Origin: Amycolatopsis nigrescens CSC17Ta-90
Lineage (GTDB): Bacteria > Actinomycetota > Actinomycetes > Mycobacteriales > Pseudonocardiaceae
Assembly (NCBI RefSeq): GCF_000384315.1
Contig: NZ_ARVW01000001.1
Location: 3,782,157-3,846,156, forward strand
Length of the DNA: 64,000 nt
Direction: 5' to 3'
A program made the translations under genes and the position numbers. Below are positions 1 to 64,000 of the stretch, one piece after another; the stretch's first letter is position 1; each line of letters begins with the position of its first letter. The notes beneath the pieces were generated by a model. That model searched no databases, was not told the DNA's origin, and saw only the letters and a program-made list of their open reading frames with translations.

Positions 1-681
1 CACCACGTTGTAGAGGGTTTGCGGGGTGGAGGCACCGGTGAACGGACCTTGGCCGGTGGACGCCATCACCAGCAGCGCGCCGAGCGAGAACATATCGCTG
101 GCAGGCGTGATCGGGCGGCTCTCCGCCTGCTCGGGGGACATGAAACCGGGCGAGCCGATGATCGAGCCGGTGTGTGTTAGTTCGGTGTCGCCCTCGACAG
201 CTCGCGCGATGCCGAAGTCGATCACGCGCGGACCATCATCGGTGAGCAGCACGTTGCTCGGCTTGAGATCGCGATGGATCAGTCCGACCCGGTGGATCTC
301 GGTCAACGCGGAGGCCAGCCCGGCGGCGAGGTACCGCACCGAGTGCGGCGGCAGCGGTCCGGCCGCATCGATGGCCTGCCGCAGCGACGGTCCGGATACG
401 AATACCGACGCCAGCCACGGGGTCGCCGCGTCGGGGTCGGCGTCCATCACGGCCGCGGTGTAGGCGCCGGACACCATGCGCGAGGTCTCCACCTCGCGGC
501 GGAACCGGGAGCGGAAGCCTTCATCGTGCGCGAAGCCGGGATGCACCTGCTTGACCGCGACCAGCCGGCCGTCCGGCGACACGCCGAGCAGGACCCGGCC
601 CATCCCGCCCTCACCCAGCGCGGCCAGTAGCCGGTAACGCCCGATCAGTAGCGGTTCGCCCGGATTCAACGGCTTCAGCAC
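1..681 (-). CDS. Serine/threonine protein kinase, Hanks type (C-terminus outside window)
   Basis: The reverse strand encodes the N-terminal 227 residues of a eukaryotic-type Ser/Thr kinase; the rest lies beyond base 1. Visible motifs, in order, are the glycine-rich loop GEGGMGRVLLG, the invariant lysine in VAVKQVHPG, the catalytic loop HRDLKPSNVLL, the DFG motif IDFGIARAV and the SPGFMSPEQ activation segment end. The chosen start is GTG at 679-681, because GGGAGG lies 7-8 nt upstream and the kinase fold begins about 15 residues later. Such kinases phosphorylate proteins on Ser/Thr and often act at the membrane. It is divergent from two genes for type VII secretion-type proteins, so a regulatory role toward that cluster is possible but is inference only. 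Any sensor domain would be in the missing part. Confidence 0.95.
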   Translation of the reverse strand, partial: MLKPLNPGEPLLIGRYRLLAALGEGGMGRVLLGVSPDGRLVAVKQVHPGFAHDEGFRSRFRREVETSRMVSGAYTAAVMDADPDAATPWLASVFVSGPSLRQAIDAAGPLPPHSVRYLAAGLASALTEIHRVGLIHRDLKPSNVLLTDDGPRVIDFGIARAVEGDTELTHTGSIIGSPGFMSPEQAESRPITPASDMFSLGALLVMASTGQGPFTGASTPQTLYNVV

Positions 682-869
682 TGCCCCACCTCCCCGTGCC
701 GATGCTACAAAGCGTGCACACCGTCCCTGGCCGGTGTGCCGCCGAGTGAAGAGTTGGCCGGAATCGCTCCCTGACAGGGGCCGAAGTCTTAGAGTATGCG
801 CGGGAACCGCGGCGGTGACGCACGCGTCTGACCAGGCGGATACGAGCTTCTTGAAGGGGATGACGAGGC

Positions 870-1232
870 GTGCCGGAGTACGATCTGGAATCGATGGAAC
901 TGGTGGAAGGCAAGATCAGGGCCATTCATGACAAGTTCCAGGAGTCCAAGGCCAAGGTCACCGGCGTCACCGGGCAGAACCCCTTCGGCAAGATCCGGCA
1001 TCCTGACGACAACACAGACCCGAACAATCCCGGCACGGAAATGGCGCCGTCTCCTTCTGACGACGCGGCCAAGGCGGTGCAGGGTTTCACCGAGGGAGCC
1101 CAGGGCGAGCTTGAGGCCGGCGCGCAGCTGATGACGGATACCAGCGACTCCTTGCGCGCGGCGATCAAGATGATCCGGGAGCAAGAAGCGGCCGCGAAGG
1201 ACAGCGTCACCATCAAGGGCGAGCCGGCGTGA
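870..1232 (+). CDS. Small helical protein of a type VII secretion gene pair
   Basis: A 120-residue acidic, mostly helical protein without signal peptide or membrane segment. It starts at GTG 870 after AAGGGGATGACGAGGC. The N-terminal half (ESMELVEGKIRAIHDKF) and the C-terminal half (DSLRAAIKMIREQEAAAKD) each look like amphipathic helices joined by a Pro/Asp/Asn-rich loop, a layout common in ESX-associated partner proteins. No WXG motif is visible. It sits 40 nt upstream of a WXG100-like transglycosylase gene on the same strand, and the two are probably co-transcribed. By position it may be the secretion partner or chaperone of that effector; the sequence alone does not prove this. I do not recognise a named family. 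Confidence 0.75.
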   Translation: MPEYDLESMELVEGKIRAIHDKFQESKAKVTGVTGQNPFGKIRHPDDNTDPNNPGTEMAPSPSDDAAKAVQGFTEGAQGELEAGAQLMTDTSDSLRAAIKMIREQEAAAKDSVTIKGEPA

Positions 1233-1272
1233 GCCGCGGCGCGCATTCGGCATCGACAGTCAGGGGGGCCTG

Positions 1273-2382
1273 ATGGCTAGCGTGGAAATCCCGCCCGAAT
1301 GGGGCAAAGTCGTCGAAAAGGCCAATCAGGTCAACGATATCCAGCCGGTTGGCATTCAGGAGATCGTCCAGCAGTACACCGACGCGTCGAAGAACTCGGC
1401 GGACCATGCCAACCACCTCAAGCAGGTCAGTGAGCCGCTCAAGGGCATTTGGAAGGGCACAGACGCCGACGCCTTCTTCGCCCAGGTGACCAAGGTTCTC
1501 GACGCGGGCAAGAACTTCAACGACCGGCTCGACGATGTCGCGAAGAAGTACGCCGAGCTTCAGGAAACGCTTTCGACCATCAAGAACAACATCGTCACCG
1601 AGCGCGAAGGCGCGAACACCGATATCCAGAAGATCGTCGGGGACGCGAACCGGGCGATCACCACCGCGCAGGCCGCCGTGGACGCGCACAACGCAGACAA
1701 CAGCAAGCCCATGCCGAGCCCGACGCCGGAAGAGATCGCGCAAAAGGAACAGGGCCGCGCGGATGCCAGGGCCAAGGCAGCCGGTGACCGCGTCAGCGGT
1801 CTGCTGACGGAGGCGAACAACGCGCTGAAGACGACCAGTGCGGCGGCCCAGAAGGAGATCAGCGGCGGCTACTCCTCGGTCAAGCCCACCGGGGGCGGTG
1901 GCGCGACCCGCCAGGCCAAGAGCAGCGGCGGGCTCTCCAGCGGTGGCGGCGGCGGACCGAGCACCGGTGGCGGCGGCAGCGGGGGGCTCGGCCCCAGCGG
2001 CGGCCCTCCTGGTGCGCCGCCGCCGGGCAATGTGGACCAGTGGATCCGCGAGGCGATCAAGATCCTGCAGGCCAACGGCATCCCGGTGACCGACGCGGAC
2101 ATCCAGAAGATCTGGACGATCATCGAGAAGGAGTCCGGCGGCGACCCCAACGCGATCAACAACTGGGACTCCAACGCGGCGAAGGGCACCCCGTCCAAGG
2201 GCCTGATGCAGTGCATCGACCCGACCTTCAACGCGCACAAGCTGCCCGGCCACGACGACATCTACAACCCGGTGGACAACATCATCGCCGGGGTCCGGTA
2301 CACCTTCGACCGCTACGGCGGCTTCGAAGGCCACCCCGGCCTCAAGGCGATGGCCGGCGGTGGCGGCTACCAGGGCTACTGA
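1273..2382 (+). CDS. WXG100-like protein fused to a lytic transglycosylase (SLT) domain
   Basis: A 369-residue protein. Residues 1-120 form a helical hairpin like WXG100/ESX substrates, with the W-x-G turn in IWKGTDADAFF. Residues 120-200 continue as coiled helix, followed by a low-complexity Gly/Ser/Pro linker (about 205-255). Residues 260-369 are a transglycosylase-like domain with the catalytic-type glutamate in IIEKESGGDPNAIN, the GLMQCIDPTF motif and a closing GYQGY. Such domains cleave peptidoglycan glycan strands. There is no Sec signal peptide, which fits export by a type VII system, either as a wall-remodelling enzyme that helps the apparatus through the wall or as a toxin-like effector. 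The start is ATG 1273, preceded by a G-rich ribosome site. The preceding small gene is probably in the same operon. No immunity gene is obvious downstream. Confidence 0.85.
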   Translation: MASVEIPPEWGKVVEKANQVNDIQPVGIQEIVQQYTDASKNSADHANHLKQVSEPLKGIWKGTDADAFFAQVTKVLDAGKNFNDRLDDVAKKYAELQETLSTIKNNIVTEREGANTDIQKIVGDANRAITTAQAAVDAHNADNSKPMPSPTPEEIAQKEQGRADARAKAAGDRVSGLLTEANNALKTTSAAAQKEISGGYSSVKPTGGGGATRQAKSSGGLSSGGGGGPSTGGGGSGGLGPSGGPPGAPPPGNVDQWIREAIKILQANGIPVTDADIQKIWTIIEKESGGDPNAINNWDSNAAKGTPSKGLMQCIDPTFNAHKLPGHDDIYNPVDNIIAGVRYTFDRYGGFEGHPGLKAMAGGGGYQGY

Positions 2383-2394
2383 CCCGGGATGACC

Positions 2395-2400
2395 TAGCCT
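2395..2400 (+). promoter_or_regulatory. Predicted -10 box, leaderless aminotransferase transcript
   Basis: TAGCCT lies six bases before the ATG at 2407. This TANNNT-N6-start arrangement is the typical actinobacterial leaderless promoter; no Shine-Dalgarno sequence is present. Confidence 0.5.
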
Positions 2401-2406
2401 GGCGGC

Positions 2407-3570
2407 ATGGTGGATACCGGCATGTTTCCTGGCCCCGCCCGCCGCGCCGCGGTCGCGCCGTTCCACGTGATGGACGTGCTCTCCGCGGCGCAGGCCAGGC
2501 AGCGCACGCACGGTGACATGGTGTCGCTGGCGGCCGGGCAGCCGACCGCGGGCGCGCCGGCGCCGGTGCGCGAGGCCGCGGCGAAGGCCCTGCGCGACGG
2601 CAACCTCGGCTACACCGTGCAACTGGGCATCCCGGAGCTGCGGGAGGCCATCGCCGGGCACTACCTGCACCGCTACGGCCTCGAGGTCAGCCCGGCGGAC
2701 GTGATCGTGACCACCGGGTCCTCCGGCGGGTTCCTGCTCTCCTTCCTCTCCGCCTTCGACGCCGGGGAGCGGGTCGCGATGGCAAGGCCCGGCTACCCGG
2801 CCTACCGCAACCTGCTCACCGCGCTCGGCTGCGAGGTGGTCGAGTTCGCCACCGACGAGCGCACTCGGTTCCAGCCCACCACCGAACTGCTCGACACCCT
2901 CGGCGAGATCAACGGCCTGGTGGTGGCCAGTCCCTCCAACCCGACCGGCACCGTGCTGCCGCCCGGTGAGTTGGCCGCGATCGCCGGCTGGTGCTCTGCC
3001 CGCGGGGTGCAGCTGATCAGCGACGAGATCTACCACGGCATTTCCTACGAGGCCGAACTCGGCTGCGCGTGGCAGAGCTCCGCCGAGTCGCTGGTGCTCG
3101 GCTCCTTCTCCAAGTACTTCGCGATGACCGGCTGGCGGCTCGGCTGGATGCTGGTGCCGCCGCGCCTGCACCGCGCGGTGGACGTGCTGACCGGCAACTT
3201 CAACATCTGCGCGCCCGCGCTGGCCCAGCAGGCGGCGGTGGCCGCGTTCACCGCCGAGTCCTACGCCGAGCTGGACGGGCACGTCGCGCACTATCGCGCC
3301 AACCGGGACCTGCTGCTGACCGGCCTCGGCGAACTCGGCCTGGACCGGGTGGCCCCGGTGGACGGCGCCTTCTACGCGTACCTGGACGTGTCCGCGCGCA
3401 CGTCGGACAGTCTCAGCTGGTGCCAGCGGCTGCTCGCGGACACCGGGCTCGCCATCACTCCCGGTATCGACTTCGATCCGGTGGAGGGCGGCGGCTACGT
3501 CCGGTTCTCCTTCGCCGGGGAGCGGTCCGACATCGTGGAGGCCCTGCGCCGGCTGGGTGACTGGCTGTAG
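2407..3570 (+). CDS. PLP-dependent aminotransferase, class I/II (fold type I)
   Basis: A 387-residue cytoplasmic aminotransferase of normal family length. Fold-type-I motifs are present: SNPTGTVLPPGEL (substrate/PLP ring contact), SDEIYHGISYE (Asp to the pyridine nitrogen, Tyr to O3'), SFSKYFAMTGWRLGW (Schiff-base lysine in SKYF) and the C-terminal arginine region GGYVRFSFAG. It belongs to the aspartate/alanine/valine-type aminotransferases; the amino donor and keto-acid acceptor cannot be read from sequence. It is transcribed alone, apparently leaderless (TAGCCT six bases before ATG). The following membrane-protein gene has its own ribosome site more than 100 nt downstream. Confidence 0.92.
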   Translation: MVDTGMFPGPARRAAVAPFHVMDVLSAAQARQRTHGDMVSLAAGQPTAGAPAPVREAAAKALRDGNLGYTVQLGIPELREAIAGHYLHRYGLEVSPADVIVTTGSSGGFLLSFLSAFDAGERVAMARPGYPAYRNLLTALGCEVVEFATDERTRFQPTTELLDTLGEINGLVVASPSNPTGTVLPPGELAAIAGWCSARGVQLISDEIYHGISYEAELGCAWQSSAESLVLGSFSKYFAMTGWRLGWMLVPPRLHRAVDVLTGNFNICAPALAQQAAVAAFTAESYAELDGHVAHYRANRDLLLTGLGELGLDRVAPVDGAFYAYLDVSARTSDSLSWCQRLLADTGLAITPGIDFDPVEGGGYVRFSFAGERSDIVEALRRLGDWL

Positions 3571-3684
3571 GGGGAACCCGGAGATCTCCCTGATCGTTGG
3601 CCAGGAAGCGAGCTTTTACCTGCCGGACATGGGAACGTGGGCGGTAACGGGCCAGGTGGCTCGGGAGGCAACCGGAGGAAAGTC

Positions 3685-3855
3685 ATGTTGTGGAAGATCG
3701 TCGGCACGCTGATCGTCGTCTGGCTCGCGTTCACCGTGCTGGGCTTCTTGGTCAAGGGTCTGTTCTGGCTCGCGATCATCGGTGGGGCGCTGTTCCTCGG
3801 CACCGCCGCCTACGGTGCGATCAAGGGCAAGGACCAGAAGAAGCTGCGCTCCTGA
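3685..3855 (+). CDS. Small two-helix membrane protein, function unknown
   Basis: A 56-residue protein. ATG 3685 is chosen over an upstream in-frame GTG at 3637 because GGAGGAAAGTC immediately precedes it. Two hydrophobic segments (about residues 5-22 and 26-44) are followed by a basic tail ending KDQKKLRS, so both termini probably face the cytoplasm or the tail does. No catalytic residues are visible. Short proteins of this kind are common orphan membrane proteins in actinomycetes. It is convergent with the HAD hydrolase gene; the two stop codons are only about 1 nt apart. Confidence 0.7.
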   Translation: MLWKIVGTLIVVWLAFTVLGFLVKGLFWLAIIGGALFLGTAAYGAIKGKDQKKLRS

Positions 3856-3856
3856 C

Positions 3857-4435
3857 CTAACCGAGCGCGGCTTCGGCCGTGCTCACCCCGAGCCAACGGT
3901 GCGCGCGCAGCCCTGCTGCCCGCGCACCGTCTATGTTGGACTGCCGGTCGTCGAAGAACAGGCAGTCCGCCGGCTCGGCGCCGAGCCTGGACACCAGCGT
4001 CCGGAAGATTTCCGGGTCCGGCTTGGCGATGCCGACGTCGCCGGAGAACAACCGGACGCGGAAGTGCCCGGCCCAGTCCTGGCGTTCGGCGAACCTGGCG
4101 AACGAGGATGGTGCGTTGGACAGCAGGGCGAGCGACGCGCCCGCTTCCGCCAGTGCGGCCAGCAGTTCCACCGACTCGGGCGAGGTGTGCGACCAGCCCT
4201 CGACGTCCAGTGCGGTGAGAGTGTCCGAAGTGGACTGATCGACGGCGAGGCCGAGGTCGTCGCCGACCGCCCGCCAGTACTCCAGATCGGTGCAGCCGCG
4301 GTCGTAGCGATCGCGGTGCGCCCAGTACCGCGGCTCGAAGGCGGCCTGCTGCACGCCCAGCGCGGCCGCCATCGACGGCAACGCGGTGGTGCGGGTGCTG
4401 ATCACTTCGCCGTAGTCGAAGACGATCCAGTTCAT
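3857..4435 (-). CDS. HAD-superfamily hydrolase (phosphatase-like)
   Basis: A 192-residue protein with haloacid-dehalogenase motifs: nucleophile Asp in IVFDYGEVIS near the N-terminus, motif II Ser/Thr region LALLSNAPSS, motif III lysine in GIAKPDPEIF and motif IV acidic pair in CLFFDDRQSN. The position two after the nucleophile is Gly rather than Asp, as in the YihX-like and epoxide-hydrolase N-terminal-like branches, so the acid/base step may differ from classic phosphatases. The start is ATG 4435, which overlaps the stop of the threonine aldolase gene as ATGA, indicating translational coupling. An in-frame extension upstream to 4627 lies inside the aldolase and was discarded. The substrate is unknown. 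Confidence 0.88.
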   Translation of the reverse strand: MNWIVFDYGEVISTRTTALPSMAAALGVQQAAFEPRYWAHRDRYDRGCTDLEYWRAVGDDLGLAVDQSTSDTLTALDVEGWSHTSPESVELLAALAEAGASLALLSNAPSSFARFAERQDWAGHFRVRLFSGDVGIAKPDPEIFRTLVSRLGAEPADCLFFDDRQSNIDGARAAGLRAHRWLGVSTAEAALG

Positions 4436-5463
4436 GCCGCGTCGCCCTTGATCCGGCGAAGCGCTTCGTCGACGTCGGCCGTGCTCAGGTCGCGGTGCAG
4501 CACGAACCGCACCTTGCCGGCCATCGGCAGCGCGAGCACGCCGGCCGCGGCCAGCGCGTCCAGTGTGATCGGGATGTCGGCCACCCCGGCGAGCACGATG
4601 TTGGTCTGCGGCGTGCTCACCTCCCAACCCAGCTCGGCCAGCCCGGACGCCAGGCGCCGTGCGTTCTCGTGGTCCTCGGCCAGGTCGCCGACCCGGTCCA
4701 TGGCGAGCAGGCAGGCCGCGGCCAGCACGCCGCCCTGGCGGATCCCGCCGCCGAGCGCCTGCCGCATCCGCCGCGCCTGCTCGACGAACTCGGTGCTGCC
4801 GGCCACCACCGAGCCGACGGGCGCGCCGAGGCCCTTGCTGAAACAGGCGGAAACCGTATCCACGCCCACGGTCAGCGCGGCCGGCGGCAGCCCGAGCGAG
4901 ACCGCGGCGTTCCAGATCCTGGCGCCGTCGAGGTGCACCTTGAGCCCGGCCTGCCGCGCGGTGGCGAGCAGCTGCGCGTGCTCGTGCGGCGGGGTGACCG
5001 CGCCGCCCGCCGCGTTGTGCGTGTTCTCCAGGCAGAGCAGCGTGGTGCGCAGCGCGTAGTACGGATTCCCGCGCGAGCCGACCGCGTTGGTCAGCGCGCT
5101 CACGCTCGGCCGGCCGGGCCCGGCGTCGTGCTCCAGCGGGTCGGGCATGCCACCGGCCAGCCAGGCCGGTGAGCCGAGCTCGTTCATCAGCACGTGCGCC
5201 CCGCGCGGGACGAGAAAGCGGTCACCGCGTTCCAGCTGCACGCTCAGCGCGAGAATGTTCGCCATCGTCCCGCTCGGTACCCACAGCGCGGCCTGCATGC
5301 CCAGGGTCGAAGCGGCTCGTTCCTCCAGAGCTCTCATCGTCGGATCGGTGTCGATCACGTTGTCGCCCACCTCGGCGGACGCCATGGCCTGGCGCATCGC
5401 ATCATCGGGTCGGGTGACGGTGTCGGAGCGGAAATCGAGGTCACGGCGCGCTTCGAAGGTCAC
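4432..5463 (-). CDS. ltaE: Low-specificity threonine aldolase / beta-eliminating lyase family
   Basis: A 343-residue PLP enzyme of the threonine-aldolase family, which cleaves L-threonine (and allo-threonine) to glycine and acetaldehyde. Markers are the N-terminal RSDTVTRP motif, the GDN segment, VPSGTMANILAL, the ENTHNAAGG loop, the HLDGARIWNA motif with PLP-binding Asp, and the Schiff-base lysine in ACFSKGLGAPVGS. The start is GTG 5463, only 11 residues before the conserved motif; no strong ribosome site is visible. The downstream HAD gene overlaps by 4 nt, so the two form an operon. The gene is divergent from an ECF sigma factor. Substrate stereospecificity cannot be read from the sequence. 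Confidence 0.9.
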   Translation of the reverse strand: MTFEARRDLDFRSDTVTRPDDAMRQAMASAEVGDNVIDTDPTMRALEERAASTLGMQAALWVPSGTMANILALSVQLERGDRFLVPRGAHVLMNELGSPAWLAGGMPDPLEHDAGPGRPSVSALTNAVGSRGNPYYALRTTLLCLENTHNAAGGAVTPPHEHAQLLATARQAGLKVHLDGARIWNAAVSLGLPPAALTVGVDTVSACFSKGLGAPVGSVVAGSTEFVEQARRMRQALGGGIRQGGVLAAACLLAMDRVGDLAEDHENARRLASGLAELGWEVSTPQTNIVLAGVADIPITLDALAAAGVLALPMAGKVRFVLHRDLSTADVDEALRRIKGDAA

Positions 5464-5596
5464 AGTTAGATCACATCACATTGATCGTTGCGCTTTCAAC
5501 CCGGTGCGTTCTGGCTCGTTTCCAGCGGGCGTGCAACCGTGTACGCCTTCCCTTCCGTCTACCACCCGAACGCACAGAGAGCGGAGAGCCAGCCGC

Positions 5597-6103
5597 GTGG
5601 ACGAGCGCGACGAGCAGGAGTTCGCGGAGTACTTCGCCGCCAAGCGGGACTCCGTGCGCAGGACCGCGTACATGCTCTGCGGAGACTGGCACCGTGCGGA
5701 CGACCTGGCGCAGATCGCGTTCGTCGCACTGCACCGGCGGTGGCGGAAGATCCGCGACCGTTCGGCGACGGACGCCTACCTGCGCAAAACGCTCGTGCGG
5801 GCCTCGATCGACGAGTCACGACGGCCGTGGCGGAGGGAACGGCAGGTGGAACAACTCCCCGAAGCGGAGAGCGGCGGGCGGCTGGACGAACAGGTCGCCA
5901 CCCGCCAGGACCTGCTGGTCGGGCTGCGCGAGGTGCCGCCGAAACAACGCGCGGTGCTGGTGCTGCGGTACTTCGAGGGGCTCGACGTCGCCGGGGTGGC
6001 CAAGGCACTCGGGTGCAGCGAAGGAAATGTGAAGAGCCAGACCGCCAGGGGACTGGCGAACCTGCGTGGCGTGCTGGGCGAGGAGGTGGAGACGCATGGA
6101 TGA
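5597..6103 (+). CDS. ECF RNA polymerase sigma factor, SigE (sigma-70 family, actinobacterial)
   Basis: A 168-residue ECF sigma factor. Region 2 contains EYFAAKRDSVRRTAYMLCGD, then DDLAQIAFVALHRRW (core binding and -10 recognition). Region 4 has the helix-turn-helix with VAGVAKALGCSEGNVKSQT for -35 recognition. The GTG at 5597 is chosen because homologous N-termini begin just before region 2; the longer reading frame overlaps the divergent aldolase. Its stop overlaps the next gene by 8 nt, so the downstream membrane protein is probably its co-expressed partner. The region is 133 nt from the divergent aldolase start, so promoters of both genes lie between 5464 and 5596. The inducing signal is unknown. 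Confidence 0.92.
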   Translation: MDERDEQEFAEYFAAKRDSVRRTAYMLCGDWHRADDLAQIAFVALHRRWRKIRDRSATDAYLRKTLVRASIDESRRPWRRERQVEQLPEAESGGRLDEQVATRQDLLVGLREVPPKQRAVLVLRYFEGLDVAGVAKALGCSEGNVKSQTARGLANLRGVLGEEVETHG

Positions 6104-6815
6104 GCGCGAACTCGAGACTTTGTTCCGGGACGCACCCGGCGAGCCGCCGCCGTCCGCCTTCACCATGGACGACATCTCGAAGGCCTCCGCGCGTGCGAAG
6201 CTCCGGAGGCGAAACGCGCTGGTCGCGGGCCTGAGCTGTCTCATCGTGCTGGCCGGCGGGGCCGGGGTGGTGCTGAACCTGGGCAGCGGCGTCGGCGAAC
6301 GAAGCGCCGCGAATGCGCCGGGCCAGGTGATGAGTAACACTGAATCCGGACCCGGCGAGCAACCACCGCCGGGGCCCGCACGTCCCCTCACTACGGACTT
6401 CCCTACTCCGTCGCCCAAGCAGGGGGGCGACGGGACCGGGGAGAACGGCCCTCGGGCCGAAAGCACCTACGGGTGCGACAAGGTCGACCGGGAGCTCGCC
6501 ACCGCCCTCGCTGGCGAGCTCCCGGTCACCGTGTTGACCGAGGCGGCGCCGGGCCGGATCTGCACCGAGACCTCCCGCTCGGCCTCGTTCGGGGTGCAGG
6601 TCCCCGGGCATCAGGGCCTGATTTCGGCCACCGTGCTGCCGCCGGGCGTGCGCATCAAGTACGCGGCGCAACCACCGGGTTCGGAGCTGCAGGAGCGCGC
6701 CACCCAGCACAATGCCACCCTGGTGCTGCTCAGCGTGCCCAGCCCCGGCGACACCGTGGCGCCGTTCCGCGATGATCTCTCCCGGATCGCGGACGGACTG
6801 GCCGCGCGGTTCTGA
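6096..6815 (+). CDS. Single-pass membrane protein coupled to the ECF sigma factor
   Basis: A 239-residue protein beginning at ATG 6096, inside the last codons of the sigma factor gene (8-nt overlap). The N-terminal ~45 residues are cytoplasmic and contain acidic and basic patches. One membrane helix (about residues 46-66, LSCLIVLAGGAGVVLNLG) is followed by a Pro/Gly-rich extracytoplasmic linker and a folded C-terminal domain containing two cysteines (STYGCDKVD and GRICTETS) that could form a disulfide. The layout fits a membrane-bound anti-sigma or regulatory partner, but no zinc-type HxxxCxxC anti-sigma motif is visible, so this is inference from gene order. I do not recognise the outer domain. 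Confidence 0.75.
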   Translation: MDERELETLFRDAPGEPPPSAFTMDDISKASARAKLRRRNALVAGLSCLIVLAGGAGVVLNLGSGVGERSAANAPGQVMSNTESGPGEQPPPGPARPLTTDFPTPSPKQGGDGTGENGPRAESTYGCDKVDRELATALAGELPVTVLTEAAPGRICTETSRSASFGVQVPGHQGLISATVLPPGVRIKYAAQPPGSELQERATQHNATLVLLSVPSPGDTVAPFRDDLSRIADGLAARF

Positions 6816-6842
6816 TCCGGGCGACTGGCAAGATGGGCATCC

Positions 6843-7439
6843 ATGACCTCAGGAGCCAGCACGCCGAAAGGTGAGCGCCGCCGCGCGGCGCTTGTCGAGG
6901 CGGCCGCCGAGCTGCTGGTCGAGGGCGGTTTCGACGCGATCCGGCACCGGGCCGTCGCCGAACGTGCCCAGCTGCCGCTGGCTTCCACCACGTACTACTT
7001 CGACTCGCTGGAAGATCTGGTCACGGCCGCCGTCGAGCACCACTCGCGGGCCGAGCTGGCCGAGGGCCGGCACTGCCTGGAGGAGCTGACCACCCGCGAC
7101 CGCGGCGTGGACGCGCTGGTCGATCTGGCGCTCGAGCTGTTGCTTGGCTACGACCGCAAGGACCGCGAAGCGGACGCCGAGGCGGTGCTGCTGCGCTACG
7201 AGCGGCTGGTGGCCACCGGGCGGCGGCAGTACCTGCGGCCGCTGATGCGCACCCTGGCCGTCGAGCTGAACGCGCTGCTCGCCGAGATCTTCGCCCGCTC
7301 GGGCAAGCCGGTGGACGCGGCCGAGCTGAAAAGGCTGGTGGCGCTGGTGGACGGGGCCGTGGTCAGCGCGCTGGTCGAGGTCGACCCGGAGCCGCGGGCC
7401 GCGGCCGCGCGGATGCTGCACGAAGCGCTCAGCGAGTAG
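6843..7439 (+). CDS. TetR-family transcriptional regulator
   Basis: A 198-residue regulator. The N-terminal TetR DNA-binding domain is clear: RRAALVEAAAELLVEGGFDAI, then the recognition helix in STTYYFDSLEDLV. The C-terminal part is helical and would bind an unknown ligand. The ATG at 6843 follows the upstream membrane-protein gene by 27 nt. It lies immediately upstream of purB in the same direction with a 40-nt gap; purB has its own -10 box, so co-regulation is not required. No palindromic operator is evident in the short flanks. TetR proteins usually repress, and the target here may be itself or a neighbour. Confidence 0.9.
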   Translation: MTSGASTPKGERRRAALVEAAAELLVEGGFDAIRHRAVAERAQLPLASTTYYFDSLEDLVTAAVEHHSRAELAEGRHCLEELTTRDRGVDALVDLALELLLGYDRKDREADAEAVLLRYERLVATGRRQYLRPLMRTLAVELNALLAEIFARSGKPVDAAELKRLVALVDGAVVSALVEVDPEPRAAAARMLHEALSE

Positions 7440-7467
7440 CGCCACCGGCCCGGTCCCGGTCGCGGGT

Positions 7468-7473
7468 TAATCT
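7468..7473 (+). promoter_or_regulatory. Predicted -10 box, leaderless purB transcript
   Basis: TAATCT ends six bases before the GTG start of purB at 7480. No Shine-Dalgarno sequence is seen between them. Confidence 0.55.
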
Positions 7474-7479
7474 GGCGCG

Positions 7480-8910
7480 GTGAGTGAGAAGCCCCAGGTC
7501 CCCAATGTGCTCGCCGCCCGCTACGCCTCGCCGGAGCTGGTGGAACTCTGGTCGCCGGAACAGAAGGTGAAGCTGGAGCGCGAGCTGTGGCTGGCCGTGC
7601 TGCGCGCGCAGGCCGAGCTCGGGGTGCCGGTCGGGGACGGGGTCGTCGAGGACTACCGGCGGGTGCTGGAGAACGTCGACCTGGCGTCGATCGCGGCGCG
7701 GGAGCGGGTCACCAGGCACGACGTGAAGGCCAGGATCGAGGAGTTCAACGCGCTCGCCGGGCACGAGCAGGTGCACAAGGGGATGACCTCGCGGGACCTC
7801 ACCGAGAACGTGGAGCAGTTGCAGATCCGGCGCTCGCTGGAGCTGATGCGCGGCAGGGCGGCGGCGGTGCTGGCCCGGCTGGCGGCGCTGGCCGTGGAAC
7901 ACGCCGACCTGGTGATGGCCGGCCGTTCGCACAACGTGGCGGCGCAGGCGACCACTCTTGGCAAGCGGTTCGCGTCGGCCGCGGACGAGCTGCTGGTCGC
8001 GTTCGAGCGGGTGGACGAGCTGATCGCCCGCTACCCGCTGCGCGGCATCAAGGGTCCGGTCGGCACCGGGCAGGACATGCTCGACCTGCTCGGCCAGGAG
8101 TCCACTTTGGACGAACTGGAGAACAGGGTCGCGGCGCATCTCGGCTTCGAGCGCCGGTTCACCAGCGTCGGCCAGGTCTATCCGCGTTCGCTCGACTTCG
8201 ACGTGCTCTCCGCGGTGGTCCAGCTGGCCGCGGCGCCGTCCAGCCTGGCCAAGACCATCCGGCTGATGGCAGGGCACGAGCTGGTCACCGAGGGGTTCAA
8301 ACCGGGCCAGGTGGGCTCCTCGGCGATGCCGCACAAGATGAACACCCGGTCCTGCGAGCGGGTGAACGGGCTGGCCGTGGTGCTGCGCGGCTACCTGTCC
8401 ATGACCGGCGAGCTGGCCGGCGACCAGTGGAACGAGGGCGACGTGTCCGACTCGGTGGTCCGCCGGGTCGCGCTGCCGGACGCCTTCTTCGCGCTGGACG
8501 GGCTGCTCGAGACCTTCCTCACCGTGCTCGACGAGTTCGGCGCGTTCCCGGCCGTGGTGGCCCGCGAGCTGGACCGGTACCTGCCGTTCCTGGCCACCAC
8601 CAAGGTGCTGATGGCGGCCGTCCGCGGCGGGGTCGGCCGGGAGACCGCGCACGAGGCGATCAAGGAGAACGCGGTGGCCGTGGCGCTGGCCATGCGCGAG
8701 CAGGGGCTCACCGAGAACGACCTGCTGGACCGGTTCGCCGCGGACGAGCGGCTGCCGGTGGACCGGGACGACCTGGACAAGGTGCTGGCGGACCGGCTCT
8801 CCTTCACCGGTGTCGCCGCCGCCCAGGTGCGTTCGGTCGCCGAGCGCGTCGAGCGGCTGCTCACCCGTTTCCCGGACGCCGCCCGTTACTCCCCGCAACC
8901 CATCCTCTGA
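7480..8910 (+). CDS. purB: Adenylosuccinate lyase
   Basis: A 476-residue enzyme of the fumarase/aspartase superfamily that splits SAICAR to AICAR plus fumarate and adenylosuccinate to AMP plus fumarate in purine synthesis. Conserved features are HKGMTSRDLTENVEQ, the histidine-containing GRSHNVAAQATTLGKR region and the superfamily signature GSSAMPHKMNTRSCE on the mobile catalytic loop. Length is normal for PurB. The GTG at 7480 is supported by a TANNNT box six bases upstream and by the usual N-terminus near residue 1. purB stands alone here, away from the other pur genes in the window. An inverted repeat that serves as an attachment site begins 20 nt after its stop. Confidence 0.96.
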   Translation: MSEKPQVPNVLAARYASPELVELWSPEQKVKLERELWLAVLRAQAELGVPVGDGVVEDYRRVLENVDLASIAARERVTRHDVKARIEEFNALAGHEQVHKGMTSRDLTENVEQLQIRRSLELMRGRAAAVLARLAALAVEHADLVMAGRSHNVAAQATTLGKRFASAADELLVAFERVDELIARYPLRGIKGPVGTGQDMLDLLGQESTLDELENRVAAHLGFERRFTSVGQVYPRSLDFDVLSAVVQLAAAPSSLAKTIRLMAGHELVTEGFKPGQVGSSAMPHKMNTRSCERVNGLAVVLRGYLSMTGELAGDQWNEGDVSDSVVRRVALPDAFFALDGLLETFLTVLDEFGAFPAVVARELDRYLPFLATTKVLMAAVRGGVGRETAHEAIKENAVAVALAMREQGLTENDLLDRFAADERLPVDRDDLDKVLADRLSFTGVAAAQVRSVAERVERLLTRFPDAARYSPQPIL

Positions 8911-8929
8911 CCATTTCCGCAGGTCAGCG

Positions 8930-8951
8930 GTCGTGAGTGAAAAGTGTTGCC
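8930..8951 (+). repeat. Left arm of a split intergenic hairpin (attB host palindrome)
   Basis: These 22 bases are the left arm of an inverted repeat. Its right arm is now at 14440-14461, with 21 of 22 positions complementary. The 5.47-kb element lies between the arms. Sister copies of the palindrome occur at 23386-23456 and 37477-37522. Confidence 0.85.
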
Positions 8952-8978
8952 CCGGCCAGTACCTAATTGTTGACCTAC
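8944..8978 (+). other. attL attachment site of the serine-integrase element
   Basis: The left half, GTGTTGCCCCGGCCAGT, is the host (B) arm; the right half, TAATTGTTGACCTAC, is the phage-type (P) arm. The B arm is inverted relative to the B arm of attR, and the P arm is inverted relative to GTAGGTAACCAATTG in attR (12 of 15 positions match). Both reconstructed sites have the dinucleotide AC exactly at their centre (8961-8962 here), which is the expected crossover point for a serine integrase. Confidence 0.85.
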
Positions 8979-8981
8979 GAT
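8976..8981 (+). promoter_or_regulatory. Predicted -10 box of the integrase gene, inside attL
   Basis: TACGAT ends six bases before ATG 8988. The -10 box is element DNA, whereas the -35 position (about 8952-8958) is host DNA in the integrated state and would be replaced by bases near 14420-14426 in the excised circle. Confidence 0.5.
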
Positions 8982-8987
8982 GGTTGC

Positions 8988-10559
8988 ATGGGTGCCAGTC
9001 ACAAGGTTAGTGCAGGTCACGAGGGGCGTCGGCCCGTCTTGGACTCGTACGCGCGGTTGTCGCGTAACCAGGCGGGCAAGTTGGAGAAGTGCGAGACCCA
9101 GCATGCCGACAACGTGGAGGTGATCGAGGAACTGGGCGGCGTGCTCGGGGAGAAGATCTCCGATCCGAAGCTGTCGGCATGGAATCCGAAGGTTCACCGC
9201 CCGGGGTGGGAGTACCAGATGATGCGGGTTGCCTCCCGGGCGTGTGACGGGGTGGTGTTGTGGAACACCGACCGAGGGTGGCGGCAGTGCAGCGACCTTG
9301 AGGACATGTTCAAGCTGATCGAGGATTTCGACAGTTTCACCCTGGGCTCCTCGCACGGGTCGTACAACTTGGCGGACTACAACGACCGCCACCAGTTGCG
9401 GCAGGAAGTGGCGCACAACCAGCGCAACTCGGACGAGGCTTCACACCGGATCAAACGGCGGTTAGAGGTGCTGCGGCGTAAGGGAGTTCCGCACCATCAG
9501 GGCCGCAGCTTCGGATGGCCTGGGCTGGATCACACGATCACCAGGGAGCAGGCCATGGACGAGGATGGCAACGACACGCGGCAACCGGTTCCGGCTGAAC
9601 TTGTGGAGCGGGAGCGGGGGGCGTTGCGGACGGGCACCCGGGACAACTTGGCGGGAATCAGCTTTTCCAAGATCAGTGACGAGTGGAACGCTCAGGGGTT
9701 GCGCACCACGACCGGGCGGGAGTTCAACCCGGTCATTGTGGGGCAGGTGCTGTTGCGGCCGCGTAACGCGGGGCTGATCGAGCATGACGGCGAGATCGTG
9801 GGCACCATGCCCGGGGAACCGATCGTGGATCCGGAGGATTTCAAGCGGCTACGGGCGCGACACGCGTCGCGGGGGCCGGGCCGTCCGCCGAGTGGTACCT
9901 ACGTGGGGTCGGGGATCGGACGGTGCGGGGGGTGCCGGAAGACGCTGGGCGGTCGGCCGCACACCGGGAACTATCCGGACGGGGAACGGCGGCGTCAGTA
10001 CTTCTGTGCGAAAACACGTGGCGGATGCGGGAAGGTGGCCGCCGACCTGCGGGCGGTGGATCGGCAGATTCGTGGTCTGGTGATCGCGCGGCTGTCGGAT
10101 AAGAACTACGCGGCGGGGATCAAGGCGGCCCGCGCCCGGATCTCCGACCGGTTGGCCACCGTGGAGGCCGAGATCGCCGAGTGTGAACGGGTCCAGGTCT
10201 CGCTGTCGGTGCGGTTGGGCAAGCGGCAGATCAACGAAGCGGCGTTCGATAAGGCCAACGAACCGTTGGTGAGGGATCTGACCCGGTTGAAGGCCGAGCA
10301 GGAGGAGTTGACTGGCGGGAATCCGGAAGGGCCAACGGAAGCCATGACCCGTGACGAGGTGGCCGAGAAGTGGGACAGCGCCGATGTAGCCGAGAAACGC
10401 GCCATGCTGGCCGACGCGCTAGGGCGGGATGTGCTGATCGTGAAGCCCTCGACAGGGAAGGGGTTTCGCCGGTTCGATCCGGAGCGGGTCACGATCGATC
10501 CGTATCGGGCGCGCACTGCCACGGCAGGCACCGCTACAGATGAGGGTCAGGAGGGCTGA
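8988..10559 (+). CDS. Large serine recombinase (site-specific integrase)
   Basis: A 523-residue serine integrase. The N-terminal resolvase domain (about residues 15-150) has the catalytic serine in SYARLSRNQ, with partner arginines in RPGWEYQMMR and NTDRGWRQ. Next is the recombinase domain (GITREFN-like helix region with REFNPVIVGQVLLRPRNAG), a zinc ribbon with four cysteines (CGGCRKTL and YFCAKTRGGCGK, about residues 315-350), a coiled coil (RLATVEAEIAECE) and a C-terminal tail. It would carry out attP x attB recombination by a double-strand break with a Ser-DNA linkage. ATG 8988 is preferred to TTG 8967 because a TANNNT box stands six bases upstream and the TTG overlaps attL. The gene lies against attL, as usual. 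No recombination directionality factor is recognised nearby. Confidence 0.95.
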   Translation: MGASHKVSAGHEGRRPVLDSYARLSRNQAGKLEKCETQHADNVEVIEELGGVLGEKISDPKLSAWNPKVHRPGWEYQMMRVASRACDGVVLWNTDRGWRQCSDLEDMFKLIEDFDSFTLGSSHGSYNLADYNDRHQLRQEVAHNQRNSDEASHRIKRRLEVLRRKGVPHHQGRSFGWPGLDHTITREQAMDEDGNDTRQPVPAELVERERGALRTGTRDNLAGISFSKISDEWNAQGLRTTTGREFNPVIVGQVLLRPRNAGLIEHDGEIVGTMPGEPIVDPEDFKRLRARHASRGPGRPPSGTYVGSGIGRCGGCRKTLGGRPHTGNYPDGERRRQYFCAKTRGGCGKVAADLRAVDRQIRGLVIARLSDKNYAAGIKAARARISDRLATVEAEIAECERVQVSLSVRLGKRQINEAAFDKANEPLVRDLTRLKAEQEELTGGNPEGPTEAMTRDEVAEKWDSADVAEKRAMLADALGRDVLIVKPSTGKGFRRFDPERVTIDPYRARTATAGTATDEGQEG

Positions 10560-10626
10560 GGAGGCGTGTACGCGGCAGGGCCGCTAACCCGGTCGAGGCA
10601 GCGGCCCTGCCGTGTGTGCGGCGGTG

Positions 10627-10935
10627 TCAGGCGGCGCGGTCTTCCTCGGTGTCGTCGAGTTGAGCGAGGCGAGCGTCAATCCGGTTGAGGATCACTGCCA
10701 GCCTCTGTATCTGCTCCTCGGTCAGGGGCGGCAGATGAGGCACGATCTGCGCCCAACGTTCGACCGCTTCAGCGGCGAGACGGGCTTGTTGTTCGGTGTA
10801 GCTCTCCTTCCGGTCAGCCCCAGAGCGCGGGTGTAGCTCGGCGGGGTCGGGCAGGGCGGCGAGGTGGCGGCGGCCCCGTGGTGCGCGGCGCGGGTGGTTC
10901 TGCGAGCGGTCAGGGTGCTGTGGCCCGGGTGGCAT
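10627..10935 (-). CDS. Small hypothetical protein of the element
   Basis: A 102-residue protein starting at ATG 10935, chosen because AGAGGAG stands 7 nt upstream; longer in-frame starts (10953, 11028) lack this. The N-terminal half is basic and Pro/Arg-rich (RSQNHPRRAPRGRR), suggesting nucleic-acid contact. The C-terminal half is helical (EEQIQRLAVILNRIDARLAQL) and could dimerise. It follows the Replic_Relax gene with a 29-nt gap on the same strand and is probably co-transcribed. Homology cannot be named; small partner proteins at this position are common in actinomycete integrative elements. It is convergent with the integrase gene. Confidence 0.65.
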   Translation of the reverse strand: MPPGPQHPDRSQNHPRRAPRGRRHLAALPDPAELHPRSGADRKESYTEQQARLAAEAVERWAQIVPHLPPLTEEQIQRLAVILNRIDARLAQLDDTEEDRAA

Positions 10936-10964
10936 GGCGCGGCTCCTCTCCATGTCAGTAGCAG

Positions 10965-12281
10965 CTAGAAGACGTCGGGAGCGTCGTACAGTTCCACCCC
11001 GTCGTCGCCGTGGTGTGGTTCGTCCCAATGCGCAGTTACTGCGCGGCGCGGGTCATCGGGTGCGGTGATGCGGCGGACAATCCCCGGGTCGCCGGGGGCG
11101 AAGGCCGCTTCGCTGTACGGTTCGTCGCTGGTGCGGTGGTCGATACAGGGACCGCGTTCCGGCAGCTCGTGCAGATGATGACGGCGGACGACCGCGCCAG
11201 GAGTGCGAGGCGTCCACGATGCCCATACCGGCCCGGCAGGATCGAAGGGGGCGACGAGGTCCCGCGCGGTGGTGGCAATGACGACGCCCGGATCGTATCT
11301 GCCCGTGAACCGGGCGAGCGTGGCCCGAAACGCGGTTTCCCGGCGTGCGGAGTGCAGCGAGAACAGCACCACCCCGAACTGGTCAGCAGGGAAGGCGCCG
11401 TAGTCAGCCACCTTGCGCGCCACCACCTTTAGTGACTCGGTACCGGTGTCGTGTTCGAGGAAGAACCGCACTACCCGCCCATGCTGCTCCCAGCATCCGT
11501 AGCCGTCAGGCCGTATCCGCGCCTCGCTGCCCCCACGTTGGGTCCAGAACACTTCCGCACACCGTTTCTCCGGCCACCACTGTGTCAGCCGTCCCGCGTC
11601 CGGGAACTGGTCAGCGCGTGCGGGGTTGCGGTGCGCGGCCAACCCGCAGAAGAACTCATTCACCCCGAGGTGGTGGGACAGTTTCGGCCACAACGCCAAC
11701 CGTTCCAACCGTTCGGCGTGCGCCTTCGGGGTCGGTGATGGCCGCGCCTGCCGCGCGGCGATCATCCGCGCTCCGAGGTAGCCGAGCGCGAAGCGCGCCT
11801 GGCTGGTGCCGCCGGTGGCGTAGGAGTCTCGGAAGGCGAACACCACTCCCAGTTCCCGCAGCCGCCGCAGCCGGTCCTGTGCACGCCGTAGCGAGGTGAA
11901 CTCGATCGCCGCGATCTGCTCCGTGGTGAGCACCTGATGCTCAGCCAGCAACAGCAGCAACCGACGATCACGTCCGACCAGGCTGAACCACACCGACGCA
12001 TCCGGTTCCCCCGCCCGCCGGCCACCGCGGGCCGCTCCCGCAGCCGGCGCGCGCACCACCCGGTGAGGGGTAGATGATGACGATCCACCCGTCAGTCGGC
12101 CTTTCGCGCCACCCTGCCGGTGCCGCCTCTGAACAGCCCTTTTCTGTGAAACGTGGTCGGCGTCTGGGGCAGCGGATTCACAACGCTGTCCCTGCGTCGC
12201 CCTATCCGCCGCACCACGCGCCGTCCCAACCGCAGCCGCCTGCGAACCCCGTATCGCCCGATCCTGTCCTGGCACATTCAT
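10965..12281 (-). CDS. Replication-relaxation family protein (Replic_Relax-like)
   Basis: A 438-residue protein starting at ATG 12281 after AAGGAGTGTTGATC. After a disordered basic N-terminus of about 100 residues comes a winged-helix region (RDRRLLLLLAEHQVLTTEQI, then SLRRAQDRLRRLRELGVV), followed by a nuclease-like alpha/beta core with RIRPDGYG and FFLEHDTGTES. Those acidic residues are typical of the Replic_Relax family found on plasmids and integrative elements of Gram-positives, where it is linked to DNA relaxation for replication or transfer. Family assignment is from pattern recognition of these motifs. A transfer ATPase, usually nearby in complete elements, is absent. The small gene at 10627-10935 follows it. 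Confidence 0.78.
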   Translation of the reverse strand: MNVPGQDRAIRGSQAAAVGTARGAADRATQGQRCESAAPDADHVSQKRAVQRRHRQGGAKGRLTGGSSSSTPHRVVRAPAAGAARGGRRAGEPDASVWFSLVGRDRRLLLLLAEHQVLTTEQIAAIEFTSLRRAQDRLRRLRELGVVFAFRDSYATGGTSQARFALGYLGARMIAARQARPSPTPKAHAERLERLALWPKLSHHLGVNEFFCGLAAHRNPARADQFPDAGRLTQWWPEKRCAEVFWTQRGGSEARIRPDGYGCWEQHGRVVRFFLEHDTGTESLKVVARKVADYGAFPADQFGVVLFSLHSARRETAFRATLARFTGRYDPGVVIATTARDLVAPFDPAGPVWASWTPRTPGAVVRRHHLHELPERGPCIDHRTSDEPYSEAAFAPGDPGIVRRITAPDDPRRAVTAHWDEPHHGDDGVELYDAPDVF

Positions 12282-12390
12282 GATCAACACTCCTTGGTGG
12301 CTCGTTGCCTCCTCGATCGCCACAAGAGGCCGTTTATAACGCTGTTTTTAGACACCAAGCAGAGAAATACACTCGAATGGCGCAACGAGA

Positions 12391-12432
12391 AGCGCCCCAC
12401 CGGCCAGTGGTCTCCTGGGCGGGTGGGGCGCT
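12391..12432 (-). terminator. Hairpin downstream of the minus-strand micro-operon
   Basis: AGCGCCCCACC pairs perfectly with GGTGGGGCGCT across a 20-nt loop. With the next feature it forms a double hairpin just after the stop codon at 12479. The intergenic stretch 12282-12478 otherwise holds an AT-richer segment (about 12333-12370) that could carry the promoter for the Replic_Relax gene. Confidence 0.5.
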
Positions 12433-12443
12433 CCTTGTTCCAG

Positions 12444-12459
12444 CAGCCCCTTGGGGCTG
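12444..12459 (-). terminator. Short GC hairpin, first of a terminator pair
   Basis: CAGCCCC and GGGGCTG pair with a two-base loop, about 20 nt past the stop codon of the minus-strand gene ending at 12479. There is no T-tract, as is normal for actinomycete terminators. Confidence 0.5.
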
Positions 12460-12478
12460 GGAAATGTTGCCGTAGTTG

Positions 12479-12799
12479 CTACCGGAGTTGCCGAGGGCTG
12501 CCGGACCTGCTGGGGGCAGCGACGTCTATCGACGCTAGACGAAGCTCCCTTAGCTGCCTCTGCGCGGTTTTGTCGTCACGCTTCGCGTCTGCCTTGAGCC
12601 GTGCTACGCGAGCAAGGCAACGTTTGCAATCGACGTTGAGTGCGCTCGTAACAAAAGACGCAGATTCTTTCGGTCGGCTTATCTCGCTTCTCCACGTGCC
12701 CGGACGGCAGAGTGGAACCAACCTATCGCGCTCTGCCAGGATGTCAGGATCTGCGTAGTGGACGCGCGGGTCGGGTATTCCCGTTAGTCTAATTCGCAC
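12479..12799 (-). CDS. Small protein with a CxxC motif, element-encoded, unknown
   Basis: A 106-residue protein starting at GTG 12799 (VRIRLTGIPD), seven bases after the stop of the upstream small gene. A longer in-frame reading to 12943 lies inside that gene. It contains a cysteine at LCRPGTW and a DCKRCLARV motif, resembling the short metal-binding knuckles found in many phage and element proteins, then a basic helix rich in Lys/Arg. The spacing with the upstream gene indicates one transcript. No specific family is recognised; DNA or RNA binding is plausible from charge and the CxxC motif. The double hairpin at 12391-12459 follows it. Confidence 0.6.
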   Translation of the reverse strand: MRIRLTGIPDPRVHYADPDILAERDRLVPLCRPGTWRSEISRPKESASFVTSALNVDCKRCLARVARLKADAKRDDKTAQRQLRELRLASIDVAAPSRSGSPRQLR

Positions 12800-12806
12800 T
12801 GGTCGG

Positions 12807-13043
12807 TCACCCTTCCGCTCGGCGTAGTCGTTTAGTGTCTCGCTGTCCGCCGCATTGCTGATCGCTCCACTCGTCTGAAGACATGGCGGTGTGGACGCCT
12901 GAGTCGAGCCGTACCGGGATCGAATAGTTGCCCTTTTCTCCATAATGTTGATACGGAAGAATGATCCCGTGTTGGTACTGGCCCTCTCGCCAGAGTCGTA
13001 CTCGCTCGCCGGATAGGCGACCGGCGATGTCTGCTTCGAACAT
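12807..13043 (-). CDS. Small hypothetical protein, element-encoded
   Basis: A 78-residue protein. Two in-frame ATGs (13052 and 13043) follow GGAGG; 13043 is preferred because the first is only 2 nt from the ribosome site. Either start overlaps or abuts the stop (13046) of the upstream micro-gene, so translation is probably coupled. The sequence (GERVRLWREGQYQHG, then YSIPVRLDSGV and SSDEWSDQ) looks like a small beta-rich domain with conserved Trp/Tyr residues and no membrane segment. No family is recognised. It is the second of three genes in a minus-strand micro-operon (13201 to 12479). Confidence 0.6.
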   Translation of the reverse strand: MFEADIAGRLSGERVRLWREGQYQHGIILPYQHYGEKGNYSIPVRLDSGVHTAMSSDEWSDQQCGGQRDTKRLRRAEG

Positions 13044-13045
13044 GG

Positions 13046-13201
13046 TCAACATCGCCTCCGCCCGTCGAGCGGATGGTGCTTGTTGATCCACCAGGCATAG
13101 AGGCGAGCCCCGATGTTCGTACTATCGAGAATGACAGGCCAGACGCAGGCGCCAACGGCCAAGAGCCATGACGCGCCGAGTAAGAGAAGGATCCAACTCA
13201 T
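13046..13201 (-). CDS. 51-residue single-pass membrane protein
   Basis: The frame starting at ATG 13201 encodes MSWILLLLGASWLL, a membrane helix ending near VWPVIL, and a polar tail with YAWWINKHHPLDGRRRC, so it is probably one helix with a basic cytoplasmic or extracellular tail. It ends in TGA at 13046, overlapping the start region of the next gene. A second, truncated copy of the same gene lies upstream in a tandem repeat, and the N-terminal 17 residues are nearly identical between copies, with mainly conservative changes. That conservation argues the frame is real. No clear ribosome site precedes it; instead a GC-rich structured leader ends at the start codon. Function is unknown; small membrane proteins are frequent near transfer genes of actinomycete elements. 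Confidence 0.65.
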   Translation of the reverse strand: MSWILLLLGASWLLAVGACVWPVILDSTNIGARLYAWWINKHHPLDGRRRC

Positions 13202-13558
13202 AAGTCAGCCCGCCTGGTAGGCCAGGGGCGTAATGCGTCGCTTGCCCCTGACCCGCCAATGGCGGGCTGAGAGTCAAGCGACCTTCTCTGCCTGCAATGG
13301 CAGTCCGCTTGGGTATTCATGGAGTTATGTCCTTATGTTCGCGTATTATCGAGAATGGACGGCCAGATGCGCAGGCCAACGACTAAGAGCCATGACGCGC
13401 CGAGTAAGAGAAGAGTCCAACTCATGACTCAGCCCGCCTGGTAGGCCAGGGGCGTAATGCGTCGCTTGCCCCTGACCCGCCAATGGCGGGCTGAGAGTCA
13501 AGCGACCTTCTCTGCCTGTAACGGCAGTCCGCTTGGGTATTCATGGAGTTATGTCCTT
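13113..13558 (-). repeat. Tandem direct repeat, two copies of 222-224 bp
   Basis: Copy 1 is 13113-13334 and copy 2 is 13335-13558. They are almost identical over the central 130 bp and diverge at the micro-gene end. Each unit, read on the minus strand, carries a structured leader and the start of the micro-gene. In copy 1 the leader includes CAGCCCGCC (13261-13269 on minus), which can pair either with the adjacent GGCGGG or with GGCGGGCTG (13206-13214) just before the ATG, and GTCGCTTG (13275-13282 on minus), which can pair with CAAGCGAC (13237-13244). The alternatives are mutually exclusive and could form a pseudoknot. Confidence 0.85.
13333..13425 (-). pseudogene. Truncated duplicate of the 51-residue membrane-protein gene
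   Basis: ATG 13425 opens a 30-codon frame (MSWTLLLLGASWLLVV, stop TAA at 13333). It matches the first half of the micro-gene at 13046-13201 and then stops at the repeat junction, so the tail with YAWWINKHH is missing. It keeps the whole membrane helix and the same leader, so it could still be translated into a short membrane peptide. Loss of the tail is best explained by the tandem duplication that created the repeat. Confidence 0.6.
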
Positions 13559-13609
13559 GATCAGGCCCGGCCCGATGCCGGGCGGAGCACCCAGAGTAAC
13601 CCCTGATCA
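13559..13609 (-). terminator. Hairpin after the 66-residue gene
   Basis: The outer arms GATCAGG and CCTGATC enclose an inner stem CCCGGC/GCCGGG. The structure begins at the stop codon of the minus-strand gene ending at 13607, a suitable transcription terminator. Confidence 0.5.
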
Positions 13610-13807
13610 GCCGCCTGTCACGTCGTAGAACGTGTGGCCCACCCGGACGGATGTACTACCCGTCAACAGGTCATGGACGCCCTGAAGCGCTTCGGCGGCC
13701 TTGTTGTCCTTCGCCAGGTGCCGCCATCCGATCTCCAGTCGGCGAAGCTCGGCGATCAGTTCGTCCCTCGAACCCTCGACCAGCAGGCGTTCACGTGCTG
13801 TCTCCAT
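13607..13807 (-). CDS. 66-residue helical protein, element-encoded
   Basis: Starts at ATG 13807 (METARERLLVEG). TACTCT stands six bases upstream, so the transcript is probably leaderless; an in-frame GTG at 13846 would overlap the divergent gene. The protein is a compact helical domain (DELIAELRRLEIGWRHLAKD, then AEALQGVHDLL) with a short beta tail ending RVGHTFYDVTGG. It resembles small regulatory or antitoxin-sized proteins but I recognise no family. It is divergent from the NUDIX gene with only 32 nt between the starts, so the two promoters face each other and may be jointly regulated. Confidence 0.6.
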   Translation of the reverse strand: METARERLLVEGSRDELIAELRRLEIGWRHLAKDNKAAEALQGVHDLLTGSTSVRVGHTFYDVTGG

Positions 13808-13813
13808 GCGCGC

Positions 13814-13819
13814 AGAGTA
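13814..13819 (-). promoter_or_regulatory. Predicted -10 box, leaderless 66-residue gene
   Basis: Reads TACTCT on the minus strand and ends six bases before ATG 13807. It lies back to back with the NUDIX -10 box at 13828-13833. Confidence 0.5.
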
Positions 13820-13827
13820 TCGGATCA

Positions 13828-13833
13828 TATGCT
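13828..13833 (+). promoter_or_regulatory. Predicted -10 box, leaderless NUDIX gene
   Basis: TATGCT ends six bases before GTG 13840. No ribosome site is present, which supports a leaderless start. Confidence 0.5.
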
Positions 13834-13839
13834 GAGCAA

Positions 13840-14313
13840 GTGCCACCCCGCATCGGAGCCAGAGTGCTGTTGCTCGACCCGCGAGACCGCGTACTTCTCC
13901 TGCTCTCTATCGACCCCGACGAGCCTTCGCATCGTTGGTGGGACCTTCCCGGCGGCGGAGCGAACCCCGGAGAAGATCTCACCGACACCGCGCGCCGAGA
14001 GTTGGCCGAAGAGACAGGCATGGTCATTGACGCGCTCGGCCCGCACCTGTGGGATCGGGAGGTCCGCTTCCGCTTCCGAGACCGGTGGCACCACCGCCGC
14101 GACCGCGTCTTTTTCGCGCGGGTGTCGAACATCAGTCCGTCCCGTACGCCGTCGCACACGGCCAACGAGCAAGCGAACCTCATCGAGACCCGCTGGTGGT
14201 CTCTGGCGGAACTGGAGAGCAGTTCGGCTAAGTTCCTGCCGCCGAATCTCCCGGCCCTGCTGGCCGACCTCCTCAGCGGCGAACTGCACGCGCCGATCTT
14301 CCTCAACGCCTGA
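13840..14313 (+). CDS. NUDIX hydrolase, element-encoded
   Basis: A 157-residue NUDIX protein. The complete Nudix box is seen around residues 37-60: GGGANPGEDLTDTARRELAE followed by ETG, with the Mg-binding glutamates of REL-x-EE. NUDIX enzymes hydrolyse nucleoside-diphosphate-X compounds. GTG 13840 is used because the box then lies at the normal distance and a TATGCT -10 box precedes it; the longer frame overlaps the divergent gene. It is the last gene before attR. NUDIX genes are typical passengers of actinomycete integrative elements, where a role in nucleotide signalling or regulation of transfer has been suggested; no substrate can be assigned. Confidence 0.9.
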   Translation: MPPRIGARVLLLDPRDRVLLLLSIDPDEPSHRWWDLPGGGANPGEDLTDTARRELAEETGMVIDALGPHLWDREVRFRFRDRWHHRRDRVFFARVSNISPSRTPSHTANEQANLIETRWWSLAELESSSAKFLPPNLPALLADLLSGELHAPIFLNA

Positions 14314-14343
14314 CGCACTAGATGGCGCGTTGTACTCAGTCCA

Positions 14344-14376
14344 CCGGTCTCACCGTGCTATCCACGGTGAGACCGG
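14344..14376 (+). terminator. Perfect 14-bp hairpin after the NUDIX gene
   Basis: CCGGTCTCACCGTG and CACGGTGAGACCGG are separated by CTATC, 31 nt after the NUDIX stop. It would stop transcription before attR and the downstream host ABC-transporter genes. Confidence 0.7.
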
Positions 14377-14412
14377 CCAAGCGTGGCCTACGAGGGATCG
14401 CGCAGGTCACAA

Positions 14413-14447
14413 GTAGGTAACCAATTGCACCTTGGCTCCGGCAACAC
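14413..14447 (+). other. attR attachment site of the element
   Basis: P arm GTAGGTAACCAATTG, then C-AC-C with the crossover AC at 14429-14430, then B arm TTGGCTCCGGCAACAC. Joined with attL it yields a 36-bp attB and a roughly 34-bp attP, both imperfect palindromes centred on AC. Confidence 0.85.
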
Positions 14448-14461
14448 TTTCCACTCACGAC
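14440..14461 (+). repeat. Right arm of the split intergenic hairpin
   Basis: Pairs with 8930-8951 once the element is removed. The first 21 bases are identical to 37501-37521, the right arm of another copy in front of purL. Confidence 0.85.
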
Positions 14462-14606
14462 GTCGGTTGTGGGAGAAGGCACAGGGAGGCGTCCACGGAG
14501 TGGGACGGCACTACTCGATCGGGCGAATTTCCTAGGGTGTGCCTGAACCCGAGGCTAGGCCGCCTACCCGCGGTCTGGCCTTTCTGTCGCGTCCGAAGGA
14601 AGAAGC

Positions 14607-15428
14607 ATGAGATCCACGCTGCGCAGAGTCCTCGTCGTGCTCACCGCCGGGACGGCGATCGCCGTACTCGCCGGCTGCGGCTCCTCCTCCGGTGACGCCG
14701 CCTCCGGGAAATTGCGGGTGGGCACGCTCACCGACGCGCCGCCGTCGATCTACCTGGAGAACGGCAACTTCACCGGTTACGACAACGAGCTGCTGCGCGA
14801 CATCGCCAAGCGCGAGGGCTTCGAGGTCGAGTTCGTCGGCACCGAGTTCGCCGGCCTGCTGGCCAGCGTGGCGAACCGGAAGTTCGACCTCGGCAGCTCC
14901 ACCATCTCCACCACCGACGAGCGCAAGAAGACGGTCGCCTTCTCCAACGGCTACAGCACCGGTTTCACCACCATCGTCACCAGGAAGGACGCCGGGCTCA
15001 AGGACGTCGGTTCCTTCGCCGGCAAGCGGCTCGGGGTGGTGCAGGCCTCGGTGCAGGACGAGTTCGCCAGCAAGAAGGTGCCCGGCGCGGATGTGGTGCG
15101 CTTTCCCGACTACAACGCGGGTTTCGCGCAGCTGAAGGGCGGCACCCTGGACGGCTGGGTGGTGCCGAAGGACATCGGGCAGAAGTACCTGGACCAGAAC
15201 CCGGCCGTGCCGCTGGAGTTCGGCTACACCGTGGAGACGAAGGACACCCCGTCCGCGTACGCGGTGCGCAAGGACAACAAGGAACTGCTGAACAAGGTCA
15301 ACGACGGCCTGGCCAAGGCGATCGCCGACGGCACCGTGGCCCGGTTGCACGCGCAGTTCTTCAAGACTCAGCCCCTCCCCGCCGAGCTCGCCCAGGGCGG
15401 CCCCGGCCTCCCGGTCCAGAACCCCTGA
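14607..15428 (+). CDS. ABC transporter substrate-binding lipoprotein 1 (polar amino-acid type)
   Basis: A 273-residue lipoprotein. The signal peptide ends in the lipobox VLAGC (Cys about residue 24), so the mature protein is anchored outside the membrane. The periplasmic-binding-protein family 3 fold is shown by KLRVGTLTDAPPSIYLENG, TGYDNELLRDIAKREG, the FDLGSSTISTTDERK motif and a second lobe GKRLGVVQASVQDEF. Family 3 proteins bind polar amino acids or related small compounds. AAGGAAG precedes ATG 14607. It is the first of three tandem binding-protein genes feeding one permease and one ATPase. It is the most divergent of the three, so it may recognise a different ligand. The element described above separates it from purB. 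Confidence 0.93.
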   Translation: MRSTLRRVLVVLTAGTAIAVLAGCGSSSGDAASGKLRVGTLTDAPPSIYLENGNFTGYDNELLRDIAKREGFEVEFVGTEFAGLLASVANRKFDLGSSTISTTDERKKTVAFSNGYSTGFTTIVTRKDAGLKDVGSFAGKRLGVVQASVQDEFASKKVPGADVVRFPDYNAGFAQLKGGTLDGWVVPKDIGQKYLDQNPAVPLEFGYTVETKDTPSAYAVRKDNKELLNKVNDGLAKAIADGTVARLHAQFFKTQPLPAELAQGGPGLPVQNP

Positions 15429-15438
15429 GGAACCTACG

Positions 15439-16221
15439 ATGAAGAAGACCCTGCTGGCCTCACTGGCCGCGTCCCTGCTCGTCGCGCTCACCGCCTGCGG
15501 TGGCAGCGGCGGTGACGCGAGCGCCTTGCGCGTCGGCACCCTCGGTGACGCGCCGCCGAACATCTATGTGGAGAACGGCAACTACACCGGCTTCGACAAC
15601 GAGCTGCTCAAGGCGATCGCCCAGAAACAGGGCCTGACGCTGGAGTTCGCCGCGACCGAGTTCTCCACCCTGCTGGCCAAGGTCTCGAACGGGCAGTTCG
15701 ACGTCGGTTCTTCGGCGATCGCGCAGACCCCGGAGCGGGCGAAGACGGTCGACTTCTCCAGCCCGTACAACTTCGAGGTGATGAGCATCCAGACGAAGGA
15801 GGGTGCGCCGATCACCGACGAGGGCAGCCTCGGCGGCAAGCGGGTCGCGGTCATCCAGGGCACGGTCGGCGACAACTGGCTGACCACCACGGTGCCGTCC
15901 GCGCAGGCGGTGCGGTTCCCGGACTACGCGACCGCGCTCGGCGCGCTGAAGTCCGGTTCGGTCGAGGGCTACATCCTGGACCAGGCGATCGCGGAGAAGA
16001 ACGTCACCGAGAACCCGGACGCGAAGCTCAAGGTCACCAAGTCCTTCACCACCGACGTGCCGCATGGTTTCGCGGTGAAGAAGGGCAACACGGAGCTGGC
16101 TAACAAGATCAACGAGGGGCTCAAGCAGGTGATCGCGGACGGCACCTGGGAGCGGCTGCACCAGCAGTTCCTGCCGAGCGCCCCGGTGCCGGATCAGTTC
16201 AAGGCTGGTAAGAATTCCTGA
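15439..16221 (+). CDS. ABC transporter substrate-binding lipoprotein 2
   Basis: A 260-residue family 3 solute-binding lipoprotein, with lipobox LLVALTAC and the same fold markers ([43 protein letters not shown]). It starts 10 nt after gene 1, and its stop TGA shares the A of the next ATG, so translation is coupled. It is much closer to gene 3 than to gene 1; a 69-bp run near the 3' end (16102-16170) is identical to gene 3, including silent positions. This suggests recent duplication or gene conversion. The ligand is unknown, but the paralogues probably share or overlap in specificity. Confidence 0.93.
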   Translation: MKKTLLASLAASLLVALTACGGSGGDASALRVGTLGDAPPNIYVENGNYTGFDNELLKAIAQKQGLTLEFAATEFSTLLAKVSNGQFDVGSSAIAQTPERAKTVDFSSPYNFEVMSIQTKEGAPITDEGSLGGKRVAVIQGTVGDNWLTTTVPSAQAVRFPDYATALGALKSGSVEGYILDQAIAEKNVTENPDAKLKVTKSFTTDVPHGFAVKKGNTELANKINEGLKQVIADGTWERLHQQFLPSAPVPDQFKAGKNS

Positions 16222-17006
16222 TGAGGACACCGAGGAAAGGCCTGATCGCGGCGCTGGCCGCGGTGCTCGCCCTGCTCACGGCATGCGGCGGCAGTGGCGG
16301 TGACGGCCAGGGCGTGCTGCGGGTCGGCACACTGAGCGACTCGCCGCCGAACATCTACCAGGAGAACGGCAACTACACCGGATTCGACAACGAGCTGCTC
16401 CGGGCGATCGCCGCGAAGCAGGGGCTTCAGCTGGAGTTCGTGTCCACCGACTTCTCCGCGCTGCTCGGCAGGGTCTCCAGTGGGCAGTTCGACATCGGCA
16501 GCTCGGCCATCGCGCAGACGCCGGCGCGGAAGGAGACGGTCGACTTCTCCGACCCGTACAACTTCCAGTCCCTCAGCATCGAGGTCAAGGAACCCTCGCC
16601 GATCACCGACGAGAACTCCTTGGCGGGTAAGCGGATCGGCGTGGTGCAGGGCACCGCGTCGGACGGCTGGCTGACCGCCACCGCGCCGGCCGCGCAGGCG
16701 GTGCGCTTCCCGAACGACGCCGCGGCGCTGACCGCGCTGAAGTCGGGTTCGGTGGACGGCTCGGTGTTCGACCAGGCCACCGCCGAGCAGTACGTGGCGT
16801 CCAATCCCGACGTGAAGCTGAAGGTGGCGAAGTCGTTCACCACCGACACCCCGCACGGTTTCGCGGTGAAAAAGGGCAATACCGAGCTGGCGAACAAGAT
16901 CAACGAGGGGCTCAAGCAGGTGATCGCGGACGGCACCTGGGAGCGGCTGCACCAGCAGTTCATGCCCACCGCGCCGGTGCCGGACCAGTTCAGGGCTAAC
17001 GGGTAA
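16221..17006 (+). CDS. ABC transporter substrate-binding lipoprotein 3
   Basis: A 261-residue family 3 binding lipoprotein, with lipobox ALLTAC and markers [33 protein letters not shown] and [14 protein letters not shown]. The ATG at 16221 overlaps the previous stop by one base, and its own stop TAA overlaps the permease ATG in the same way, giving a tightly coupled operon. It is most similar to gene 2, from which it differs chiefly in the central ligand-contacting segment. The existence of three binding proteins for one membrane complex suggests a broadened ligand range. Confidence 0.93.
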
Positions 17007-17770
17007 TGGACGACTTTCTCAACACTTATCTCAACTGGGAGTACATCTGGCAGGTGTTCCCGGAGCTGCTGCGCACCGGCCTGGTGAACACCCTGATACT
17101 GGCCGCGTCCTCGGCGGTGATCGGCACCGTGCTGGGCATGGTGCTGGCGATGATGAGCCTGTCCACGAAATGGTGGCTTCGGTGGCCGGCCAGGGTGTAC
17201 ACGGACATCTTCCGCGGCCTGCCGGCGATCCTGACCATCCTGCTGGTCGGCCAGGGCGCGCTGATCCTCGGCCGGGACCTGTTCGGCACCAACCCCTATC
17301 CGCCGGGCATCCTGGCGCTGAGCCTGATCGCGGCGGCCTACATCGGGGAGATCTTCCGCTCCGGCATCCAGAGTGTCGAAAAAGGACAGTTGGAGGCCAG
17401 CAGGGCGCTCGGCATGAGCTACGCCAAGGCGATGGCGCTGGTTGTCGTCCCGCAGGGCGTGCGGCGGGTGCTGCCGGCGCTGGTGAACCAGCTGATCGCG
17501 TTGATCAAGGAATCCAGCCTGGTCTACTTCCTCGGCCTGCTCGCCGGGCAGCGCGAGCTGTTCCGGATCGGCCAGGACCTCGCGGCGAACACCGGCAACC
17601 TCTCGCCGCTGGTCGCCGCCGGGTTCTGCTACCTGGTGATCACGGTTCCGCTGACGCACCTGGTGAACTACATCGACAAGAAACTGCGCACCGGCCGGAA
17701 GGTCGACCGCGCGCCGGACGACCAGGACGACACGCCGATGCTCGCCGCAAACCAACCGGGGCAGCTATGA
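17006..17770 (+). CDS. Amino-acid ABC transporter permease (HisM/GlnP type)
   Basis: A 254-residue inner-membrane permease with about five hydrophobic helices. The His/Glu/Gln/Arg-family loop [20 protein letters not shown], which docks the ATPase, is conserved, as is the N-terminal [18 protein letters not shown] segment. A single permease gene implies a homodimeric channel. It overlaps gene 3 by one base and the ATPase gene by four (ATGA). The C-terminus ends in a charged cytoplasmic tail with many Asp residues. Specificity is set by the three upstream binding proteins. Confidence 0.94.
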
Positions 17771-18507
17771 CCACCACCGTGCAGTCCGCCAGCGTTGAGC
17801 TGCGGGACATCCATGTCTCCTTCGGCACCCTCGAGGTGCTGCGCGGGGTGGACCTGAGCGTTGGCAAGGGCGAGACGGTCTGCGTGATCGGCCCGTCCGG
17901 CTCCGGCAAGTCCACCCTGCTGCGTTGCGTGAACCGGTTGCAGGAGCCGGATTCCGGCGATCTGCTGTTCGACGGGGAGAGCGTGATCGACGCGAACCCG
18001 GACCGGCTGCGGCAGCGGGTCGGCATGGTGTTCCAGCACTTCAACCTGTTCGGTCATCGCAGCGTGCTGGACAACATCACCCTGCCGTTGCGCAGCGTGC
18101 GGAAGCTGGACAAGGCCGTGGCCAAGGAGATCGCGCTGGCCAGGCTCGCCGACGTCGGTCTCGCGGAGAAGGCCCCGTACCGCCCCGCCGCTCTTTCCGG
18201 CGGGCAGCAGCAGCGGGTGGCCATCGCGCGGGCGCTGGCCATGGAGCCCGAGGTGATGCTGTTCGACGAGGCGACCAGCGCGCTGGACCCGGAGCTGGTC
18301 AAGGGCGTGCTGGACCTGATGGCCGGGCTCGCGAAACGCGGCCTGACCCTGCTCGTGGTGACCCACGAGATGGGCTTCGCCCGTGGTGTCGCGGACAAGG
18401 TCGCCTTCATGGACCAGGGCCGGATCGTGGAGACCGGTACCCCGGACGCCATCTTCGACGCCCCGCAAAGCCCGCGCCTGCAACGGTTCCTCTCGCAGGT
18501 CCTCTAA
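17767..18507 (+). CDS. Amino-acid ABC transporter ATP-binding protein (GlnQ/HisP type)
   Basis: A 246-residue ATPase with Walker [11 protein letters not shown]-loop in [10 protein letters not shown], signature LSGGQQQR, Walker [13 protein letters not shown] and the H-loop [10 protein letters not shown]. The wording of these motifs is characteristic of the polar amino-acid uptake family. ATG 17767 overlaps the permease stop. It is the last gene of the operon and converges on an unknown gene whose stop codon overlaps this stop by three bases, so there is no room for a terminator between them. Confidence 0.95.
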
Positions 18508-19412
18508 CCCCGGACCCGGTCCAGCTCGTCGAGCAGGTCCGCGAAATCGGCCGAGTAGTGCGTGGCCAGGTCCTCGCCGATGACGCCGTGGTGGTAGCCG
18601 TCGCCGATGTGGTGGGCGACCGGCTCCAGGAACTGGGAGCCGGGCTGCCACCAGTACACGTTCGGGCTGAGCAGCCCGGGCGCGCCGGGCGCGTCCTGGT
18701 GGTACTCGGCGGCGAGCCTCGCGATCTCGCCCAGCGCGTACCGGGCCCCTTGCCCGTCGCGCAGCACGTGGAAGATCAGCGTGCCGTGGTTGGGCATCGC
18801 GACCAGCGCGCCGTGCGGGAGGTCGGGGGCGCCGGTGACCGCCTCGACCACCCAGGGCAGCACCAGCACGGTCGAGCCGACGTAGTCCGAGCCGCAGAGG
18901 ATGTACACGTCGTCGCAGACGGCGTAGCCCTCCGGCAGCTGCCCGCACAGGTTGTTCAGGCCCGCGTCGACGAGCCGGTCGAACCCGTGCCGCTGGACCT
19001 GGCGGTCGTTGAGGATGGCGATGTGCTCCGGATGGTCGAGCGCGAGCACCACGAGCAGCCCGGGCGCGACCTCGTTCGCGTAGTTCCACCAGCCCGTCGG
19101 GCTCCCCTCGACCGGCCGCAGCCGGGCGTAGACGCGGTCGAGTAGCTGCTCGGTCGGGCCGTCGAGCTCCGGCGAGCCGCCGGTCACCGCGCCTACGAGC
19201 CGGGCGAGGCAGTCGTCGACCAGGTCCGCCCACTGGTCCATCGGAGCGTCGAGCACGGCGTCGAGCACGGGGCCGAGTCCGAGCACGAGGTCTTCGGGCT
19301 CGATGACTTCGACCCGGTCGTCGTGGACCACGACCCGCATGCCGGTGAACGCCGGGCTGCGCCGGATCAGGTTCCGCAGCCGGTCGTGCTGGCTCGTCGT
19401 CAAGTTGTGCAC
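18504..19412 (-). CDS. Conserved hypothetical protein, DUF1444-like
   Basis: A 302-residue cytoplasmic protein without signal or membrane helices. GTG 19412 is the start ([12 protein letters not shown]); TATTTT stands seven bases upstream, so the transcript is probably leaderless. Segments such as [16 protein letters not shown] and [18 protein letters not shown] resemble the DUF1444 family of unknown function, but I base this only on the motif pattern. The protein is acidic, contains several Trp/Tyr-rich stretches (YWWQPGSQF) and has no visible catalytic signature. It converges on the ABC transporter operon. No functional guess is justified. Confidence 0.75.
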
Positions 19413-19419
19413 CGCCAGG

Positions 19420-19425
19420 AAAATA
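19420..19425 (-). promoter_or_regulatory. Predicted -10 box of the DUF1444-like gene
   Basis: Reads TATTTT on the minus strand, seven bases before GTG 19412. Confidence 0.45.
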
Positions 19426-19504
19426 CAAGATCATCGCGAGCGGTTCAGGCCTTTGGCCGATTTCCCCGTGGCAGGCTGTTCGAGCCGGTCCGTGCGGCCC
19501 CTTT

Positions 19505-19544
19505 GCGAGTTGTGCACAGTTGCCCGCCCCTGTGCACAACTCGC
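19505..19544. repeat. Perfect 15-bp inverted repeat between divergent genes
   Basis: GCGAGTTGTGCACAG and CTGTGCACAACTCGC are separated by 10 bases. The 305-nt gene-free region 19413-19717 holds this structure, a G-rich stretch (about 19585-19650) and the two divergent -10 boxes. Since both neighbours are transcribed away from it, it is unlikely to be a terminator; it could be an operator or a dispersed repeat. Confidence 0.75.
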
Positions 19545-19704
19545 CCGTGACCGGCGGTTGGTCGCGCGGGTGGCGATAGGCTGGAGCGGGGCCGCCCCCC
19601 GGGAGTGGTGGGGGCTGCGCGGGGGTCGGGCGGCCAGGCCGTGTGGGGCGGGCGAAGACTTTGTCAGGTGGGGCGAAGCGGGCCTTCGTGGTGGCCGTCG
19701 GCGG

Positions 19705-19710
19705 TAATCT
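19705..19710 (+). promoter_or_regulatory. Predicted -10 box, leaderless MOSC gene
   Basis: TAATCT ends seven bases before ATG 19718. Confidence 0.5.
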
Positions 19711-19717
19711 GCGGGGT

Positions 19718-20536
19718 ATGGGGAAGATCGCGCGGGTGACGTACTACCCGGTCAAGGGATGCGGCGGGACGTCCGTGGCGGCCGCGGAACTGGGCGCGGC
19801 GGGGGTGACGCACGACCGCACCTTCATGGCCATCGGGCCGGACGGGGCGTGCCGCACTCAGCGCGGCGACCCGAAGCTGGCCGCGGTCCGGCCGGAGGTG
19901 CTCGAAGGCGGTGCGAAGCTCCGGTTGCGTGCGCCCGGAGTCGAGGATCTCGAACTGGACGTCGCCTTCGACGGGCCGAGGGCCGAGGTGGCCGTGTTCA
20001 CCTGGCTGGGCAAGGGCGTGGACCAGGGCGACCCGGCGGCGGACTGGTTTTCCGCCGTGCTCGGCGCGCCATCCCGGCTGGTCCGGGTGTCGCCGGAGCA
20101 CCAGCGCGACTTCGGCGCGGTCCCCGGCACCGCGGGATTCGCCGACAGCGGCGCAATACTCCTCCTCTCACTGTCCTCTTTGGACCTACTCAACGAGCGG
20201 ATCTGCTCGGCGGGCGGGGAACCGGTGCCGATGGAACGGTTCCGGCCGAACCTGGTCGTCTCCGGCTGGGCCGAGCCGCACCTCGAAGACCGGGTGCGCG
20301 AACTGGCCGCGGGCGGTGCCCGGCTCGGTTTCGCCAAGCTGTGCGTGCGGTGCGCGGTGCCGATGGTGGACCAGGAGACCGGCCGCCGGGCGGGCCCGGA
20401 ACCGATCCGCAGCCTGGCCCGCTACCGGCGGCAGCCCGAAGGCGGGGTCATCTTCGGCATGAAGGCCGCGGTACTGGAGCCAGGTCAGCTCGCCGTCGGC
20501 GACGAGGTGACCGTGCACAGCTGGGGCGAGGAGTAA
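19718..20536 (+). CDS. MOSC domain protein (molybdenum cofactor sulfurase C-terminal type)
   Basis: A 272-residue protein with an N-terminal MOSC beta-barrel (ARVTYYPVKGCGGTSV, then HDRTFMAIGPDG) and a C-terminal MOSC domain (FRPNLVVSGW, then LCVRCAVPMVDQETG). The cysteine in that last motif is in the position that holds molybdenum cofactor in mARC- and YcbX-like reductases; such enzymes reduce N-hydroxylated compounds or act in sulfur transfer. ATG 19718 is chosen over 19643 because of the TAATCT box seven bases upstream and the normal barrel start. It converges on the SAM hydrolase gene with a 52-nt overlap of coding ends. No Moco biosynthesis gene is nearby. Confidence 0.88.
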   Translation: MGKIARVTYYPVKGCGGTSVAAAELGAAGVTHDRTFMAIGPDGACRTQRGDPKLAAVRPEVLEGGAKLRLRAPGVEDLELDVAFDGPRAEVAVFTWLGKGVDQGDPAADWFSAVLGAPSRLVRVSPEHQRDFGAVPGTAGFADSGAILLLSLSSLDLLNERICSAGGEPVPMERFRPNLVVSGWAEPHLEDRVRELAAGGARLGFAKLCVRCAVPMVDQETGRRAGPEPIRSLARYRRQPEGGVIFGMKAAVLEPGQLAVGDEVTVHSWGEE

Positions 20537-21303
20537 GCGTCCAGTCCGAGCGCGGCCGCCGCCGAACCGCCGTTCACGGCCACCGCCAGCAGACCGGCCG
20601 AGTCGGTGTAGAGCACCGCTTCACCTAGCGGCAGGTCGGCGAAGGTGCGGCCGCGCGACGCGAGCAGCTCGTCGTTCCCGCTCCGCACCAGCAGCCGGCG
20701 CCCGAGCGCGGCCGAATCCAGCTCGGCCGCGGTGGCGGCCAGCTGCACGTTGCCGTAGTGGTCCACGGTCAGCACCTCGGCGACCAGCCGCCCCGGCCGC
20801 GCCTCCACCCTGGGCTCGGACAGCCGCACCAGGTCCTCCACCGGCGGCCCGAAAGCGGATGGTGCGACGCCCAGCGCCAGGTGAGCGGCCGCGGGAGCGA
20901 AAACGTCCCGTCCGTGAAAGGTCGCGAACACTTCTGTCAAGTGGTACTCCGGGGCCGTCAGCTCGTAGGCGGCCCGTATCCCGCCAAGCACCTCCGCGGC
21001 CGGTGGTAACAGTCCGTTGTCCGGGCCGACCAGCAGACTCCCGCCGCCGGTCAGCACGACCACGCCTCGCCGCGCGGTGCCGACCGTCGGGTCGACCACC
21101 GCCAGATGGACCGATTCCGGCAGGTAAGGCACGGTTTGCGCCAGTACCGCGGCACCGTGCCGGACCCGCTGCGGCGGCACCCCGTGCGTAACGTCGAGCA
21201 CCTTGATCTCGGGTGCGATTCGGGCGATAACCCCGTGACAGGCCGCGACGAAACCGTCGTCGAGTCCGTAGTCGGTGGTGAACGAAATGTAGCGATAGGC
21301 CAT
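20485..21303 (-). CDS. SAM hydroxide adenosyltransferase (DUF62 / chlorinase-fluorinase superfamily)
   Basis: A 272-residue protein whose real start is ATG 21303 (MAYRYISFTTDYGLDDGFV); a much longer in-frame reading upstream is an artefact crossing other genes. The two-domain DUF62 fold is recognisable: VLDVTHGVPP, VVDPTVGTARRGV and FHGRDVFAPAAAHLA. The Asp, Arg and His in these motifs correspond to the triad used by the hydrolases that split S-adenosylmethionine to adenosine and methionine. This supports the hydrolase and argues against a halogenase. It overlaps the MOSC gene by 52 nt at the 3' end. The physiological role of these enzymes is still poorly defined. Confidence 0.88.
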   Translation of the reverse strand: MAYRYISFTTDYGLDDGFVAACHGVIARIAPEIKVLDVTHGVPPQRVRHGAAVLAQTVPYLPESVHLAVVDPTVGTARRGVVVLTGGGSLLVGPDNGLLPPAAEVLGGIRAAYELTAPEYHLTEVFATFHGRDVFAPAAAHLALGVAPSAFGPPVEDLVRLSEPRVEARPGRLVAEVLTVDHYGNVQLAATAAELDSAALGRRLLVRSGNDELLASRGRTFADLPLGEAVLYTDSAGLLAVAVNGGSAAAALGLDAYSSPQLCTVTSSPTAS

Positions 21304-21378
21304 ACCGGTGATTCTGGCCTCGCCCACTATCTGGAAAGAATGTAGATCACCCACCTGGTGTCTGCCACCATTGTTTTC

Positions 21379-21465
21379 ATGCAGCCGCCGTATGTGATCG
21401 CGCTGGTCCAGCGCAGGCACGTCGATCTGCTGCGGGTCAGTTCCGCCCTGTGCCGCCTCGGCTAG
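21379..21465 (+). CDS. 28-residue leader peptide (cysteine-type attenuator uORF)
   Basis: ATG 21379 opens a 28-codon frame, ending in TAG at 21463-21465. Its C-terminal part, QRRHVDLLRVSSALCRLG, matches the widespread actinobacterial leader-peptide pattern RRHVDLLRVSSAxC, found in front of sulfur-metabolism genes. The Cys codon lies three codons before the end, in the position expected if ribosome stalling on scarce cysteinyl-tRNA controls the downstream gene. The next gene, 66 nt downstream, encodes a TauE/SafE-type permease for sulfur-containing anions, which fits. The space 21466-21531 probably contains the regulated RNA segment. The match is from memory of the family; no search was run. 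Confidence 0.8.
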   Translation: MQPPYVIALVQRRHVDLLRVSSALCRLG

Positions 21466-21531
21466 TTCACCTGCCCATCCGCCGTCGCGGCCGATAAAAC
21501 GAGCCGTCGCCTCCGAAGCTGAGGTTCCGTC

Positions 21532-22464
21532 ATGCGCATCCTTGTCCTGTTCGGTCTGGCCGGGTTCCTGGCCCAGCTCGTCGACGGCACCCTCGGCATG
21601 GCGTTCGGGGTGACCTCGACAACCACCCTGGTCGCGCTGGGCACCACCCCCGCGGTGGCCAGCGCCGCGGTGCACCTGGCCGAGGTAGGCACCACCCTGG
21701 CCTCCGGCGCGGCGCACTGGCGGTTCAAGAACATCGACTGGCGCACGGTCGGCATCCTCGCGGTGCCCGGCGCCGTCGGCGCGGTGATCGGCGCGTACGT
21801 GCTGACCTCGCTGTCCACCGAGTTCGCCGAGGTGTGGATCACCACCATCCTGCTGCTGCTCGGGCTGTACGTGCTGATCAGGTTCGCCTTCCTCAAACTG
21901 GGCAAGCTGATCACCGACAAGCGCCCCGGCGCCAAGTTCCTCGGCCCGCTCGGCCTGATCGCCGGGTTCGTGGACGCCACCGGTGGCGGCGGCTGGGGCC
22001 CGGTGGCCACCACCACCCTGCTCTCCTCGGGCCGGCTCGAGCCGCGCAAGGTGATCGGCTCGGTGGACACCTCGGAGTTCATCGTCGCGCTCGCCGCGAG
22101 CATCGGCTTCTTCTTCTCCCTCTCCAGCGAGCACGACCTGAACTACACCGTGGTGCTCGGCCTGATGCTCGGCGGCGTGATCGCCGCGCCGATCGCCGCC
22201 TGGCTGGTCAAGCTGGTGCCGCCGCGGGTGCTCGGCGCCGCTGCCGGCGGGCTGATCGTGTTCACCAACGCCAGGACCCTGCTCAACTCCGCGGACGCCT
22301 CCGGCGCGGTCATCACCATCGCCTACGTCGCGATCGTGCTGCTCTGGGCGGCCGGGCTGTTCGCCGCGATCCGCTCGGTGCTCACGGAGAAGCGGATGAA
22401 CGTGCTGGCCGGCGAGGACGACGGCCCGGCCAGGGACGAGGACCAGCAGAAAGTCACCTCGTAA
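21532..22464 (+). CDS. TSUP-family permease (sulfite/sulfonate exporter TauE/SafE type)
   Basis: A 310-residue membrane protein with about eight hydrophobic helices in two related halves: QLVDGTLGMAFGVTSTTTLV near the N-terminus and IAGFVDATGGGGWGPVATTT in the middle, each with the TSUP glycine-rich turn. The C-terminus is a charged cytoplasmic tail. TSUP proteins move sulfite, sulfoacetate, thiosulfate or related anions. A cysteine-containing leader peptide sits immediately upstream, so expression is probably tied to sulfur or cysteine supply, and uptake for assimilation is as likely as export. GAGG precedes ATG 21532. purC follows 21 nt later from its own promoter. Confidence 0.92.
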   Translation: MRILVLFGLAGFLAQLVDGTLGMAFGVTSTTTLVALGTTPAVASAAVHLAEVGTTLASGAAHWRFKNIDWRTVGILAVPGAVGAVIGAYVLTSLSTEFAEVWITTILLLLGLYVLIRFAFLKLGKLITDKRPGAKFLGPLGLIAGFVDATGGGGWGPVATTTLLSSGRLEPRKVIGSVDTSEFIVALAASIGFFFSLSSEHDLNYTVVLGLMLGGVIAAPIAAWLVKLVPPRVLGAAAGGLIVFTNARTLLNSADASGAVITIAYVAIVLLWAAGLFAAIRSVLTEKRMNVLAGEDDGPARDEDQQKVTS

Positions 22465-22473
22465 CCGGGCGGT

Positions 22474-22479
22474 TAGGGT
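22474..22479 (+). promoter_or_regulatory. Predicted -10 box, leaderless purC transcript
   Basis: TAGGGT ends six bases before GTG 22486. Confidence 0.5.
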
Positions 22480-22485
22480 GCTGGC

Positions 22486-23391
22486 GTGACCTCGACACCA
22501 GCGACGCTCGCCGACTACCCGAAGATCGCGGCCGGCAAGGTCCGCGAGCTGTACGCCGTGGACGACGAGCACCTGCTGCTCGTCGCCTCGGACCGGATCT
22601 CGGCCTTCGACTTCATCCTGGACACCCCCATCCCGGACAAGGGCAGGGTGCTCACCGCGATGAGCGTCTTCTGGTTCGAGCTGCTGGCGGACGTGCTGCC
22701 GAACCACCTGGTCGGCTACGACGACCCACGCATCCCGGCCGAGGTGCGCGGCCGCGCGCTGCTGGTGCGGCGGCTGGAGATGCTGCCGGTCGAGGCGGTC
22801 GCCCGCGGCTACCTCGCGGGTTCGGGTTTCACCGACTACCAGCGCACGGGCTCGGTGTGCGGCGTCGAGCTGCCGGCCGGGCTGCTCGAGGCGGACAAGC
22901 TGCCGGCACCGGTGTTCACCCCGGCGTCCAAGGCCGCGCTCGGCGAGCACGACGAGAACGTCAGCTTCGAGGCCGTGGTGGCGTCGGTCGGGCGGCAGCG
23001 GGCCGAGCAGGTGCGCGATGCCACGCTGGCGATCTACCGGCGCGGCGCCGAGCACGCGGCGGCTCGCGGGATCGTGCTGGCGGACACCAAGTTCGAGTTC
23101 GGCGTGGACGAGACCGGCGCGCTGGTGCTCGGCGACGAGGTGCTCACCCCGGACTCCTCGCGCTACTGGCCCGCCGACGGCTATCTGCCGGGACGGCCGC
23201 AGCCCTCCTTCGACAAGCAGTACGTGCGGGACTGGCTGACCGGCCCGGAGTCCGGCTGGCAGCGGGCGTCCGACACCCCGCCGCCGCCGCTTCCGCCGGA
23301 GGTGGTGGCCGCGACCAGGGCGCGCTACGTCGAGGCGTACGAACGGATCAGCGGCCGTTCACTAGCTGACTGGCCCGCTCCGACCTCGTGA
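22486..23391 (+). CDS. purC: Phosphoribosylaminoimidazole-succinocarboxamide (SAICAR) synthase
   Basis: A 301-residue enzyme that joins CAIR and aspartate with ATP to give SAICAR in de novo purine synthesis. Conserved stretches are [65 protein letters not shown] and [14 protein letters not shown]. Length fits the long, yeast-like single-domain form common in actinobacteria. The GTG start at 22486 is supported by a -10-like box six bases upstream. Its stop codon lies within the left arm of an inverted repeat (23386-23456). Confidence 0.96.
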
Positions 23392-23456
23392 GTGAAAAAC
23401 GTTGTCTGGTGTCCTGCGGGACACCCGCACCCGGGGCGAACGCTTTTCACTCACGA
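23386..23456. repeat. Intergenic inverted repeat at the purC stop codon
   Basis: TCGTGAGTGAAAAACGTT pairs with AACGCTTTTCACTCACGA (one mismatch). Between the arms lies a second hairpin, GGTGTCC/GGACACC. It belongs to the same family as the element's attB and the copy before purL, and may terminate purC. Confidence 0.85.
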
Positions 23457-23515
23457 CCTGGGCCAGTTACCTTGAGGTCAGGCCGCGGTCACACTGAGCT
23501 GTCCTACTGGGCAGC

Positions 23516-24232
23516 GTGGACACACAGCTCTTGGTCTCGCTCTCCGGAATCAGCCCGCGAACGCTGGACCGCTGCGCCGAACTGGCGGCCGAACTGGACC
23601 GCCGCAAGGTGCCGCTGACCATCCTCCACCCGCCGCGCACCGAGAACAGCCCGGCAACCGACTGGGTCCGCGACCGGCGCCTGCGCGGCGACGGCCTGCT
23701 GATGCACGGCTACGACCACCGAATCACGCCCACCCACCGGACCGTGCAGCTCGGTCGAAAGGCGGAGTTCGCCGCCCTGCCCGCGCACGAGGCCAGGCTG
23801 CGGTTGATCGCGGCCACCGCGGCGCTGGAGGGTTCCGGGCTGAAGGCGGACGGGTTCGCCCCGCCCCGCTGGCTCGCTTCGCGCGGCACACTGGCCGCGC
23901 TGGCCGAACGCGGGTTCACGTTGTGCGCGGAACTCGCCGCGGTGCACCACCTCGGCACCGGCGAGGTGGTGCACCGCGCCAAGGTGCTGGAGTTCACCGC
24001 CGGGCACCAGCGCGCCGAAACCGTGCGCTGCTTCGCGCTGGTGCTGGCCGCCGCACGCGCGGCCAGGCGCGGCGGTCTGGTCCGGCTCGGCGTGGACGCC
24101 GCCGAACTGGCCGGGCCCGGTCTGCGGCAGGCATTCCTGGACGCGGTCGACGTGGCGCTGGAGCACCGCGCTCGCGCCGTCACCTACGGCGCGCTCAGAA
24201 CTTCGTCTTCGCCCCGGGCTGCAGCGCTTTGA
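23516..24232 (+). CDS. Polysaccharide-deacetylase-like protein (DUF2334 type)
   Basis: A 238-residue protein with GTG start at 23516. The arrangement LLVSLSGISPRTLDRCAELA, KVPLTILHPPR, GDGLLMHGYDHR and GFAPPRWLAS resembles the NodB/DUF2334 carbohydrate-esterase fold: a His-containing metal site (HGYDH) and a PPRW loop. No signal peptide is seen, so it is probably cytoplasmic. Such proteins may remove acetyl groups from sugars, but the substrate is unknown. It ends 38 nt inside the convergent MBL-fold gene. The ribosome site is weak. Confidence 0.75.
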   Translation: MDTQLLVSLSGISPRTLDRCAELAAELDRRKVPLTILHPPRTENSPATDWVRDRRLRGDGLLMHGYDHRITPTHRTVQLGRKAEFAALPAHEARLRLIAATAALEGSGLKADGFAPPRWLASRGTLAALAERGFTLCAELAAVHHLGTGEVVHRAKVLEFTAGHQRAETVRCFALVLAAARAARRGGLVRLGVDAAELAGPGLRQAFLDAVDVALEHRARAVTYGALRTSSSPRAAAL

Positions 24233-24830
24233 CCTCGGTGCCATCCGGGCCGAGGTTGGTGAACAGCCCGTAGTGCATGGCCGGGTTGGACAGCGTCGCC
24301 TCGTGGATCGGCACGGCGTACCGCGGCGCGACGGCGCGCAGGTAGTCCACCGCCTCACCGGCCTTCAGCCAGGGCGCGCCGGTGGGCAGGCCGAGCACCT
24401 CGATCTTGTGGTCGGGCAGGAAGAACGAGTCGCCGGGGTGGTAGAACGCGCCGTGGTCGACCAGGTAGCCCACGTTCGGGATCACCGGGATGTCCTCGTG
24501 GATGACCGCGTGCCTGCCGCCGAGCACCTCGACCGTGCTACCGCCGACCTCGAAGGTGTCGCCGGGGTGCACGGTGCGCGCCGGCAGGTCCAGCTTCGCC
24601 ACGGTGTCCTCGGAACCGGGGTCGGTGATCAGCCGCGCGCCCGGGTTGGCCGCCAGCAGCGGCGGCAGCCGCTCGGCGTCGATGTGGTCGAAGTGCTGGT
24701 GCGTGATCAGGATCGCGTCGAGTTCGCGTTCGGCCTCGAAACCGGCGGAGAACGTGCCGGGGTCGATCAGGATGCGCGCGCCCTCGGTCTCGATCAGCAC
24801 ACAAGCATGTCCAAAGTGGACAATATGCAT
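24195..24830 (-). CDS. MBL-fold metal-dependent hydrolase (UlaG-like)
   Basis: A 211-residue metallo-beta-lactamase-fold protein. The metal-binding motif is THQHFDHID (about residues 43-51), with the HFGHACVLIETEG N-terminus, GGRHAVIHEDI and FYHPGDSFF providing further histidines and aspartate, typical of the UlaG-like branch that includes lactonases and phosphodiesterases. GGGAGCC precedes ATG 24830. The substrate cannot be read. The next gene on the same strand upstream is an ArsR-like regulator, 33 nt away, so the two may be co-transcribed. Its 3' end overlaps the convergent deacetylase-like gene by 38 nt. Confidence 0.88.
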   Translation of the reverse strand: MHIVHFGHACVLIETEGARILIDPGTFSAGFEAERELDAILITHQHFDHIDAERLPPLLAANPGARLITDPGSEDTVAKLDLPARTVHPGDTFEVGGSTVEVLGGRHAVIHEDIPVIPNVGYLVDHGAFYHPGDSFFLPDHKIEVLGLPTGAPWLKAGEAVDYLRAVAPRYAVPIHEATLSNPAMHYGLFTNLGPDGTEVKALQPGAKTKF

Positions 24831-24863
24831 AGATGGCTCCCTTTTGGTTCGGCCCGTCCCAGC

Positions 24864-25808
24864 CTACGAGCGCAGCAGGTCGTCGCCAAGTTCGGTGCGC
24901 CGGTACCGCACCGCGCGCCCGTGCCGGGAACTGCTCAGCAGCCGCGCGTCGCGTAGCGCGGTGAGGTGCTCGGAGACCGTGCCGGCGGACAGGCCGAGCC
25001 GGATCGCCAGTGCCGAGGTGTCGGCCGGTTCGTCCAGCGCGGTCAGCAGGGCCGCCTTGGTCCGGCCGACCACGGCGGCCAGCGTCTCGGTGGGCACCGG
25101 CGCACCCGCCCATAGCTCGCCGACCCCGCGCGCCGGGTACAGCACCGCGGGCTGCCACGGCGGCACCATGATCACCCCGAGCCGCGGCCAGGCGAACAGG
25201 CCGGGCAGCAGGAGCAGCCCGCGCTCGTCCAGTTCGGTGCGGACCCGCGTTTTCGTCTCCACCAGCACCACGTCGCCGGCCAGCCGCAGCCCGGGATGGA
25301 GATCGCTCAGCACCAGCTCGATCCCGCCTTCGGCCAGCCGCCGGGACCGGTAGTCGATGTCCGCGGTGAGCAGCCGCTTGAGCCGCGGCCAGTTCGGCTC
25401 GACCAGTTCGGTCCAGACCAGCTCCATCTGGTCCGCGAGCAGGTCCCGCGCCGCCGCCGGGTCGGCGGGCAGCCCGCTCAGGTCGGCGTCCACCATGGCG
25501 AGCTCGGTGGCGACCTGCGCCGGCGGGGTCCGGCGAACCTCCGCGAGCTGCGCGCGTGCCGTGGTGCGCGGGCCGCTCGGCGGCGGGCTGAGGAAGTCGG
25601 TGAGGTAGCGCCTGGCGCCGAGCACCGCGAGCAGCTCGCCGACCGGCAGCTCTCGGATGGACACGGCCGCCTTCGCCACCCAGGCCAGATGGGTCGGATG
25701 GCCGCGCACGCCCAGGATCGTCTGTACCGCGCCCATCGTCTCCTCCAGCGGGGAGAGCGCGAACCGCACTCGGTTCGCGCCGGCCGGGGTGAGCACCAGT
25801 TCGATCAT
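24864..25808 (-). CDS. ArsR-like winged-helix regulator with N-terminal DUF5937-type domain
   Basis: A 314-residue protein. The C-terminal ~80 residues form a winged helix (TKAALLTALDEPADTSALA, then RLGLSAGTVSEHLTALRDAR, then VRYRRTELG), characteristic of ArsR-type repressors. The N-terminal ~220 residues, beginning ELVLTPAGANRVRFALSPLEE, match the DUF5937-type domain that often precedes such a helix in actinomycetes and may bind a ligand. It is divergent from an MFS transporter gene, 68 nt away, and most likely controls it. That space carries repeated CGGAA-type elements (minus strand, about 25833-25850) that could be operator half-sites. Confidence 0.88.
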   Translation of the reverse strand: MIELVLTPAGANRVRFALSPLEETMGAVQTILGVRGHPTHLAWVAKAAVSIRELPVGELLAVLGARRYLTDFLSPPPSGPRTTARAQLAEVRRTPPAQVATELAMVDADLSGLPADPAAARDLLADQMELVWTELVEPNWPRLKRLLTADIDYRSRRLAEGGIELVLSDLHPGLRLAGDVVLVETKTRVRTELDERGLLLLPGLFAWPRLGVIMVPPWQPAVLYPARGVGELWAGAPVPTETLAAVVGRTKAALLTALDEPADTSALAIRLGLSAGTVSEHLTALRDARLLSSSRHGRAVRYRRTELGDDLLRS

Positions 25809-25876
25809 CGCGGGACCAGCTTTCGGCTATTTCCGAATCATTATTCCGCGCCAGTCCGGCGCAGCAAGCTCGGCGC

Positions 25877-27061
25877 ATGACGACCCTCGCCGCGCAGTCC
25901 TCGCAGTCCCTGTTCCACCACCGGCCCTACTGGCGCTGGTCGGCCGGCGTGCAGCTGGGCAGGCTGCCCGCGGCGATGGCCCCGCTGGCCTTCACCGTGC
26001 TGACCACCGCCGCCACCGGCTCCTACCGGCTCGGCGGGGTGATGATGGCCGTTTTCGTGCTCGCCGAACTGGCCGGCGCGATCCCGGCCGGGCGGCTGCT
26101 GGACCGGATCGGCCCGGCGAAGGGGCTCGCGCTGATGCTGGTCACCGCCGCGGCCGCGCTGGCCGGGCTCGCCGCGGTGGCGGCCACCGGCGCGTCCGGG
26201 CCGGTGCTGCTGGCCATGGTGGTACTGCCGGGGGTGGTGGCGGGCGGGATGTCCGGTGGTTTCCGCACCCTGCTCGCCGGCACCATCTCCGGCCCGCTGC
26301 TGCCGAGGGCGATCGCGGTGGACGCGATGATCCTGGACGGGGTGCTGATCGCCGGCCCGGCGCTGGTCGCGTTGCTGGCCACCGCGCATTCGCTGGTGCC
26401 GCTGCTGGTGATGGCGTTGGCCTACCTGCTTTCCGCCGCACTGGTGCCGCGCGTGACGGCCGCGCGCGAACAGGCGCCGGCCGGACGGGTGCGAGTGCCG
26501 GCCCGGGCCTGTGCGCCCTGGCTGGCCTGCCAGTTCACCGTCGGCCACGTGCTCTCCACGGTGGAGGTCGCACCGTTGCCACTGGTGCAACGCCTTGGCG
26601 AGGGGGAAGGCGCGGCCGCGTTGCTGATCGCCGTGCTGTGCGGCGCGAGCATCGGCGGCGGCGCGCTGTACGCCTGGCGAGGGCCGAAGCTCGGGCTCGG
26701 GCCGCGCGGGCAGGCCGGTATCGCGCTGACCGGGTTCGTCCTGGGTGCTGTGCTCGTCGCCGCGAACCTCGGCCGGCCGGGGCTGCTCTGCGGGGTGGCG
26801 CTGATCGGCGTGTGCACCGCGCCGCTGGTCACCATCGCGTCGGTGCGGATGCAGGCGTTGCTGCCGGCGACGCGCAGGTCGGAAGGGTTCTCGCTGTCCT
26901 TCGCGGTGCAGGCCGCCGGTTTCGGGCTCGGTTCGCTGACCGTCGGGGTGCTGCCCCTGCCGCTGGTGTCTTTGCTCGGTGCCTCCAGCGCGGCCCTCGG
27001 TTGTGCGATGCTGACGTTTGCTGCCCGAGAAGTAGTTGGCAGCGCGCCAGCAAGCTTCTAG
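25877..27061 (+). CDS. MFS transporter
   Basis: A 394-residue membrane protein with about twelve hydrophobic helices. The motif-A-like loop GAIPAGRLLDRIGPAKGLAL after helix 2 is a sign of the major facilitator superfamily; a second-half equivalent is weaker. The length is typical of drug or metabolite exporters. It starts at ATG 25877 opposite an ArsR-like regulator, which suggests ligand-controlled export. Ala and Leu richness prevents assigning a substrate. The aldehyde dehydrogenase gene follows 34 nt later with its own ribosome site and may be co-transcribed. Confidence 0.9.
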   Translation: MTTLAAQSSQSLFHHRPYWRWSAGVQLGRLPAAMAPLAFTVLTTAATGSYRLGGVMMAVFVLAELAGAIPAGRLLDRIGPAKGLALMLVTAAAALAGLAAVAATGASGPVLLAMVVLPGVVAGGMSGGFRTLLAGTISGPLLPRAIAVDAMILDGVLIAGPALVALLATAHSLVPLLVMALAYLLSAALVPRVTAAREQAPAGRVRVPARACAPWLACQFTVGHVLSTVEVAPLPLVQRLGEGEGAAALLIAVLCGASIGGGALYAWRGPKLGLGPRGQAGIALTGFVLGAVLVAANLGRPGLLCGVALIGVCTAPLVTIASVRMQALLPATRRSEGFSLSFAVQAAGFGLGSLTVGVLPLPLVSLLGASSAALGCAMLTFAAREVVGSAPASF

Positions 27062-27095
27062 CCTGGGTCACAAGTCGACACCACGGGAGACGCCG

Positions 27096-28592
27096 ATGAC
27101 CGCCGTACAGCCCAAGCCCGCCACGGTCAGGGAGACCTTCGACTCGCTGGACCCGGCGACAGACGAGGTACTCGCCACCTACCCGGTGCACACCCGCGAG
27201 GACGTCGAAGCGGCCGTCGCGCAGGCCAGGGACGCGGCGCTGTGGTGGGACTCGCTCGGCTTCGCCGGGCGCGCCGAGCGGCTGCGCAGGTGGAAGGGCG
27301 TGCTGACCAGGCGACTGGCCCAGCTGTGCCAGGTGGTGCGGGACGAGACCGGCAAGCCGATCGCGGACGCGCAGCTGGAGTCGGTGCTCGGCATCGAGCA
27401 CATCGCGTGGGCTGGCCGGAACGCGCGCAAGGTGCTCGGCAAGCAGCGGCGCCCGGCCGGGCTGCTGATGTCCAACCAGGCCGCCACCGTCGAATATCAG
27501 CCGCTCGGCGTGGTCGGCGTGATCGGCCCGTGGAACTACCCGGTTTTCACTCCCCTCGGCTCCATCACCTACGCGCTGGCCGCGGGCAACGCGGTGGTGT
27601 TCAAGCCCAGCGAGTACACCCCCGGCGTCGGCCGGTGGCTGGTGGACGCGTTCAACGAGGTGGTGCCGGAGAAGCCGGTGCTGCAGCTGATCACCGGCTT
27701 CGGCGAGACCGGTGCCGCGCTGGTCGGCGCGGGGGTGGACAAGATCGCCTTCACCGGCTCCACCGCCACCGGCAAGAAGATCATGGCGGCGGCCGCCGAA
27801 ACGCTCACCCCGGTGGTGATCGAGGCCGGCGGCAAGGACCCGGTGCTGGTGGACGAGGACGCGGACGTCGAGGCGGCCGCGGACGCCACGGTCTGGGGCG
27901 CCTTCTCCAACTCCGGGCAGACCTGCGTCGGCGTCGAGCGGGTGTACGTGCACGAGCGGGTGCACGACGAGTTCGTGGCCAAGGTGGTGGCGAAGAGCCG
28001 GGAGCTGCGCGCGGGCTCCGACGCGGAGGCGTCCTACGGCCCGGTCACCATGCCCTCGCAGATCGGCGTGATCCGGCGGCACATCGCGGACGCGATCGCG
28101 CGCGGCGGCAGGGCGGTGCTCGGCGGCACCGACGCGGTCGGCGACCGGTATGTGCAGCCGACCGTGCTGGTCGAGGTGCCAGAGGACGCCGACGCGGTGC
28201 GCGAGGAAACCTTCGGGCCGACCGTGACCATCGCCAAGGTGGCCGACATGGACGAGGCCGTGGCCAAGGCGAACGACACCAGCTACGGCCTCGGCTCCAC
28301 GGTGTTCTCCAAGCGCCGCGGCATGGAGCTGGCCAGGCGGCTGCGCACCGGGATGACCGCGATCAACGCGCCGCTGTCCTTCGCCGGTATCGCGTCCCTG
28401 CCCTTCGGCGGGGTCGGCGACTCCGGTTTCGGCCGGATCCACGGCCAGGAAGGGCTGCGCGAGTTCGCCCGCTCGAAGGCCATCGCCCGGCAGCGCTTCA
28501 CCCCGCCGATCGCGCTGACCTCGTTCCCCCGCAACGAAAAGACCGACGCACTGGTGGCCAAGCTGGTCACCGTCCTGCACGGCAAGCGCTAG
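27096..28592 (+). CDS. Aldehyde dehydrogenase (NAD(P)-dependent, succinic-semialdehyde-like)
   Basis: A 498-residue ALDH-superfamily enzyme. Motifs: GVVGVIGPWNYPVFTPL (cofactor-side loop), FKPSEYTP, AFTGSTATGKKI, the general-base glutamate in VIEAGGKDPVLV, the nucleophilic cysteine in SNSGQTCVGVERV and the C-terminal PFGGVGDSGFGR. ATG 27096 is chosen over 27036 because GGGAGA precedes it. It oxidises an aldehyde to a carboxylic acid; the wording is closest to succinate-semialdehyde or related dehydrogenases, but specificity is uncertain. It converges on the two-component regulator gene with a 4-nt overlap. Confidence 0.93.
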   Translation: MTAVQPKPATVRETFDSLDPATDEVLATYPVHTREDVEAAVAQARDAALWWDSLGFAGRAERLRRWKGVLTRRLAQLCQVVRDETGKPIADAQLESVLGIEHIAWAGRNARKVLGKQRRPAGLLMSNQAATVEYQPLGVVGVIGPWNYPVFTPLGSITYALAAGNAVVFKPSEYTPGVGRWLVDAFNEVVPEKPVLQLITGFGETGAALVGAGVDKIAFTGSTATGKKIMAAAAETLTPVVIEAGGKDPVLVDEDADVEAAADATVWGAFSNSGQTCVGVERVYVHERVHDEFVAKVVAKSRELRAGSDAEASYGPVTMPSQIGVIRRHIADAIARGGRAVLGGTDAVGDRYVQPTVLVEVPEDADAVREETFGPTVTIAKVADMDEAVAKANDTSYGLGSTVFSKRRGMELARRLRTGMTAINAPLSFAGIASLPFGGVGDSGFGRIHGQEGLREFARSKAIARQRFTPPIALTSFPRNEKTDALVAKLVTVLHGKR

Positions 28593-29260
28593 TCGAGCAA
28601 GCCGGCGTCGTGCACGAGTAGCGCGATCTGCACGCGGTTGTTGAGCTGCAGCTTGGTCAGGATGCTGGACACGTGCGTCTTGATCGTGGGCACGCTGAGG
28701 TACAGCGCGGCCCCGATCTCGGCGTTGGACCTGCCGTTGCCCAGCTCGACGGCGACGTCGCGTTCACGGTCGTTCAGCAGCGCCAGCCTGCCGGCGGCCG
28801 TTTCCCGACGCCGGTCGCCATCCGACTCGGCGACGTGCGCGATGAGCCGCCTCGTCACCGCCGGCGACAGCACCGGCAGGCCGCCGGCGACCTGGCGGAC
28901 CGCGGCCACGATCTCCGCCGGTGGGGTGTCCTTGAGCAGGAAACCGGCGGCTCCGGCGCGCAGTGCGCGCAGCACGTGGCGATCGGCGTCGAAGGTGGTC
29001 AGCACGATCACCTCGGGCGCCGACGGCCTGGCGCGCAGCGCTTCGGTGGCGGCCAGCCCGTCCAGCCCTGGCATCCGGATGTCCATCAGCACCACGTCGG
29101 GCCGGTGCTTTTCGACCATGGCGGGCACCTCGGCGCCGTCGGCCGCCTCGCCGAGCACGCGGATATCGTCCGCACCGCCCAGCATCATCGTCAGCCCGGA
29201 ACGCACCAGCGGGTCGTCGTCCACCAGCAGCACGCCGATCGGTTCGGTCACGGCGGCCAC
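28589..29260 (-). CDS. Response regulator, NarL/FixJ (LuxR-HTH) family
   Basis: A 223-residue response regulator. The receiver domain has VLLVDDDPLVRSGL (acidic pocket), phospho-Asp in VVLMDIRMPG, the Thr in VIVLTTFDAD and Lys in FLLKDTPP. The LuxR-type HTH is at residues ~155-215 (LNDRERDVAVELGNGRSNAE, then LSVPTIKTHVSSILTKL). GTG 29260 overlaps the histidine kinase gene by 13 nt. Phosphorylated by that kinase it would bind DNA as a dimer. Target genes are unknown; the nearest candidates are the flanking ALDH and the small membrane-protein gene. Confidence 0.95.
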   Translation of the reverse strand: MAAVTEPIGVLLVDDDPLVRSGLTMMLGGADDIRVLGEAADGAEVPAMVEKHRPDVVLMDIRMPGLDGLAATEALRARPSAPEVIVLTTFDADRHVLRALRAGAAGFLLKDTPPAEIVAAVRQVAGGLPVLSPAVTRRLIAHVAESDGDRRRETAAGRLALLNDRERDVAVELGNGRSNAEIGAALYLSVPTIKTHVSSILTKLQLNNRVQIALLVHDAGLLD

Positions 29261-30378
29261 GGTAGCCAGGCCTTGAGCCGCCAGCCATCGGTGGTGGCAG
29301 GGCCGTACTCCAGCCGCCCGCCGGCCAGCGCCACCCGCTCGGCCAGCCCGGCAAGACCCCGCCCTGGCGCACCGGCTTCGGGCGGGGTGGTGGTGGAGGT
29401 GTTGCGCACCTCGGCGGTCAGCCCGTCGGCCGCAGAGCCGGACACCCGGACGTCCACAGTGGACCCAGGGGAATGCTTGCGCGCGTTGGTCAAACCCTCC
29501 TGCACGATCCGGTACGCGGTGCGCCCGACGGTCTCCGGCACCCGCCCGCCGACCTCCTCGTGCAGCTCCACCCGCATCCCTGCCCGGCCGGACTCGGCGA
29601 CCAGCTGCGCCAGGTCGGCCAGCGTGGGCTGCGGCAGCTCCCCGTCCGGGGCGCGGAGCACGCCGATCACCTCGCGCAGATCCTGCAACGCCTGGTGCGA
29701 GCTCTCCCGGATCACCTTCGCCGCGCGGGCCACGTCCTCCGGTGCCGCGTCTGGCCGGTACTCCAGCGCGCCCGCGTGCACGCTCAGCAGGGACAGCCGG
29801 TGCCCGAGCACGTCGTGCATTTCCCGCGCGATGGCCTCACGGGCGTGCAGCTGGGCCTGCTCGGCGCGCAGGTTCGCCTCGGTCTCCGCGCGGGCCGCCC
29901 GTTCCCGCAGCGACTCCACCAGCCGGCGCCGGTGCTGGACGAACAGGCCCCAGCCGACCGCGGCCGCCTGCAGCGTGATGCCGAAGGCCAGGATCAGCTC
30001 CGGCGGCGCGTCCGGCTCGGGCCGCAGCAGGTTGTAGCCGGTCGCGCTGAGCAGGCTCAGCGAAAAGACGGCCAGCGCGATCTTGGCCGGCCGGTGCACC
30101 GCCACCGTGAACAGCGCGGCCAGCATCGCGCCGGCGACCAGCTCGGCGTAGCAGGACGCGGCGATCAGCGCCACCGCGAGCGCGACCGGCCACCGGCGGC
30201 GCAGCCACAGCGCGGCACAGCCGAGCACGCCGGTCACCTGATCGGCCTGGAACAGCCAGGCCGGGTCGGGCAGCGCCGAGGAGCGCACCCGGATGTACGC
30301 CAGGAACAGCCCGAAAACCGCCGCCAGCAGGAACATCGCGCTGTCCACCGCCCAGTCCCTGCTACTCCGCCTCCCCAC
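29248..30378 (-). CDS. Sensor histidine kinase, NarX/DesK-like (HisKA_3)
   Basis: A 376-residue membrane kinase. About five hydrophobic helices occupy residues 12-145, followed by a coiled coil and the dimerisation/phosphoacceptor segment REMHDVLGHRLSLLSVHAG (His acceptor). The ATP-binding domain includes VQEGLTNARKHSPGS (N-box) and GRGLAGLAERVALAGG (G-box). The start GTG 30378 is chosen because GGAGGGGGTGG lies in front and because the longer frame reaches into a 26-bp perfect inverted repeat (30395-30453) that is intergenic. It forms an overlapping pair with the response regulator. No extracytoplasmic domain is visible, so the signal is probably sensed in the membrane. Confidence 0.92.
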   Translation of the reverse strand: MGRRSSRDWAVDSAMFLLAAVFGLFLAYIRVRSSALPDPAWLFQADQVTGVLGCAALWLRRRWPVALAVALIAASCYAELVAGAMLAALFTVAVHRPAKIALAVFSLSLLSATGYNLLRPEPDAPPELILAFGITLQAAAVGWGLFVQHRRRLVESLRERAARAETEANLRAEQAQLHAREAIAREMHDVLGHRLSLLSVHAGALEYRPDAAPEDVARAAKVIRESSHQALQDLREVIGVLRAPDGELPQPTLADLAQLVAESGRAGMRVELHEEVGGRVPETVGRTAYRIVQEGLTNARKHSPGSTVDVRVSGSAADGLTAEVRNTSTTTPPEAGAPGRGLAGLAERVALAGGRLEYGPATTDGWRLKAWLPWPP

Positions 30379-30394
30379 CCCCACCCCCTCCGCT

Positions 30395-30453
30395 TTGTCC
30401 GTGAAGGGCACCTTGCCTACGTTGAAGGTAGGCAAGGTGCCCTTCACGGACAA
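30395..30453. repeat. Perfect 26-bp inverted repeat (GAAGGGCACCTTGCC family)
   Basis: Arms 30395-30420 and 30428-30453 are exactly complementary over 26 bases with a 7-base loop. It lies between two divergent genes, so it is not simply a terminator. The arm core resembles the hairpin after purQ (34011-34067). Confidence 0.9.
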
Positions 30454-30529
30454 TCGCGGTGCGCAGGGGGGATACCGAAGTCGGGGGAGGCGATACCTTC
30501 GAACGATCTGGGCGAGAGGTGCCGGTGCC

Positions 30530-30535
30530 TAGCGT
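30530..30535 (+). promoter_or_regulatory. Predicted -10 box, leaderless small membrane-protein gene
   Basis: TAGCGT ends seven bases before ATG 30543. Confidence 0.45.
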
Positions 30536-30542
30536 TGGGGAC

Positions 30543-30803
30543 ATGCGCAAGGCCATTCAGTTCTTGGGGCTCTTCCTGCTGCTCGAGGGCGTCAGCGGAA
30601 CCATCGACCACCTGCTCTACCAGCCGTTCTTCGGGGTGGTGCTGAACTTCTTCAACCGGATCGTCATTCCCCGGATCGACTTCCTGGCCGGCTACGAGCT
30701 GTTCGCGAACCTGTTCCTGGCGGTGCTCGGCCTGGTGATCGCGATCGCCGCCGAGCGGGTCAGGTCCCCCGGATCAGATCAGCGGCCTTCTCCGCGACCA
30801 TGA
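30543..30803 (+). CDS. Small membrane protein, 86 residues, unknown
   Basis: Starts at ATG 30543 (MRKAIQFLGLFLLLEG), supported by a TANNNT box seven bases upstream; the longer frame to 30459 has no ribosome site. Two hydrophobic segments (residues 5-20 and about 48-66) flank an amphipathic stretch with aromatic residues (YQPFFGVVLNFFNRI). The C-terminal ~15 residues overlap the convergent GMC oxidoreductase gene by 44 nt and are Arg/Pro-rich. It is divergent from the NarL-type two-component system and could be its target, but nothing proves this. No family is recognised. Confidence 0.7.
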   Translation: MRKAIQFLGLFLLLEGVSGTIDHLLYQPFFGVVLNFFNRIVIPRIDFLAGYELFANLFLAVLGLVIAIAAERVRSPGSDQRPSPRP

Positions 30804-32340
30804 TGGTGGGCGCGTTGGTGTTCCCGCGCGGCACCACCGGCATGATCGACGCGTCCACCACGCGCAGCCCGTCCACCCCGCGCACCTTCAGCGCCGGGTC
30901 CACCACGGCGAGCTCGCCGGTGCCCATCGCGCAGGTGCCCACCGGGTGGTACAGCGTCTGCGTGTTCTGCCTGGCGTGCTCGGCCAGCGCGTCCTCGTCG
31001 AGATCGTGCCGGTCGGGCAGGAACGGCTGGTCCAGGAACCGCGCCAGCGGCCCGGAACGCCCGATCTCCATCAGCGAACGCAGCGCCGACAGCATCGCCT
31101 CGAAGTCCGCCGGCTGCGCGTAGTACGCCGGGTCCAGCTCGGGTTTCCACTGTGGATGCTTCGAGCGCAGCCGCAGCCTGCCCCGGCTGGCCACGTCCAC
31201 CAGTGTCGCCGCGGAAGTGAACCCGGAGACCGTCGGCTCGCGCAGGCCGTTGTCGTAGAACAGCGTCGGCGCCACGTGGATCTGCATGTCCGGCGCGTCC
31301 AGACCGTCCACAGTGGAGTAGAACGCGCCGGCCTCGCCGATGTTGGACGCCAGCGGCCCGCGTTTGGTGAGCTGCCAGCGGAGCAGCCCGGCCGGGGTGG
31401 CCGAGTCCGCCACGTCGGTGGTGCCGCGGGTGGACCAGATCACCGGCGCCGCCGGGTGGTCGTGCAGGTTCTCGCCGACCCCCGGCAGCCCGACCGCCAC
31501 GTCGATGCCGTGCTCACGCAGGTGTTCGGCGGGCCCGATCCCGGACAGCATCAGCAGTTGCGGCGAGTTGATCGCGCCGCCGCAGAGCAGCACCTCGGTG
31601 TCCGCGCGCACGGTCCGTTCCTCGCCCTTGTTCAGATAGCGCACGCCCACCGCGCGGGTGCCCTCCAGCAGCACCCGCGTGGTCTGCGCGTGCGTGCGCA
31701 CGGTGAGGTTCGGCCGGTCCAGCGCGGGCCGCAGGTAGGCGTCCGCGACCGACCAGCGCCGCCCCTTCTTGCAGGTCACCTGGTACAACCCGGCGCCTTC
31801 CTGCGACTCGCCGTTGAAGTCGTCGGTGCGCTTGAGCCCCCAGCTCACCGCCGAGTCCACCCAGGCGCTGGACAGCTCGTGCGTGTACACCCGGTCCTCC
31901 ACCCGCAGCGGGCCGCCGGTGCCGTGCAGCGGGCCGCCGAGCCGGGTGTTGCCCTCGGCGCGGACGAAGTACGGCAGCACGTCCGCGTGGCCCCAGCCCT
32001 CGGCGCCGTGCCGGTCGCGCCAGCCGTCGTAGTCCGCGCGGTTGCCGCGGATGTAGATCATCGCGTTGATCGAGGAGCAGCCGCCGAGCAGCTTGCCGCG
32101 CGGCCAGTAGGCGGGCTTGCCGGTGTGCTTCTGCTCCACCGTCTCGTAGTTCCAGTCGTCCTTGGTCTTGAACAGCCCGGCGAACGCGGCCGGGATGCGG
32201 ACCTTGTCGTCGTCGTCCTCCCCGCCGGCCTCCAGCAGCAGCACCCTGGCCGACGGATCCTCAGTCAACCGGTTCGCGAGCACGCAGCCCGCGCTCCCGG
32301 CGCCCACGATGACGTAGTCGAAGGATTCAGAGTCGGCCAC
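30760..32340 (-). CDS. GMC-family FAD oxidoreductase (choline-dehydrogenase-like)
   Basis: A 526-residue flavoprotein. The FAD-binding GxGxxG lies in YVIVGAGSAGCVLANRL, followed by the Glu in LLLEAGG. GMC signature regions are RGKLLGGCSSINAMIYIRG and CGGAINSPQLLMLSGIGP. The catalytic His is expected in LYHPVGTCAMG, with Asn in GNTNAPTIM. GGAGG precedes the GTG at 32340. Enzymes of this family oxidise alcohols such as choline, PEG or long-chain alcohols, and betaine-pathway choline oxidation is one option. The usual partner betaine aldehyde dehydrogenase is not adjacent, although an ALDH gene lies 2.2 kb away; a direct link is speculative. Confidence 0.93.
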   Translation of the reverse strand: MADSESFDYVIVGAGSAGCVLANRLTEDPSARVLLLEAGGEDDDDKVRIPAAFAGLFKTKDDWNYETVEQKHTGKPAYWPRGKLLGGCSSINAMIYIRGNRADYDGWRDRHGAEGWGHADVLPYFVRAEGNTRLGGPLHGTGGPLRVEDRVYTHELSSAWVDSAVSWGLKRTDDFNGESQEGAGLYQVTCKKGRRWSVADAYLRPALDRPNLTVRTHAQTTRVLLEGTRAVGVRYLNKGEERTVRADTEVLLCGGAINSPQLLMLSGIGPAEHLREHGIDVAVGLPGVGENLHDHPAAPVIWSTRGTTDVADSATPAGLLRWQLTKRGPLASNIGEAGAFYSTVDGLDAPDMQIHVAPTLFYDNGLREPTVSGFTSAATLVDVASRGRLRLRSKHPQWKPELDPAYYAQPADFEAMLSALRSLMEIGRSGPLARFLDQPFLPDRHDLDEDALAEHARQNTQTLYHPVGTCAMGTGELAVVDPALKVRGVDGLRVVDASIMPVVPRGNTNAPTIMVAEKAADLIRGT

Positions 32341-32563
32341 GGATGCCTCCAGCTCGTTGGCGGGGTGTCAATTCCACGAGCATGCCTTCCACGGGCATGA
32401 GGTGGAAGTGTCGCGGCTCAGCTTCCCCCGGTTGTCGCGGTTCGGCAACGAGTCGCGGTGACCCATCGTCCAACTAGGTCAACCGACGGTTAATTCTCAA
32501 CGCGACCGGGTACCAGTGAGGTGAGGGCTCGCAACGGGAAACAACCGAACGGGAGGCCGGAAA

Positions 32564-33007
32564 ATGGCACAGCTGCGGAGAATCATCGGAATCGCCGGTG
32601 CGGCGGCCGCGATGGGCGCGACCGCGGTGCTGGCCCCGCCAGCCGCCGGTGCGGACGGTATGCCGTGCAGCGCGCAGGCCAAGGCCTGCATCCAGCTCGG
32701 CACGAACACGAGCTGGCTCGCAGACCAGGGCGTGGTCACCTACGGCGGGGTGCCGATCACGTCCGGCAAACCGGGGTACCGCACCCCGACCGGCAGCTTC
32801 AAGGTCCAGTACAAGGACATCGACCACTACAGCAAGCAGTTCAACGGCCCGATGCCCTACTCGGTGTTCTTCACCACCAACGGAATCGCCTTCCACCAGG
32901 GCAGCCTCAAGCAGAAGTCGCACGGCTGCATCCACCTGTCGCGCGAGGCGGCCATCACCTACTTCAACGCCCTGCAGCCCGGTGACGTGGTCGAAGTCGT
33001 GAAGTAA
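32564..33007 (+). CDS. L,D-transpeptidase (YkuD domain), secreted
   Basis: A 147-residue protein with a clear Sec signal peptide (basic start, hydrophobic core, cleavage near AAGADG at residue ~30). The mature part is a compact YkuD domain, with the conserved His in FHQGS and the catalytic cysteine in SHGCIHLSREAA. Such enzymes form 3-3 cross-links in peptidoglycan or attach proteins to it. It is at the short end for the family and has no extra binding domain. GGGAGG lies upstream of ATG 32564. Neighbouring genes are unrelated to the wall; it appears monocistronic. Confidence 0.93.
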   Translation: MAQLRRIIGIAGAAAAMGATAVLAPPAAGADGMPCSAQAKACIQLGTNTSWLADQGVVTYGGVPITSGKPGYRTPTGSFKVQYKDIDHYSKQFNGPMPYSVFFTTNGIAFHQGSLKQKSHGCIHLSREAAITYFNALQPGDVVEVVK

Positions 33008-33038
33008 CCCGCCGACGTCGGCTCGAGCCGTGCTCGGT

Positions 33039-33044
33039 TACTCT
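33039..33044 (+). promoter_or_regulatory. Predicted -10 box upstream of purS
   Basis: TACTCT is 39 nt before the purS start. The neighbouring bases (GGTTACTCTT) are nearly the same as those in front of purL (37557-37566), suggesting related promoters. Confidence 0.4.
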
Positions 33045-33083
33045 TCCGGGGTATTGACCTGCGCGAATGAGGAGCAGCCGACC

Positions 33084-33323
33084 GTGGCCCGAGTCGTCGT
33101 CGACGTCATGCCGAAGCCCGAGATCCTGGACCCGCAGGGGCAGGCGGTGGCCGGTGCGCTGCCGCGCCTCGGTTTTCAGGGCGTGTCCGAAGTCCGTCAG
33201 GGCAAGCATTTCGAACTCGAGGTCGACGACTCCGTCGACGATGAGACCCTTGCGAAGATCGCCGAAGGCTTCCTGGCCAACCCGGTGATCGAGGAGTGGA
33301 CCATCCGGCGGGTTGGCCAGTGA
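33084..33323 (+). CDS. purS: FGAM synthase, PurS subunit
   Basis: A 79-residue protein matching Pur[36 protein letters not shown] and [10 protein letters not shown]. PurS is the small subunit that bridges PurQ and PurL in the formylglycinamidine ribonucleotide synthase complex, which converts FGAR to FGAM with glutamine and ATP. GTG 33084 is the start, with GAGGAG 9 nt upstream; the longer frame has no support. Its stop overlaps the purQ GTG, so the two are translationally coupled. purL is 4.2 kb downstream rather than next to it. Confidence 0.95.
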
Positions 33324-33997
33324 CCGCGCGGATCGGGGTGATCACCTTCCCCGGCACGCTGGACGACGGCGACGCCGCCCGCGCGGTGAAGTACGCCGGC
33401 GCCGAGCCGGTCGCGCTCTGGCACGCGGACGAGGACCTGCGCGGCGTGGACGCGGTGGTCGTCCCGGGCGGCTTCTCCTACGGCGACTACCTGCGCGCCG
33501 GCGTGATCGCCAGGTTCGCGCCGGTGATGAACCCGGTCATCGAGTCCGCCCGCGGCGGCATGCCGGTGCTGGGCATCTGCAACGGGTTCCAGATCCTCTG
33601 CGAGGCCGGCCTGCTGCCCGGCGCGATGGTGCGCAACGAGGGACTGCACTTCATCTGCCGCGACCAGTGGCTGCGGGTGGAGAACACCAGCACCGCGTGG
33701 ACCAGCCGGTTCGAGCCGGGCGCCGAGATACTGGTGCCGATGAAGAACATCGACGGCTGCTTCGTGGCGAACCAGGCCACCCTGGACGAGCTGGAGGCCG
33801 AGGGCCGGGTGGCGTTCCGCTACGTCGGCGGCAACCCGAACGGCTCACGGGCCGACATCGCCGGGGTTACCAGCGCGAACGGTCGAGTGGTCGGCCTGAT
33901 GCCGCACCCCGAGCACGCCATCGACGCGCTCACCGGCCCCTCCGATGACGGCCTCGGCATCTTCTACTCCGCCCTCGACGCCCTCCTCCACGCCTGA
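33320..33997 (+). CDS. purQ: FGAM synthase, glutamine amidotransferase subunit
   Basis: A 225-residue class-I glutaminase subunit that releases ammonia for the FGAR-to-FGAM step. The nucleophilic Cys is in [10 protein letters not shown], and the His/Glu pair is in [13 protein letters not shown] 33320 shares bases with the purS TGA. Homologous N-terminus [18 protein letters not shown] confirms the start. It is followed by a 57-bp hairpin that separates it from the convergent ABC exporter gene. Confidence 0.96.
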
Positions 33998-34010
33998 CCC
34001 TTTCGGCTCG

Positions 34011-34067
34011 ATGCAGCGAAGGCCACCTTCGCTGCGTTCAACGCAGGCAAGGTGGCCTTCACTGCAT
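34011..34067. terminator. Long hairpin between purQ and the convergent ABC exporter
   Basis: Arms 34011-34038 and 34040-34067 pair at 25 of 28 positions, and the core GAAGGCCACCTT resembles the repeat at 30395. It can terminate transcription in both directions. Confidence 0.8.
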
Positions 34068-34076
34068 GGCCGGTGG

Positions 34077-35804
34077 CTAGCCGGCGGCGGCTTGGACGAG
34101 ACGGGCGTAGGGGCCGCCCGCGGCGAGCAGCTCCTCGTGCGCGCCGAGCTCGGTGATCCGGCCGTCCTCGATCACCGCGACCCGGTCCGCGGCGGCCGCG
34201 GTGTGCAGCCGGTGCGCGATCGCGATCACCGTGCGCCCGGCCAGTGCGCCGTTCAGCGAGCGCTCCAGCTCCCGTGCGGACGAGGTGTCGAGCAGCGACG
34301 TGGCCTCGTCCAGCACCACCGTGTGCGGGTCGGCGAGCACCACCCTGGCCAGCGCCAGCTGCTGCGCCAGCGCGGCCGGGACCGCCTGCGCACCGGTGCC
34401 GAGCTTGGTGTCCAGCCCGTCCGGCAGCCCTTCGGCCCAGTCCCGCGCGCCGACCGCGGCCAGCGCGTCCAGCAGCTGCCCGTCGGACCACTCGCCGGCC
34501 GGCAGGGTCAGGTTCTCCCGCAGCGTGCCGGCGAACACGTGGTGCTCCTGGGTCAGCAGCAGCACCTCGCCGCGCAGCAGGTCTTCGGCCATTGTGGACA
34601 CTTCACGGCCGCCGATGGTGACCGAGCCGGAGGTCGGCGCGGCGATCCCGGCGAGCAGCCTGCCCAGAGTTGACTTGCCCGCACCGGACGGTCCGACCAC
34701 GGCCAGCCGCTGCCCGTGCGGCACCAGCAGCCGCACGTCGTGCAGCACTTCGCGGTCCGCCGAGTAGCCGAACCGCACCGACCGCACCTCGATGTCCTGC
34801 CCGTCCGGCGCTTCGGTGCCGGTTTCGGCCGGGTGCGCCCGCACGCCGAGGATCCGCCGCAGCGCCGAGCCGGACACCTGCAGGTCCTCGAACCAGAACA
34901 GCAGCTCGTCCATCGGCGCGGACAGCGCCTGCGCGTAGAGCAGCATCGTGGTCAGCGTGCCCAGCTGCACCAGCCCGCCGCTGTAGGCGAGGCCGCCGAT
35001 CAGCAGCATGGCCACGATCGGCAGCAGGTAGGACAGGTCGAGGTTGGGCAGCCACCAGGTCTGCAGCCGGCGGATCTCCCGCTCGTGGCGCACCGCTTCG
35101 CCGAGCGAGCGCCGCCCGGAGCTGATCCGCCGTTCGGTCAGCCCCAGCGCTTCGGCGGTGCGCGCGCCCTCGACCGTCTCGTGCAGCTCGGACTGCACGT
35201 CGGCCCACTGGCCGAGCATCCGCTGCAGCACCGGCGCCACCCGGCGCTGGTACCAGACCGTGGAGATGACCAGCATCGGCACCGAAAGCAGCAGGGTCAG
35301 CGCCAGCAGCGGCGAGGTGACGATCATCGCCGCCACGGTGAGCAGCACGGTGAACACCGCGACCAGGATCTCCGGCACCGCGTTGCGCACCGCGTGGTCG
35401 ATCCGCGAGATGTCCGAGGTGGACCGGCTGAGCAGGTCACCGGTGCCGGCCGCCTCCACCGTGCCCAGCGGCAGGGTCAGCGCGTTGCCGACGAACTCCT
35501 CCCTGGTCTTGGCCAGCACCTTCTCGCCGAGCACCCGCGCCCGCAGCCTGGCCGCGCGCTTGAGCGCGGCCTGCGCGAACAGCAGCACCAGGAACAGCCC
35601 GGCCAGCACGTCCACCCGCAGGGTGCCGGTGCCGCGGGTGACCGAGTCCACCAGGTCGCCGAGGATCTGCGGCCCGGCCAGCCCGGCCAGTGTGGCCAGG
35701 CCGAACAGGGAGAGCATCACGACGAGCCCGCGCCGGTTCTCCCGACCGGTGCGCCGCACCCAGCCGAGCACCTCCCGCGCCGAAGCGAGCGGCAGCCGGA
35801 TCAT
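34077..35804 (-). CDS. ABC exporter half-transporter B (intact Walker A, degenerate signature)
   Basis: A 575-residue exporter half: six membrane helices in residues ~25-310 and an ATPase domain in ~330-575. Walker A GPSGAGKST, Q-loop LLTQEHHVF and Walker B TVVLDEAT are intact, with His in AIAHRL. The signature that should read LSGGQ is instead VPAALAQQLALAR, so it is degenerate. ATG 35804 overlaps the upstream half-transporter stop as ATGA; a longer frame to 35852 is unnecessary. With half A it should form a heterodimer in which only one ATP site is complete. The substrate is unknown. Confidence 0.93.
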   Translation of the reverse strand: MIRLPLASAREVLGWVRRTGRENRRGLVVMLSLFGLATLAGLAGPQILGDLVDSVTRGTGTLRVDVLAGLFLVLLFAQAALKRAARLRARVLGEKVLAKTREEFVGNALTLPLGTVEAAGTGDLLSRSTSDISRIDHAVRNAVPEILVAVFTVLLTVAAMIVTSPLLALTLLLSVPMLVISTVWYQRRVAPVLQRMLGQWADVQSELHETVEGARTAEALGLTERRISSGRRSLGEAVRHEREIRRLQTWWLPNLDLSYLLPIVAMLLIGGLAYSGGLVQLGTLTTMLLYAQALSAPMDELLFWFEDLQVSGSALRRILGVRAHPAETGTEAPDGQDIEVRSVRFGYSADREVLHDVRLLVPHGQRLAVVGPSGAGKSTLGRLLAGIAAPTSGSVTIGGREVSTMAEDLLRGEVLLLTQEHHVFAGTLRENLTLPAGEWSDGQLLDALAAVGARDWAEGLPDGLDTKLGTGAQAVPAALAQQLALARVVLADPHTVVLDEATSLLDTSSARELERSLNGALAGRTVIAIAHRLHTAAAADRVAVIEDGRITELGAHEELLAAGGPYARLVQAAAG

Positions 35805-37429
35805 GTCTTCGCCCTTTCCAACACCCGGTGCGTCTCCGCCACCGGAATCCACAGTGGACTTTGCGTGAGTACGACGGTGGTCTTGCCCTGGCGCAGTTTC
35901 GCCACCCGCTCGGCGATCCGGATCTCGGTGTGCGCGTCCACCGCCGAGGTCGGCTCGTCCAGCAGCAGCACGTCCGGGTTCAGCGCCAGCGCCCTGGCCA
36001 GGTTCAGCCGCTGCCGCTGACCGCCGGAGACCTCACGGCCGCGTTCGCCGATCCGCTCGTCCAGCCCGTTCGGCAGTGCGGCCACGATGTCCTCGGCGTC
36101 CGCCGTGTACAGCGCGGTGGAAACGTCCACTCCGGACGGACCCGGCGCCTCGGTCTGCTCGCGCAGGACGCCGGAGAACCAGATGTCCTGGTTGTGCGCG
36201 TACACCACCCGCGCGCGCAGCTCGGCCAGCGCGACCCGGTCCACCGGCACCCCGCCGGCCAGCACCGGCTGGTCCGAGTCGGTGAACCTGGCCAGCCGTT
36301 CGGCCAGCGCCTCGGCCGCCGCGCCGGCGTCGATCACGGTCAGCTTGCCCGCCTCGATGGTCAGCCCGGTGGCCGTGTCGTACAGCTCCAGCGGCCCGGC
36401 CGGCAGGCGCACCGGCTCGGCCGGATCGGCCAGCCGCGGCTTGATCGCGAGCACCGAGCAGGCCTTCTTCGCCGAGACCATCGCCGAAGTGAACTGGTAG
36501 GCCGCTTCGGTCGCGACGCTGACCGGGATCAGCAGGAAGGCCGAAGCGCCGTAGAACGAGACCAGCTCGCCGACCGAGATGGTGCCCTCGATCGCCAGCC
36601 GGGCACCGAGCCAGGTGATCGCCACGATGACCAGCCCGGCCAGCGCCACCTCGGCACCGGCCAGCAGCGCCTCGCTGCGCCCGACCTGCACCCCGGCCTG
36701 GCGGACCTGCTGGCTGGCGGCGCGGAATCGGCCGAGGAACTGCCGCTCGCCGCCGATCCCGCGCAGGATGCGCAGCCCGGAGACGATGTCCGAGCCGAGC
36801 GCGTTCACGTCGGTCAGCTGCTCCCGCTGGTTGGCCTTGCGCTCCTGCAGCGGGGCCAGCAGCGCGCCGATCGCCACCACCGCCAGCGGCACGCCGATCA
36901 GCGCGACCAGCCCGAGCAGCAGCGAGTTCGTCAGCAGCGCCACCGCGGTCACCGCGAACCCGATCACCGAGCCGACCGTGCGGCCGAGCACCTCGAAGGC
37001 GTTCCCGATCGTGTTGGTGTCCGAAGAGGTGACCGCGACCACTTCACCGCTGCCCGCCGCGTCCCGAAGGCCGGCGCCGAGCCGGGCGGCGTGCACCGCC
37101 ACCGCGTGCTGGGTGCCGGCCGCGCCGTGGATCCACAGCCCGTGCGCGATGAAGTTGAGCACGGTTCCGCCGGCGGTCTGCAGCAGCCCGAGGCCGAGCA
37201 CGACCATGGACCACAGCCAGAGCGCGGAGTCGTCGCCGTCCGCGACCGCCTGCACGCCGCGGCCGATCGCCAGTGGCACCAGCGCGGCCGGAACCAGCCA
37301 GCCGGCACCGAAGAGTGACGCGCCGACGACCATGCCAGGCCGCATCTTCAGCAGCGCGATCATGAACCGGCCGGGCGTGAGCCGGTCAGGCAGCCGCGGC
37401 GCGGGAATTTCGACTGGGGTGCTGGACAC
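35801..37429 (-). CDS. ABC exporter half-transporter A (degenerate Walker A, intact signature)
   Basis: A 542-residue exporter half: six membrane helices in residues ~25-310 and an ATPase domain after ~325. The signature VSGGQRQR and Walker B VLLLDEPTSAVD are present, but the Walker A position reads IDAGAAAEALAERL with no GxxGxGK[ST] lysine. GTG 37429 is chosen because the TAACGT box lies eight bases upstream; the longer frame upstream is a shadow of purL. Its stop overlaps the start of half B. Its defects are the mirror image of those in half B. Confidence 0.92.
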   Translation of the reverse strand: MSSTPVEIPAPRLPDRLTPGRFMIALLKMRPGMVVGASLFGAGWLVPAALVPLAIGRGVQAVADGDDSALWLWSMVVLGLGLLQTAGGTVLNFIAHGLWIHGAAGTQHAVAVHAARLGAGLRDAAGSGEVVAVTSSDTNTIGNAFEVLGRTVGSVIGFAVTAVALLTNSLLLGLVALIGVPLAVVAIGALLAPLQERKANQREQLTDVNALGSDIVSGLRILRGIGGERQFLGRFRAASQQVRQAGVQVGRSEALLAGAEVALAGLVIVAITWLGARLAIEGTISVGELVSFYGASAFLLIPVSVATEAAYQFTSAMVSAKKACSVLAIKPRLADPAEPVRLPAGPLELYDTATGLTIEAGKLTVIDAGAAAEALAERLARFTDSDQPVLAGGVPVDRVALAELRARVVYAHNQDIWFSGVLREQTEAPGPSGVDVSTALYTADAEDIVAALPNGLDERIGERGREVSGGQRQRLNLARALALNPDVLLLDEPTSAVDAHTEIRIAERVAKLRQGKTTVVLTQSPLWIPVAETHRVLERAKT

Positions 37430-37437
37430 GTGACCTG

Positions 37438-37443
37438 ACGTTA
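37438..37443 (-). promoter_or_regulatory. Predicted -10 box, ABC exporter operon
   Basis: Reads TAACGT on the minus strand, eight bases before GTG 37429; near-leaderless. Confidence 0.45.
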
Positions 37444-37476
37444 TCCGGACGTACCGGGCGGCGGCGACCGATTTTC

Positions 37477-37522
37477 CTCGTGAGTGAAAACGGTTGCCCT
37501 GGCAACACTTTCCACTCACGAG
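37477..37522. repeat. Intergenic inverted repeat before purL
   Basis: Arms 37477-37498 and 37501-37522 pair at 19 of 22 positions with a two-base CT loop. The right arm is identical to the right arm of the element's attB palindrome. It lies between divergent genes. Confidence 0.9.
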
Positions 37523-37558
37523 TCCTGACCTGCGCGGATGCCCACTACGCCCCACAGT

Positions 37559-37564
37559 TACTCT
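37559..37564 (+). promoter_or_regulatory. Predicted -10 box, leaderless purL transcript
   Basis: TACTCT ends six bases before GTG 37571, which favours this start over ATG 37538. Confidence 0.5.
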
Positions 37565-37570
37565 TTGGGG

Positions 37571-39862
37571 GTGGCGACTACCGACACCGAGACCCCGGTC
37601 ACCGACACCACCGCCCGCGCCGGGGAGACCCCCGATCTCGCGCAGCCCTATCTGGAGCTCGGCCTCGCCGAGGACGAGTACGCGCGGATCCGCGAGATCC
37701 TCGGCCGCCGTCCCACCGACGCCGAGCTGGCCATGTACTCGGTGATGTGGAGCGAGCACTGCTCGTACAAGTCGTCCAAGAAGCACCTCCGCTACTTCGG
37801 TGAGACGACCACTCCCGAGATGCGCGAGAAGATGCTGGCCGGCATCGGCGAGAACGCCGGCGTGGTGGACATCGGCGACGGCTGGGCGGTCACCTTCAAG
37901 GTGGAGAGCCACAACCATCCGTCCTATGTGGAGCCCTACCAGGGTGCGGCCACCGGGGTCGGCGGCATCGTGCGCGACATCATGGCGATGGGTGCCCGCC
38001 CGCTCGCGGTGGCCGACTCGCTGCGCTTCGGCGCCGCGGACGCGCCGGACACCCGCCGGGTGCTGCCCGGGGTGGTCGCAGGGGTCGCCGGCTACGGCAA
38101 TTGCCTCGGCCTGCCGAACATCGGCGGCGAGCTGGTGTTCGACCAGAGCTACGCGGGCAACCCCCTGGTCAACGCGCTGTGCGTGGGTGCGATGCGCACC
38201 GAGGACCTGCACCTCGCCTTCGCCTCGGGTACCGGCAACAAGATCATCCTGTTCGGCGCGCGGACCGGCCTGGACGGCATCGGCGGGGTGTCCGTGCTGG
38301 CCAGCGACAGCTTCTCCGCGGGCACCGGCCGCAAGAAGCTGCCCAGCGTCCAGGTCGGCGACCCGTTCACCGAGAAGGTGCTCATCGAGTGCTGCCTCGA
38401 CCTGTTCGCGCAGAAGCTGGTGGTCGGCATCCAGGACCTCGGCGGCGCCGGGCTTTCCTGCGCGACCTCCGAGCTGGCCGCCGCCGGCGACGGCGGTATG
38501 CGGATCGAGCTGGACCGGGTGCCGCTGCGGGCCAAGGGTATGACCCCGGCCGAGGTGCTCTCCAGCGAGTCGCAGGAGCGGATGTGCGCCGTGGTCGCAC
38601 CGTCCGATGTGGACGCCTTCATGGCGGTCTGCGCCAAGTGGGACGTGATCGCCACCGAGATCGGCGAGGTCACCGACGGGGACCACCTGGTGATCGACTG
38701 GCACGGCGAGACCGTGGTGGACGTGCCGCCGCGCACCGTGGCGCACCAGGGCCCGGTGTACGACCGGCCGCTCGCCCGTCCGTCCACTCAGGACGCTCTC
38801 GCCACGGACACCCCGGACCACCTGCCCCGGCCGTCCAGCCCGGCGGAGATCCGCGAGACCGTGCTGAAGCTGATCTCGTCGCCGAACCTGGCGTCCAAGG
38901 AATGGGTCACCCAGCAGTACGACCGCTACGTGCGCGGCAACACCGTGCTCGCGCAGCCATCGGACTCCGGGGTGATCCGGATCGACGAGGAGACCGGCCG
39001 CGGCATCGCGGTCTCCACCGACTGCAACAGCCGGTACGTGTACCTGGACCCGTACGCGGGTGCGCAGCTCGCGCTGGCCGAGTCCTACCGGAACGTGGCC
39101 ACCAGCGGCGCGACCCCGGTCGCGGTCACCAACTGCCTGAACTTCGGCGCGCCCACCGACCCCGGCGTGATGTGGCAGTTCGAGCGCGCGGTGCACGGGC
39201 TCGCCGACGGCTGTGCGCAGCTGGGCGTGCCGGTGACCGGCGGGAACGTGAGCTTCTTCAACCAGACCGGGGACGTCGCGATCCTGCCGACCCCGGTGGT
39301 CGGTGTGCTCGGCGTGCTCGACGACGTGCGCCGCCGGATCCCGACCGGGATCGGCGCGGAAGCCGGCGAGACCCTGCTGCTGCTCGGCGAGACACACGAC
39401 GAGTTCGGCGGCTCGGCGTGGGCGCAGGTCATGCACGGCCACCTCGGCGGGGTACCGCCCAAGGTGGACCTGGAGCGCGAGCGGCTGCTCGCCGAGATCC
39501 TGCTGGCCGGCTCCCGGGACGGGATGATCTCCGCCGCGCACGACCTGTCCGACGGCGGCCTGATCCAGACGCTGGTCGAGACCGTCCTGATCGGACAGTG
39601 CGGCGCCAGGGTGCTGCTCGACGAGGACGCCGACCCGTTCGTGCAGCTGTTCTCCGAGTCGGCTGGTCGGGTGCTGGTCGCGGTGCCGCGGTCCGAGGAG
39701 CTGCGGTTCACCGAGATGTGCACCGCGCGCGAGCTGCCGTGGCGCAAGGTCGGCGTGGTGGACCCGGAGGCCGGTGGCCTGGAGATCCAGGGCGTCACCG
39801 CCTTCGGCTTCGAAGAGCTTCGCGAAGCCTTCGAATCCACCCTCCCCGCGCTCTTCGACTGA
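37571..39862 (+). CDS. purL: FGAM synthase, PurL subunit (small type)
   Basis: A 763-residue PurL of the three-subunit (PurSQL) type. It carries the ATP and FGAR sites that form FGAM with ammonia from PurQ. Conserved: [27 protein letters not shown], the glycine-rich [25 protein letters not shown], and the second-half repeat NCLNFGAP with [13 protein letters not shown] 37571 is preferred because a TACTCT box lies six bases upstream; ATG 37538 would add 11 residues and has no ribosome site. It converges on the pentapeptide gene with a 3-nt gap. Confidence 0.95.
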
Positions 39863-39865
39863 GGC

Positions 39866-40951
39866 TCACTGCATCCGGACGCGGCCCTCGGGGGAGATCT
39901 CGACCTGCCAGGTGCCGGGCCACTGCAGGGTGCGGCCGGGGGCGACGAAGGTGTTCTGCAGGTGCACCGTGCCCGGCGGTTCCTCGAAGCGCAGGTCGGC
40001 GTTGCCCTTGAACTGGGTGCGGCGCAGGTCGAGCTCGTCCTGAAAACGCGCCCCCTTGAACAGCACCTCGTTCTCGAACACCGCGTCCTTGAAGCTCGCT
40101 TCGCCGAGGAAACGGGTGTTCTCGAAGTCCGCCCGCCAGCCGAAGGTGGTGCCGCTGAACCAGGCCCGCTGACCGAAGGTGGTGTCCCGGCAGCGGAACT
40201 TGCCGGCCAGCCGCCCGCTGCCGGTGGTCACGTCGGTGAACCAGGCCTGCCCGGTGATCTCGCACTCGGAGAGGTTGCTCCGGCTGCGCAGCCTCGCCTG
40301 CCGCATGGTCAGGGTGCCGATCTTGCGGCCGTTCAGGTCGAGGTACTCCAATGAGGCGCCGGTCAGGTCGAGGTCGTAGCTCGGCGCCTCGCTGTGCGCC
40401 GCCGGCAGCAGGTCGTTGATCAGCCGCTGCGCGCTCAGCCGTACCGTCAGCTCGTTCTCCACCTCGGCCGTGTCGGTCGCGTCCTTGTCCTGGTACCGCG
40501 CGTGCTCGAACGGCCGCCGCAGGTAGGAGCAGAGCACGTCGAGCACGGTCTGGGTGTAACCGGGACGGCTTTCCGCGAGCCCGGCCAGCGCGTGCAGGGC
40601 GCCGACCCGCACCTGGTCCGCCTCGTGCCCGAGCAGCTCCACCGCCCGCGCGAACCGTTCGTCGGCCACCCGCAGCCGGTCGTGCTCGGCCCTGCTGCTC
40701 TCCAGTTCGTAGCGGTCCTGCTCGACGGCCTGACGGCGCTCTTCCACCTGGCGGCGCCGGTCGTTGAGCCAGAGCGCGTACAGCGCGACCACCGCGCCGC
40801 CGGCCAGCCCGCCGGTCTTCAGCGCTTCGCTCCGGTTGGTCGCCTTGTCGGTCAGCAGCCAGCCGGTGACCGCGACGAGCAGCAGCAGCGACAGCGCGGT
40901 GGTCGCGAACAGCGGCGATTTCCAGGCGGGTCGTCGATCGGGATCAGCCAC
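39866..40951 (-). CDS. Membrane-anchored pentapeptide-repeat protein
   Basis: A 361-residue protein. Two hydrophobic helices near residues 15-32 and 42-62 are followed by a coiled coil (LNDRRRQVEERRQAVEQDRY) and a HEAT-like helical region (EVLG-type VGALHALAGLAESR). The C-terminal ~150 residues contain pentapeptide-type repeats of A(D/N)LXX/XXF spacing (LRRTQFKGNADLRFEE and similar), which form a right-handed quadrilateral helix. Function is unknown; similar membrane-linked proteins are common in actinomycetes. GTG 40951 is the start. The gene directly faces purL at its 3' end. Confidence 0.85.
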   Translation of the reverse strand: MADPDRRPAWKSPLFATTALSLLLLVAVTGWLLTDKATNRSEALKTGGLAGGAVVALYALWLNDRRRQVEERRQAVEQDRYELESSRAEHDRLRVADERFARAVELLGHEADQVRVGALHALAGLAESRPGYTQTVLDVLCSYLRRPFEHARYQDKDATDTAEVENELTVRLSAQRLINDLLPAAHSEAPSYDLDLTGASLEYLDLNGRKIGTLTMRQARLRSRSNLSECEITGQAWFTDVTTGSGRLAGKFRCRDTTFGQRAWFSGTTFGWRADFENTRFLGEASFKDAVFENEVLFKGARFQDELDLRRTQFKGNADLRFEEPPGTVHLQNTFVAPGRTLQWPGTWQVEISPEGRVRMQ

Positions 40952-40988
40952 GGTGTCGAACCGTACTGGCCGCTCGGCGCCAAGGGGA

Positions 40989-41507
40989 CTAAACGGCCAA
41001 ACTCCGTTGCAGCAGCAAGGTGTCCAGCCGGCGGCCGTGCTTGTGGCCGACCGCCCGCAGCCGCCCGGCGGAGACGAACCCGCGGCGCTCGTGCAGGCCG
41101 CGCGACGCCGGGTCGGCGCCGTCCGGATCGACGGCCACCACCGCGATCACTTCCCGCACCCCGGCCTGCCCGCAGGCGCTCAGCAACTCGTCCAGCAGCA
41201 GGCCGCCGAGTCCCCTGCCGATCGCCCATGGCGCCAGGTAGATCGAGTTCTCCACGGTCCCGCGGTAGGCGGGCCTTGGCTTCCACGGTGCGCAGTAGGC
41301 GTAGCCGGCGACCCGCCCGTCGTGCTCGGCGACCAGGAACGGCAGCCCGGCGTCGAGCACGTCGGCCATCCGGCCCGCCCATTCCCGCTCGTCCGGCGGG
41401 CTCAGTTCGAAGGTGGCGACGCTGTGCTCGACGTAGTGCGCATAGATTTCGCCGATGCCGGGCAGGTCTTCCGGGCTGGCCGTTTTCACTATAGTAGAAC
41501 TGTCCAC
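40989..41507 (-). CDS. GNAT N-acetyltransferase (phosphinothricin-acetyltransferase-like)
   Basis: A 172-residue GNAT enzyme: VKTASPEDLPGIGEIYAHYV, the middle FLVAEHDGRVAGYAYC, and the acetyl-CoA loop APWAIGRGLGGLLLDELL. It is closest in wording to phosphinothricin/methionine-sulfoximine acetyltransferases (ENSIYLAPW, HERRGFVSAGRL), which acetylate toxic amino acids. GTG 41507 is used because TACACT lies six bases before it. The start is inside an 11-bp inverted repeat shared with the divergent XRE-cupin regulator, which is therefore a likely controller. Confidence 0.88.
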   Translation of the reverse strand: MDSSTIVKTASPEDLPGIGEIYAHYVEHSVATFELSPPDEREWAGRMADVLDAGLPFLVAEHDGRVAGYAYCAPWKPRPAYRGTVENSIYLAPWAIGRGLGGLLLDELLSACGQAGVREVIAVVAVDPDGADPASRGLHERRGFVSAGRLRAVGHKHGRRLDTLLLQRSLAV

Positions 41508-41517
41508 TACTATAGTG
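41487..41517. promoter_or_regulatory. Operator: 11-bp inverted repeat over divergent promoters
   Basis: CACTATAGTAG (41487-41497) and CTACTATAGTG (41507-41517) are perfectly inverted with 9 bases between. The repeat covers the -10 boxes of both genes: TACTAT at 41508-41513 for the XRE-cupin gene (7 nt before ATG 41521), and TACACT on the minus strand (41519-41514) for the GNAT gene. A bound dimer would block both. Confidence 0.8.
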
Positions 41518-41520
41518 TAG

Positions 41521-42123
41521 ATGGAGCTGCGGGTGCTGGGCGCGCGAATTCAGTCACTGCGTGCCGAACGGGGGCTCACCCTGCAGGAGCTCGCGGACCG
41601 CTCGGCGGTCAGCGTGAGCATGTTGTCCTCGGTGGAACGCGGTGCGAAGGCACCGACCGTGGTGGTGCTGGACCGGATCGCCGTCGGCCTCGGCCTCCGG
41701 CTCGCGCAGCTGGTCGACGATCCGGAGGACGGCAGGATCGTGCTGCGCCGGGCCGACGAGCAGGACCTGGTGCACGAGCCGGGCGGCTGGCAGCGCACCA
41801 TCCTCACCCCGGTGGTGCCCGGGGTGAACTTCGAATGGATCCGCAGCACGCTGCCGCCCGGCTGCGACGCCGGCAGCTTCGGTGCCTACGCGTCCGGGTC
41901 CCATGTGTTCGTGGCCATGGAGGAAGGGCTGCTCGCGCTCACCGTCGGCGACCGGGTGCTCGAGCTGACGCCGGGCGACTCGGTCTACTTCGCCGCCGAC
42001 GTGTCGCACGGCTATGCCAACCCCGGCCGCGTCCAGTGCCGCTATTCGGTGGCCGCGCTGATCATGCGACGACGTCAGTTGCCGGCTTCACCTGGGGTGA
42101 TGGTGAAAAGCGAAATGCAGTAG
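41521..42123 (+). CDS. XRE-family regulator with cupin sensor domain
   Basis: A 200-residue regulator. The N-terminal HTH (residues ~5-60) reads RIQSLRAERGLTLQELA then DRSAVSVSMLSSVERGAK. The C-terminal ~110 residues form a cupin barrel (SHVFVAMEEGLLALTVGDR, then LTPGDSVYFAADVSHGYANP) that could bind a small ligand or metal. Such proteins, related to PuuR-like repressors, often control amine or amino-acid catabolism. It is divergent from a GNAT gene, with a shared perfect inverted repeat between them, so autoregulation and control of the acetyltransferase are likely. Its last 49 nt overlap the convergent proline-rich gene. Confidence 0.9.
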   Translation: MELRVLGARIQSLRAERGLTLQELADRSAVSVSMLSSVERGAKAPTVVVLDRIAVGLGLRLAQLVDDPEDGRIVLRRADEQDLVHEPGGWQRTILTPVVPGVNFEWIRSTLPPGCDAGSFGAYASGSHVFVAMEEGLLALTVGDRVLELTPGDSVYFAADVSHGYANPGRVQCRYSVAALIMRRRQLPASPGVMVKSEMQ

Positions 42124-42827
42124 CTCGAGCCGGTCGAGGTCGCGGTCAGCAGCCCGATCTGCGGCTCGCCGCTGACCGTACCGCTGACCGTGGCCACCGC
42201 CTCCTCCTCACCGATGGCGGGGCTGGTCTCGAGCTGCGGCTCGCCGGCCACCGCGGTCTGCACCCCGGCTTCGACAAGCACCGCGGCGTCCTCGCAGGCC
42301 AGCGCCGACGCGCCGGCGCCGTCCTTCGCGTTCAGCTTGGCCACGAACTCCTTGAGCGTCGGGTTGGCCGGGCTGTCCGGCAGCCCTAGCGACGGTGGCA
42401 CCTGCTCGGACTCCGAGGGCGAGGACGACTCGGTCGACGAGCGCGGTGCGGATGACCTGCTCGAAGGCGCCGACGACTGGCTCGGCGGCGGCGCGGCCGC
42501 GCTGGGCTCGTCCTTGCTGAGGAAGAAGCCGGGTGCCACGAACCCGGTCACCGCGAGCGCGGCGACCGCCACCACGGCGATCCCGATCCCGACCCAGAGC
42601 CCGGTCCTGTTCTTCTTCTCCGGTGGCGGAGGCGGCCCGCCGTAGCCGCCCGGCGTTCCATAACCGCCGGGCTGGGCGAACTGGCTGGTCGGCGGGTACT
42701 GCTGCCCCGGCTGCGGTGGCGGCCCGTACTGCTCGGGCCAGCCGTACTGCGGTTGCTGCTGTCCGTACGGGTCGGGCTGCGGCCGGCCGTAGGGATCGCC
42801 CCCTGGCTGCTGGGGTGGGTAAGACAT
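42075..42827 (-). CDS. Proline-rich membrane-anchored protein, unknown
   Basis: A 250-residue protein starting at ATG 42827, after GGAGGCGACAC. The N-terminal ~75 residues are a Pro/Gly/Gln/Tyr-rich, probably disordered, cytoplasmic segment (YGRPQPDPYGQQQPQYG). One membrane helix follows (residues ~77-101), then a Ser/Pro-rich linker and a small extracytoplasmic domain with cysteines (ALACEDAA and SYCISLF) that could form a disulfide. This is the usual layout of actinomycete cell-envelope proteins of the DUF4352/DUF4333-like class, but no specific family is recognised. It converges on the XRE-cupin gene with a 49-nt overlap. Confidence 0.78.
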   Translation of the reverse strand: MSYPPQQPGGDPYGRPQPDPYGQQQPQYGWPEQYGPPPQPGQQYPPTSQFAQPGGYGTPGGYGGPPPPPEKKNRTGLWVGIGIAVVAVAALAVTGFVAPGFFLSKDEPSAAAPPPSQSSAPSSRSSAPRSSTESSSPSESEQVPPSLGLPDSPANPTLKEFVAKLNAKDGAGASALACEDAAVLVEAGVQTAVAGEPQLETSPAIGEEEAVATVSGTVSGEPQIGLLTATSTGSSYCISLFTITPGEAGN

Positions 42828-42970
42828 GTGTCGCCTCCAGAGTTTCGCCGCAGTGCGACGCGCCGCCGAGCTGCCCGGTTCCGACCGCATTGTGCCTGCC
42901 ACCACGGCCCGCTACGAAAACGGCTCCTGCCCGGCCGAAGCCGGACAGGAGCCGCGTTGTCCGCTGGGAA

Positions 42971-43867
42971 CTAGCCGTTGGCCAGCGCCTGCAGCCGGTC
43001 GAACGCACCGTTGAACGAGTTCTGGTCGATCGGGCTCGAGCTGTACTGCCAGATGGTGTGGAAACCCCAGGCGTGCGGCAGCGTGCCGACGCTGGAGGCG
43101 TATCGCGCCACCCAAAGCGGGCTGGTCGCGCTGAAGTCACCGTCGACGCACTGGCTCCACCAGCTGGTGCTGGTGTAGATGACCGGCCAGCGGCTGGTGC
43201 GGGCGTGGTAGGTGTCGCTGAAGTCCTTGATCCACGCGGTCATGCCGCTCTTGGACTTGCCGTAGCAGGTGGCGCCGTAGGGGTTGTACTCCATGTCCAG
43301 CGCGCCGGGCAGGGTCTTGCCGTCCCTGGACCAGCCGCCGCCGTTGTCCACGAAGTAGTTCGCCTGCGCGGCGCCGCTCGTCTTGTCCGGCAGCGCGAAG
43401 TGGTATGCGCCGCGGATCATGCCGACGTTGTAGGAGCCGTTGTACTGCTGGGCGAAGTACGGGTTCTTGTAGCTGGTGGACTCGGTCGCCTTGACGTAGG
43501 CAAACCGCTTGCCCTGGCCCCACCAGTAGTTCCAGTCCACGTTCTGCTGGTGACCGCTGACGTCGATGCCGGGCACCGTGGCCATGGCCTGGAAACCGTC
43601 GGAGTTGAGGCCCTGCGGCTGCAGCGCCTGGTACTTGCTGTCCGGGGTGGACTGGTCGCCCTCCACCCGGCGGATCTGGGAACCGAGTTCGTGATCGTGC
43701 TGAGCCACGTAGTCAGCGACGGGCACGCCGTCGATGGTCTGCGGGACCGTGTCCACATTCGGGGTTGCGCCGGCCGGGGTCAGCGTGCCGAGCAGGAGCA
43801 CACTGACCGAGGCGGCGGCGATGACCGAGGCCAAAGCGCGCCGCCGGCTTCTTCGTGCAGAAGACAT
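42971..43867 (-). CDS. Secreted GH25 muramidase (lysozyme M1-like), paralogue 1
   Basis: A 298-residue secreted enzyme. The signal peptide has a basic start, core SVIAAASVSVLLLG and a cleavage near PAGATP. After a ~65-residue spacer comes a GH25 domain: PGIDVSGHQQNVDW (catalytic Asp), FAYVKATESTSYKNP, GAYHFALPDK, ALDMEYNPYG with the catalytic Asp/Glu pair, and YTSTSWW. It cleaves the N-acetylmuramyl-N-acetylglucosamine bond in peptidoglycan. ATG 43867 follows AAGGGATTCTGTG. A second GH25 gene lies just upstream in the same direction, about 190 nt apart. Confidence 0.93.
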   Translation of the reverse strand: MSSARRSRRRALASVIAAASVSVLLLGTLTPAGATPNVDTVPQTIDGVPVADYVAQHDHELGSQIRRVEGDQSTPDSKYQALQPQGLNSDGFQAMATVPGIDVSGHQQNVDWNYWWGQGKRFAYVKATESTSYKNPYFAQQYNGSYNVGMIRGAYHFALPDKTSGAAQANYFVDNGGGWSRDGKTLPGALDMEYNPYGATCYGKSKSGMTAWIKDFSDTYHARTSRWPVIYTSTSWWSQCVDGDFSATSPLWVARYASSVGTLPHAWGFHTIWQYSSSPIDQNSFNGAFDRLQALANG

Positions 43868-44055
43868 CACAGAATCCCTTCAAATACCCTCGCGGTGGGC
43901 GGCTTACAGCAGGTAGCCGTCCGAGCGTCGATTGTTAACGATGCCTGCGTCATCTGTCACTAAATTCCGTGAACCAAACATGCCAAGTGGGTGATTTACG
44001 GATGCGAATAACTGACAGTCGGTGAGTGGGCAACGGCGCGCCCGTGACCTCGGAA

Positions 44056-44862
44056 TCAGCCCCTGGCCAGGGCTTCGACGCGGCCCATCGGGCCGTTGTA
44101 GTAGTTCTGGTCGCCGGGCAGCGTGCCGGCGTTCGCGAACTGCCAGATGCTCTGTTTCTCCCAGCCCGCCGGCAGTTCGCCGATTTGCGGTGCGTAGCGC
44201 GCCAGCCAGAGCGGGTTGGTGTTGCCGAACCCGCCGGCGTTGCCGGTGCACCGCTTCCACCAGCTGGTGCTGGTGTAGATCAGCGAGCTGCGGCCGGTGC
44301 GGGCCAGGTACCTGGCGGCGAAGTCCTTGATCCAACCGGTCATCCTGGCCGGGTCCATGGCGTAGCAGGCGTCGCCGTACGGGTTGTACTCGACGTCCAG
44401 CGCGCCGGGCAGGGTGCGGCCGTCGGAGGTCCAGCCGCCACCGTGGTCGATGAAGTAGTCGGCCTGTGCCGCGCCGCCGGAGACGTCCGGCCTGGCGAAG
44501 TGGTACGAGCCGCGGATCAGCCCGGCGCCTCGCGAGCCGTCGTACTGCTGGGCGAACTGCGGGTTGACATACCCGGTGCCCTCGGTCGCCTTGACGTAGA
44601 CGAACTTCGCGCCGGCACCGGCCGCGGCCGGCCAGTCCACCGCGCCCTGCCAGCCGCTGACGTCGTGCCCGAGCGTCTGATCGGCCTCGTTGTACCGCTC
44701 TGCCGGGGGCAGGCCGTGCACGCCTTCGTGCGCCGCGATCTGCGAGCCGGCGAAGTTGTCCGCGGCCAGCCGGTAGTCGGCACCGACCGCGGTGTCCGTC
44801 AGGCCGGTGGTGAGCAGCGCGCCGGTCGCGATGACCGCGAGCCACCTGCGCATGTTGACCAT
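44056..44862 (-). CDS. Secreted GH25 muramidase (lysozyme M1-like), paralogue 2
   Basis: A 268-residue secreted GH25 enzyme, paralogous to the neighbouring gene. Signal peptide core WLAVIATGALLTTGL; then GHDVSGWQGAVDW, FVYVKATEGTGYVNP, GSYHFARPD, ALDVEYNPYG and YTSTSWWKRC, including the catalytic acidic residues. Start choice is uncertain: ATG 44862, ATG 44853 or GTG 44871 are all possible and do not affect the mature enzyme. The two paralogues share about half of their GH25 residues by eye. Two tandem muramidases suggest a role in wall turnover or in attacking other bacteria. Confidence 0.92.
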   Translation of the reverse strand: MVNMRRWLAVIATGALLTTGLTDTAVGADYRLAADNFAGSQIAAHEGVHGLPPAERYNEADQTLGHDVSGWQGAVDWPAAAGAGAKFVYVKATEGTGYVNPQFAQQYDGSRGAGLIRGSYHFARPDVSGGAAQADYFIDHGGGWTSDGRTLPGALDVEYNPYGDACYAMDPARMTGWIKDFAARYLARTGRSSLIYTSTSWWKRCTGNAGGFGNTNPLWLARYAPQIGELPAGWEKQSIWQFANAGTLPGDQNYYNGPMGRVEALARG

Positions 44863-44942
44863 GGCGGTCACGATGCCTCGATGGAGCGCATTTCGCGAGT
44901 TGGGTGTCACCTGGGCGAGTGATCACGCCCGGGTGGCTCTCG

Positions 44943-45563
44943 CTACCGGGGCTCTTCGGTGATGGCCTTCAGCAGGTGCTCCGCCGGTACCACGGCGGTG
45001 ACCAGGTCGTGCGGGTTGATCGCCACCGGATGGCCGCCGAGCAGCAGCGCCATGTCGCGGCCGAGCACCGCGCGGGCGTGCGGCCACTCCTTCGGCACCA
45101 GCGACTTCGACGTGTACGCCGGCACCATCACCCGGCCGTCGGTGTTGTGGAAGCCGATCACCGTGCGCTGTATCGGCGACATGGCGTAGACCCAGAGCGT
45201 GGCGTTCAGCACGACGTTGGGCAGGTCCTCGGCCGGGCGGTGCTTGGTGCGCACCAGCTGGAGCAGGTGCTCGAGCTCGTTGCCGGGCTCCGGGAAGCCG
45301 AGCGCCTTCGGGGACGGGCGGTAGCGGTCGTTCGGGTGGAAGTCCTCCACCACCTTGCCGGCCGCGTTCACCGGGTAGGCGCCGACCACCGCCCAGGAGG
45401 GCACCGGCCCGTTCGGGTCGAACGCCTCGTCGATGACGTAGAGCCAGCTGTTCGGGTTCGCCCGCGCGTTGGCCCGCATCTCCTCGGTGATATCCGGCTT
45501 GCCGGACTTGGCCGCTTTCGGGGGGTTGGGTACCAGTCGGTCGGCCTCGTCCCGCTGCGCCAT
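44943..45563 (-). CDS. Type VII secretion-associated protein-like (SseB-type)
   Basis: A 206-residue cytoplasmic protein. The N-terminal half (DITEEMRANARANPNSWLYV, then DEAFDPNGPVPSWAVVGAYP, then YRPSPKALGFPEPGNELE) follows the pattern of actinomycete proteins annotated as type VII secretion-associated; the second half resembles the SseB N-terminal fold (VVLNATLWVYAM, then VMVPAYTSKSLVPKEWP). Its role is not known; position near other cell-envelope genes adds little. It starts at ATG 45563. The assignment rests on recall of the motif pattern and needs a profile search to be firm. Confidence 0.65.
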   Translation of the reverse strand: MAQRDEADRLVPNPPKAAKSGKPDITEEMRANARANPNSWLYVIDEAFDPNGPVPSWAVVGAYPVNAAGKVVEDFHPNDRYRPSPKALGFPEPGNELEHLLQLVRTKHRPAEDLPNVVLNATLWVYAMSPIQRTVIGFHNTDGRVMVPAYTSKSLVPKEWPHARAVLGRDMALLLGGHPVAINPHDLVTAVVPAEHLLKAITEEPR

Positions 45564-45611
45564 GTGCGTCCCTCGGTTCCCCGTCGTGCTTTTTTCGTCA
45601 GGCCCGCACTC

Positions 45612-45617
45612 TACTGT
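45612..45617 (+). promoter_or_regulatory. Predicted -10 box, leaderless sterol-carrier-family gene
   Basis: TACTGT ends six bases before ATG 45624. Confidence 0.5.
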
Positions 45618-45623
45618 TGTCGT

Positions 45624-46004
45624 ATGGCGACTCCGCGTTCGGTCGACCCCGGTGAGTTACTCGCCGCGGTGCGGGCGGTTTCCGGTTGGCTGAGCGGAGA
45701 CGAGCCGCGGCCGGCAAGGCCGGAGCTGGCCAAGGCGGTCCGGCTGAGCCTGCGCACCCTGGCCGCGGACGCGCCCGGCCGCAGCGTCGAGGTGCGGGTG
45801 CCGCCGTTCGCCGCGGTGCAGTGCGTCGAGGGGCTCCGGCACACCAGGGGCACTCCGCCGAACGTGATCGAGACCGATCCGCGGACCTGGCTGGAGCTGG
45901 CCACTGGACGTCTACAGTGGACAGACGCGGTGCAGGCCGGCCGGGTCACCGCATCCGGGACCCGGGCCGACCTCGCGCACTGGCTGCCGCTGCTCCGGCT
46001 TTGA
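45624..46004 (+). CDS. Sterol carrier family protein (SCP2-like)
   Basis: A 126-residue protein starting at ATG 45624. The C-terminal half (VEVRVPPFAAVQCVEG, then PPNVIETDPRTWLELATGRL, then WTDAVQAGRVTASGTRADLA) has the pattern of the actinobacterial sterol-carrier/SCP2-like fold, which binds hydrophobic ligands. This gene is usually near purF in actinomycetes, as here (purF begins about 3 kb downstream), although no functional link is known. The -10 box TACTGT six bases before the start suggests a leaderless transcript. It converges on the DUF574 methyltransferase gene. Confidence 0.88.
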   Translation: MATPRSVDPGELLAAVRAVSGWLSGDEPRPARPELAKAVRLSLRTLAADAPGRSVEVRVPPFAAVQCVEGLRHTRGTPPNVIETDPRTWLELATGRLQWTDAVQAGRVTASGTRADLAHWLPLLRL

Positions 46005-46010
46005 GCGGTC

Positions 46011-46847
46011 CTACGGCTTGCGCCCGACCGCGCCGGCGATGCAGAACTGCACCTGGTTCAGCGGCTTGATCCGGGGACCGTCCGGCCACCAGTCGGCGCA
46101 CAGCGCCAGGCCGGGGTCGACCAGGTCGAGCCCGGGGAACATGGCGGCGATCTCTTCCTTGGTTCGGAAGTACCCGCTGCCCATCGGGCTGTGCAGGAAC
46201 ATCTCCTCCATCTTGCGGGCCACCGTGCTGTGCTCGTTCTGCGGATCGATGAAGTGGCTCAGCGCCACGTACGAGCCGGACGGCAGTGCGTCGATGTAGG
46301 TCGCCATGATCTCGGCGGGGGTGGGGCTGCCGTCGTAGTGGTGCAGGGTGCCTAGCTGGAGCAGGGCCAGCGGCTCGCTGAAGTCGATGTGCTTGCGCAC
46401 GGTCTCGTTCTCGAGGATCTCCTCCGGGCTGAAGATGTCGGCCGAGACGAAGTGCGTCTGGTCGTTCTCCTCGAGCAGGGCCCGGCCGTGAGCCAGCACC
46501 ACCGGGTCGTTGTCCACGTAGACGACCCGTGAGTCCGGCTGGATGCGCTGCACGACCTGATGCGTGTTCTCCGCGGTGGGCAGCCCGGAACCGCAGTCCA
46601 GGTACTGCGTGATGCCGGTCTGGCTGGCCAGGAAGCGGCAGGCGCGGATCAGGAACCCGCGGTTCTCGGTGGCCAGCTCGGCCGCCTCGGGCGCCGCCTT
46701 CTGCACGCCACGCAGCACTTCACGGTCGATCTCGTAGTTGTCCTTGCCGTTGAGGAACGCGTCGTAGACCCTCGCGATGCTGGCCCTCGTGGGGTCGACG
46801 CCGACAGGGGCTGGGCGATCGGTATGTGCAGCTGCACCGGCAGGCAT
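46011..46847 (-). CDS. SAM-dependent methyltransferase, DUF574 family
   Basis: A 278-residue protein of the actinomycete DUF574 (S-adenosylmethionine-binding) family. Hallmarks are IARVYDAFLNGKDNYEIDRE near the N-terminus, QYLDCGSGLPTAENTHQV (SAM loop), VVYVDNDPVVLAHGRALL and the C-terminal segment CADWWPDGP. Members are abundant in streptomycetes and relatives, often next to XRE/DUF397 units; the methyl acceptor is unknown. GGAGG is seven bases before ATG 46847. The next gene on the other strand, 227 nt away, is an XRE-DUF5753 regulator, matching this frequent association. Confidence 0.93.
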   Translation of the reverse strand: MPAGAAAHTDRPAPVGVDPTRASIARVYDAFLNGKDNYEIDREVLRGVQKAAPEAAELATENRGFLIRACRFLASQTGITQYLDCGSGLPTAENTHQVVQRIQPDSRVVYVDNDPVVLAHGRALLEENDQTHFVSADIFSPEEILENETVRKHIDFSEPLALLQLGTLHHYDGSPTPAEIMATYIDALPSGSYVALSHFIDPQNEHSTVARKMEEMFLHSPMGSGYFRTKEEIAAMFPGLDLVDPGLALCADWWPDGPRIKPLNQVQFCIAGAVGRKP

Positions 46848-47074
46848 GGGAGGGCCTCCAATAAAGTTGTGGAGTAGCGCGGATCACACGTAGGGTAAGG
46901 GGTCCGGCTCGTGGCGTAAATGCGGGCACGAGCTTGACGTTGCCGGTTCGCCGTGTACGTTCGACGCTGGGAAGGAATTCCCTGGTGGGCTAGGCGTGTC
47001 GCTTCTGCGAAAGGCAGGAATCGGCGGCTGCTCGCAGTCTCTGGGTGACACGAAAGGGTAGGGAAGGTCCGATC

Positions 47075-47989
47075 ATGACCGAGGTCGGTTCGTCCGGCGC
47101 CGAGCAGGGTGGCGCTATCGTCCCGTCGGCCACTGACCAGCAGGGTACCGGCCCGACCGCACGCAGAATGGTGCTCGGCAGCCAGTTGCGGCGCTTGCGC
47201 GAGCAGGCCGGAATCACGCGTGCGGAAGCCGGTTACAACATTCGTGGCTCGGAATCCAAGATCAGCAGGCTGGAACTGGGCCGTGTCGGTTTCAAGGAAC
47301 GCGACGTCACCGACTTGTTGACCATGTACGGGATTACCGACCAGGTCGAGCGAAGCCAGTTCATGGACATGGTGAAGCAGTCCAACCAGCCCGGCTGGTG
47401 GCATCGCTACAACGACCTCACGCCGAGGTGGTTCGACGACTACATCGGCCTGGAGGAAGCGGCCGTCCGGATCCAGACCTACGAGCTGCAGTTCGTGCCC
47501 GGCCTGCTGCAGACCGAGGCGTACGCGCGGGCGATCTCCAGCCATGGCCGCCCGGATTCGGCCGATGACAACGTCGAACGTCGTGTCGCACTGCGGATGC
47601 GCAGGCAGAAGCTGCTGGCGAGGCCGAACTCGCCGCGGCTGTGGGCGGTCATCGACGAGTCCGTGCTGCACCGCCCGATCGGCGGAACCCGGGTCCTTCG
47701 CGCGCAGATCGGGCACCTGCTGGAGCTGACCACGATGCCGCACATCTCGCTGCAGATCGTGCCGCTGCGGTTGAGCGGCTACTCGGCCGAGGGCGCCTTC
47801 ACGCTGCTTCGGTTCAAAGAGGACGAACTGCCGGACATCGTTTATCTCGAACATCTCAGCGGCGCTCTTTACCAGGAGAAGCCGGAGGAGATCGAGATCT
47901 ACAGCCGCGCATTGGACCGGCTCGCGGTGGATGCCGAAACTCCGGACCGGAGCCGGCAGATGCTGGCCAAGGTGCGCGCTGATCTTTGA
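47075..47989 (+). CDS. XRE-family regulator with DUF5753 domain (1)
   Basis: A 304-residue regulator. The HTH is at residues ~30-85 (LRRLREQAGITRAEAGYN, then RGSESKISRLELGRVGF). The remaining ~200 residues form the DUF5753 domain (FVPGLLQTEAYARAI, then LLELTTMPHISLQIVPL). These proteins pair with DUF397 partners, usually encoded next door, as is the case 256 nt downstream. ATG 47075 follows GGGAAGGTCCGATC. It is divergent from the DUF574 methyltransferase. Palindromes at 48129-48194 in front of the DUF397 gene are candidate binding sites. Confidence 0.92.
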   Translation: MTEVGSSGAEQGGAIVPSATDQQGTGPTARRMVLGSQLRRLREQAGITRAEAGYNIRGSESKISRLELGRVGFKERDVTDLLTMYGITDQVERSQFMDMVKQSNQPGWWHRYNDLTPRWFDDYIGLEEAAVRIQTYELQFVPGLLQTEAYARAISSHGRPDSADDNVERRVALRMRRQKLLARPNSPRLWAVIDESVLHRPIGGTRVLRAQIGHLLELTTMPHISLQIVPLRLSGYSAEGAFTLLRFKEDELPDIVYLEHLSGALYQEKPEEIEIYSRALDRLAVDAETPDRSRQMLAKVRADL

Positions 47990-48128
47990 GTTCGCGTGCC
48001 GGCAGGCCCGAATTCGATCTTAGTGACGTGAAGTGTTGACCATGGCGATTTCCGAAGCGCTTGTTCACTCGATGGTGGACTTGCCGTGCCGTATATTTAA
48101 CTGACCGCAACCGCGCGTCCCTCCTGTG

Positions 48129-48194
48129 ATGCACGTGCATTTACGCGCGCAGGCACACGTGCTAGTTTTGCGATCACAGTCAAATGCACGTGCA
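48129..48194. promoter_or_regulatory. Pair of TGCACGTGCA palindromes upstream of the DUF397 gene
   Basis: ATGCACGTGCAT (48129-48140) and ATGCACGTGCAG (48184-48195) are near-identical palindromes 55 bp apart; a related ACACGTGC lies between (about 48154-48161). They precede the DUF397 start at 48246 and follow an XRE-DUF5753 gene, so they are candidate operators for that regulator. The gap 47990-48245 has no other gene, though an AT-rich TATATT occurs at 48092. Confidence 0.7.
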
Positions 48195-48245
48195 GATGCA
48201 CTCCGCGTTATCTGGGGCGGAAGTAGTCGGGAAGGTGGGATCACA

Positions 48246-48491
48246 ATGGAACGCTTCGTGAACGGTGTGTCGGCCGAATTGCTGACCGACGCCGCGTGGC
48301 GCAAGAGCAAGTACAGCGGTGCCCTTGGCAACTGCGTGGAGGTCGCCCCGCTGCCCGGCGGCGACATCGCGATGCGCAACTCCCGCTTCCCGGACGGTCC
48401 GGCCCTCATCTACACGCGCGCCGAGATCGCCGCCTTCCTGGCCGGCGCCAAAGACGGAGAGTTCGACGATGTACTCCGAGTCCAGCACTGA
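48246..48491 (+). CDS. DUF397 domain protein
   Basis: An 81-residue DUF397 protein: WRKSKYSGALGNCVEVAPL, then IAMRNSRFPDGPALIYTRAE and IAAFLAGAKDGEFDD. DUF397 proteins are small partners of XRE-DUF5753 regulators in actinomycetes and probably modulate them, in a manner resembling anti-regulators of the Scr/BldB-like type. ATG 48246 follows GAAGGTGGGATCACA. The start of the next gene lies inside its last 23 nt. Two palindromes upstream may be the binding sites of the regulator at 47075. Confidence 0.92.
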   Translation: MERFVNGVSAELLTDAAWRKSKYSGALGNCVEVAPLPGGDIAMRNSRFPDGPALIYTRAEIAAFLAGAKDGEFDDVLRVQH

Positions 48492-48876
48492 CACCCTGGA
48501 AGCGCCGGTCGACACCGAGACCCGACTTCGGGAGCTCATGTCGCTCGGCTACCAGTTCATCCACCCGCGCGACGCGGCCGGCAAGGTCATCGCCGTGGTC
48601 GGCGTCCGCGTGCACGACACCGTGATCGACGTGGTCCGGCTCAACGCCGAGGACGACGTGGTGGCCACCAGGATGCCGGGCACCGAAGCGGACGTCCTGG
48701 CGCCGGACAAGGTGCTGTGGACGACCCGCGGTAAGGCCCCCGAGGTGCTCGACGAGCTGCTCGCGCTGCCGGCCGACCGGGTGCCGGGTTCGGTGCTCGG
48801 GCCGGACGACACGCCCGCCAGGGGTTGCTGGGTTTCCGGCAGCGGCGGCACCATGCGGTGGCTGTCCGCCTCCTGA
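48469..48876 (+). CDS. Hypothetical protein coupled to DUF397 gene
   Basis: A 135-residue protein starting at ATG 48469, inside the DUF397 gene and preceded by GGAGAGTTCGACG. It is an alpha/beta protein with acidic N-terminus, central strands (KVIAVVGVRVHDTVIDVVRL) and a C-terminal tail with GGTMRWLSAS. No membrane segment or catalytic motif is visible and I recognise no family. Overlap with DUF397 suggests translational coupling and a shared role with the XRE/DUF397 pair. It is followed by a perfect hairpin (48940-48979). Confidence 0.75.
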   Translation: MYSESSTDTLEAPVDTETRLRELMSLGYQFIHPRDAAGKVIAVVGVRVHDTVIDVVRLNAEDDVVATRMPGTEADVLAPDKVLWTTRGKAPEVLDELLALPADRVPGSVLGPDDTPARGCWVSGSGGTMRWLSAS

Positions 48877-48939
48877 TTCCGGGCGTTTTCCTGCGGAGCA
48901 GATCCGAGTGGGTACGCGCTGTGTGCAAAGCCAGGTTCG

Positions 48940-48979
48940 CGCCCGGTGTGCAGTGGTCAGGACCACTGCACACCGGGCG
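48940..48979. terminator. Perfect 19-bp hairpin before purF
   Basis: Arms 48940-48958 and 48961-48979 are perfectly complementary with a two-base AG loop. It lies 63 nt after the previous stop and 62 nt before purF. It may terminate the DUF397 unit, but it could also sit in the purF leader. Confidence 0.8.
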
Positions 48980-49041
48980 TGACCGGTCCGGCCAGCGTTT
49001 ACACTTGAACCGGCCTGCCCTCGTCTCCAGGGAGCTCTTCG

Positions 49042-50598
49042 GTGGTTTCCGACCACGCACTCGTCCCGGACCCCGTCCCCGCTGATCAGCCCGATCCCGA
49101 ACCACGTGAGGAATGTGGCGTCTTCGGTGTCTGGGCCCCTGGTGAGGACGTCGCCAAGCTGAGTTACTACGGGCTGTACGCGCTGCAGCACCGCGGCCAG
49201 GAGGCGGCCGGCATCTCGGTCTCCGACGGCAAGCAGATCGTGGTCTTCAAGGACCTCGGCCTGGTCAGCCAGGTGTTCGACGAGCAGGTGCTGTCCTCGC
49301 TGCAGGGGCACATCGCGGTCGGTCACTGCCGTTACTCCACCACCGGCGCGACCATCTGGGAGAACGCGCAGCCGATCTTCCGGACCACCCCCACCGGCAG
49401 CGGGCTTTCCTTCGCGCACAACGGAAATCTGGTCAACACCGCGGAGCTGCGGGACCGCACCACGGCCGCCGGGCTCAAGCCGCACGCCGGGCTCACCGGC
49501 TCCTCCAGCGACTCCGACCTGATCTGCGGGCTGCTCGCCTCCACCGCGGCCGACCAGGGCATCGAGTCCGCGGCACTGGACCTGCTGCCCACCCTGCGCG
49601 GCGCCTTCTGCCTGGTCTTCGCGGATGAGTCCACTCTGTACGCGGCCCGCGACCCGCACGGTGTGCACCCGCTGGTGCTTGGCAGGCTGGAGCGCGGCTG
49701 GGTGGTCGCCAGCGAGACCGCCGCGCTGGACATCGTGGGCGCGTCCTTCGTCCGCGAGGTCGAGCCCGGCGAGCTGCTGGCCATCGACGCCGAGGGCCTG
49801 CGGTCCTCCCGGTTCGCCAACCCGGAGCCGAAGGGCTGCGTGTTCGAGTACGTCTACCTGGCCCGCCCGGACACCTCGATCGCCGGCCGCAGCGTGCACG
49901 CGACCAGGGTGGACATCGGCAGGCGACTGGCCGAGGAGCACCCCGCCGACGGCGACCTGGTGATCCCGGTGCCGGAGTCCGGCACCCCGGCCGCGATCGG
50001 CTACGCGCAGGGCTCCGGTATTCCGTACGGCTCCGGCCTGGTGAAGAACGCCTACGTGGGCCGTACCTTCATCCAGCCTTCGCAGACCATCCGCCAGCTC
50101 GGCATCCGGCTCAAGCTCAACCCGCTGCGCGACGTGATCCGCGGCAAGCGCCTGGTCGTGGTGGACGACTCGATCGTGCGCGGCAACACCCAGCGCGCAC
50201 TGGTGCGCATGCTGCGAGAGGCCGGCGCGCTCGAGGTGCACGTCCGGATCGCTTCGCCGCCGGTGCGCTGGCCGTGCTTCTACGGCATCGACTTCGCCTC
50301 CCGCGCCGAACTGGTCGCGAACGGGGTGGACGCGGACGGGATCCGGCGGTCCATCGGCGCCGACTCGCTGGGCTACGTGTCACTGGACGGTCTGGTGGCG
50401 GCGTCCGAGCAGCCGAAGTCACGGTTGTGCACCGCCTGCTTCAGCGGCGAGTACCCCATTCCGCTGCCGGAGGACGCGCTGATCGGCAAGCATCTGCTGG
50501 AGAGCATGGAGAACGCGGAAGGCGCGGCCGGGTCCGGCTCCTCTCTCGCCGTCTCCCCGGCCGGGTACGGTGCCGAAGACGCCGTCCGGCGTCCCTAG
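49042..50598 (+). CDS. purF: Amidophosphoribosyltransferase (glutamine PRPP amidotransferase)
   Basis: A 518-residue enzyme that makes phosphoribosylamine from PRPP and glutamine, the committed step of purine synthesis. The Ntn-type nucleophile is Cys25 in REECGVFGVWAPGED, exposed by removal of the propeptide. The glutaminase domain has YALQHRGQEAAGIS and HNGNLVNT. The PRPP loop is VVDDSIVRGNT. Four cysteines (KGCVFEY, WPCFYG and SRLCTACFSGEY) match the 4Fe-4S-binding, Bacillus-type PurF. GGGAG precedes GTG 49042. purM follows 63 nt later. Confidence 0.97.
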   Translation: MVSDHALVPDPVPADQPDPEPREECGVFGVWAPGEDVAKLSYYGLYALQHRGQEAAGISVSDGKQIVVFKDLGLVSQVFDEQVLSSLQGHIAVGHCRYSTTGATIWENAQPIFRTTPTGSGLSFAHNGNLVNTAELRDRTTAAGLKPHAGLTGSSSDSDLICGLLASTAADQGIESAALDLLPTLRGAFCLVFADESTLYAARDPHGVHPLVLGRLERGWVVASETAALDIVGASFVREVEPGELLAIDAEGLRSSRFANPEPKGCVFEYVYLARPDTSIAGRSVHATRVDIGRRLAEEHPADGDLVIPVPESGTPAAIGYAQGSGIPYGSGLVKNAYVGRTFIQPSQTIRQLGIRLKLNPLRDVIRGKRLVVVDDSIVRGNTQRALVRMLREAGALEVHVRIASPPVRWPCFYGIDFASRAELVANGVDADGIRRSIGADSLGYVSLDGLVAASEQPKSRLCTACFSGEYPIPLPEDALIGKHLLESMENAEGAAGSGSSLAVSPAGYGAEDAVRRP

Positions 50599-50661
50599 CT
50601 CGACCACCAACGAGGCGCTCCGCGCCGCCGAACTTCTAGTCCAGAGACGGAGTCCGCTTCC

Positions 50662-51723
50662 GTGAGCGAGTCCACTTACGCCGCCGCCGGGGTCAGTATC
50701 GAAGCCGGTGACCAAGCAGTCGAGCTGCTCAAGCCGCACGCTCAGCGCGCCACCCGCCCGGAGGTGCTCGGCGGTGTCGGCGGGTTCGCCGGGCTCTTTT
50801 CGCTGAAGCTGGACCGCTGGAAGGAGCCGGTGCTCGCGTCCTCCACGGACGGCGTCGGCACCAAGATCGCCGTCGCGCAGGCGCTGGACAAGCACGACAC
50901 GGTTGGCATCGACCTGGTCGCCATGGTGGTGGACGACCTGGTGGTCACCGGCGCCGAGCCGCTGTTCCTGCAGGACTACATCGCGGTCGGCAAGGTGCAG
51001 CCGGAGAAGATCTCCGCGCTGGTCGGCGGCATCGCGGAAGGCTGTGTGCAGGCCGGCTGCGCGCTGCTCGGCGGCGAAACGGCCGAGCACCCCGGCATGA
51101 TGGGCGAGCACGACTACGACATGTCGGCGACCGGCGTCGGCGTGGTCGAAGCGGCCGACCTGCTGTCCCCCGAGCGCGTGCGCCCCGGTGACGTGGTGAT
51201 CGCGATGGGGTCCTCCGGCCTGCACTCCAACGGCTTTTCGTTGGCGCGCAAGGTGTTGCTGGAGATCGCCAGGATGCCGCTGGACGGGCACGTCGAGGAG
51301 TTCGGCCGCACCCTCGGCGAGGAGTTGCTCGAGCCGACCCGGATCTACGCGAAGGACTGCCTCGCGCTGGCCGCCGAGGCCGAGGTGCGCACGTTCGCGC
51401 ACGTCACCGGCGGCGGCCTGGAGGCGAACCTGGCCAGGGTCATGCCGCGCGGACTGGTCGCCGCGCTGGAGCGCGGGACCTGGACGCCGGCGCCGGTGTT
51501 CGCGACCATCGCGCACCGCGGCAAGGTGGATCGCGGCGAGATGGAGAAGACCTTCAACATGGGCGTCGGCATGGTCACCGTGGTCGGCCCGGAGGACGTG
51601 GACCGGGCGCTGGCGGTGCTCACCGCGCGGCACGTGCCGTCCTGGATCCTCGGCGAAGTGCGGCCGGCCGACGACCCGGACGGGCCGCGGGCGGTGCTCT
51701 CCGGTGACCACCCCCGGTTCTGA
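50662..51723 (+). CDS. purM: Phosphoribosylformylglycinamidine cyclo-ligase (AIR synthetase)
   Basis: A 353-residue enzyme that closes the imidazole ring, converting FGAM to AIR with ATP. Conserved: GGFAGLFSLKLDRW, STDGVGTKIAVAQAL, DLVVTGAEPLFLQDYIAVG, LGGETAEHPGMM and HVTGGGLEANLARV. The GTG start 50662 matches the usual N-terminus TYAAAGVSIEAGDQAVELL. purF-purM order is common in actinomycetes. Its last 20 nt overlap the start of arfB, so translation of the two is coupled. Confidence 0.97.
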   Translation: MSESTYAAAGVSIEAGDQAVELLKPHAQRATRPEVLGGVGGFAGLFSLKLDRWKEPVLASSTDGVGTKIAVAQALDKHDTVGIDLVAMVVDDLVVTGAEPLFLQDYIAVGKVQPEKISALVGGIAEGCVQAGCALLGGETAEHPGMMGEHDYDMSATGVGVVEAADLLSPERVRPGDVVIAMGSSGLHSNGFSLARKVLLEIARMPLDGHVEEFGRTLGEELLEPTRIYAKDCLALAAEAEVRTFAHVTGGGLEANLARVMPRGLVAALERGTWTPAPVFATIAHRGKVDRGEMEKTFNMGVGMVTVVGPEDVDRALAVLTARHVPSWILGEVRPADDPDGPRAVLSGDHPRF

Positions 51724-52141
51724 CCTGGCGGTCACCCGGCGGCTGGTGATCCCGGCCGGCGAGCTCGCCGAGCGGTTCTCCCGGTCGTCCGGCCCCGGCG
51801 GCCAAGGCGTGAACACCACCGACTCACGGGTGGAGCTTTCCTTCGACCTGGCGCGTTCGCCGTCCGTACCGGACGATTTGCGGGCCCGGCTGCTGGAGCG
51901 GCTGGCCGGGCGACTGGTGGACGGCGTGCTCACGATCGCGGCCAGCGAACACCGCGCCCAGCTGGCGAACCGCGAGGCGGCGCGCGTCCGGCTGGTGCGC
52001 GTGCTGCGCGAAGCGGCCGCGCCCCCGCCACCGAAACGCCGCGCCACCAAGCCGACCCGCGGCTCCAAGGAACGCCGCCTTGCCGCGAAGAAGCGCCGCG
52101 GTGACGTCAAACGCGGCCGCGGCGGCCGTTTCGACGACTGA
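51704..52141 (+). CDS. arfB: Alternative ribosome-rescue factor ArfB / peptidyl-tRNA hydrolase (YaeJ-like)
   Basis: A 145-residue protein with the GGQ motif in SSGPGGQGVNTTDSRVEL, as in class-I release factors, and the basic C-terminal tail (RRLAAKKRRGDVKRGRGGR) that binds the mRNA channel of stalled ribosomes. Such proteins hydrolyse peptidyl-tRNA on ribosomes without a stop codon. GTG 51704 lies 20 nt inside purM. No ribosome site is needed if translation is coupled. A perfect 19-bp hairpin (52161-52209) follows. Confidence 0.92.
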   Translation: MTTPGSDLAVTRRLVIPAGELAERFSRSSGPGGQGVNTTDSRVELSFDLARSPSVPDDLRARLLERLAGRLVDGVLTIAASEHRAQLANREAARVRLVRVLREAAAPPPPKRRATKPTRGSKERRLAAKKRRGDVKRGRGGRFDD

Positions 52142-52160
52142 CCCTTCCCCGCCCGCCCGA

Positions 52161-52209
52161 GCCCAACGTGACGTTTGGCTCGTTCTATTGGCCAAACGTC
52201 ACGTTGGGC
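52161..52209. terminator. Perfect 19-bp hairpin between convergent arfB and MerR genes
   Basis: Arms 52161-52179 and 52191-52209 are fully complementary with an 11-base loop. Position between two gene 3' ends fits a bidirectional terminator. Confidence 0.85.
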
Positions 52210-52246
52210 CTGTCCGGTTTGGGGCTGGTGTGGCGAAAGGGGGACT

Positions 52247-52600
52247 TCAGTGAGCCGCCGCCCGGCGCAGCTCGCGAGCGAGCAGTTCGCGGGTGGTGCT
52301 CATCTCGGCCAGTCTGGCCTCCGTCGCGGCCAGCTTCCTGGCGATCAGGGACACGCTTTCCGGGCAGCTCCTGGTCTCGTCGTACTCGTCGTCGAGACAG
52401 GGCCGGAAATGCCGGATCTCGGTCGCGGTCAGCCCCAGCCCGAGCAGCCGTCGGATGTTGCGCACCCTGGTCACCGCGGTCGCCGGGTAGTCGCGGTAGC
52501 CGTTGGCCGATCGTCGCGCGGGCAGCAGGCCGTTCTGCTCGTAGTACCGAAGGGCCCGTACCGTCGTCCCGGCCGTGCGGGCGAGTTCTCCGATCAGCAT
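52247..52600 (-). CDS. MerR-family regulator
   Basis: A 117-residue regulator. The N-terminal winged HTH is canonical: LIGELARTAGTTVRALRYYEQNGLLPA, here split by the sequence limits into IGELARTAGTTV and RALRYYEQNGLL. The C-terminal half is a dimerisation helix (IARKLAATEARLAEMSTT). Two cysteines (RPCLDDEYDETRSC) could bind a metal or sense redox, but the typical MerR metal loop is not clear. It lies 16 nt downstream of the SDR gene on the same strand, so the two are co-transcribed and the SDR gene may be its target. Confidence 0.9.
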   Translation of the reverse strand: MLIGELARTAGTTVRALRYYEQNGLLPARRSANGYRDYPATAVTRVRNIRRLLGLGLTATEIRHFRPCLDDEYDETRSCPESVSLIARKLAATEARLAEMSTTRELLARELRRAAAH

Positions 52601-52616
52601 GTCTCCAAGTTACGGG

Positions 52617-53375
52617 TCAGGCGACGGTGAGGCCGCCGTCCACGCGCAGCACGGCGCCGGTCAGGTAGCTCGCCTCCGGCCGAGCCACCTGCACGATCCA
52701 CCAGGCGATCTCCTCCGGCTGAGCCAGCTTGCCGAGCGGGATCTGCCGTTCCAGCGCCGCACCCAGCTCGACCAGCTCGGCTTCCTGGTAGCCGGCGTGC
52801 TGCATGATCGGGGTCCGGGTGATCCCGGGTGCCACCGAGACCACCCGGATGCCCCGGCCGCCGAGTTCCACCGCCCAGGTGCGGGTGAGAAAGTCCAGCG
52901 CGACCTTGGTGGAGCCGTACACCGAGTTGTCCGGCAGGCCGCGGTCCGGCGGGTTCGAGCTGATGTTGACCACGGCACCCCGGGCCTCGGCCAGCCACGG
53001 CAGCGCCTCCTGGGTCAGGAAGAGCGGGCCGGTCAGGTTGGTGCCCAGCTGCTCCGCGGTACTGGCGCGGTCGATTCCCCCGAGCGGTGCCTTCCGCACG
53101 ATGCCGGCGTTGTTGACCAGCACGTCGATCCGGCCGGACGACTCCAGCGCAGCGCGGACGATGGCCGCCGGTGCGGTTTCGGCGGCCACGTCCGCGGCGA
53201 AGGTCCTGATGGCCGGATGCGCCGCCGCCGTCTCTCGCAGCCTGCTTTCGGTGCGGCCGACCGCGAGTACGTCGGCACCCTGCTCGGCGAACAGCCACGC
53301 GGTCGTCCGGCCGATCCCGGTGCCGGCGCCGGTCACGATGACGGTTTTGCCTGCGAAGGGGGTTTCCTTGCTCAT
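52617..53375 (-). CDS. Short-chain dehydrogenase/reductase (SDR)
   Basis: A 252-residue classical SDR. The cofactor loop is VTGAGTGIGRTTAW, with NNAGIV, the catalytic Ser in VVNISSNPPD, Tyr and Lys in VYGSTKVAL and the closing SYLTGAVLRVDGG. An Arg after the second strand (AVGRTESRL) suggests NADP(H). It oxidises or reduces an unknown alcohol/ketone. It is the first gene of a two-gene unit with a MerR-type regulator, which is commonly seen when the regulator controls a detoxifying enzyme. Confidence 0.92.
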   Translation of the reverse strand: MSKETPFAGKTVIVTGAGTGIGRTTAWLFAEQGADVLAVGRTESRLRETAAAHPAIRTFAADVAAETAPAAIVRAALESSGRIDVLVNNAGIVRKAPLGGIDRASTAEQLGTNLTGPLFLTQEALPWLAEARGAVVNISSNPPDRGLPDNSVYGSTKVALDFLTRTWAVELGGRGIRVVSVAPGITRTPIMQHAGYQEAELVELGAALERQIPLGKLAQPEEIAWWIVQVARPEASYLTGAVLRVDGGLTVA

Positions 53376-53441
53376 GCCGCGAAGCTAGGGCGTGACCCCG
53401 GGGTCAGGGTCACGCCGCTGTGCCACGCGTCACACGACCGG

Positions 53442-54194
53442 CTACTCGCGGATCAGGTGCAAGATGTCGCCGACTCCCCGGAAACCGACCTTGGCGTAGA
53501 GCCGCGCCTCGACCTCGGTGCCCGGAGTCAGGAAGGGCATGTCCGCCCCCGCCCGGTGCGCGGCCAGGGTGATGAACTCGGTGAAGGCGGCGCAGATCCC
53601 GCGTCGGCGGTACTTCGCGCGCACGCCGAACCCGACCAGTTCGGTCAGGCCGTCGGTGAGCACGTCACCGGCACCGCCGCCGGCGGCCTCGCCGGTCTCC
53701 GCGTTCCTGGCGAGCACTGCGAAACCGCCGCGTGCCAGCAGGTCCCGCATCCTGGCCACGTCCGCGGGGGTGGCCGTTCCGGATTCGCCGTACGCTTCGT
53801 TCTGCGCGCTGATGAGCCCGGCGAAGTCCTCATCGGATTCGGGCACGAGCAATTCGATGCCCGCCGGCGCCGGCTGTTCCGCCACCGCGCCGGGTGGGCA
53901 GGTCATCACCGGGATCCTGCGTTCCACGGTGTAGCCACCGGCGAGCAGTACGGCTTCCACGTCTGGAGCGTTGTCCGGCAGGAACTCCAGCCGTGGCAAC
54001 AGGTTCCGCCGCTGGTATGCCGCCGTGAGAGCGTCCACATCGGACACTTTTGGGCTAGCGCCGTCTACCGGGATGGCGTAGTTGAGGTTCCGGTTGTCGG
54101 AGTGCTGGGAAAACGTGGCCAGGAACGGGCCGATCATCTCGGTGTCCCGGCCGTGTGCCGCGTTGCGTCGGATGTAGGACTGAAGAGCAGACAT
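53442..54194 (-). CDS. GNAT N-acetyltransferase
   Basis: A 250-residue protein with a two-lobe GNAT layout. The C-terminal lobe has the acetyl-CoA loop VGFGVRAKYRRRGICAAFTEF, followed by LTPGTEVEARLYAKVGFRG. The N-terminal lobe is a divergent, possibly duplicated GNAT fold. AAAGG stands ahead of ATG 54194. The substrate is unknown. The region downstream to the SDR gene (53376-53441) has no gene. The 54195-54334 interval, 140 nt, shows no feature beyond this start region. Confidence 0.88.
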   Translation of the reverse strand: MSALQSYIRRNAAHGRDTEMIGPFLATFSQHSDNRNLNYAIPVDGASPKVSDVDALTAAYQRRNLLPRLEFLPDNAPDVEAVLLAGGYTVERRIPVMTCPPGAVAEQPAPAGIELLVPESDEDFAGLISAQNEAYGESGTATPADVARMRDLLARGGFAVLARNAETGEAAGGGAGDVLTDGLTELVGFGVRAKYRRRGICAAFTEFITLAAHRAGADMPFLTPGTEVEARLYAKVGFRGVGDILHLIRE

Positions 54195-54334
54195 TCGTCT
54201 GAAACCTTTCGGGCAGGAGGAAATGAGCGCGTGATGGCGAAGCCGGTGTTGCTACCGGGCGACGCCGGCGAAGGCGTCCGTCATGAGGCGTTCCTCTTGC
54301 TCGATCGGTGGCCGTCTTTCGACCTCCTCCACTT

Positions 54335-54634
54335 CTACCCGATAGCCGGCCGCACCGCCACGGGTTTTTCGCCGTCCAGCCAGACCAGCCGCGCGTCGCC
54401 GACCAGCCGGTAGCGGATTAGTAGCTGCTCGGCGGACTCGGACTGCCAGGTGCGGCGGCTGCCGGGGTCGTACAGCAGCGCGCCGCCGAACTCCTCATCC
54501 CACTGCATCCCCCAGCCGCACAGTGTCATGTCGTCGTCTCCGTGGAACAGCCCGTATATCGCGAACAATCGCGGCTTGTCGATCCTGACGTACTCCGCCA
54601 GCTCGCGCAGCCGCTCCCTGCGCACCTTTTCCAT
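54335..54634 (-). CDS. Small hypothetical protein divergent from XRE regulator
   Basis: A 99-residue protein starting at ATG 54634 (MEKVRRERLRELAEYV). An amphipathic helix leads to a beta-rich domain with several Trp and Tyr (LCGWGMQWDEEFGGALLYD), then SAEQLLIRYRLVGDARLVWL. It has no signal or membrane segment and I recognise no family. It is divergent from an XRE-DUF5753 gene with 90 nt between starts, and may be controlled by that regulator. Function unknown. Confidence 0.72.
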   Translation of the reverse strand: MEKVRRERLRELAEYVRIDKPRLFAIYGLFHGDDDMTLCGWGMQWDEEFGGALLYDPGSRRTWQSESAEQLLIRYRLVGDARLVWLDGEKPVAVRPAIG

Positions 54635-54724
54635 GGCGCGAAAGTTGGCATGTTCTACTTACCGCAAGCAAGTCATCCCTTTGAGCTATTGCGTAGCCAG
54701 GAGATCCTGTCGAAATACTTCACC

Positions 54725-55594
54725 ATGCCAGCAATTCAAAGTATCAGTGCACGGTCCAGGAAAGTGGCCGCCGAACTTCGGCGGCTTCGCGAAGCAGCCG
54801 GAATGACTGGAGCTCGCGTCGCCGAAGTACTCGGTATGTCAGCGAGCAAGATAAGCCGGATCGAGACCGGTCATCGTGGTCTCTGCGTTGACGACGTGGC
54901 CCCGCTGCTCGGACTTTACCGCGTACCTGAGCGTCGCCGGGCCGAGATCCTTTCTCTGGTGAGGAAGTCCGAGGAGCGAGGATGGCTGGTCGCAAGCGTT
55001 CCGCAGCTCAGGGATCGTTGGCAGCATCTGCTCGATCTCGAGATGGGCGCGACTCGCTTCGTGAACTACGAGCTTTGCCTGATTCCTGGTCTGCTTCAGA
55101 CTCCTGAATACACGACGGCGCTGGTGACCGCTGCCCAACTTGCGCTCAGCGCGGTCGAAGTCCAGAACCTCGTCGTGATTCGCATGTCCAGGCAGGTGCG
55201 CTTGCGCAACCCCCGGGTTCAGCTTCTTGCCGTGCTGGACGAGATGGCTCTTCAGCGCATGGTCGGCGACCGAGAAGTGATGTACAGGCAGTTGCTTCAC
55301 TTGGTGGAATGTGCAGGCCGAGCCGGTATTATCGTGCGCGTGGTGCCCTCGGGGGTGGGGCAGCATGCGGGCTGGCGTGGTCCTTTCTTGCTGATGGACT
55401 ATCCGGGCGAGCCCAGCATCGTGGCACTCGAGGTGCAGGGGGTTGCCGTCTTTCTCGAGGAACCTGATGACGTGGCCGATATTCGGCTTTCGCTGGCGAA
55501 CATCCTGGAACACGCCTTGTCGCCCGACGATTCTCTCGACTTGATATCTCGTACCGCAGAAAAACTCTACGGTAACCCAGATAGTGTGCGATGA
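54725..55594 (+). CDS. XRE-family regulator with DUF5753 domain (2)
   Basis: A 289-residue regulator. ATG 54725 is chosen because homologues start just before the HTH (RKVAAELRRLREAAGMT, then LGMSASKISRIETGHRG); the longer frame covers the divergent gene's start. The DUF5753 part includes YELCLIPGLLQTPEYT and LLHLVECAGRAGIIVRVVP. Base composition is noticeably less GC-rich than its neighbours, and the GTACG-rich inverted repeat right after the stop is unusual. No DUF397 gene is adjacent; a Uma2-family gene follows instead. The ribosome site is weak. Confidence 0.92.
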   Translation: MPAIQSISARSRKVAAELRRLREAAGMTGARVAEVLGMSASKISRIETGHRGLCVDDVAPLLGLYRVPERRRAEILSLVRKSEERGWLVASVPQLRDRWQHLLDLEMGATRFVNYELCLIPGLLQTPEYTTALVTAAQLALSAVEVQNLVVIRMSRQVRLRNPRVQLLAVLDEMALQRMVGDREVMYRQLLHLVECAGRAGIIVRVVPSGVGQHAGWRGPFLLMDYPGEPSIVALEVQGVAVFLEEPDDVADIRLSLANILEHALSPDDSLDLISRTAEKLYGNPDSVR

Positions 55595-55599
55595 AGCGC

Positions 55600-55649
55600 T
55601 TCTTCGCCTACGTACGTCTGCGTACGTGGCGCGTACGCAGAGCGAAGAA
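55600..55649. repeat. Nested inverted repeats between XRE and Uma2 genes
   Basis: The inner arms TCTGCGTACG (55617-55626) and CGTACGCAGA (55632-55641) are perfect; the outer arms TTCTTCGC (55600-55607) and GCGAAGAA (55642-55649) extend the structure. It begins 6 nt after the XRE stop and 89 nt before the Uma2 start. It could be a terminator or an operator. Confidence 0.8.
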
Positions 55650-55737
55650 ACCGTAGTAAACCACCACCTCGTTCGGAATCCTGGACACCCCACAAAAAAC
55701 CAAGTAAGAATGAGAAAGACCAAGGGAGGAGAAAAAG

Positions 55738-56295
55738 ATGAGCGCCCTGCTTACCCACGACGAGCCGCTGTCCCTGGCCGACTGGCTGAACCTGCCGGAG
55801 GACAACTCCCGCCGTTACGAGCTGGTTGAAGGAGTTCTGTCCGTGAGTTCCCGTCCGTCACTAGGTCATCAGGAGGTGATCTCCGGTCTGTTGCAACAAC
55901 TTCGCCCGCAGTTACCCGCCGGCTTGAAGGTGCTCCCCGAAGTGGAGGTCGTGTTGTTCGAGAAGTACCCGCCCACGGTGCGGGTACCGGATCTGGTGGT
56001 GGTGCCGTCCGCACTGGCCACCGCCAAGGTCGCGCGGTGCCATGCCCCGGATGTCCGTCTCGTCGTCGAGGTGATGTCGTCGAGTTCGAAGGTGGTCGAC
56101 AGGTCGGTCAAGTTCGTCGAATACGCCAAGGCGGGTATCGGGAACTACTGGATCATCGACCTGGAGAAGCCGTTGCGGCTCACCGCCTATCGCCTCTCCG
56201 GCGATCATTACGAGCCCGAAGTCGAGACCACGTGCGAAGCACGGCTCACCGCGCCCGCACCGGTCGCCGTGCGGCCGGCCGCCCTGCTTCCCTGA
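55738..56295 (+). CDS. Uma2-family (PD-(D/E)XK-like) endonuclease-fold protein
   Basis: A 185-residue protein of the Uma2 family. Marks are SLADWLNLPEDNSRRYELVE (Glu of the core), VRVPDLVVVPSAL (Asp), LVVEVMSSSSKVVDRSVKFV (Glu and basic residue) and YAKAGIGNYWIIDLE, matching the PD-(D/E)XK fold. GGAGGAGAAAAAG gives a strong ribosome site for ATG 55738. Uma2 genes are very common in actinomycetes and cyanobacteria and their function is not settled. Here it follows an XRE regulator and an inverted repeat. Its 3' end overlaps the convergent VanZ-like gene by 88 nt. Confidence 0.92.
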   Translation: MSALLTHDEPLSLADWLNLPEDNSRRYELVEGVLSVSSRPSLGHQEVISGLLQQLRPQLPAGLKVLPEVEVVLFEKYPPTVRVPDLVVVPSALATAKVARCHAPDVRLVVEVMSSSSKVVDRSVKFVEYAKAGIGNYWIIDLEKPLRLTAYRLSGDHYEPEVETTCEARLTAPAPVAVRPAALLP

Positions 56296-56966
56296 CCGCC
56301 CATCAGCTGATCGACGGTGAGCACGAGTTCACCCCGGAAGACCCCGGAACCGCTCGGTTCGCCACCCATCGGCACCCGCCGGATACCCACCGGGCTGGTG
56401 GCCAGGTCCGCCACCGTCCGTCGTAGCTGCTGAGGAATCACCGGTATCGCAGCCCGCCACCAACGGCGGGAGAGCGTGGCCCCGGCCGCCGCTCCCATCG
56501 TGTTGAGCAAGATGTCGTCGGTCGAAGTGACCCGGCCGGCCTGAATCAGATACTGAACGGTTTCGACGGTCATGGACGCCGTCATCGCACCGAGTGTCAC
56601 TCGGCCTAGTGAACGTAAAGGAGGTATTCGCATCGGCAGCAGCGCGCCGAGCGGCGCCAGCAGCAGGAGATTCCCGGCCACCTGCCACAGCGAGCCGTGG
56701 TCGCCGAGCGCGTTGCCGACGTCGGTGCCCGGAACCAGGTGCAGCAGACTGCCGCGCGCGCCTGCCACGGGCATCAGCACCAACGCCAGTGCCAGGGCTG
56801 TGACCAGCACAATCGCGACGTCCGCACCGGCGGTCCACAACGCGAGTCTCGCCGGTCGTCTTCGCCGCCTCCAGGCGGCGAGTGCTCGCCAGCCGAGCAG
56901 GCCGACCGGGATCGCGATGACCGTCAGCGGGATCATCGCGCCGAAATAGCGCAACAAGGCATCCAC
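56208..56966 (-). CDS. VanZ-like membrane protein
   Basis: A 252-residue membrane protein. GTG 56966 is chosen because GGGAGGGCAAGC precedes it, rather than 57008. Hydrophobic helices lie around residues 6-27, 45-70, 93-112, 115-135 and 145-165; the VanZ-type core is NLLLLAPLGALLPMR and QYLIQAGRVTSTDDILLNT. VanZ-like proteins are linked to glycopeptide or envelope stress resistance but most are uncharacterised. The last ~30 residues are antisense to the Uma2 gene (88-nt overlap), so the C-terminal tail may be an accretion. Confidence 0.85.
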   Translation of the reverse strand: MDALLRYFGAMIPLTVIAIPVGLLGWRALAAWRRRRRPARLALWTAGADVAIVLVTALALALVLMPVAGARGSLLHLVPGTDVGNALGDHGSLWQVAGNLLLLAPLGALLPMRIPPLRSLGRVTLGAMTASMTVETVQYLIQAGRVTSTDDILLNTMGAAAGATLSRRWWRAAIPVIPQQLRRTVADLATSPVGIRRVPMGGEPSGSGVFRGELVLTVDQLMGGQGSRAAGRTATGAGAVSRASHVVSTSGS

Positions 56967-57084
56967 GCTTGCCCTCCCGAAATGCAACTCCAAGATCAAC
57001 CCTTGCACTGGAATGGAGTATCGGCGCGCTCAGCCGGGTGCACTTTGAGGTGATCTTGAACTGGCGGGCGTGGGAACTTTGTGC

Positions 57085-57768
57085 TCAGCCGCGCAGGTGG
57101 TACTGGCGCTCCGGACGGCCTGTTCCGCCGTAGCGCAGCCGGACCTCGGCCCTGCCGGTTTCGGTGAAGTACTCCAGGTAGCGGCGGGCGCTCGGCCGGG
57201 AAAGCTCGGTCGCCTGGGCGCATTCGGTCGCCGACAACCCGTCCGGGTGAGCGCGCAGGGCCTGCTCCACCAACTCGGCGGTTTGCGCGGTCAGCCCCTT
57301 CGGCAGGCTGCTGGTGCTTCGCGGGCGGGCACCGAACACATCGTCCACGTCCTCCTGGCCGGCCGTGGAACGCTGCGACAACTGGTGCAGCTTCTGGTGC
57401 AGCGAACCGAAATGCTGCAACTGGTCGCGCAGCGCGGCATAGGAGAACGGTTTGATCAGGTAGTGCAGCGCGCCGCCGCGCATCGCACCGCGGATGGTGT
57501 CCACGTCGCGGGCGGCGGTGATCACCACCACGTCAGTGTCCACAGTGGAGGGATCGGCACGCAGCTCGCGCAGCACGGCGAGGCCGTCCAGATCAGGGAG
57601 GTAGATGTCCAGTAACAGCAGATCCGGCCGCAGGTCGCGGACCGCGCGCAGGGCGTCCGCGCCGGTGTGGGCGACCCCGACCACCCCGAACCCGGGTGTG
57701 CGATCGACGTATCCACTGTGGACCTTGGCGACCATGAAATCGTCGTCCACCACGAGCACCCTGATCAC
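57085..57768 (-). CDS. Response regulator, CitB/DcuR type
   Basis: A 227-residue regulator. The receiver domain has VLVVDDDFMVAKVH, phospho-Asp in LLLLDIYLPDLDG, VVVITAARDVDTI and Lys in YLIKPFSYA. The C-terminal ~80 residues form an HTH (GLSATECAQATELSRPSARR) typical of the CitB/DcuR branch. GTG 57768 overlaps the kinase stop (GTGA). It should act with the adjacent CitA/DcuS-like kinase, and the divergent tctCBA operon is the obvious target: citrate- or dicarboxylate-sensing pairs commonly control such transporters. Confidence 0.95.
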   Translation of the reverse strand: MIRVLVVDDDFMVAKVHSGYVDRTPGFGVVGVAHTGADALRAVRDLRPDLLLLDIYLPDLDGLAVLRELRADPSTVDTDVVVITAARDVDTIRGAMRGGALHYLIKPFSYAALRDQLQHFGSLHQKLHQLSQRSTAGQEDVDDVFGARPRSTSSLPKGLTAQTAELVEQALRAHPDGLSATECAQATELSRPSARRYLEYFTETGRAEVRLRYGGTGRPERQYHLRG

Positions 57769-59378
57769 GTGGCCACCTTCGCCCGGTCGGCGCGGATCGG
57801 CAACCGTGCGGTGAACTCGGCACCGGATCGCTCCGTGCCGCCGGTGAAGCTGTGCACCTCGACCGAGCCGCCGCGGCGTTTGCAGGTCTGCCTGGTCAGT
57901 GCCAGGCCGAGGCCGCGCTGGCCACCGTGCTCGGCGGCCTTGGTGGTGAAGCCGTGTGCGAACACCTCGGTGGCGATCTCCGGGGCCACCCCGGGGCCGG
58001 AGTCGCGGACCACCACGGATACCTCGTCCGGGTGGTGGCGGACGGCGACCTCGATCCAGTCGCCACCGGCGCCGGAGTCCGAGTCGCGCAGGGCGTCGAG
58101 TGCGTTGTCCACCAGGTTGCCCACCACGGTCACCAGATCGGCGGACAGCTGCTCGTCCACCGCGGTCAGGTGGCTGTCGTCGGTCAGCCGGATGCCCACG
58201 TCGTGCTCGGCGGCCACGCTGGCCTTGGCGATCAGCAGTGCGGCCACCGCGGAGTCCCCGATCCGGGCGCTGACCTGGTCGTGCCAGTCGTCGTGCGCGC
58301 GGCTCACCAGGTCGACGTAGTTGCGCACCTCGTCGTACTCGCCGAGCTCGATCAGTCCGGCGATGGTGTGCAGCCGGTTGGTGAACTCGTGGGCCTGGGC
58401 GCGCAGGGTGTCCGTGGCGCGGGAGTTGGCCGCCAGCTCTTCGCGCAGGACCACCAGTTCGGTGCGGTCGCGCAGGGTGGCGACTGCGCCCAGCGCGCGG
58501 CCGTGCCTGGAGATCGGCAGCCGGTTGATCACCAGCACCCGGCCGGCGCGCAGCACAATCTGGTCCACCCCGCTGGCCCGGCCGGTGAGCACGTCGCGCA
58601 GGCGCTCGTTCACGTCGAGTGCGTCGACGGCCACGCCGACGCAGTCCGACGGCAGGGCCAGCAGCTCGCTGGCGCGGTCGTTGACCAGCGTGACCCGGTC
58701 CTGCTGGTCGAGCGCGATCACGCCTTCCTTGATGCCGTGCAGCAGGGCTTCGCGATGTTCCACCAGACCGGTGATCTCGTTCGGCTCCAGGCCGAGTGTC
58801 TGCCGGGTGACCCGCCAGGACAGCAGGACGGAACCGGCAAGGCCGAGCACGGTCGCGATGGCCAGCAGCACCAGCGCGTTGGCCGGCGAGTTCGCGATGG
58901 CCTCGAAGAAGCCGGGCGTGGCCTTTCCGGCCGCGACCAGGCCGATGATGTTGCCGGTGTCGGCGATCACCGGCACGTGCGCCACCAGCGAGCCGTCGAT
59001 CACGCCGACCCAGGAGCGGCCCTCGGTCACCGTGCTTTCGTCGAGCGGCATCGGCTGCCCGAGCTGGCTCGGGTCGGGCGAGGTGAGCACCCGGTGCGCG
59101 GGGTCGGCGATGATCACGTAGTCGGCGCCGGACAGCGAGCGCGCGCTCTCGGCGAAGATCGGCAGCGGGTCGCGGCGGAACGGGTTCTCCAGGTTCTCCC
59201 GGACGCCGGGAGTGGCCGCGACGTTCTCCGCGACCGAGAGCATCCGCCTGCCCTCGACGTCCTGGAAGCTCTCGTTCGACTGGATCACCGAGAACACGGT
59301 GACGCAGCCGAGCAGCGCGAACACGATCACCAGCTGCCAGCCGAGCAGCTGGCGGGCCAATGACCCTTTCGCTCCCAT
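57765..59378 (-). CDS. Sensor histidine kinase, CitA/DcuS type
   Basis: A 537-residue kinase. Two membrane helices (about residues 12-32 and 165-187) frame an extracytoplasmic PAS-like ligand domain (GADYVIIADPAHRVLTSPD) like that of CitA/DcuS, which bind citrate or C4-dicarboxylates. A cytoplasmic PAS (GVIALDQQDRVTLVNDRA) is followed by the phosphoacceptor LRAQAHEFTNRLHTIAGL and an ATPase domain with LVDNALDAL and GQRGLGLAL. It starts at ATG 59378. The divergent gene at 59591 encodes the tricarboxylate-binding protein, supporting a tricarboxylate as ligand by context. The space 59379-59590 must hold both promoters. Confidence 0.94.
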   Translation of the reverse strand: MGAKGSLARQLLGWQLVIVFALLGCVTVFSVIQSNESFQDVEGRRMLSVAENVAATPGVRENLENPFRRDPLPIFAESARSLSGADYVIIADPAHRVLTSPDPSQLGQPMPLDESTVTEGRSWVGVIDGSLVAHVPVIADTGNIIGLVAAGKATPGFFEAIANSPANALVLLAIATVLGLAGSVLLSWRVTRQTLGLEPNEITGLVEHREALLHGIKEGVIALDQQDRVTLVNDRASELLALPSDCVGVAVDALDVNERLRDVLTGRASGVDQIVLRAGRVLVINRLPISRHGRALGAVATLRDRTELVVLREELAANSRATDTLRAQAHEFTNRLHTIAGLIELGEYDEVRNYVDLVSRAHDDWHDQVSARIGDSAVAALLIAKASVAAEHDVGIRLTDDSHLTAVDEQLSADLVTVVGNLVDNALDALRDSDSGAGGDWIEVAVRHHPDEVSVVVRDSGPGVAPEIATEVFAHGFTTKAAEHGGQRGLGLALTRQTCKRRGGSVEVHSFTGGTERSGAEFTARLPIRADRAKVAT

Positions 59379-59590
59379 GGCCGCCTCCTCGCGTCCCGCC
59401 GCGCGTCCAACTATGACATCTGGCCCGGTGAACCCCGCGCGATCACAATGAACACAAGTACCGATATGCCCGCAAGCGAGACAGCGCGCGCCCCGGCGGG
59501 GAGCATCACCGACCAGCCAGGCCCGATGCGGCCGGGGTCACAGAAACGGTCACCCGCACGCACCACCCCCGAGCACAGTGGAGTGCTTTG

Positions 59591-60577
59591 ATGAAGAACC
59601 CGAGACACTGGCTCGCCGTGCTGGGCGCGGCGCTGCTGGTCCTGCTCGTGCCACCGCTGATCTCCTCCGGCAGCGATGACGGCGGAAGTCAGATCCGCGG
59701 GTTGCGGATGATGGTGCCGAACGCACCGGGCGGTGGTTACGACATCACCGCGCGTACCGCCGTCAAGGCCATCGAGGACGCCGAGCTCAACGGCACCACC
59801 GAGGTGTTCAACCTGCCGGGGGCCGGCGGCACGGTCGGCCTCGGCAGGCTGGTCAACGAGCGCGGCAACGGCAAGCTGACCATGTCCATGGGCCTCGGCG
59901 TGGTCGGCGCGGTCTACACGAACCACGCGCCTTCCTCCCTGCAGGACACCACCGCGATCGCGAAGCTGACCGAAGAGTCCGACATCGTGGTGGTGGGCAA
60001 GGACTCGCCGTACCAGAACATCGGCCAGCTGGTCGAAGCGTGGAAGGCGAACCCGGGCGGGGTGGCGGTCGGTGGTGGTTCCGCGCCGGGCGGGCCGGAC
60101 CACCTCGCGCCCATGCTGATGGCCAAGGCCATCGGGCTGACGCCCAAGCAGGTCAACTACATCCCGTTCGACGGCGGTGGCGAGCTGATGGCGTCCGTGC
60201 TCGGCGGCAAGGTCGGCTTCGGGGTCTCCGGCATCGGGGAGACTCGCGACCAGGTCGCCGCCGGAGAACTGCGGGCGCTCGCGGTTACCAGCCCGAACCG
60301 GGTCCCCGGCATCGACGCGCCCACCCTGAAGGAGTCCGGTGTGGACGTGGGCTTCACCAACTGGCGTGGCGTCGTCGCGCCGCCGGGGATCAGCGACGAC
60401 GACCGGACCAAGCTGGTCAACCTGTTCCGCGCGCTGCACGACTCGGCGCAGTGGAAGGAATCGCTGCGGGTCAACGGCTGGACCGACGCCTTCTCCGTCG
60501 GCGACGATTACACGGCCTTCCTCAAGGCGGAGAACGACAGGGTGGCCTCGGTGATGAAGGAGCTGGGGCTGGCATGA
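59591..60577 (+). CDS. tctC: Tripartite tricarboxylate transporter, substrate-binding protein
   Basis: A 328-residue extracytoplasmic solute-binding protein. The N-terminus (WLAVLGAALLVLLVPPLI) is a signal peptide or anchor. TctC/Bug-family features are MMVPNAPGGGYDITART, GAGGTVGLGRLVNERG, APGGPDHLAPMLMAKA, NYIPFDGGGELMASVLGGKVGF and WRGVVAPPGISDDD. It binds citrate or related carboxylates and delivers them to the TctAB membrane complex. ATG 59591 is used. Its stop overlaps the tctB ATG as ATGA. Regulation by the divergent CitAB-like pair is probable. Confidence 0.94.
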   Translation: MKNPRHWLAVLGAALLVLLVPPLISSGSDDGGSQIRGLRMMVPNAPGGGYDITARTAVKAIEDAELNGTTEVFNLPGAGGTVGLGRLVNERGNGKLTMSMGLGVVGAVYTNHAPSSLQDTTAIAKLTEESDIVVVGKDSPYQNIGQLVEAWKANPGGVAVGGGSAPGGPDHLAPMLMAKAIGLTPKQVNYIPFDGGGELMASVLGGKVGFGVSGIGETRDQVAAGELRALAVTSPNRVPGIDAPTLKESGVDVGFTNWRGVVAPPGISDDDRTKLVNLFRALHDSAQWKESLRVNGWTDAFSVGDDYTAFLKAENDRVASVMKELGLA

Positions 60578-61113
60578 CATCGTCTACTTTGGACAAGCCG
60601 GCGGCCGAGCCGGAGGGCGAGCGGTCCTGGTTGCGGGCGCATTCCGAGCTCGGCATCTGCTTGCTGCTGCTGGCCGTCGGCGTGCTCGTGCTCACCGATG
60701 CGCTGCAGATCCCCACCGACTTCGCGCAGCGCGGCCCGGTCGGGCCGAAGGCGGTGCCGGTGGTGGTCGGCACCCTGCTGGTCCTCGTCTCGCTGCTGCT
60801 GGCGCGGGACGTGCTGCGCGGCGGCAAGGGCGAGGCCGAAGCGGGTGAGGACGTCGACCTCGACGCGCCCGCGGACTGGCGGACCGTCCTGCTGCTCTCC
60901 GGCGCGTTCCTGCTCAACGCGGCGCTGATCGACCTCGTCGGGTTCCCGATCTCCTCGGCCATCATGTTCTGGGGCGCGTCCTATGCCTTGGGCAGCAGGC
61001 ATTTCGTGCGCGATCCGCTGATCTCGGCGGTGATCTCGCTGATCACCTGGTTCGTCTTCAACGAGCTGCTCGGCGTGGCACTGCCCGGCGGACCGCTGAT
61101 GGGAGTGCTGTGA
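60574..61113 (+). CDS. tctB: Tripartite tricarboxylate transporter, small membrane subunit
   Basis: A 179-residue membrane protein. After a polar N-terminus of ~25 residues come about four hydrophobic helices ([16 protein letters not shown], then [15 protein letters not shown], then [18 protein letters not shown] and [12 protein letters not shown]). The size and layout fit the TctB subunit. ATG 60574 overlaps the tctC stop and its own TGA overlaps the tctA ATG, so the three are tightly coupled. It stabilises the large TctA channel in the membrane. Confidence 0.92.
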
Positions 61114-62633
61114 TGGATTCCTTTTCCCTGCTGATGGACGGGTTCGGCACCGCGCTCACCCCCGGCAACCTGCTCTTCGCCGCGCTCGGTGTCATCCTCG
61201 GCACGGCGATCGGCGTACTGCCCGGCATCGGCCCGGCGATGGCGGTGGCCCTGCTGCTGCCGGTGACCTACGGGCTCAACCCGACCGCTGCCCTGATCAT
61301 GTTCGCCGGCATCTACTACGGCGGCATGTTCGGCGGCTCGACCACCTCGATCCTGCTGAACACACCGGGCGAGAGCGCGGCCGTGGTCACCGCAATCGAG
61401 GGCAATCCCATGGCACGTAAGGGAAAGGGTGCGCAGGCACTGGCCGCCGCGGCGATCGGGCACTTCGCCGGCGGCATGATCGGCACCCTCGCGCTGGTGC
61501 TGCTCGCACCCACCATGGCGAAGCTCGCGGTGAACATCGGGGCTCCGGACTACTTCGCGATCATGGTGCTGGCCTTCATCGCGGTCACCTCGGTGCTCGG
61601 CAAGTCCAGGGTCCGCGGGTTCGCCTCGCTGCTGATCGGGCTCACCATCGGCCTGATCGGCCTGGACCAGATGACCGGCCAGGCCCGGCTCACCTTCGGC
61701 TCCCTGCACCTGGCCGACGGGGTGGACGTGGTGATCGTCGCGGTCGGCCTGTTCGCGGTCGGCGAGTCGCTCTGGGTCGCCGCGCACCTGCGGCACAAGC
61801 GGGAGAAGCCGATCCCGGTCGGCCGGCCGTGGCTGTCCAAGGCGGACCTCAAGCGGACTTGGAAGCCGTGGCTGCGCGGGCCGGTGATCGGCTTCCCGTT
61901 CGGCGCGATCCCGGCCGGCGGCGCGGAGATCCCGACTTTCCTCTCCTACGTCACCGAAAAGCGGCTGTCCAAGCGCAAGGACGAGTGGGGCAAGGGCGCG
62001 ATCGAGGGGGTGGCCGGGCCGGAGTCCACGGCCAGCGCCTCCGCGGCCGGGACCCTGGTTTCATTGCTCACCCTCGGCCTGCCCACCACCGCGGTGGCCG
62101 CGGTGATGCTGGCCGCGTTCCAGCAGTACGGCTTCCAGCCGGGGCCGTTGCTGTTCGAGCGGGAGGCCACCCTGGTCTGGGCGCTGATCGCGAGCCTGTT
62201 CGTGGGCACCGTGCTGCTGCTGGTGATCAATCTGCCGATGGCGCCGGTCTGGGCGAAGCTGCTGCAGATCCCCCGGCCATACCTGTACGCGGGCATTCTG
62301 TTCTTCGCCAGCGTTGGTGCCTACGCGGTCGGCGGCGAGGTGACGGACCTGCTGCTGCTGTTCCTCGTCGGAGTGATCGGGTTCGCCATGCGGCGCTACG
62401 GGCTGCCGGTGCTGCCGGCGATCATCGGGGTCATCCTCGGGCCGAGTGCGGAACTGCAGATGCGCCGCGCCCTGCAGCTGTCCGACGGCTCGCTGACCGG
62501 CCTGGTGAACTCGCCGATGTCGGTCACGGTCTACGCGATCATCGTGCTGCTGCTGGCCTGGCCATTGGTCCGCAAGCTGTTCCCGGCAAAGCGGGAGGAG
62601 CCGCCCGCCGAAAAGGAGCGTGTCGATGCCTAG
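61113..62633 (+). CDS. tctA: Tripartite tricarboxylate transporter, large membrane subunit
   Basis: A 506-residue, about twelve-helix membrane protein of the TctA family. Conserved are the glycine-rich [40 protein letters not shown] and later [20 protein letters not shown], with a repeat [20 protein letters not shown]. It forms the sodium- or proton-coupled channel for tricarboxylates. ATG 61113 shares a base with the tctB stop. Its 3' end overlaps the convergent oxidoreductase gene by 4 nt, leaving no space for a terminator. Confidence 0.95.
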
Positions 62634-63520
62634 TGGCCGGCCAACTCGCGGGCTTGGTCGAGCAGCCGCTGGAGGTGCACGCCGCGGCGCACGTCCAGCG
62701 GGTGGGCGGTGACCCCGCTGGCGATCATCGCGGCGAAGTCGTCCAGCAACGCGGTGTAGGACGCGTTCGCCGCGCCCGGCTTGCGGCCGAGCGCGCGGTA
62801 GCCGTGCTCGCCGTAGACCGAGACCTCGACGATCGTCGGCTGCACGGCCAGCTTCAGCGACAGGGTGATCGTGGCGCTGGCGCCGCTCTCGTGCGCGACG
62901 ATCAGGTGCCACAGGTCGTCCGCCCCGCGGTGCGCGGCGAGCACGTCGGTGATCGGCCCGAGTGCCGCGTCCAGCAGGTCCAGCGCGTGCGGTCCGATGT
63001 CGGCGAGCGCCCCGCCGTCATGCCGCCAAGGCGAGCCGCCGTAGGTGTCGCCGAGCAGCGCGCCGGACAGCCATTTCACCCCGCCGCCGGTCCAGCCGCC
63101 GGTGGCCGCGAGATCGGTCAGCCAGTCCTGGGTCTCCGTCGCGTATCGCAGGGTCAGCATCATCAGGGTGGCCACGCCGGCCTCGGCCACCGCGCCGGCC
63201 AGCTGCTCGGCGGCCGCCAGGTCGGGGGCGACCGGTTTCTCCAGGATCAGGTGCTTCCCCGCCTTCGCGGCCTGCACGCCGAGCTCGGCCTGCACCGCCG
63301 GCGGCACCGCGAAAGCGACCGCGTCCACCTGGTCCAGCAGCTCGTCCACGGTGGCCGACACGGACGCGCAGTGTGCTTCGGCCAGCTCTGTCGCGGCTTC
63401 GGGCCGGCGGGCCCACACCGTGCTCAGCGTGGTGCCCGGATGGTCGGCCAGCCCCGGCGCGTGCACGTTGCGTGCCCACGGCCCGGCGCCGACCAGTCCT
63501 ACTCGCAGCTGTTCATCCAC
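62630..63520 (-). CDS. Gfo/Idh/MocA-family NAD(P)-dependent oxidoreductase
   Basis: A 296-residue enzyme. The Rossmann loop is [14 protein letters not shown], followed by [11 protein letters not shown] and the catalytic Lys in [10 protein letters not shown], the usual EKP motif of the family. The C-terminal domain ([19 protein letters not shown]) carries the substrate site with the conserved His of DIGPHALD. Members oxidise sugars, inositol or related alcohols. GTG 63520 is preferred since GGATGGGG precedes it; 63538 is the alternative. It converges on tctA with a 4-nt overlap. Confidence 0.92.
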
Positions 63521-63553
63521 GGCCCCATCCTGCACCACCTCCGGCCCGCGGCC

Positions 63554-64000
63554 TCAGCCATGGGCCACGCGGTCCAGCAGATCGACGAACTCGGCCATCT
63601 TCTCCGCCCTCGGCACGTGCCCGGTGTCCAGCTCGAAGGTCCGGAACCGGTTTCGCGGGGTCAGCCGGTCGGCCTCGGTGATGAACCGCTCCTGCAGCGC
63701 GAGCGGGATCAGGTTGTCCCTGGTGTGCTTGATGTAGACCCGCGGGATGCGGCCCCAGGTGGCCGGGTTGCCCCTGGCCTCGGTGCTGCCCTTGCTGAGC
63801 AGTTCGTCCGGGGACATCCCGTTCAGGAAGGTGTAGAACTCGGCGTCCGAGCCGTCCGCGATGAAGGCGTGCTTCAGCGCCGCGAGCTTGGCCGGATCGT
63901 CCAGCCGCCAGTTCGACCGCAGCGCGCCGACCACGGCCGGGTCGGCGGCGATGAACCCGACGACGGCGTCGAACCGGCCGCCCTCGGCCTCCGGGGTGTT
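63554..64000 (-). CDS. Alpha/beta-hydrolase (esterase-like), 5' end outside window
   Basis: The last 148 codons of a gene that begins beyond base 64000. The visible part is the lid-like helical segment (FDAVVGFIAADPAVVGAL, then WRLDDPAKLAALKH) and the last strands with VYIKHTRDNLIPLALQERF (catalytic acid, Asp) and FELDTGHVPRAEKMAEF with the catalytic His. This matches the C-terminus of EstC-like or salicylate-esterase-like alpha/beta hydrolases. The nucleophile is not in the window. The gene is on the same strand as the Gfo/Idh/MocA gene, 33 nt away, and may be co-transcribed. Confidence 0.85.
   Translation of the reverse strand, partial: NTPEAEGGRFDAVVGFIAADPAVVGALRSNWRLDDPAKLAALKHAFIADGSDAEFYTFLNGMSPDELLSKGSTEARGNPATWGRIPRVYIKHTRDNLIPLALQERFITEADRLTPRNRFRTFELDTGHVPRAEKMAEFVDLLDRVAHG

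Follow-up and report, generated by a model that had tools for sequence, protein, structure and literature searches.

The DNA downstream of purB in the window (the whole stretch of 64,000 nucleotides from Amycolatopsis nigrescens CSC17Ta-90) raises the question of where a serine-integrase element begins and ends, which host sequence it entered, and at which base-pair step the strands were exchanged. A comparison of 8700-14700 listed 20 inverted pairs, of which the longest is 8930-8978 / 14413-14461 (49 nt, 76% complementary). An intact recombinase ORF begins immediately inside the left end of the element. This agrees with the earlier sequence-only reading, in which a serine-integrase element was recognised and its att sites were read off at both ends. 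The element is real. It is a 5,486-bp insertion at 8952-14437, in place of the limits 8944-14447 (5.47 kb) given by that reading, and its neighbours are purB (7480-8910) on the left and a solute-binding-protein gene (14607-15428) on the right. The features of the element are listed in Table 1.

Table 1. Features of the element and its junctions (positions in the window)
Feature	Position	Strand	Basis or remark
B arm of attL, left half of the 46-bp host repeat	8930..8951	+	inverted-pair and repeat comparisons
Overlap dinucleotide CC, left copy; start of element	8952..8953	.	junction and repeat comparisons
P' arm of attL, element-borne, GGCCAGTACCTAATTGTTGACCTAC	8954..8978	+	identical in second copy
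Large serine recombinase, 523 aa, intact	8988..10559	+	conserved S25, C313/C316/C340/C347
Small ORF, 133 aa, without family	10627..11028	-	C-terminal part in 8 of 9 elements compared, window element included
Replic_Relax (PF13814) protein, 452 aa	10965..12323	-	E 4.8e-48
ORF, 154 aa, without family	12479..12943	-	
ORF, 94 aa, without family	12807..13091	-	
Direct repeat, two 217-nt copies with 92% identity, 224 nt apart	13118..13558	.	
ORF, 79 aa, without family	13607..13846	-	
NUDIX hydrolase ORF, domain from residue 66	13651..14313	+	E 1.6e-20; true start probably later than 13651
P arm of attR, element-borne, GTAGGTAACCAATTGCACCTTGGCT	14413..14437	+	inverted-pair comparison
Overlap dinucleotide CC, right copy	14438..14439	.	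junction and repeat comparisons
B' arm of attR, right half of the 46-bp host repeat	14440..14461	+	inverted-pair and repeat comparisons

The integrase contains the resolvase catalytic domain (PF00239, E 1.8e-6) and the Recombinase domain (PF07508, E 3.7e-6), both above the cut-off. Residues Y21, R23 and S25 are invariant in 13 sequences, as are C313, C340 and C347, with C316 nearly so; the cysteines of a zinc ribbon are thus in place, and the zinc-ribbon Pfam family gave no match in the window integrase. The solved integrase 9iu2 matches it over profile positions 242-474 (E 7.7e-6). From these sequences we infer that the insertion was catalysed by the element's own recombinase. Its closest relatives in named records, with 66-71% identity, are from Amycolatopsis species. 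A phage or plasmid origin was considered and rejected, as the matches, in 255 of 50,697 phage records and 12 of 72,556 plasmid records, are distant and all below 60% identity; in IMG/VR one locus matched, with 25% identity.

The host arms on both sides of the element each represent one half of a palindrome of 46 bp, CGTGAGTG-N26-CACTCACG, which is dispersed over the host genome. When the left host arm GTCGTGAGTGAAAAGTGTTG was searched together with its inverted counterpart, a total of 366 half-arm matches (181 on the plus and 185 on the minus strand) were found at up to two mismatches in the 9,111,009-bp genome, against none for the reversed control, and the window holds six at up to three mismatches against 0.04 expected. 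Typical copies are complete 46-nt palindromes with a 6-nt centre, and the strict unit CGTGAGTG-N26-CACTCACG is present in 184 copies. The same unit was identified in 68 of the 80 genomes of the genus, with up to 492 copies and no match of the reversed control in any of the 80. A family-wide sample, which includes the window's genus, yielded the unit in 66 of its 200 genomes and 18 of its 46 genera.

Twenty-two distinct units of the window genome were placed relative to genes by a mechanical ORF call, three further loci without a canonical central unit being left out. Twelve are located between convergent genes (10 of these within 20 bp of both), five between tandem genes and five inside an ORF call, leaving 17 outside ORF calls. 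Folding of two units as RNA gave long hairpins, with energies of -31.1 and -38.0 kcal/mol and z values of -9.2 and -13.0. The repeat is short, palindromic, extragenic and present in many copies, as in the description of REP sequences, and judging from position and folding the units probably act as terminator hairpins for both directions of transcription at the 3' ends of genes. Pairing of the inner arms was 94.3% in 42 distinct units versus 64.7% for shuffled halves, a contrast that is partly due to relatedness because the shuffling mixes species; inside the window genome alone the halves gave no covariation signal (0.924 versus 0.917 shuffled), because the arms hardly vary there. Within 8700-14700, Rfam detected nothing at the repeat and gave one match, which was far below the gathering score.

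Joining of the two flanks at CC (8952-8953 = 14438-14439) restores a full-length unit, in which 21 of 22 arm pairs are complementary. The att sites are symmetrical and share the central dinucleotide without a longer target duplication, as is the case for large serine recombinases. We therefore favor, with a probability of about 0.9, the reading that the element was inserted by its own serine recombinase into the exact centre of a dispersed 46-bp repeat downstream of purB, with crossover at CC; it is supported by the anatomy of the element, its copies, the restored units and the element-free site of a relative, all of which are read in the sequence. The attP would be GTAGGT...TTGGCT-CC-GGCCAGT...ACCTAC and the attB would be the repeat itself, GTCGTGAGTGAAAAGTGTTGCC-CC-GGCAACACTTTCCACTCACGAC, and recombination between them at the non-palindromic CC would leave the repeat split, with a half on either side of the element. 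With 184 of these repeats in the host, many possible targets would be available to the integrase. The host hairpins appear to supply a set of landing sites that is already in place, and terminator hairpins at gene 3' ends would be harmless places to land.

The sequence-only reading had instead proposed an integrase with a single 36-bp attB, GTGTTGCCCCGGCCAGTACCTTGGCTCCGGCAACAC, and crossover at AC. The inverted symmetry of the P arms (GTAGGT...), and likewise of the B arms, makes this sequence roughly palindromic too; the inverted P arms and the symmetry of attB and attP were both correctly recognised, and so were the inverted B arms, except that these extend outward to 8930 and 14461 as halves of a dispersed repeat. 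The crossover point is, however, incompatible with the repeat. Uninterrupted units in the loci examined have a gap of 26 nt (52 matches) or 53 nt (two matches) between the outer motifs and never the 44 nt implied by AC (none of 54 matches, a count in which overlapping loci enter more than once). A crossover at AC would require an uninterrupted CCAGTACCTTGG between the unit arms, and as it stands this is contradicted. The same inner GGCCAGTAC / CACCTTGGCT is found in both copies of the element in the genome, the related elements carry inner sequences of their own on the element side of CT, and the element-free orthologue in a relative is devoid of the inner sequences. The inner sequence GGCCAGTACCTTGGC of the 36-bp attB has no exact uninterrupted copy in the genome (159 matches at one to two mismatches, against 65 with the reversed control). 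Both proposed sites, attB and attP, were split 9-10 bp inside the true crossover, and element-borne bases were thereby assigned to attB. A single-site integrase with crossover at AC is thus almost certainly incorrect. A recognition sequence open to test does exist, as had been claimed, but it is a common 46-bp palindrome centred on CC and not a unique 36-bp attB centred on AC.

Insertion into the repeat at CC was further compared with other copies of the element. The window genome contains a second copy, known from two contig ends of 0.5 kb each (1-521 and 9110499-9111009) that stop inside it; these are 99-100% identical to the ends of the window element and have different host flanks. Eight elements of 10.4-18.6 kb in five genomes of sister species have the overlap CT. 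In total, ten elements have both ends read (that of the window, the second copy as taken from the contig ends, and these eight), the remnants G022 and G043 and a third fragment in G009 being excluded. With overlap positions set by hand from the junctions, all ten restore CGTGAGTG-N26-CACTCACG upon joining at the overlap, with 19-22 of 22 arm pairs complementary. The bases common to attL and attR are exactly CC in the second copy, CCGGC (five) in the window, and three to seven nucleotides around CT in the eight sister-species elements; because of these 3-7 shared bases, the overlap dinucleotide outside the second copy rests on symmetry. The excluded remnant G022 (2.7 kb, TT/CT) does not restore the exact outer motif. 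As a rule, the attP and attB of a serine integrase must share the central dinucleotide for recombination, and we infer from the sequences the same need for a match in these elements.

The left junction lies inside a unit arm in all 18 near homologues read (the window integrase, 13 full-length ones with 66-72% identity, the second copy and three remnants), two of which have changes in CGTGAGTG. Several genomes carry more than one copy: three each in G053 and G079, two plus a remnant in G009, and two in the window genome. Two of the G053 copies are 99.98% identical over 13.1 kb. For G042 and G007 no right end was found within 30 kb, and the G079 overlap is readable from attL only because its copies run off contigs. 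Beyond these, records of Kibdelosporangium and Sciscionella (48 and 50% identity) have a similar left junction, that of Sciscionella with CGTGCGTG; the right ends of both were not found in the DNA examined.

The multi-copy habit might also be expected if the recombinase recognised the hairpin structure and not its sequence, as a hairpin-preferring transposase does. In a distant clade (about 42-49% identity), several left junctions adjoin other inverted repeats. Right ends were found for few of its members and not for most. G050, in which both ends were read, ends with inverted repeats of a different sequence (centre TT by symmetry), which also agrees with structure recognition. In the ten elements above, however, one fixed base-pair step is used throughout, the outer CGTGAGTG is kept, and the central dinucleotide is common to both junctions, all as in recombination between attP and attB. 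Recognition of structure is accordingly regarded as unlikely.

The state of the target before insertion was examined at element-free sites. Joined-flank queries were made for ten sites, and a total of 30 element-free orthologous sites, for three elements (G039, G053c and G035), were examined. The best orthologue of the G039 site, 97.3% identical over 364 bp, contains a unit identical at 46 of 46 positions to that restored from the flanks of the G039 element. The exact outer motif was present at 11 of the 30 sites, the rest having variants or other sequence. For the site of the window itself, purB matches were obtained in 59 other genomes and the 1.5-kb 3' flank was read in 29, all of which have neither element nor unit after purB, and no empty orthologue retaining the unit was found among these 29 relatives. 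The comparison with genomes lacking the insertion, as suggested by the sequence-only reading, thus gave an intact 46-bp unit for the G039 element and none for the window site.

The 46-bp repeats could conversely be products of the elements, such as excision scars or miniature derivatives, and not pre-existing targets, for repeats and elements occur in the same genus and most repeats are centred on CC or CT, the overlap dinucleotides of the elements. Yet the genome richest in units within the genus (492, G033) has no integrase match, and other genera have abundant units as well, among them ones whose centre is palindromic, for example AT. The arms, moreover, vary between species although the integrases are 66-72% identical, and several species without the unit carry another inverted repeat at the orthologous sites, as read by eye. 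An origin of the repeats from the elements is therefore considered very unlikely.

The overlap agrees with the majority centre of the host units. Centres of CC/CT number 115/52 of 184 in the window genome (either orientation), 2/227 of 229 in G053, 1/247 of 248 in G009, 4/116 of 120 in G079, 2/389 of 391 in G077, 2/84 of 87 in G007, 5/87 of 95 in G042, 9/28 of 40 in G035 and 0/38 of 38 in G039. The overlap is CC in both copies of the window genome and CT in G053, G009, G077, G035 and G039, the majority centre in each case, and G079, G007 and G042, of which attL alone was read, are compatible with CT; this comparison amounts to one contrast, the window genome against its relatives, and not to independent contrasts. 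On this reading the sister-species elements insert in the same manner as that of the window, at CT, which is the most frequent centre among the units of their hosts. The CC majority in the window genome is not exclusive (115:52).

Among 15 left flanks, 10 contain a frame that is 129 codons or longer, has a GC3 of 0.7 or more, is directed into the integrase and terminates 18-46 bp ahead of the overlap; purB is an eleventh such frame, the script having picked another one there. This orientation would place the integrase under host read-through, and left-flank genes pointing into it are expected without selection because most placed units are convergent. It is possible, and we propose it tentatively at less than even odds, that the lineage is specialised on host terminator hairpins, that its overlap follows the commonest centre, and that splitting of the terminator lets host read-through switch the integrase on. 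Whether terminator breakage drives integrase expression is thereby made testable, and the CC host against the CT hosts represents a natural contrast for comparing integrase specificity with the host repeat family.

With respect to gene content, relatives of the window Replic_Relax protein were found in two of the eight other elements compared (G077 and G053c), and seven of the eight have a relative of the small ORF at 10627-11028. The larger relative G009 encodes an FtsK-like ATPase (PF01580, E 4.3e-10), and G077, also larger, encodes a coupling-protein-like ATPase, Replic_Relax and NUDIX. The replication initiators RepSA, RepAM and Prim-Pol were absent among the subset of ORFs of the window and its relatives scanned, in which only Replic_Relax was found. 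The larger relatives look like integrative conjugative elements, and the element of the window would be a small, possibly mobilisable form of such elements. Serine integrases are reported in 19 of 144 actinomycete integrative and conjugative elements (PMC3218068), which G009 resembles in its translocase and G077 in its ATPase and NUDIX. Unlike such elements, the window element has no FtsK/SpoIIIE translocase in the seven ORFs scanned with Pfam (79 aa and longer), and no known Rep protein was found among these. The integration sites given in the available part of PMC3218068 are protein-coding genes and a tRNA Leu gene, with no dispersed repeat named there; a tRNA target was rejected for the present element, as the window contains no tRNA.

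Multi-targeting large serine recombinases, in which one integrase uses many attB sites, have been described (PMC10083194), and the integrase of the window would be similar in this respect. The example in the accessible part of that paper has a relaxed motif whose core is TT and whose ends are T/A-rich, unlike the palindromic target found here, and DUF4368, present in 63% of its multi-targeting clade, is not among the Pfam matches of the window integrase (E <= 0.1). The evolution of enzymes toward sequences at multiple host sites is foreseen there, and the string 'palindrom' is absent from its main text. Insertion sequences such as ISPsy8, ISPa11 and ISPpu9 target REP sequences (PMC1525189) and have in common with the present elements the use of extragenic palindromic repeats as target arrays; those systems, as far as that source is available, are insertion sequences, whereas the present lineage has a large serine recombinase with attP and attB in elements of 5.5-18.6 kb. 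Amycolatopsis and Pseudonocardia are not mentioned in the available part of a REP survey (PMC12306157), and among the matches listed from the open-licence PMC literature neither the 46-bp repeat nor a serine integrase targeting it is described. Multi-target integrases and REP-targeting insertion sequences are thus known, and their pairing appears to be a new variation. It would mean that in the genome of one soil actinomycete a single integrase has considerably more than a hundred similar natural sites to land in, most of those placed being intergenic, and suggests a route to a multi-copy serine-integrase element without relaxed specificity.

The motif GTRRGT, as judged by eye, is shifted by 6 bp between attP and attB. 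For a Listeria integrase, the zinc-domain motif in attB is described as moved 5 bp inward relative to attP (PMC3783163).

Besides the insertion site of the element, the window carries two further copies of the dispersed 46-bp palindromic repeat, which are listed together with the internal direct repeat of the element in the table below. At one orthologous place compared across sister species (L181-L193), some species retain a hairpin whose inner arms are exchanged as matching pairs, in some the centre is inverted from CT to AG, and in some a different inverted repeat is present.

Repeat features in the window
Feature	Position	Description
Repeat copy	23385-23457	wider arm spacing
Repeat copy	37477-37522	canonical length, centre CT
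Direct repeat, two copies of 217 nt	13118-13558	inside element; 92% identity between copies

Distant integrases (47-49% identity) are located at other inverted repeats, in G050 (L092 and L156) and in G044 (L087 and L151), and the centre of the G050 insertion, as placed by symmetry, is TT. In the broken integrase copy of G043 (L102), two attR-like ends follow in succession with about 310 bp between them, suggesting two insertions at adjacent sites. A second copy of the element is present in the A. nigrescens genome itself, and both the start and the end of its single contig lie inside this copy (1-521, L061; 9110499-9111009, L062); should this second copy be complete, the assembly lacks about 4.5 kb at the contig ends.

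A small HTH_58 protein near attR of the related G009 element, with a related protein at the right end of the G053c element, is a candidate directionality factor; tblastn of this protein against the window element gave no match. Within the latter, each copy of the 217-nt direct repeat contains the inverted pair CAGCCCGCC...GGCGGGCTG.
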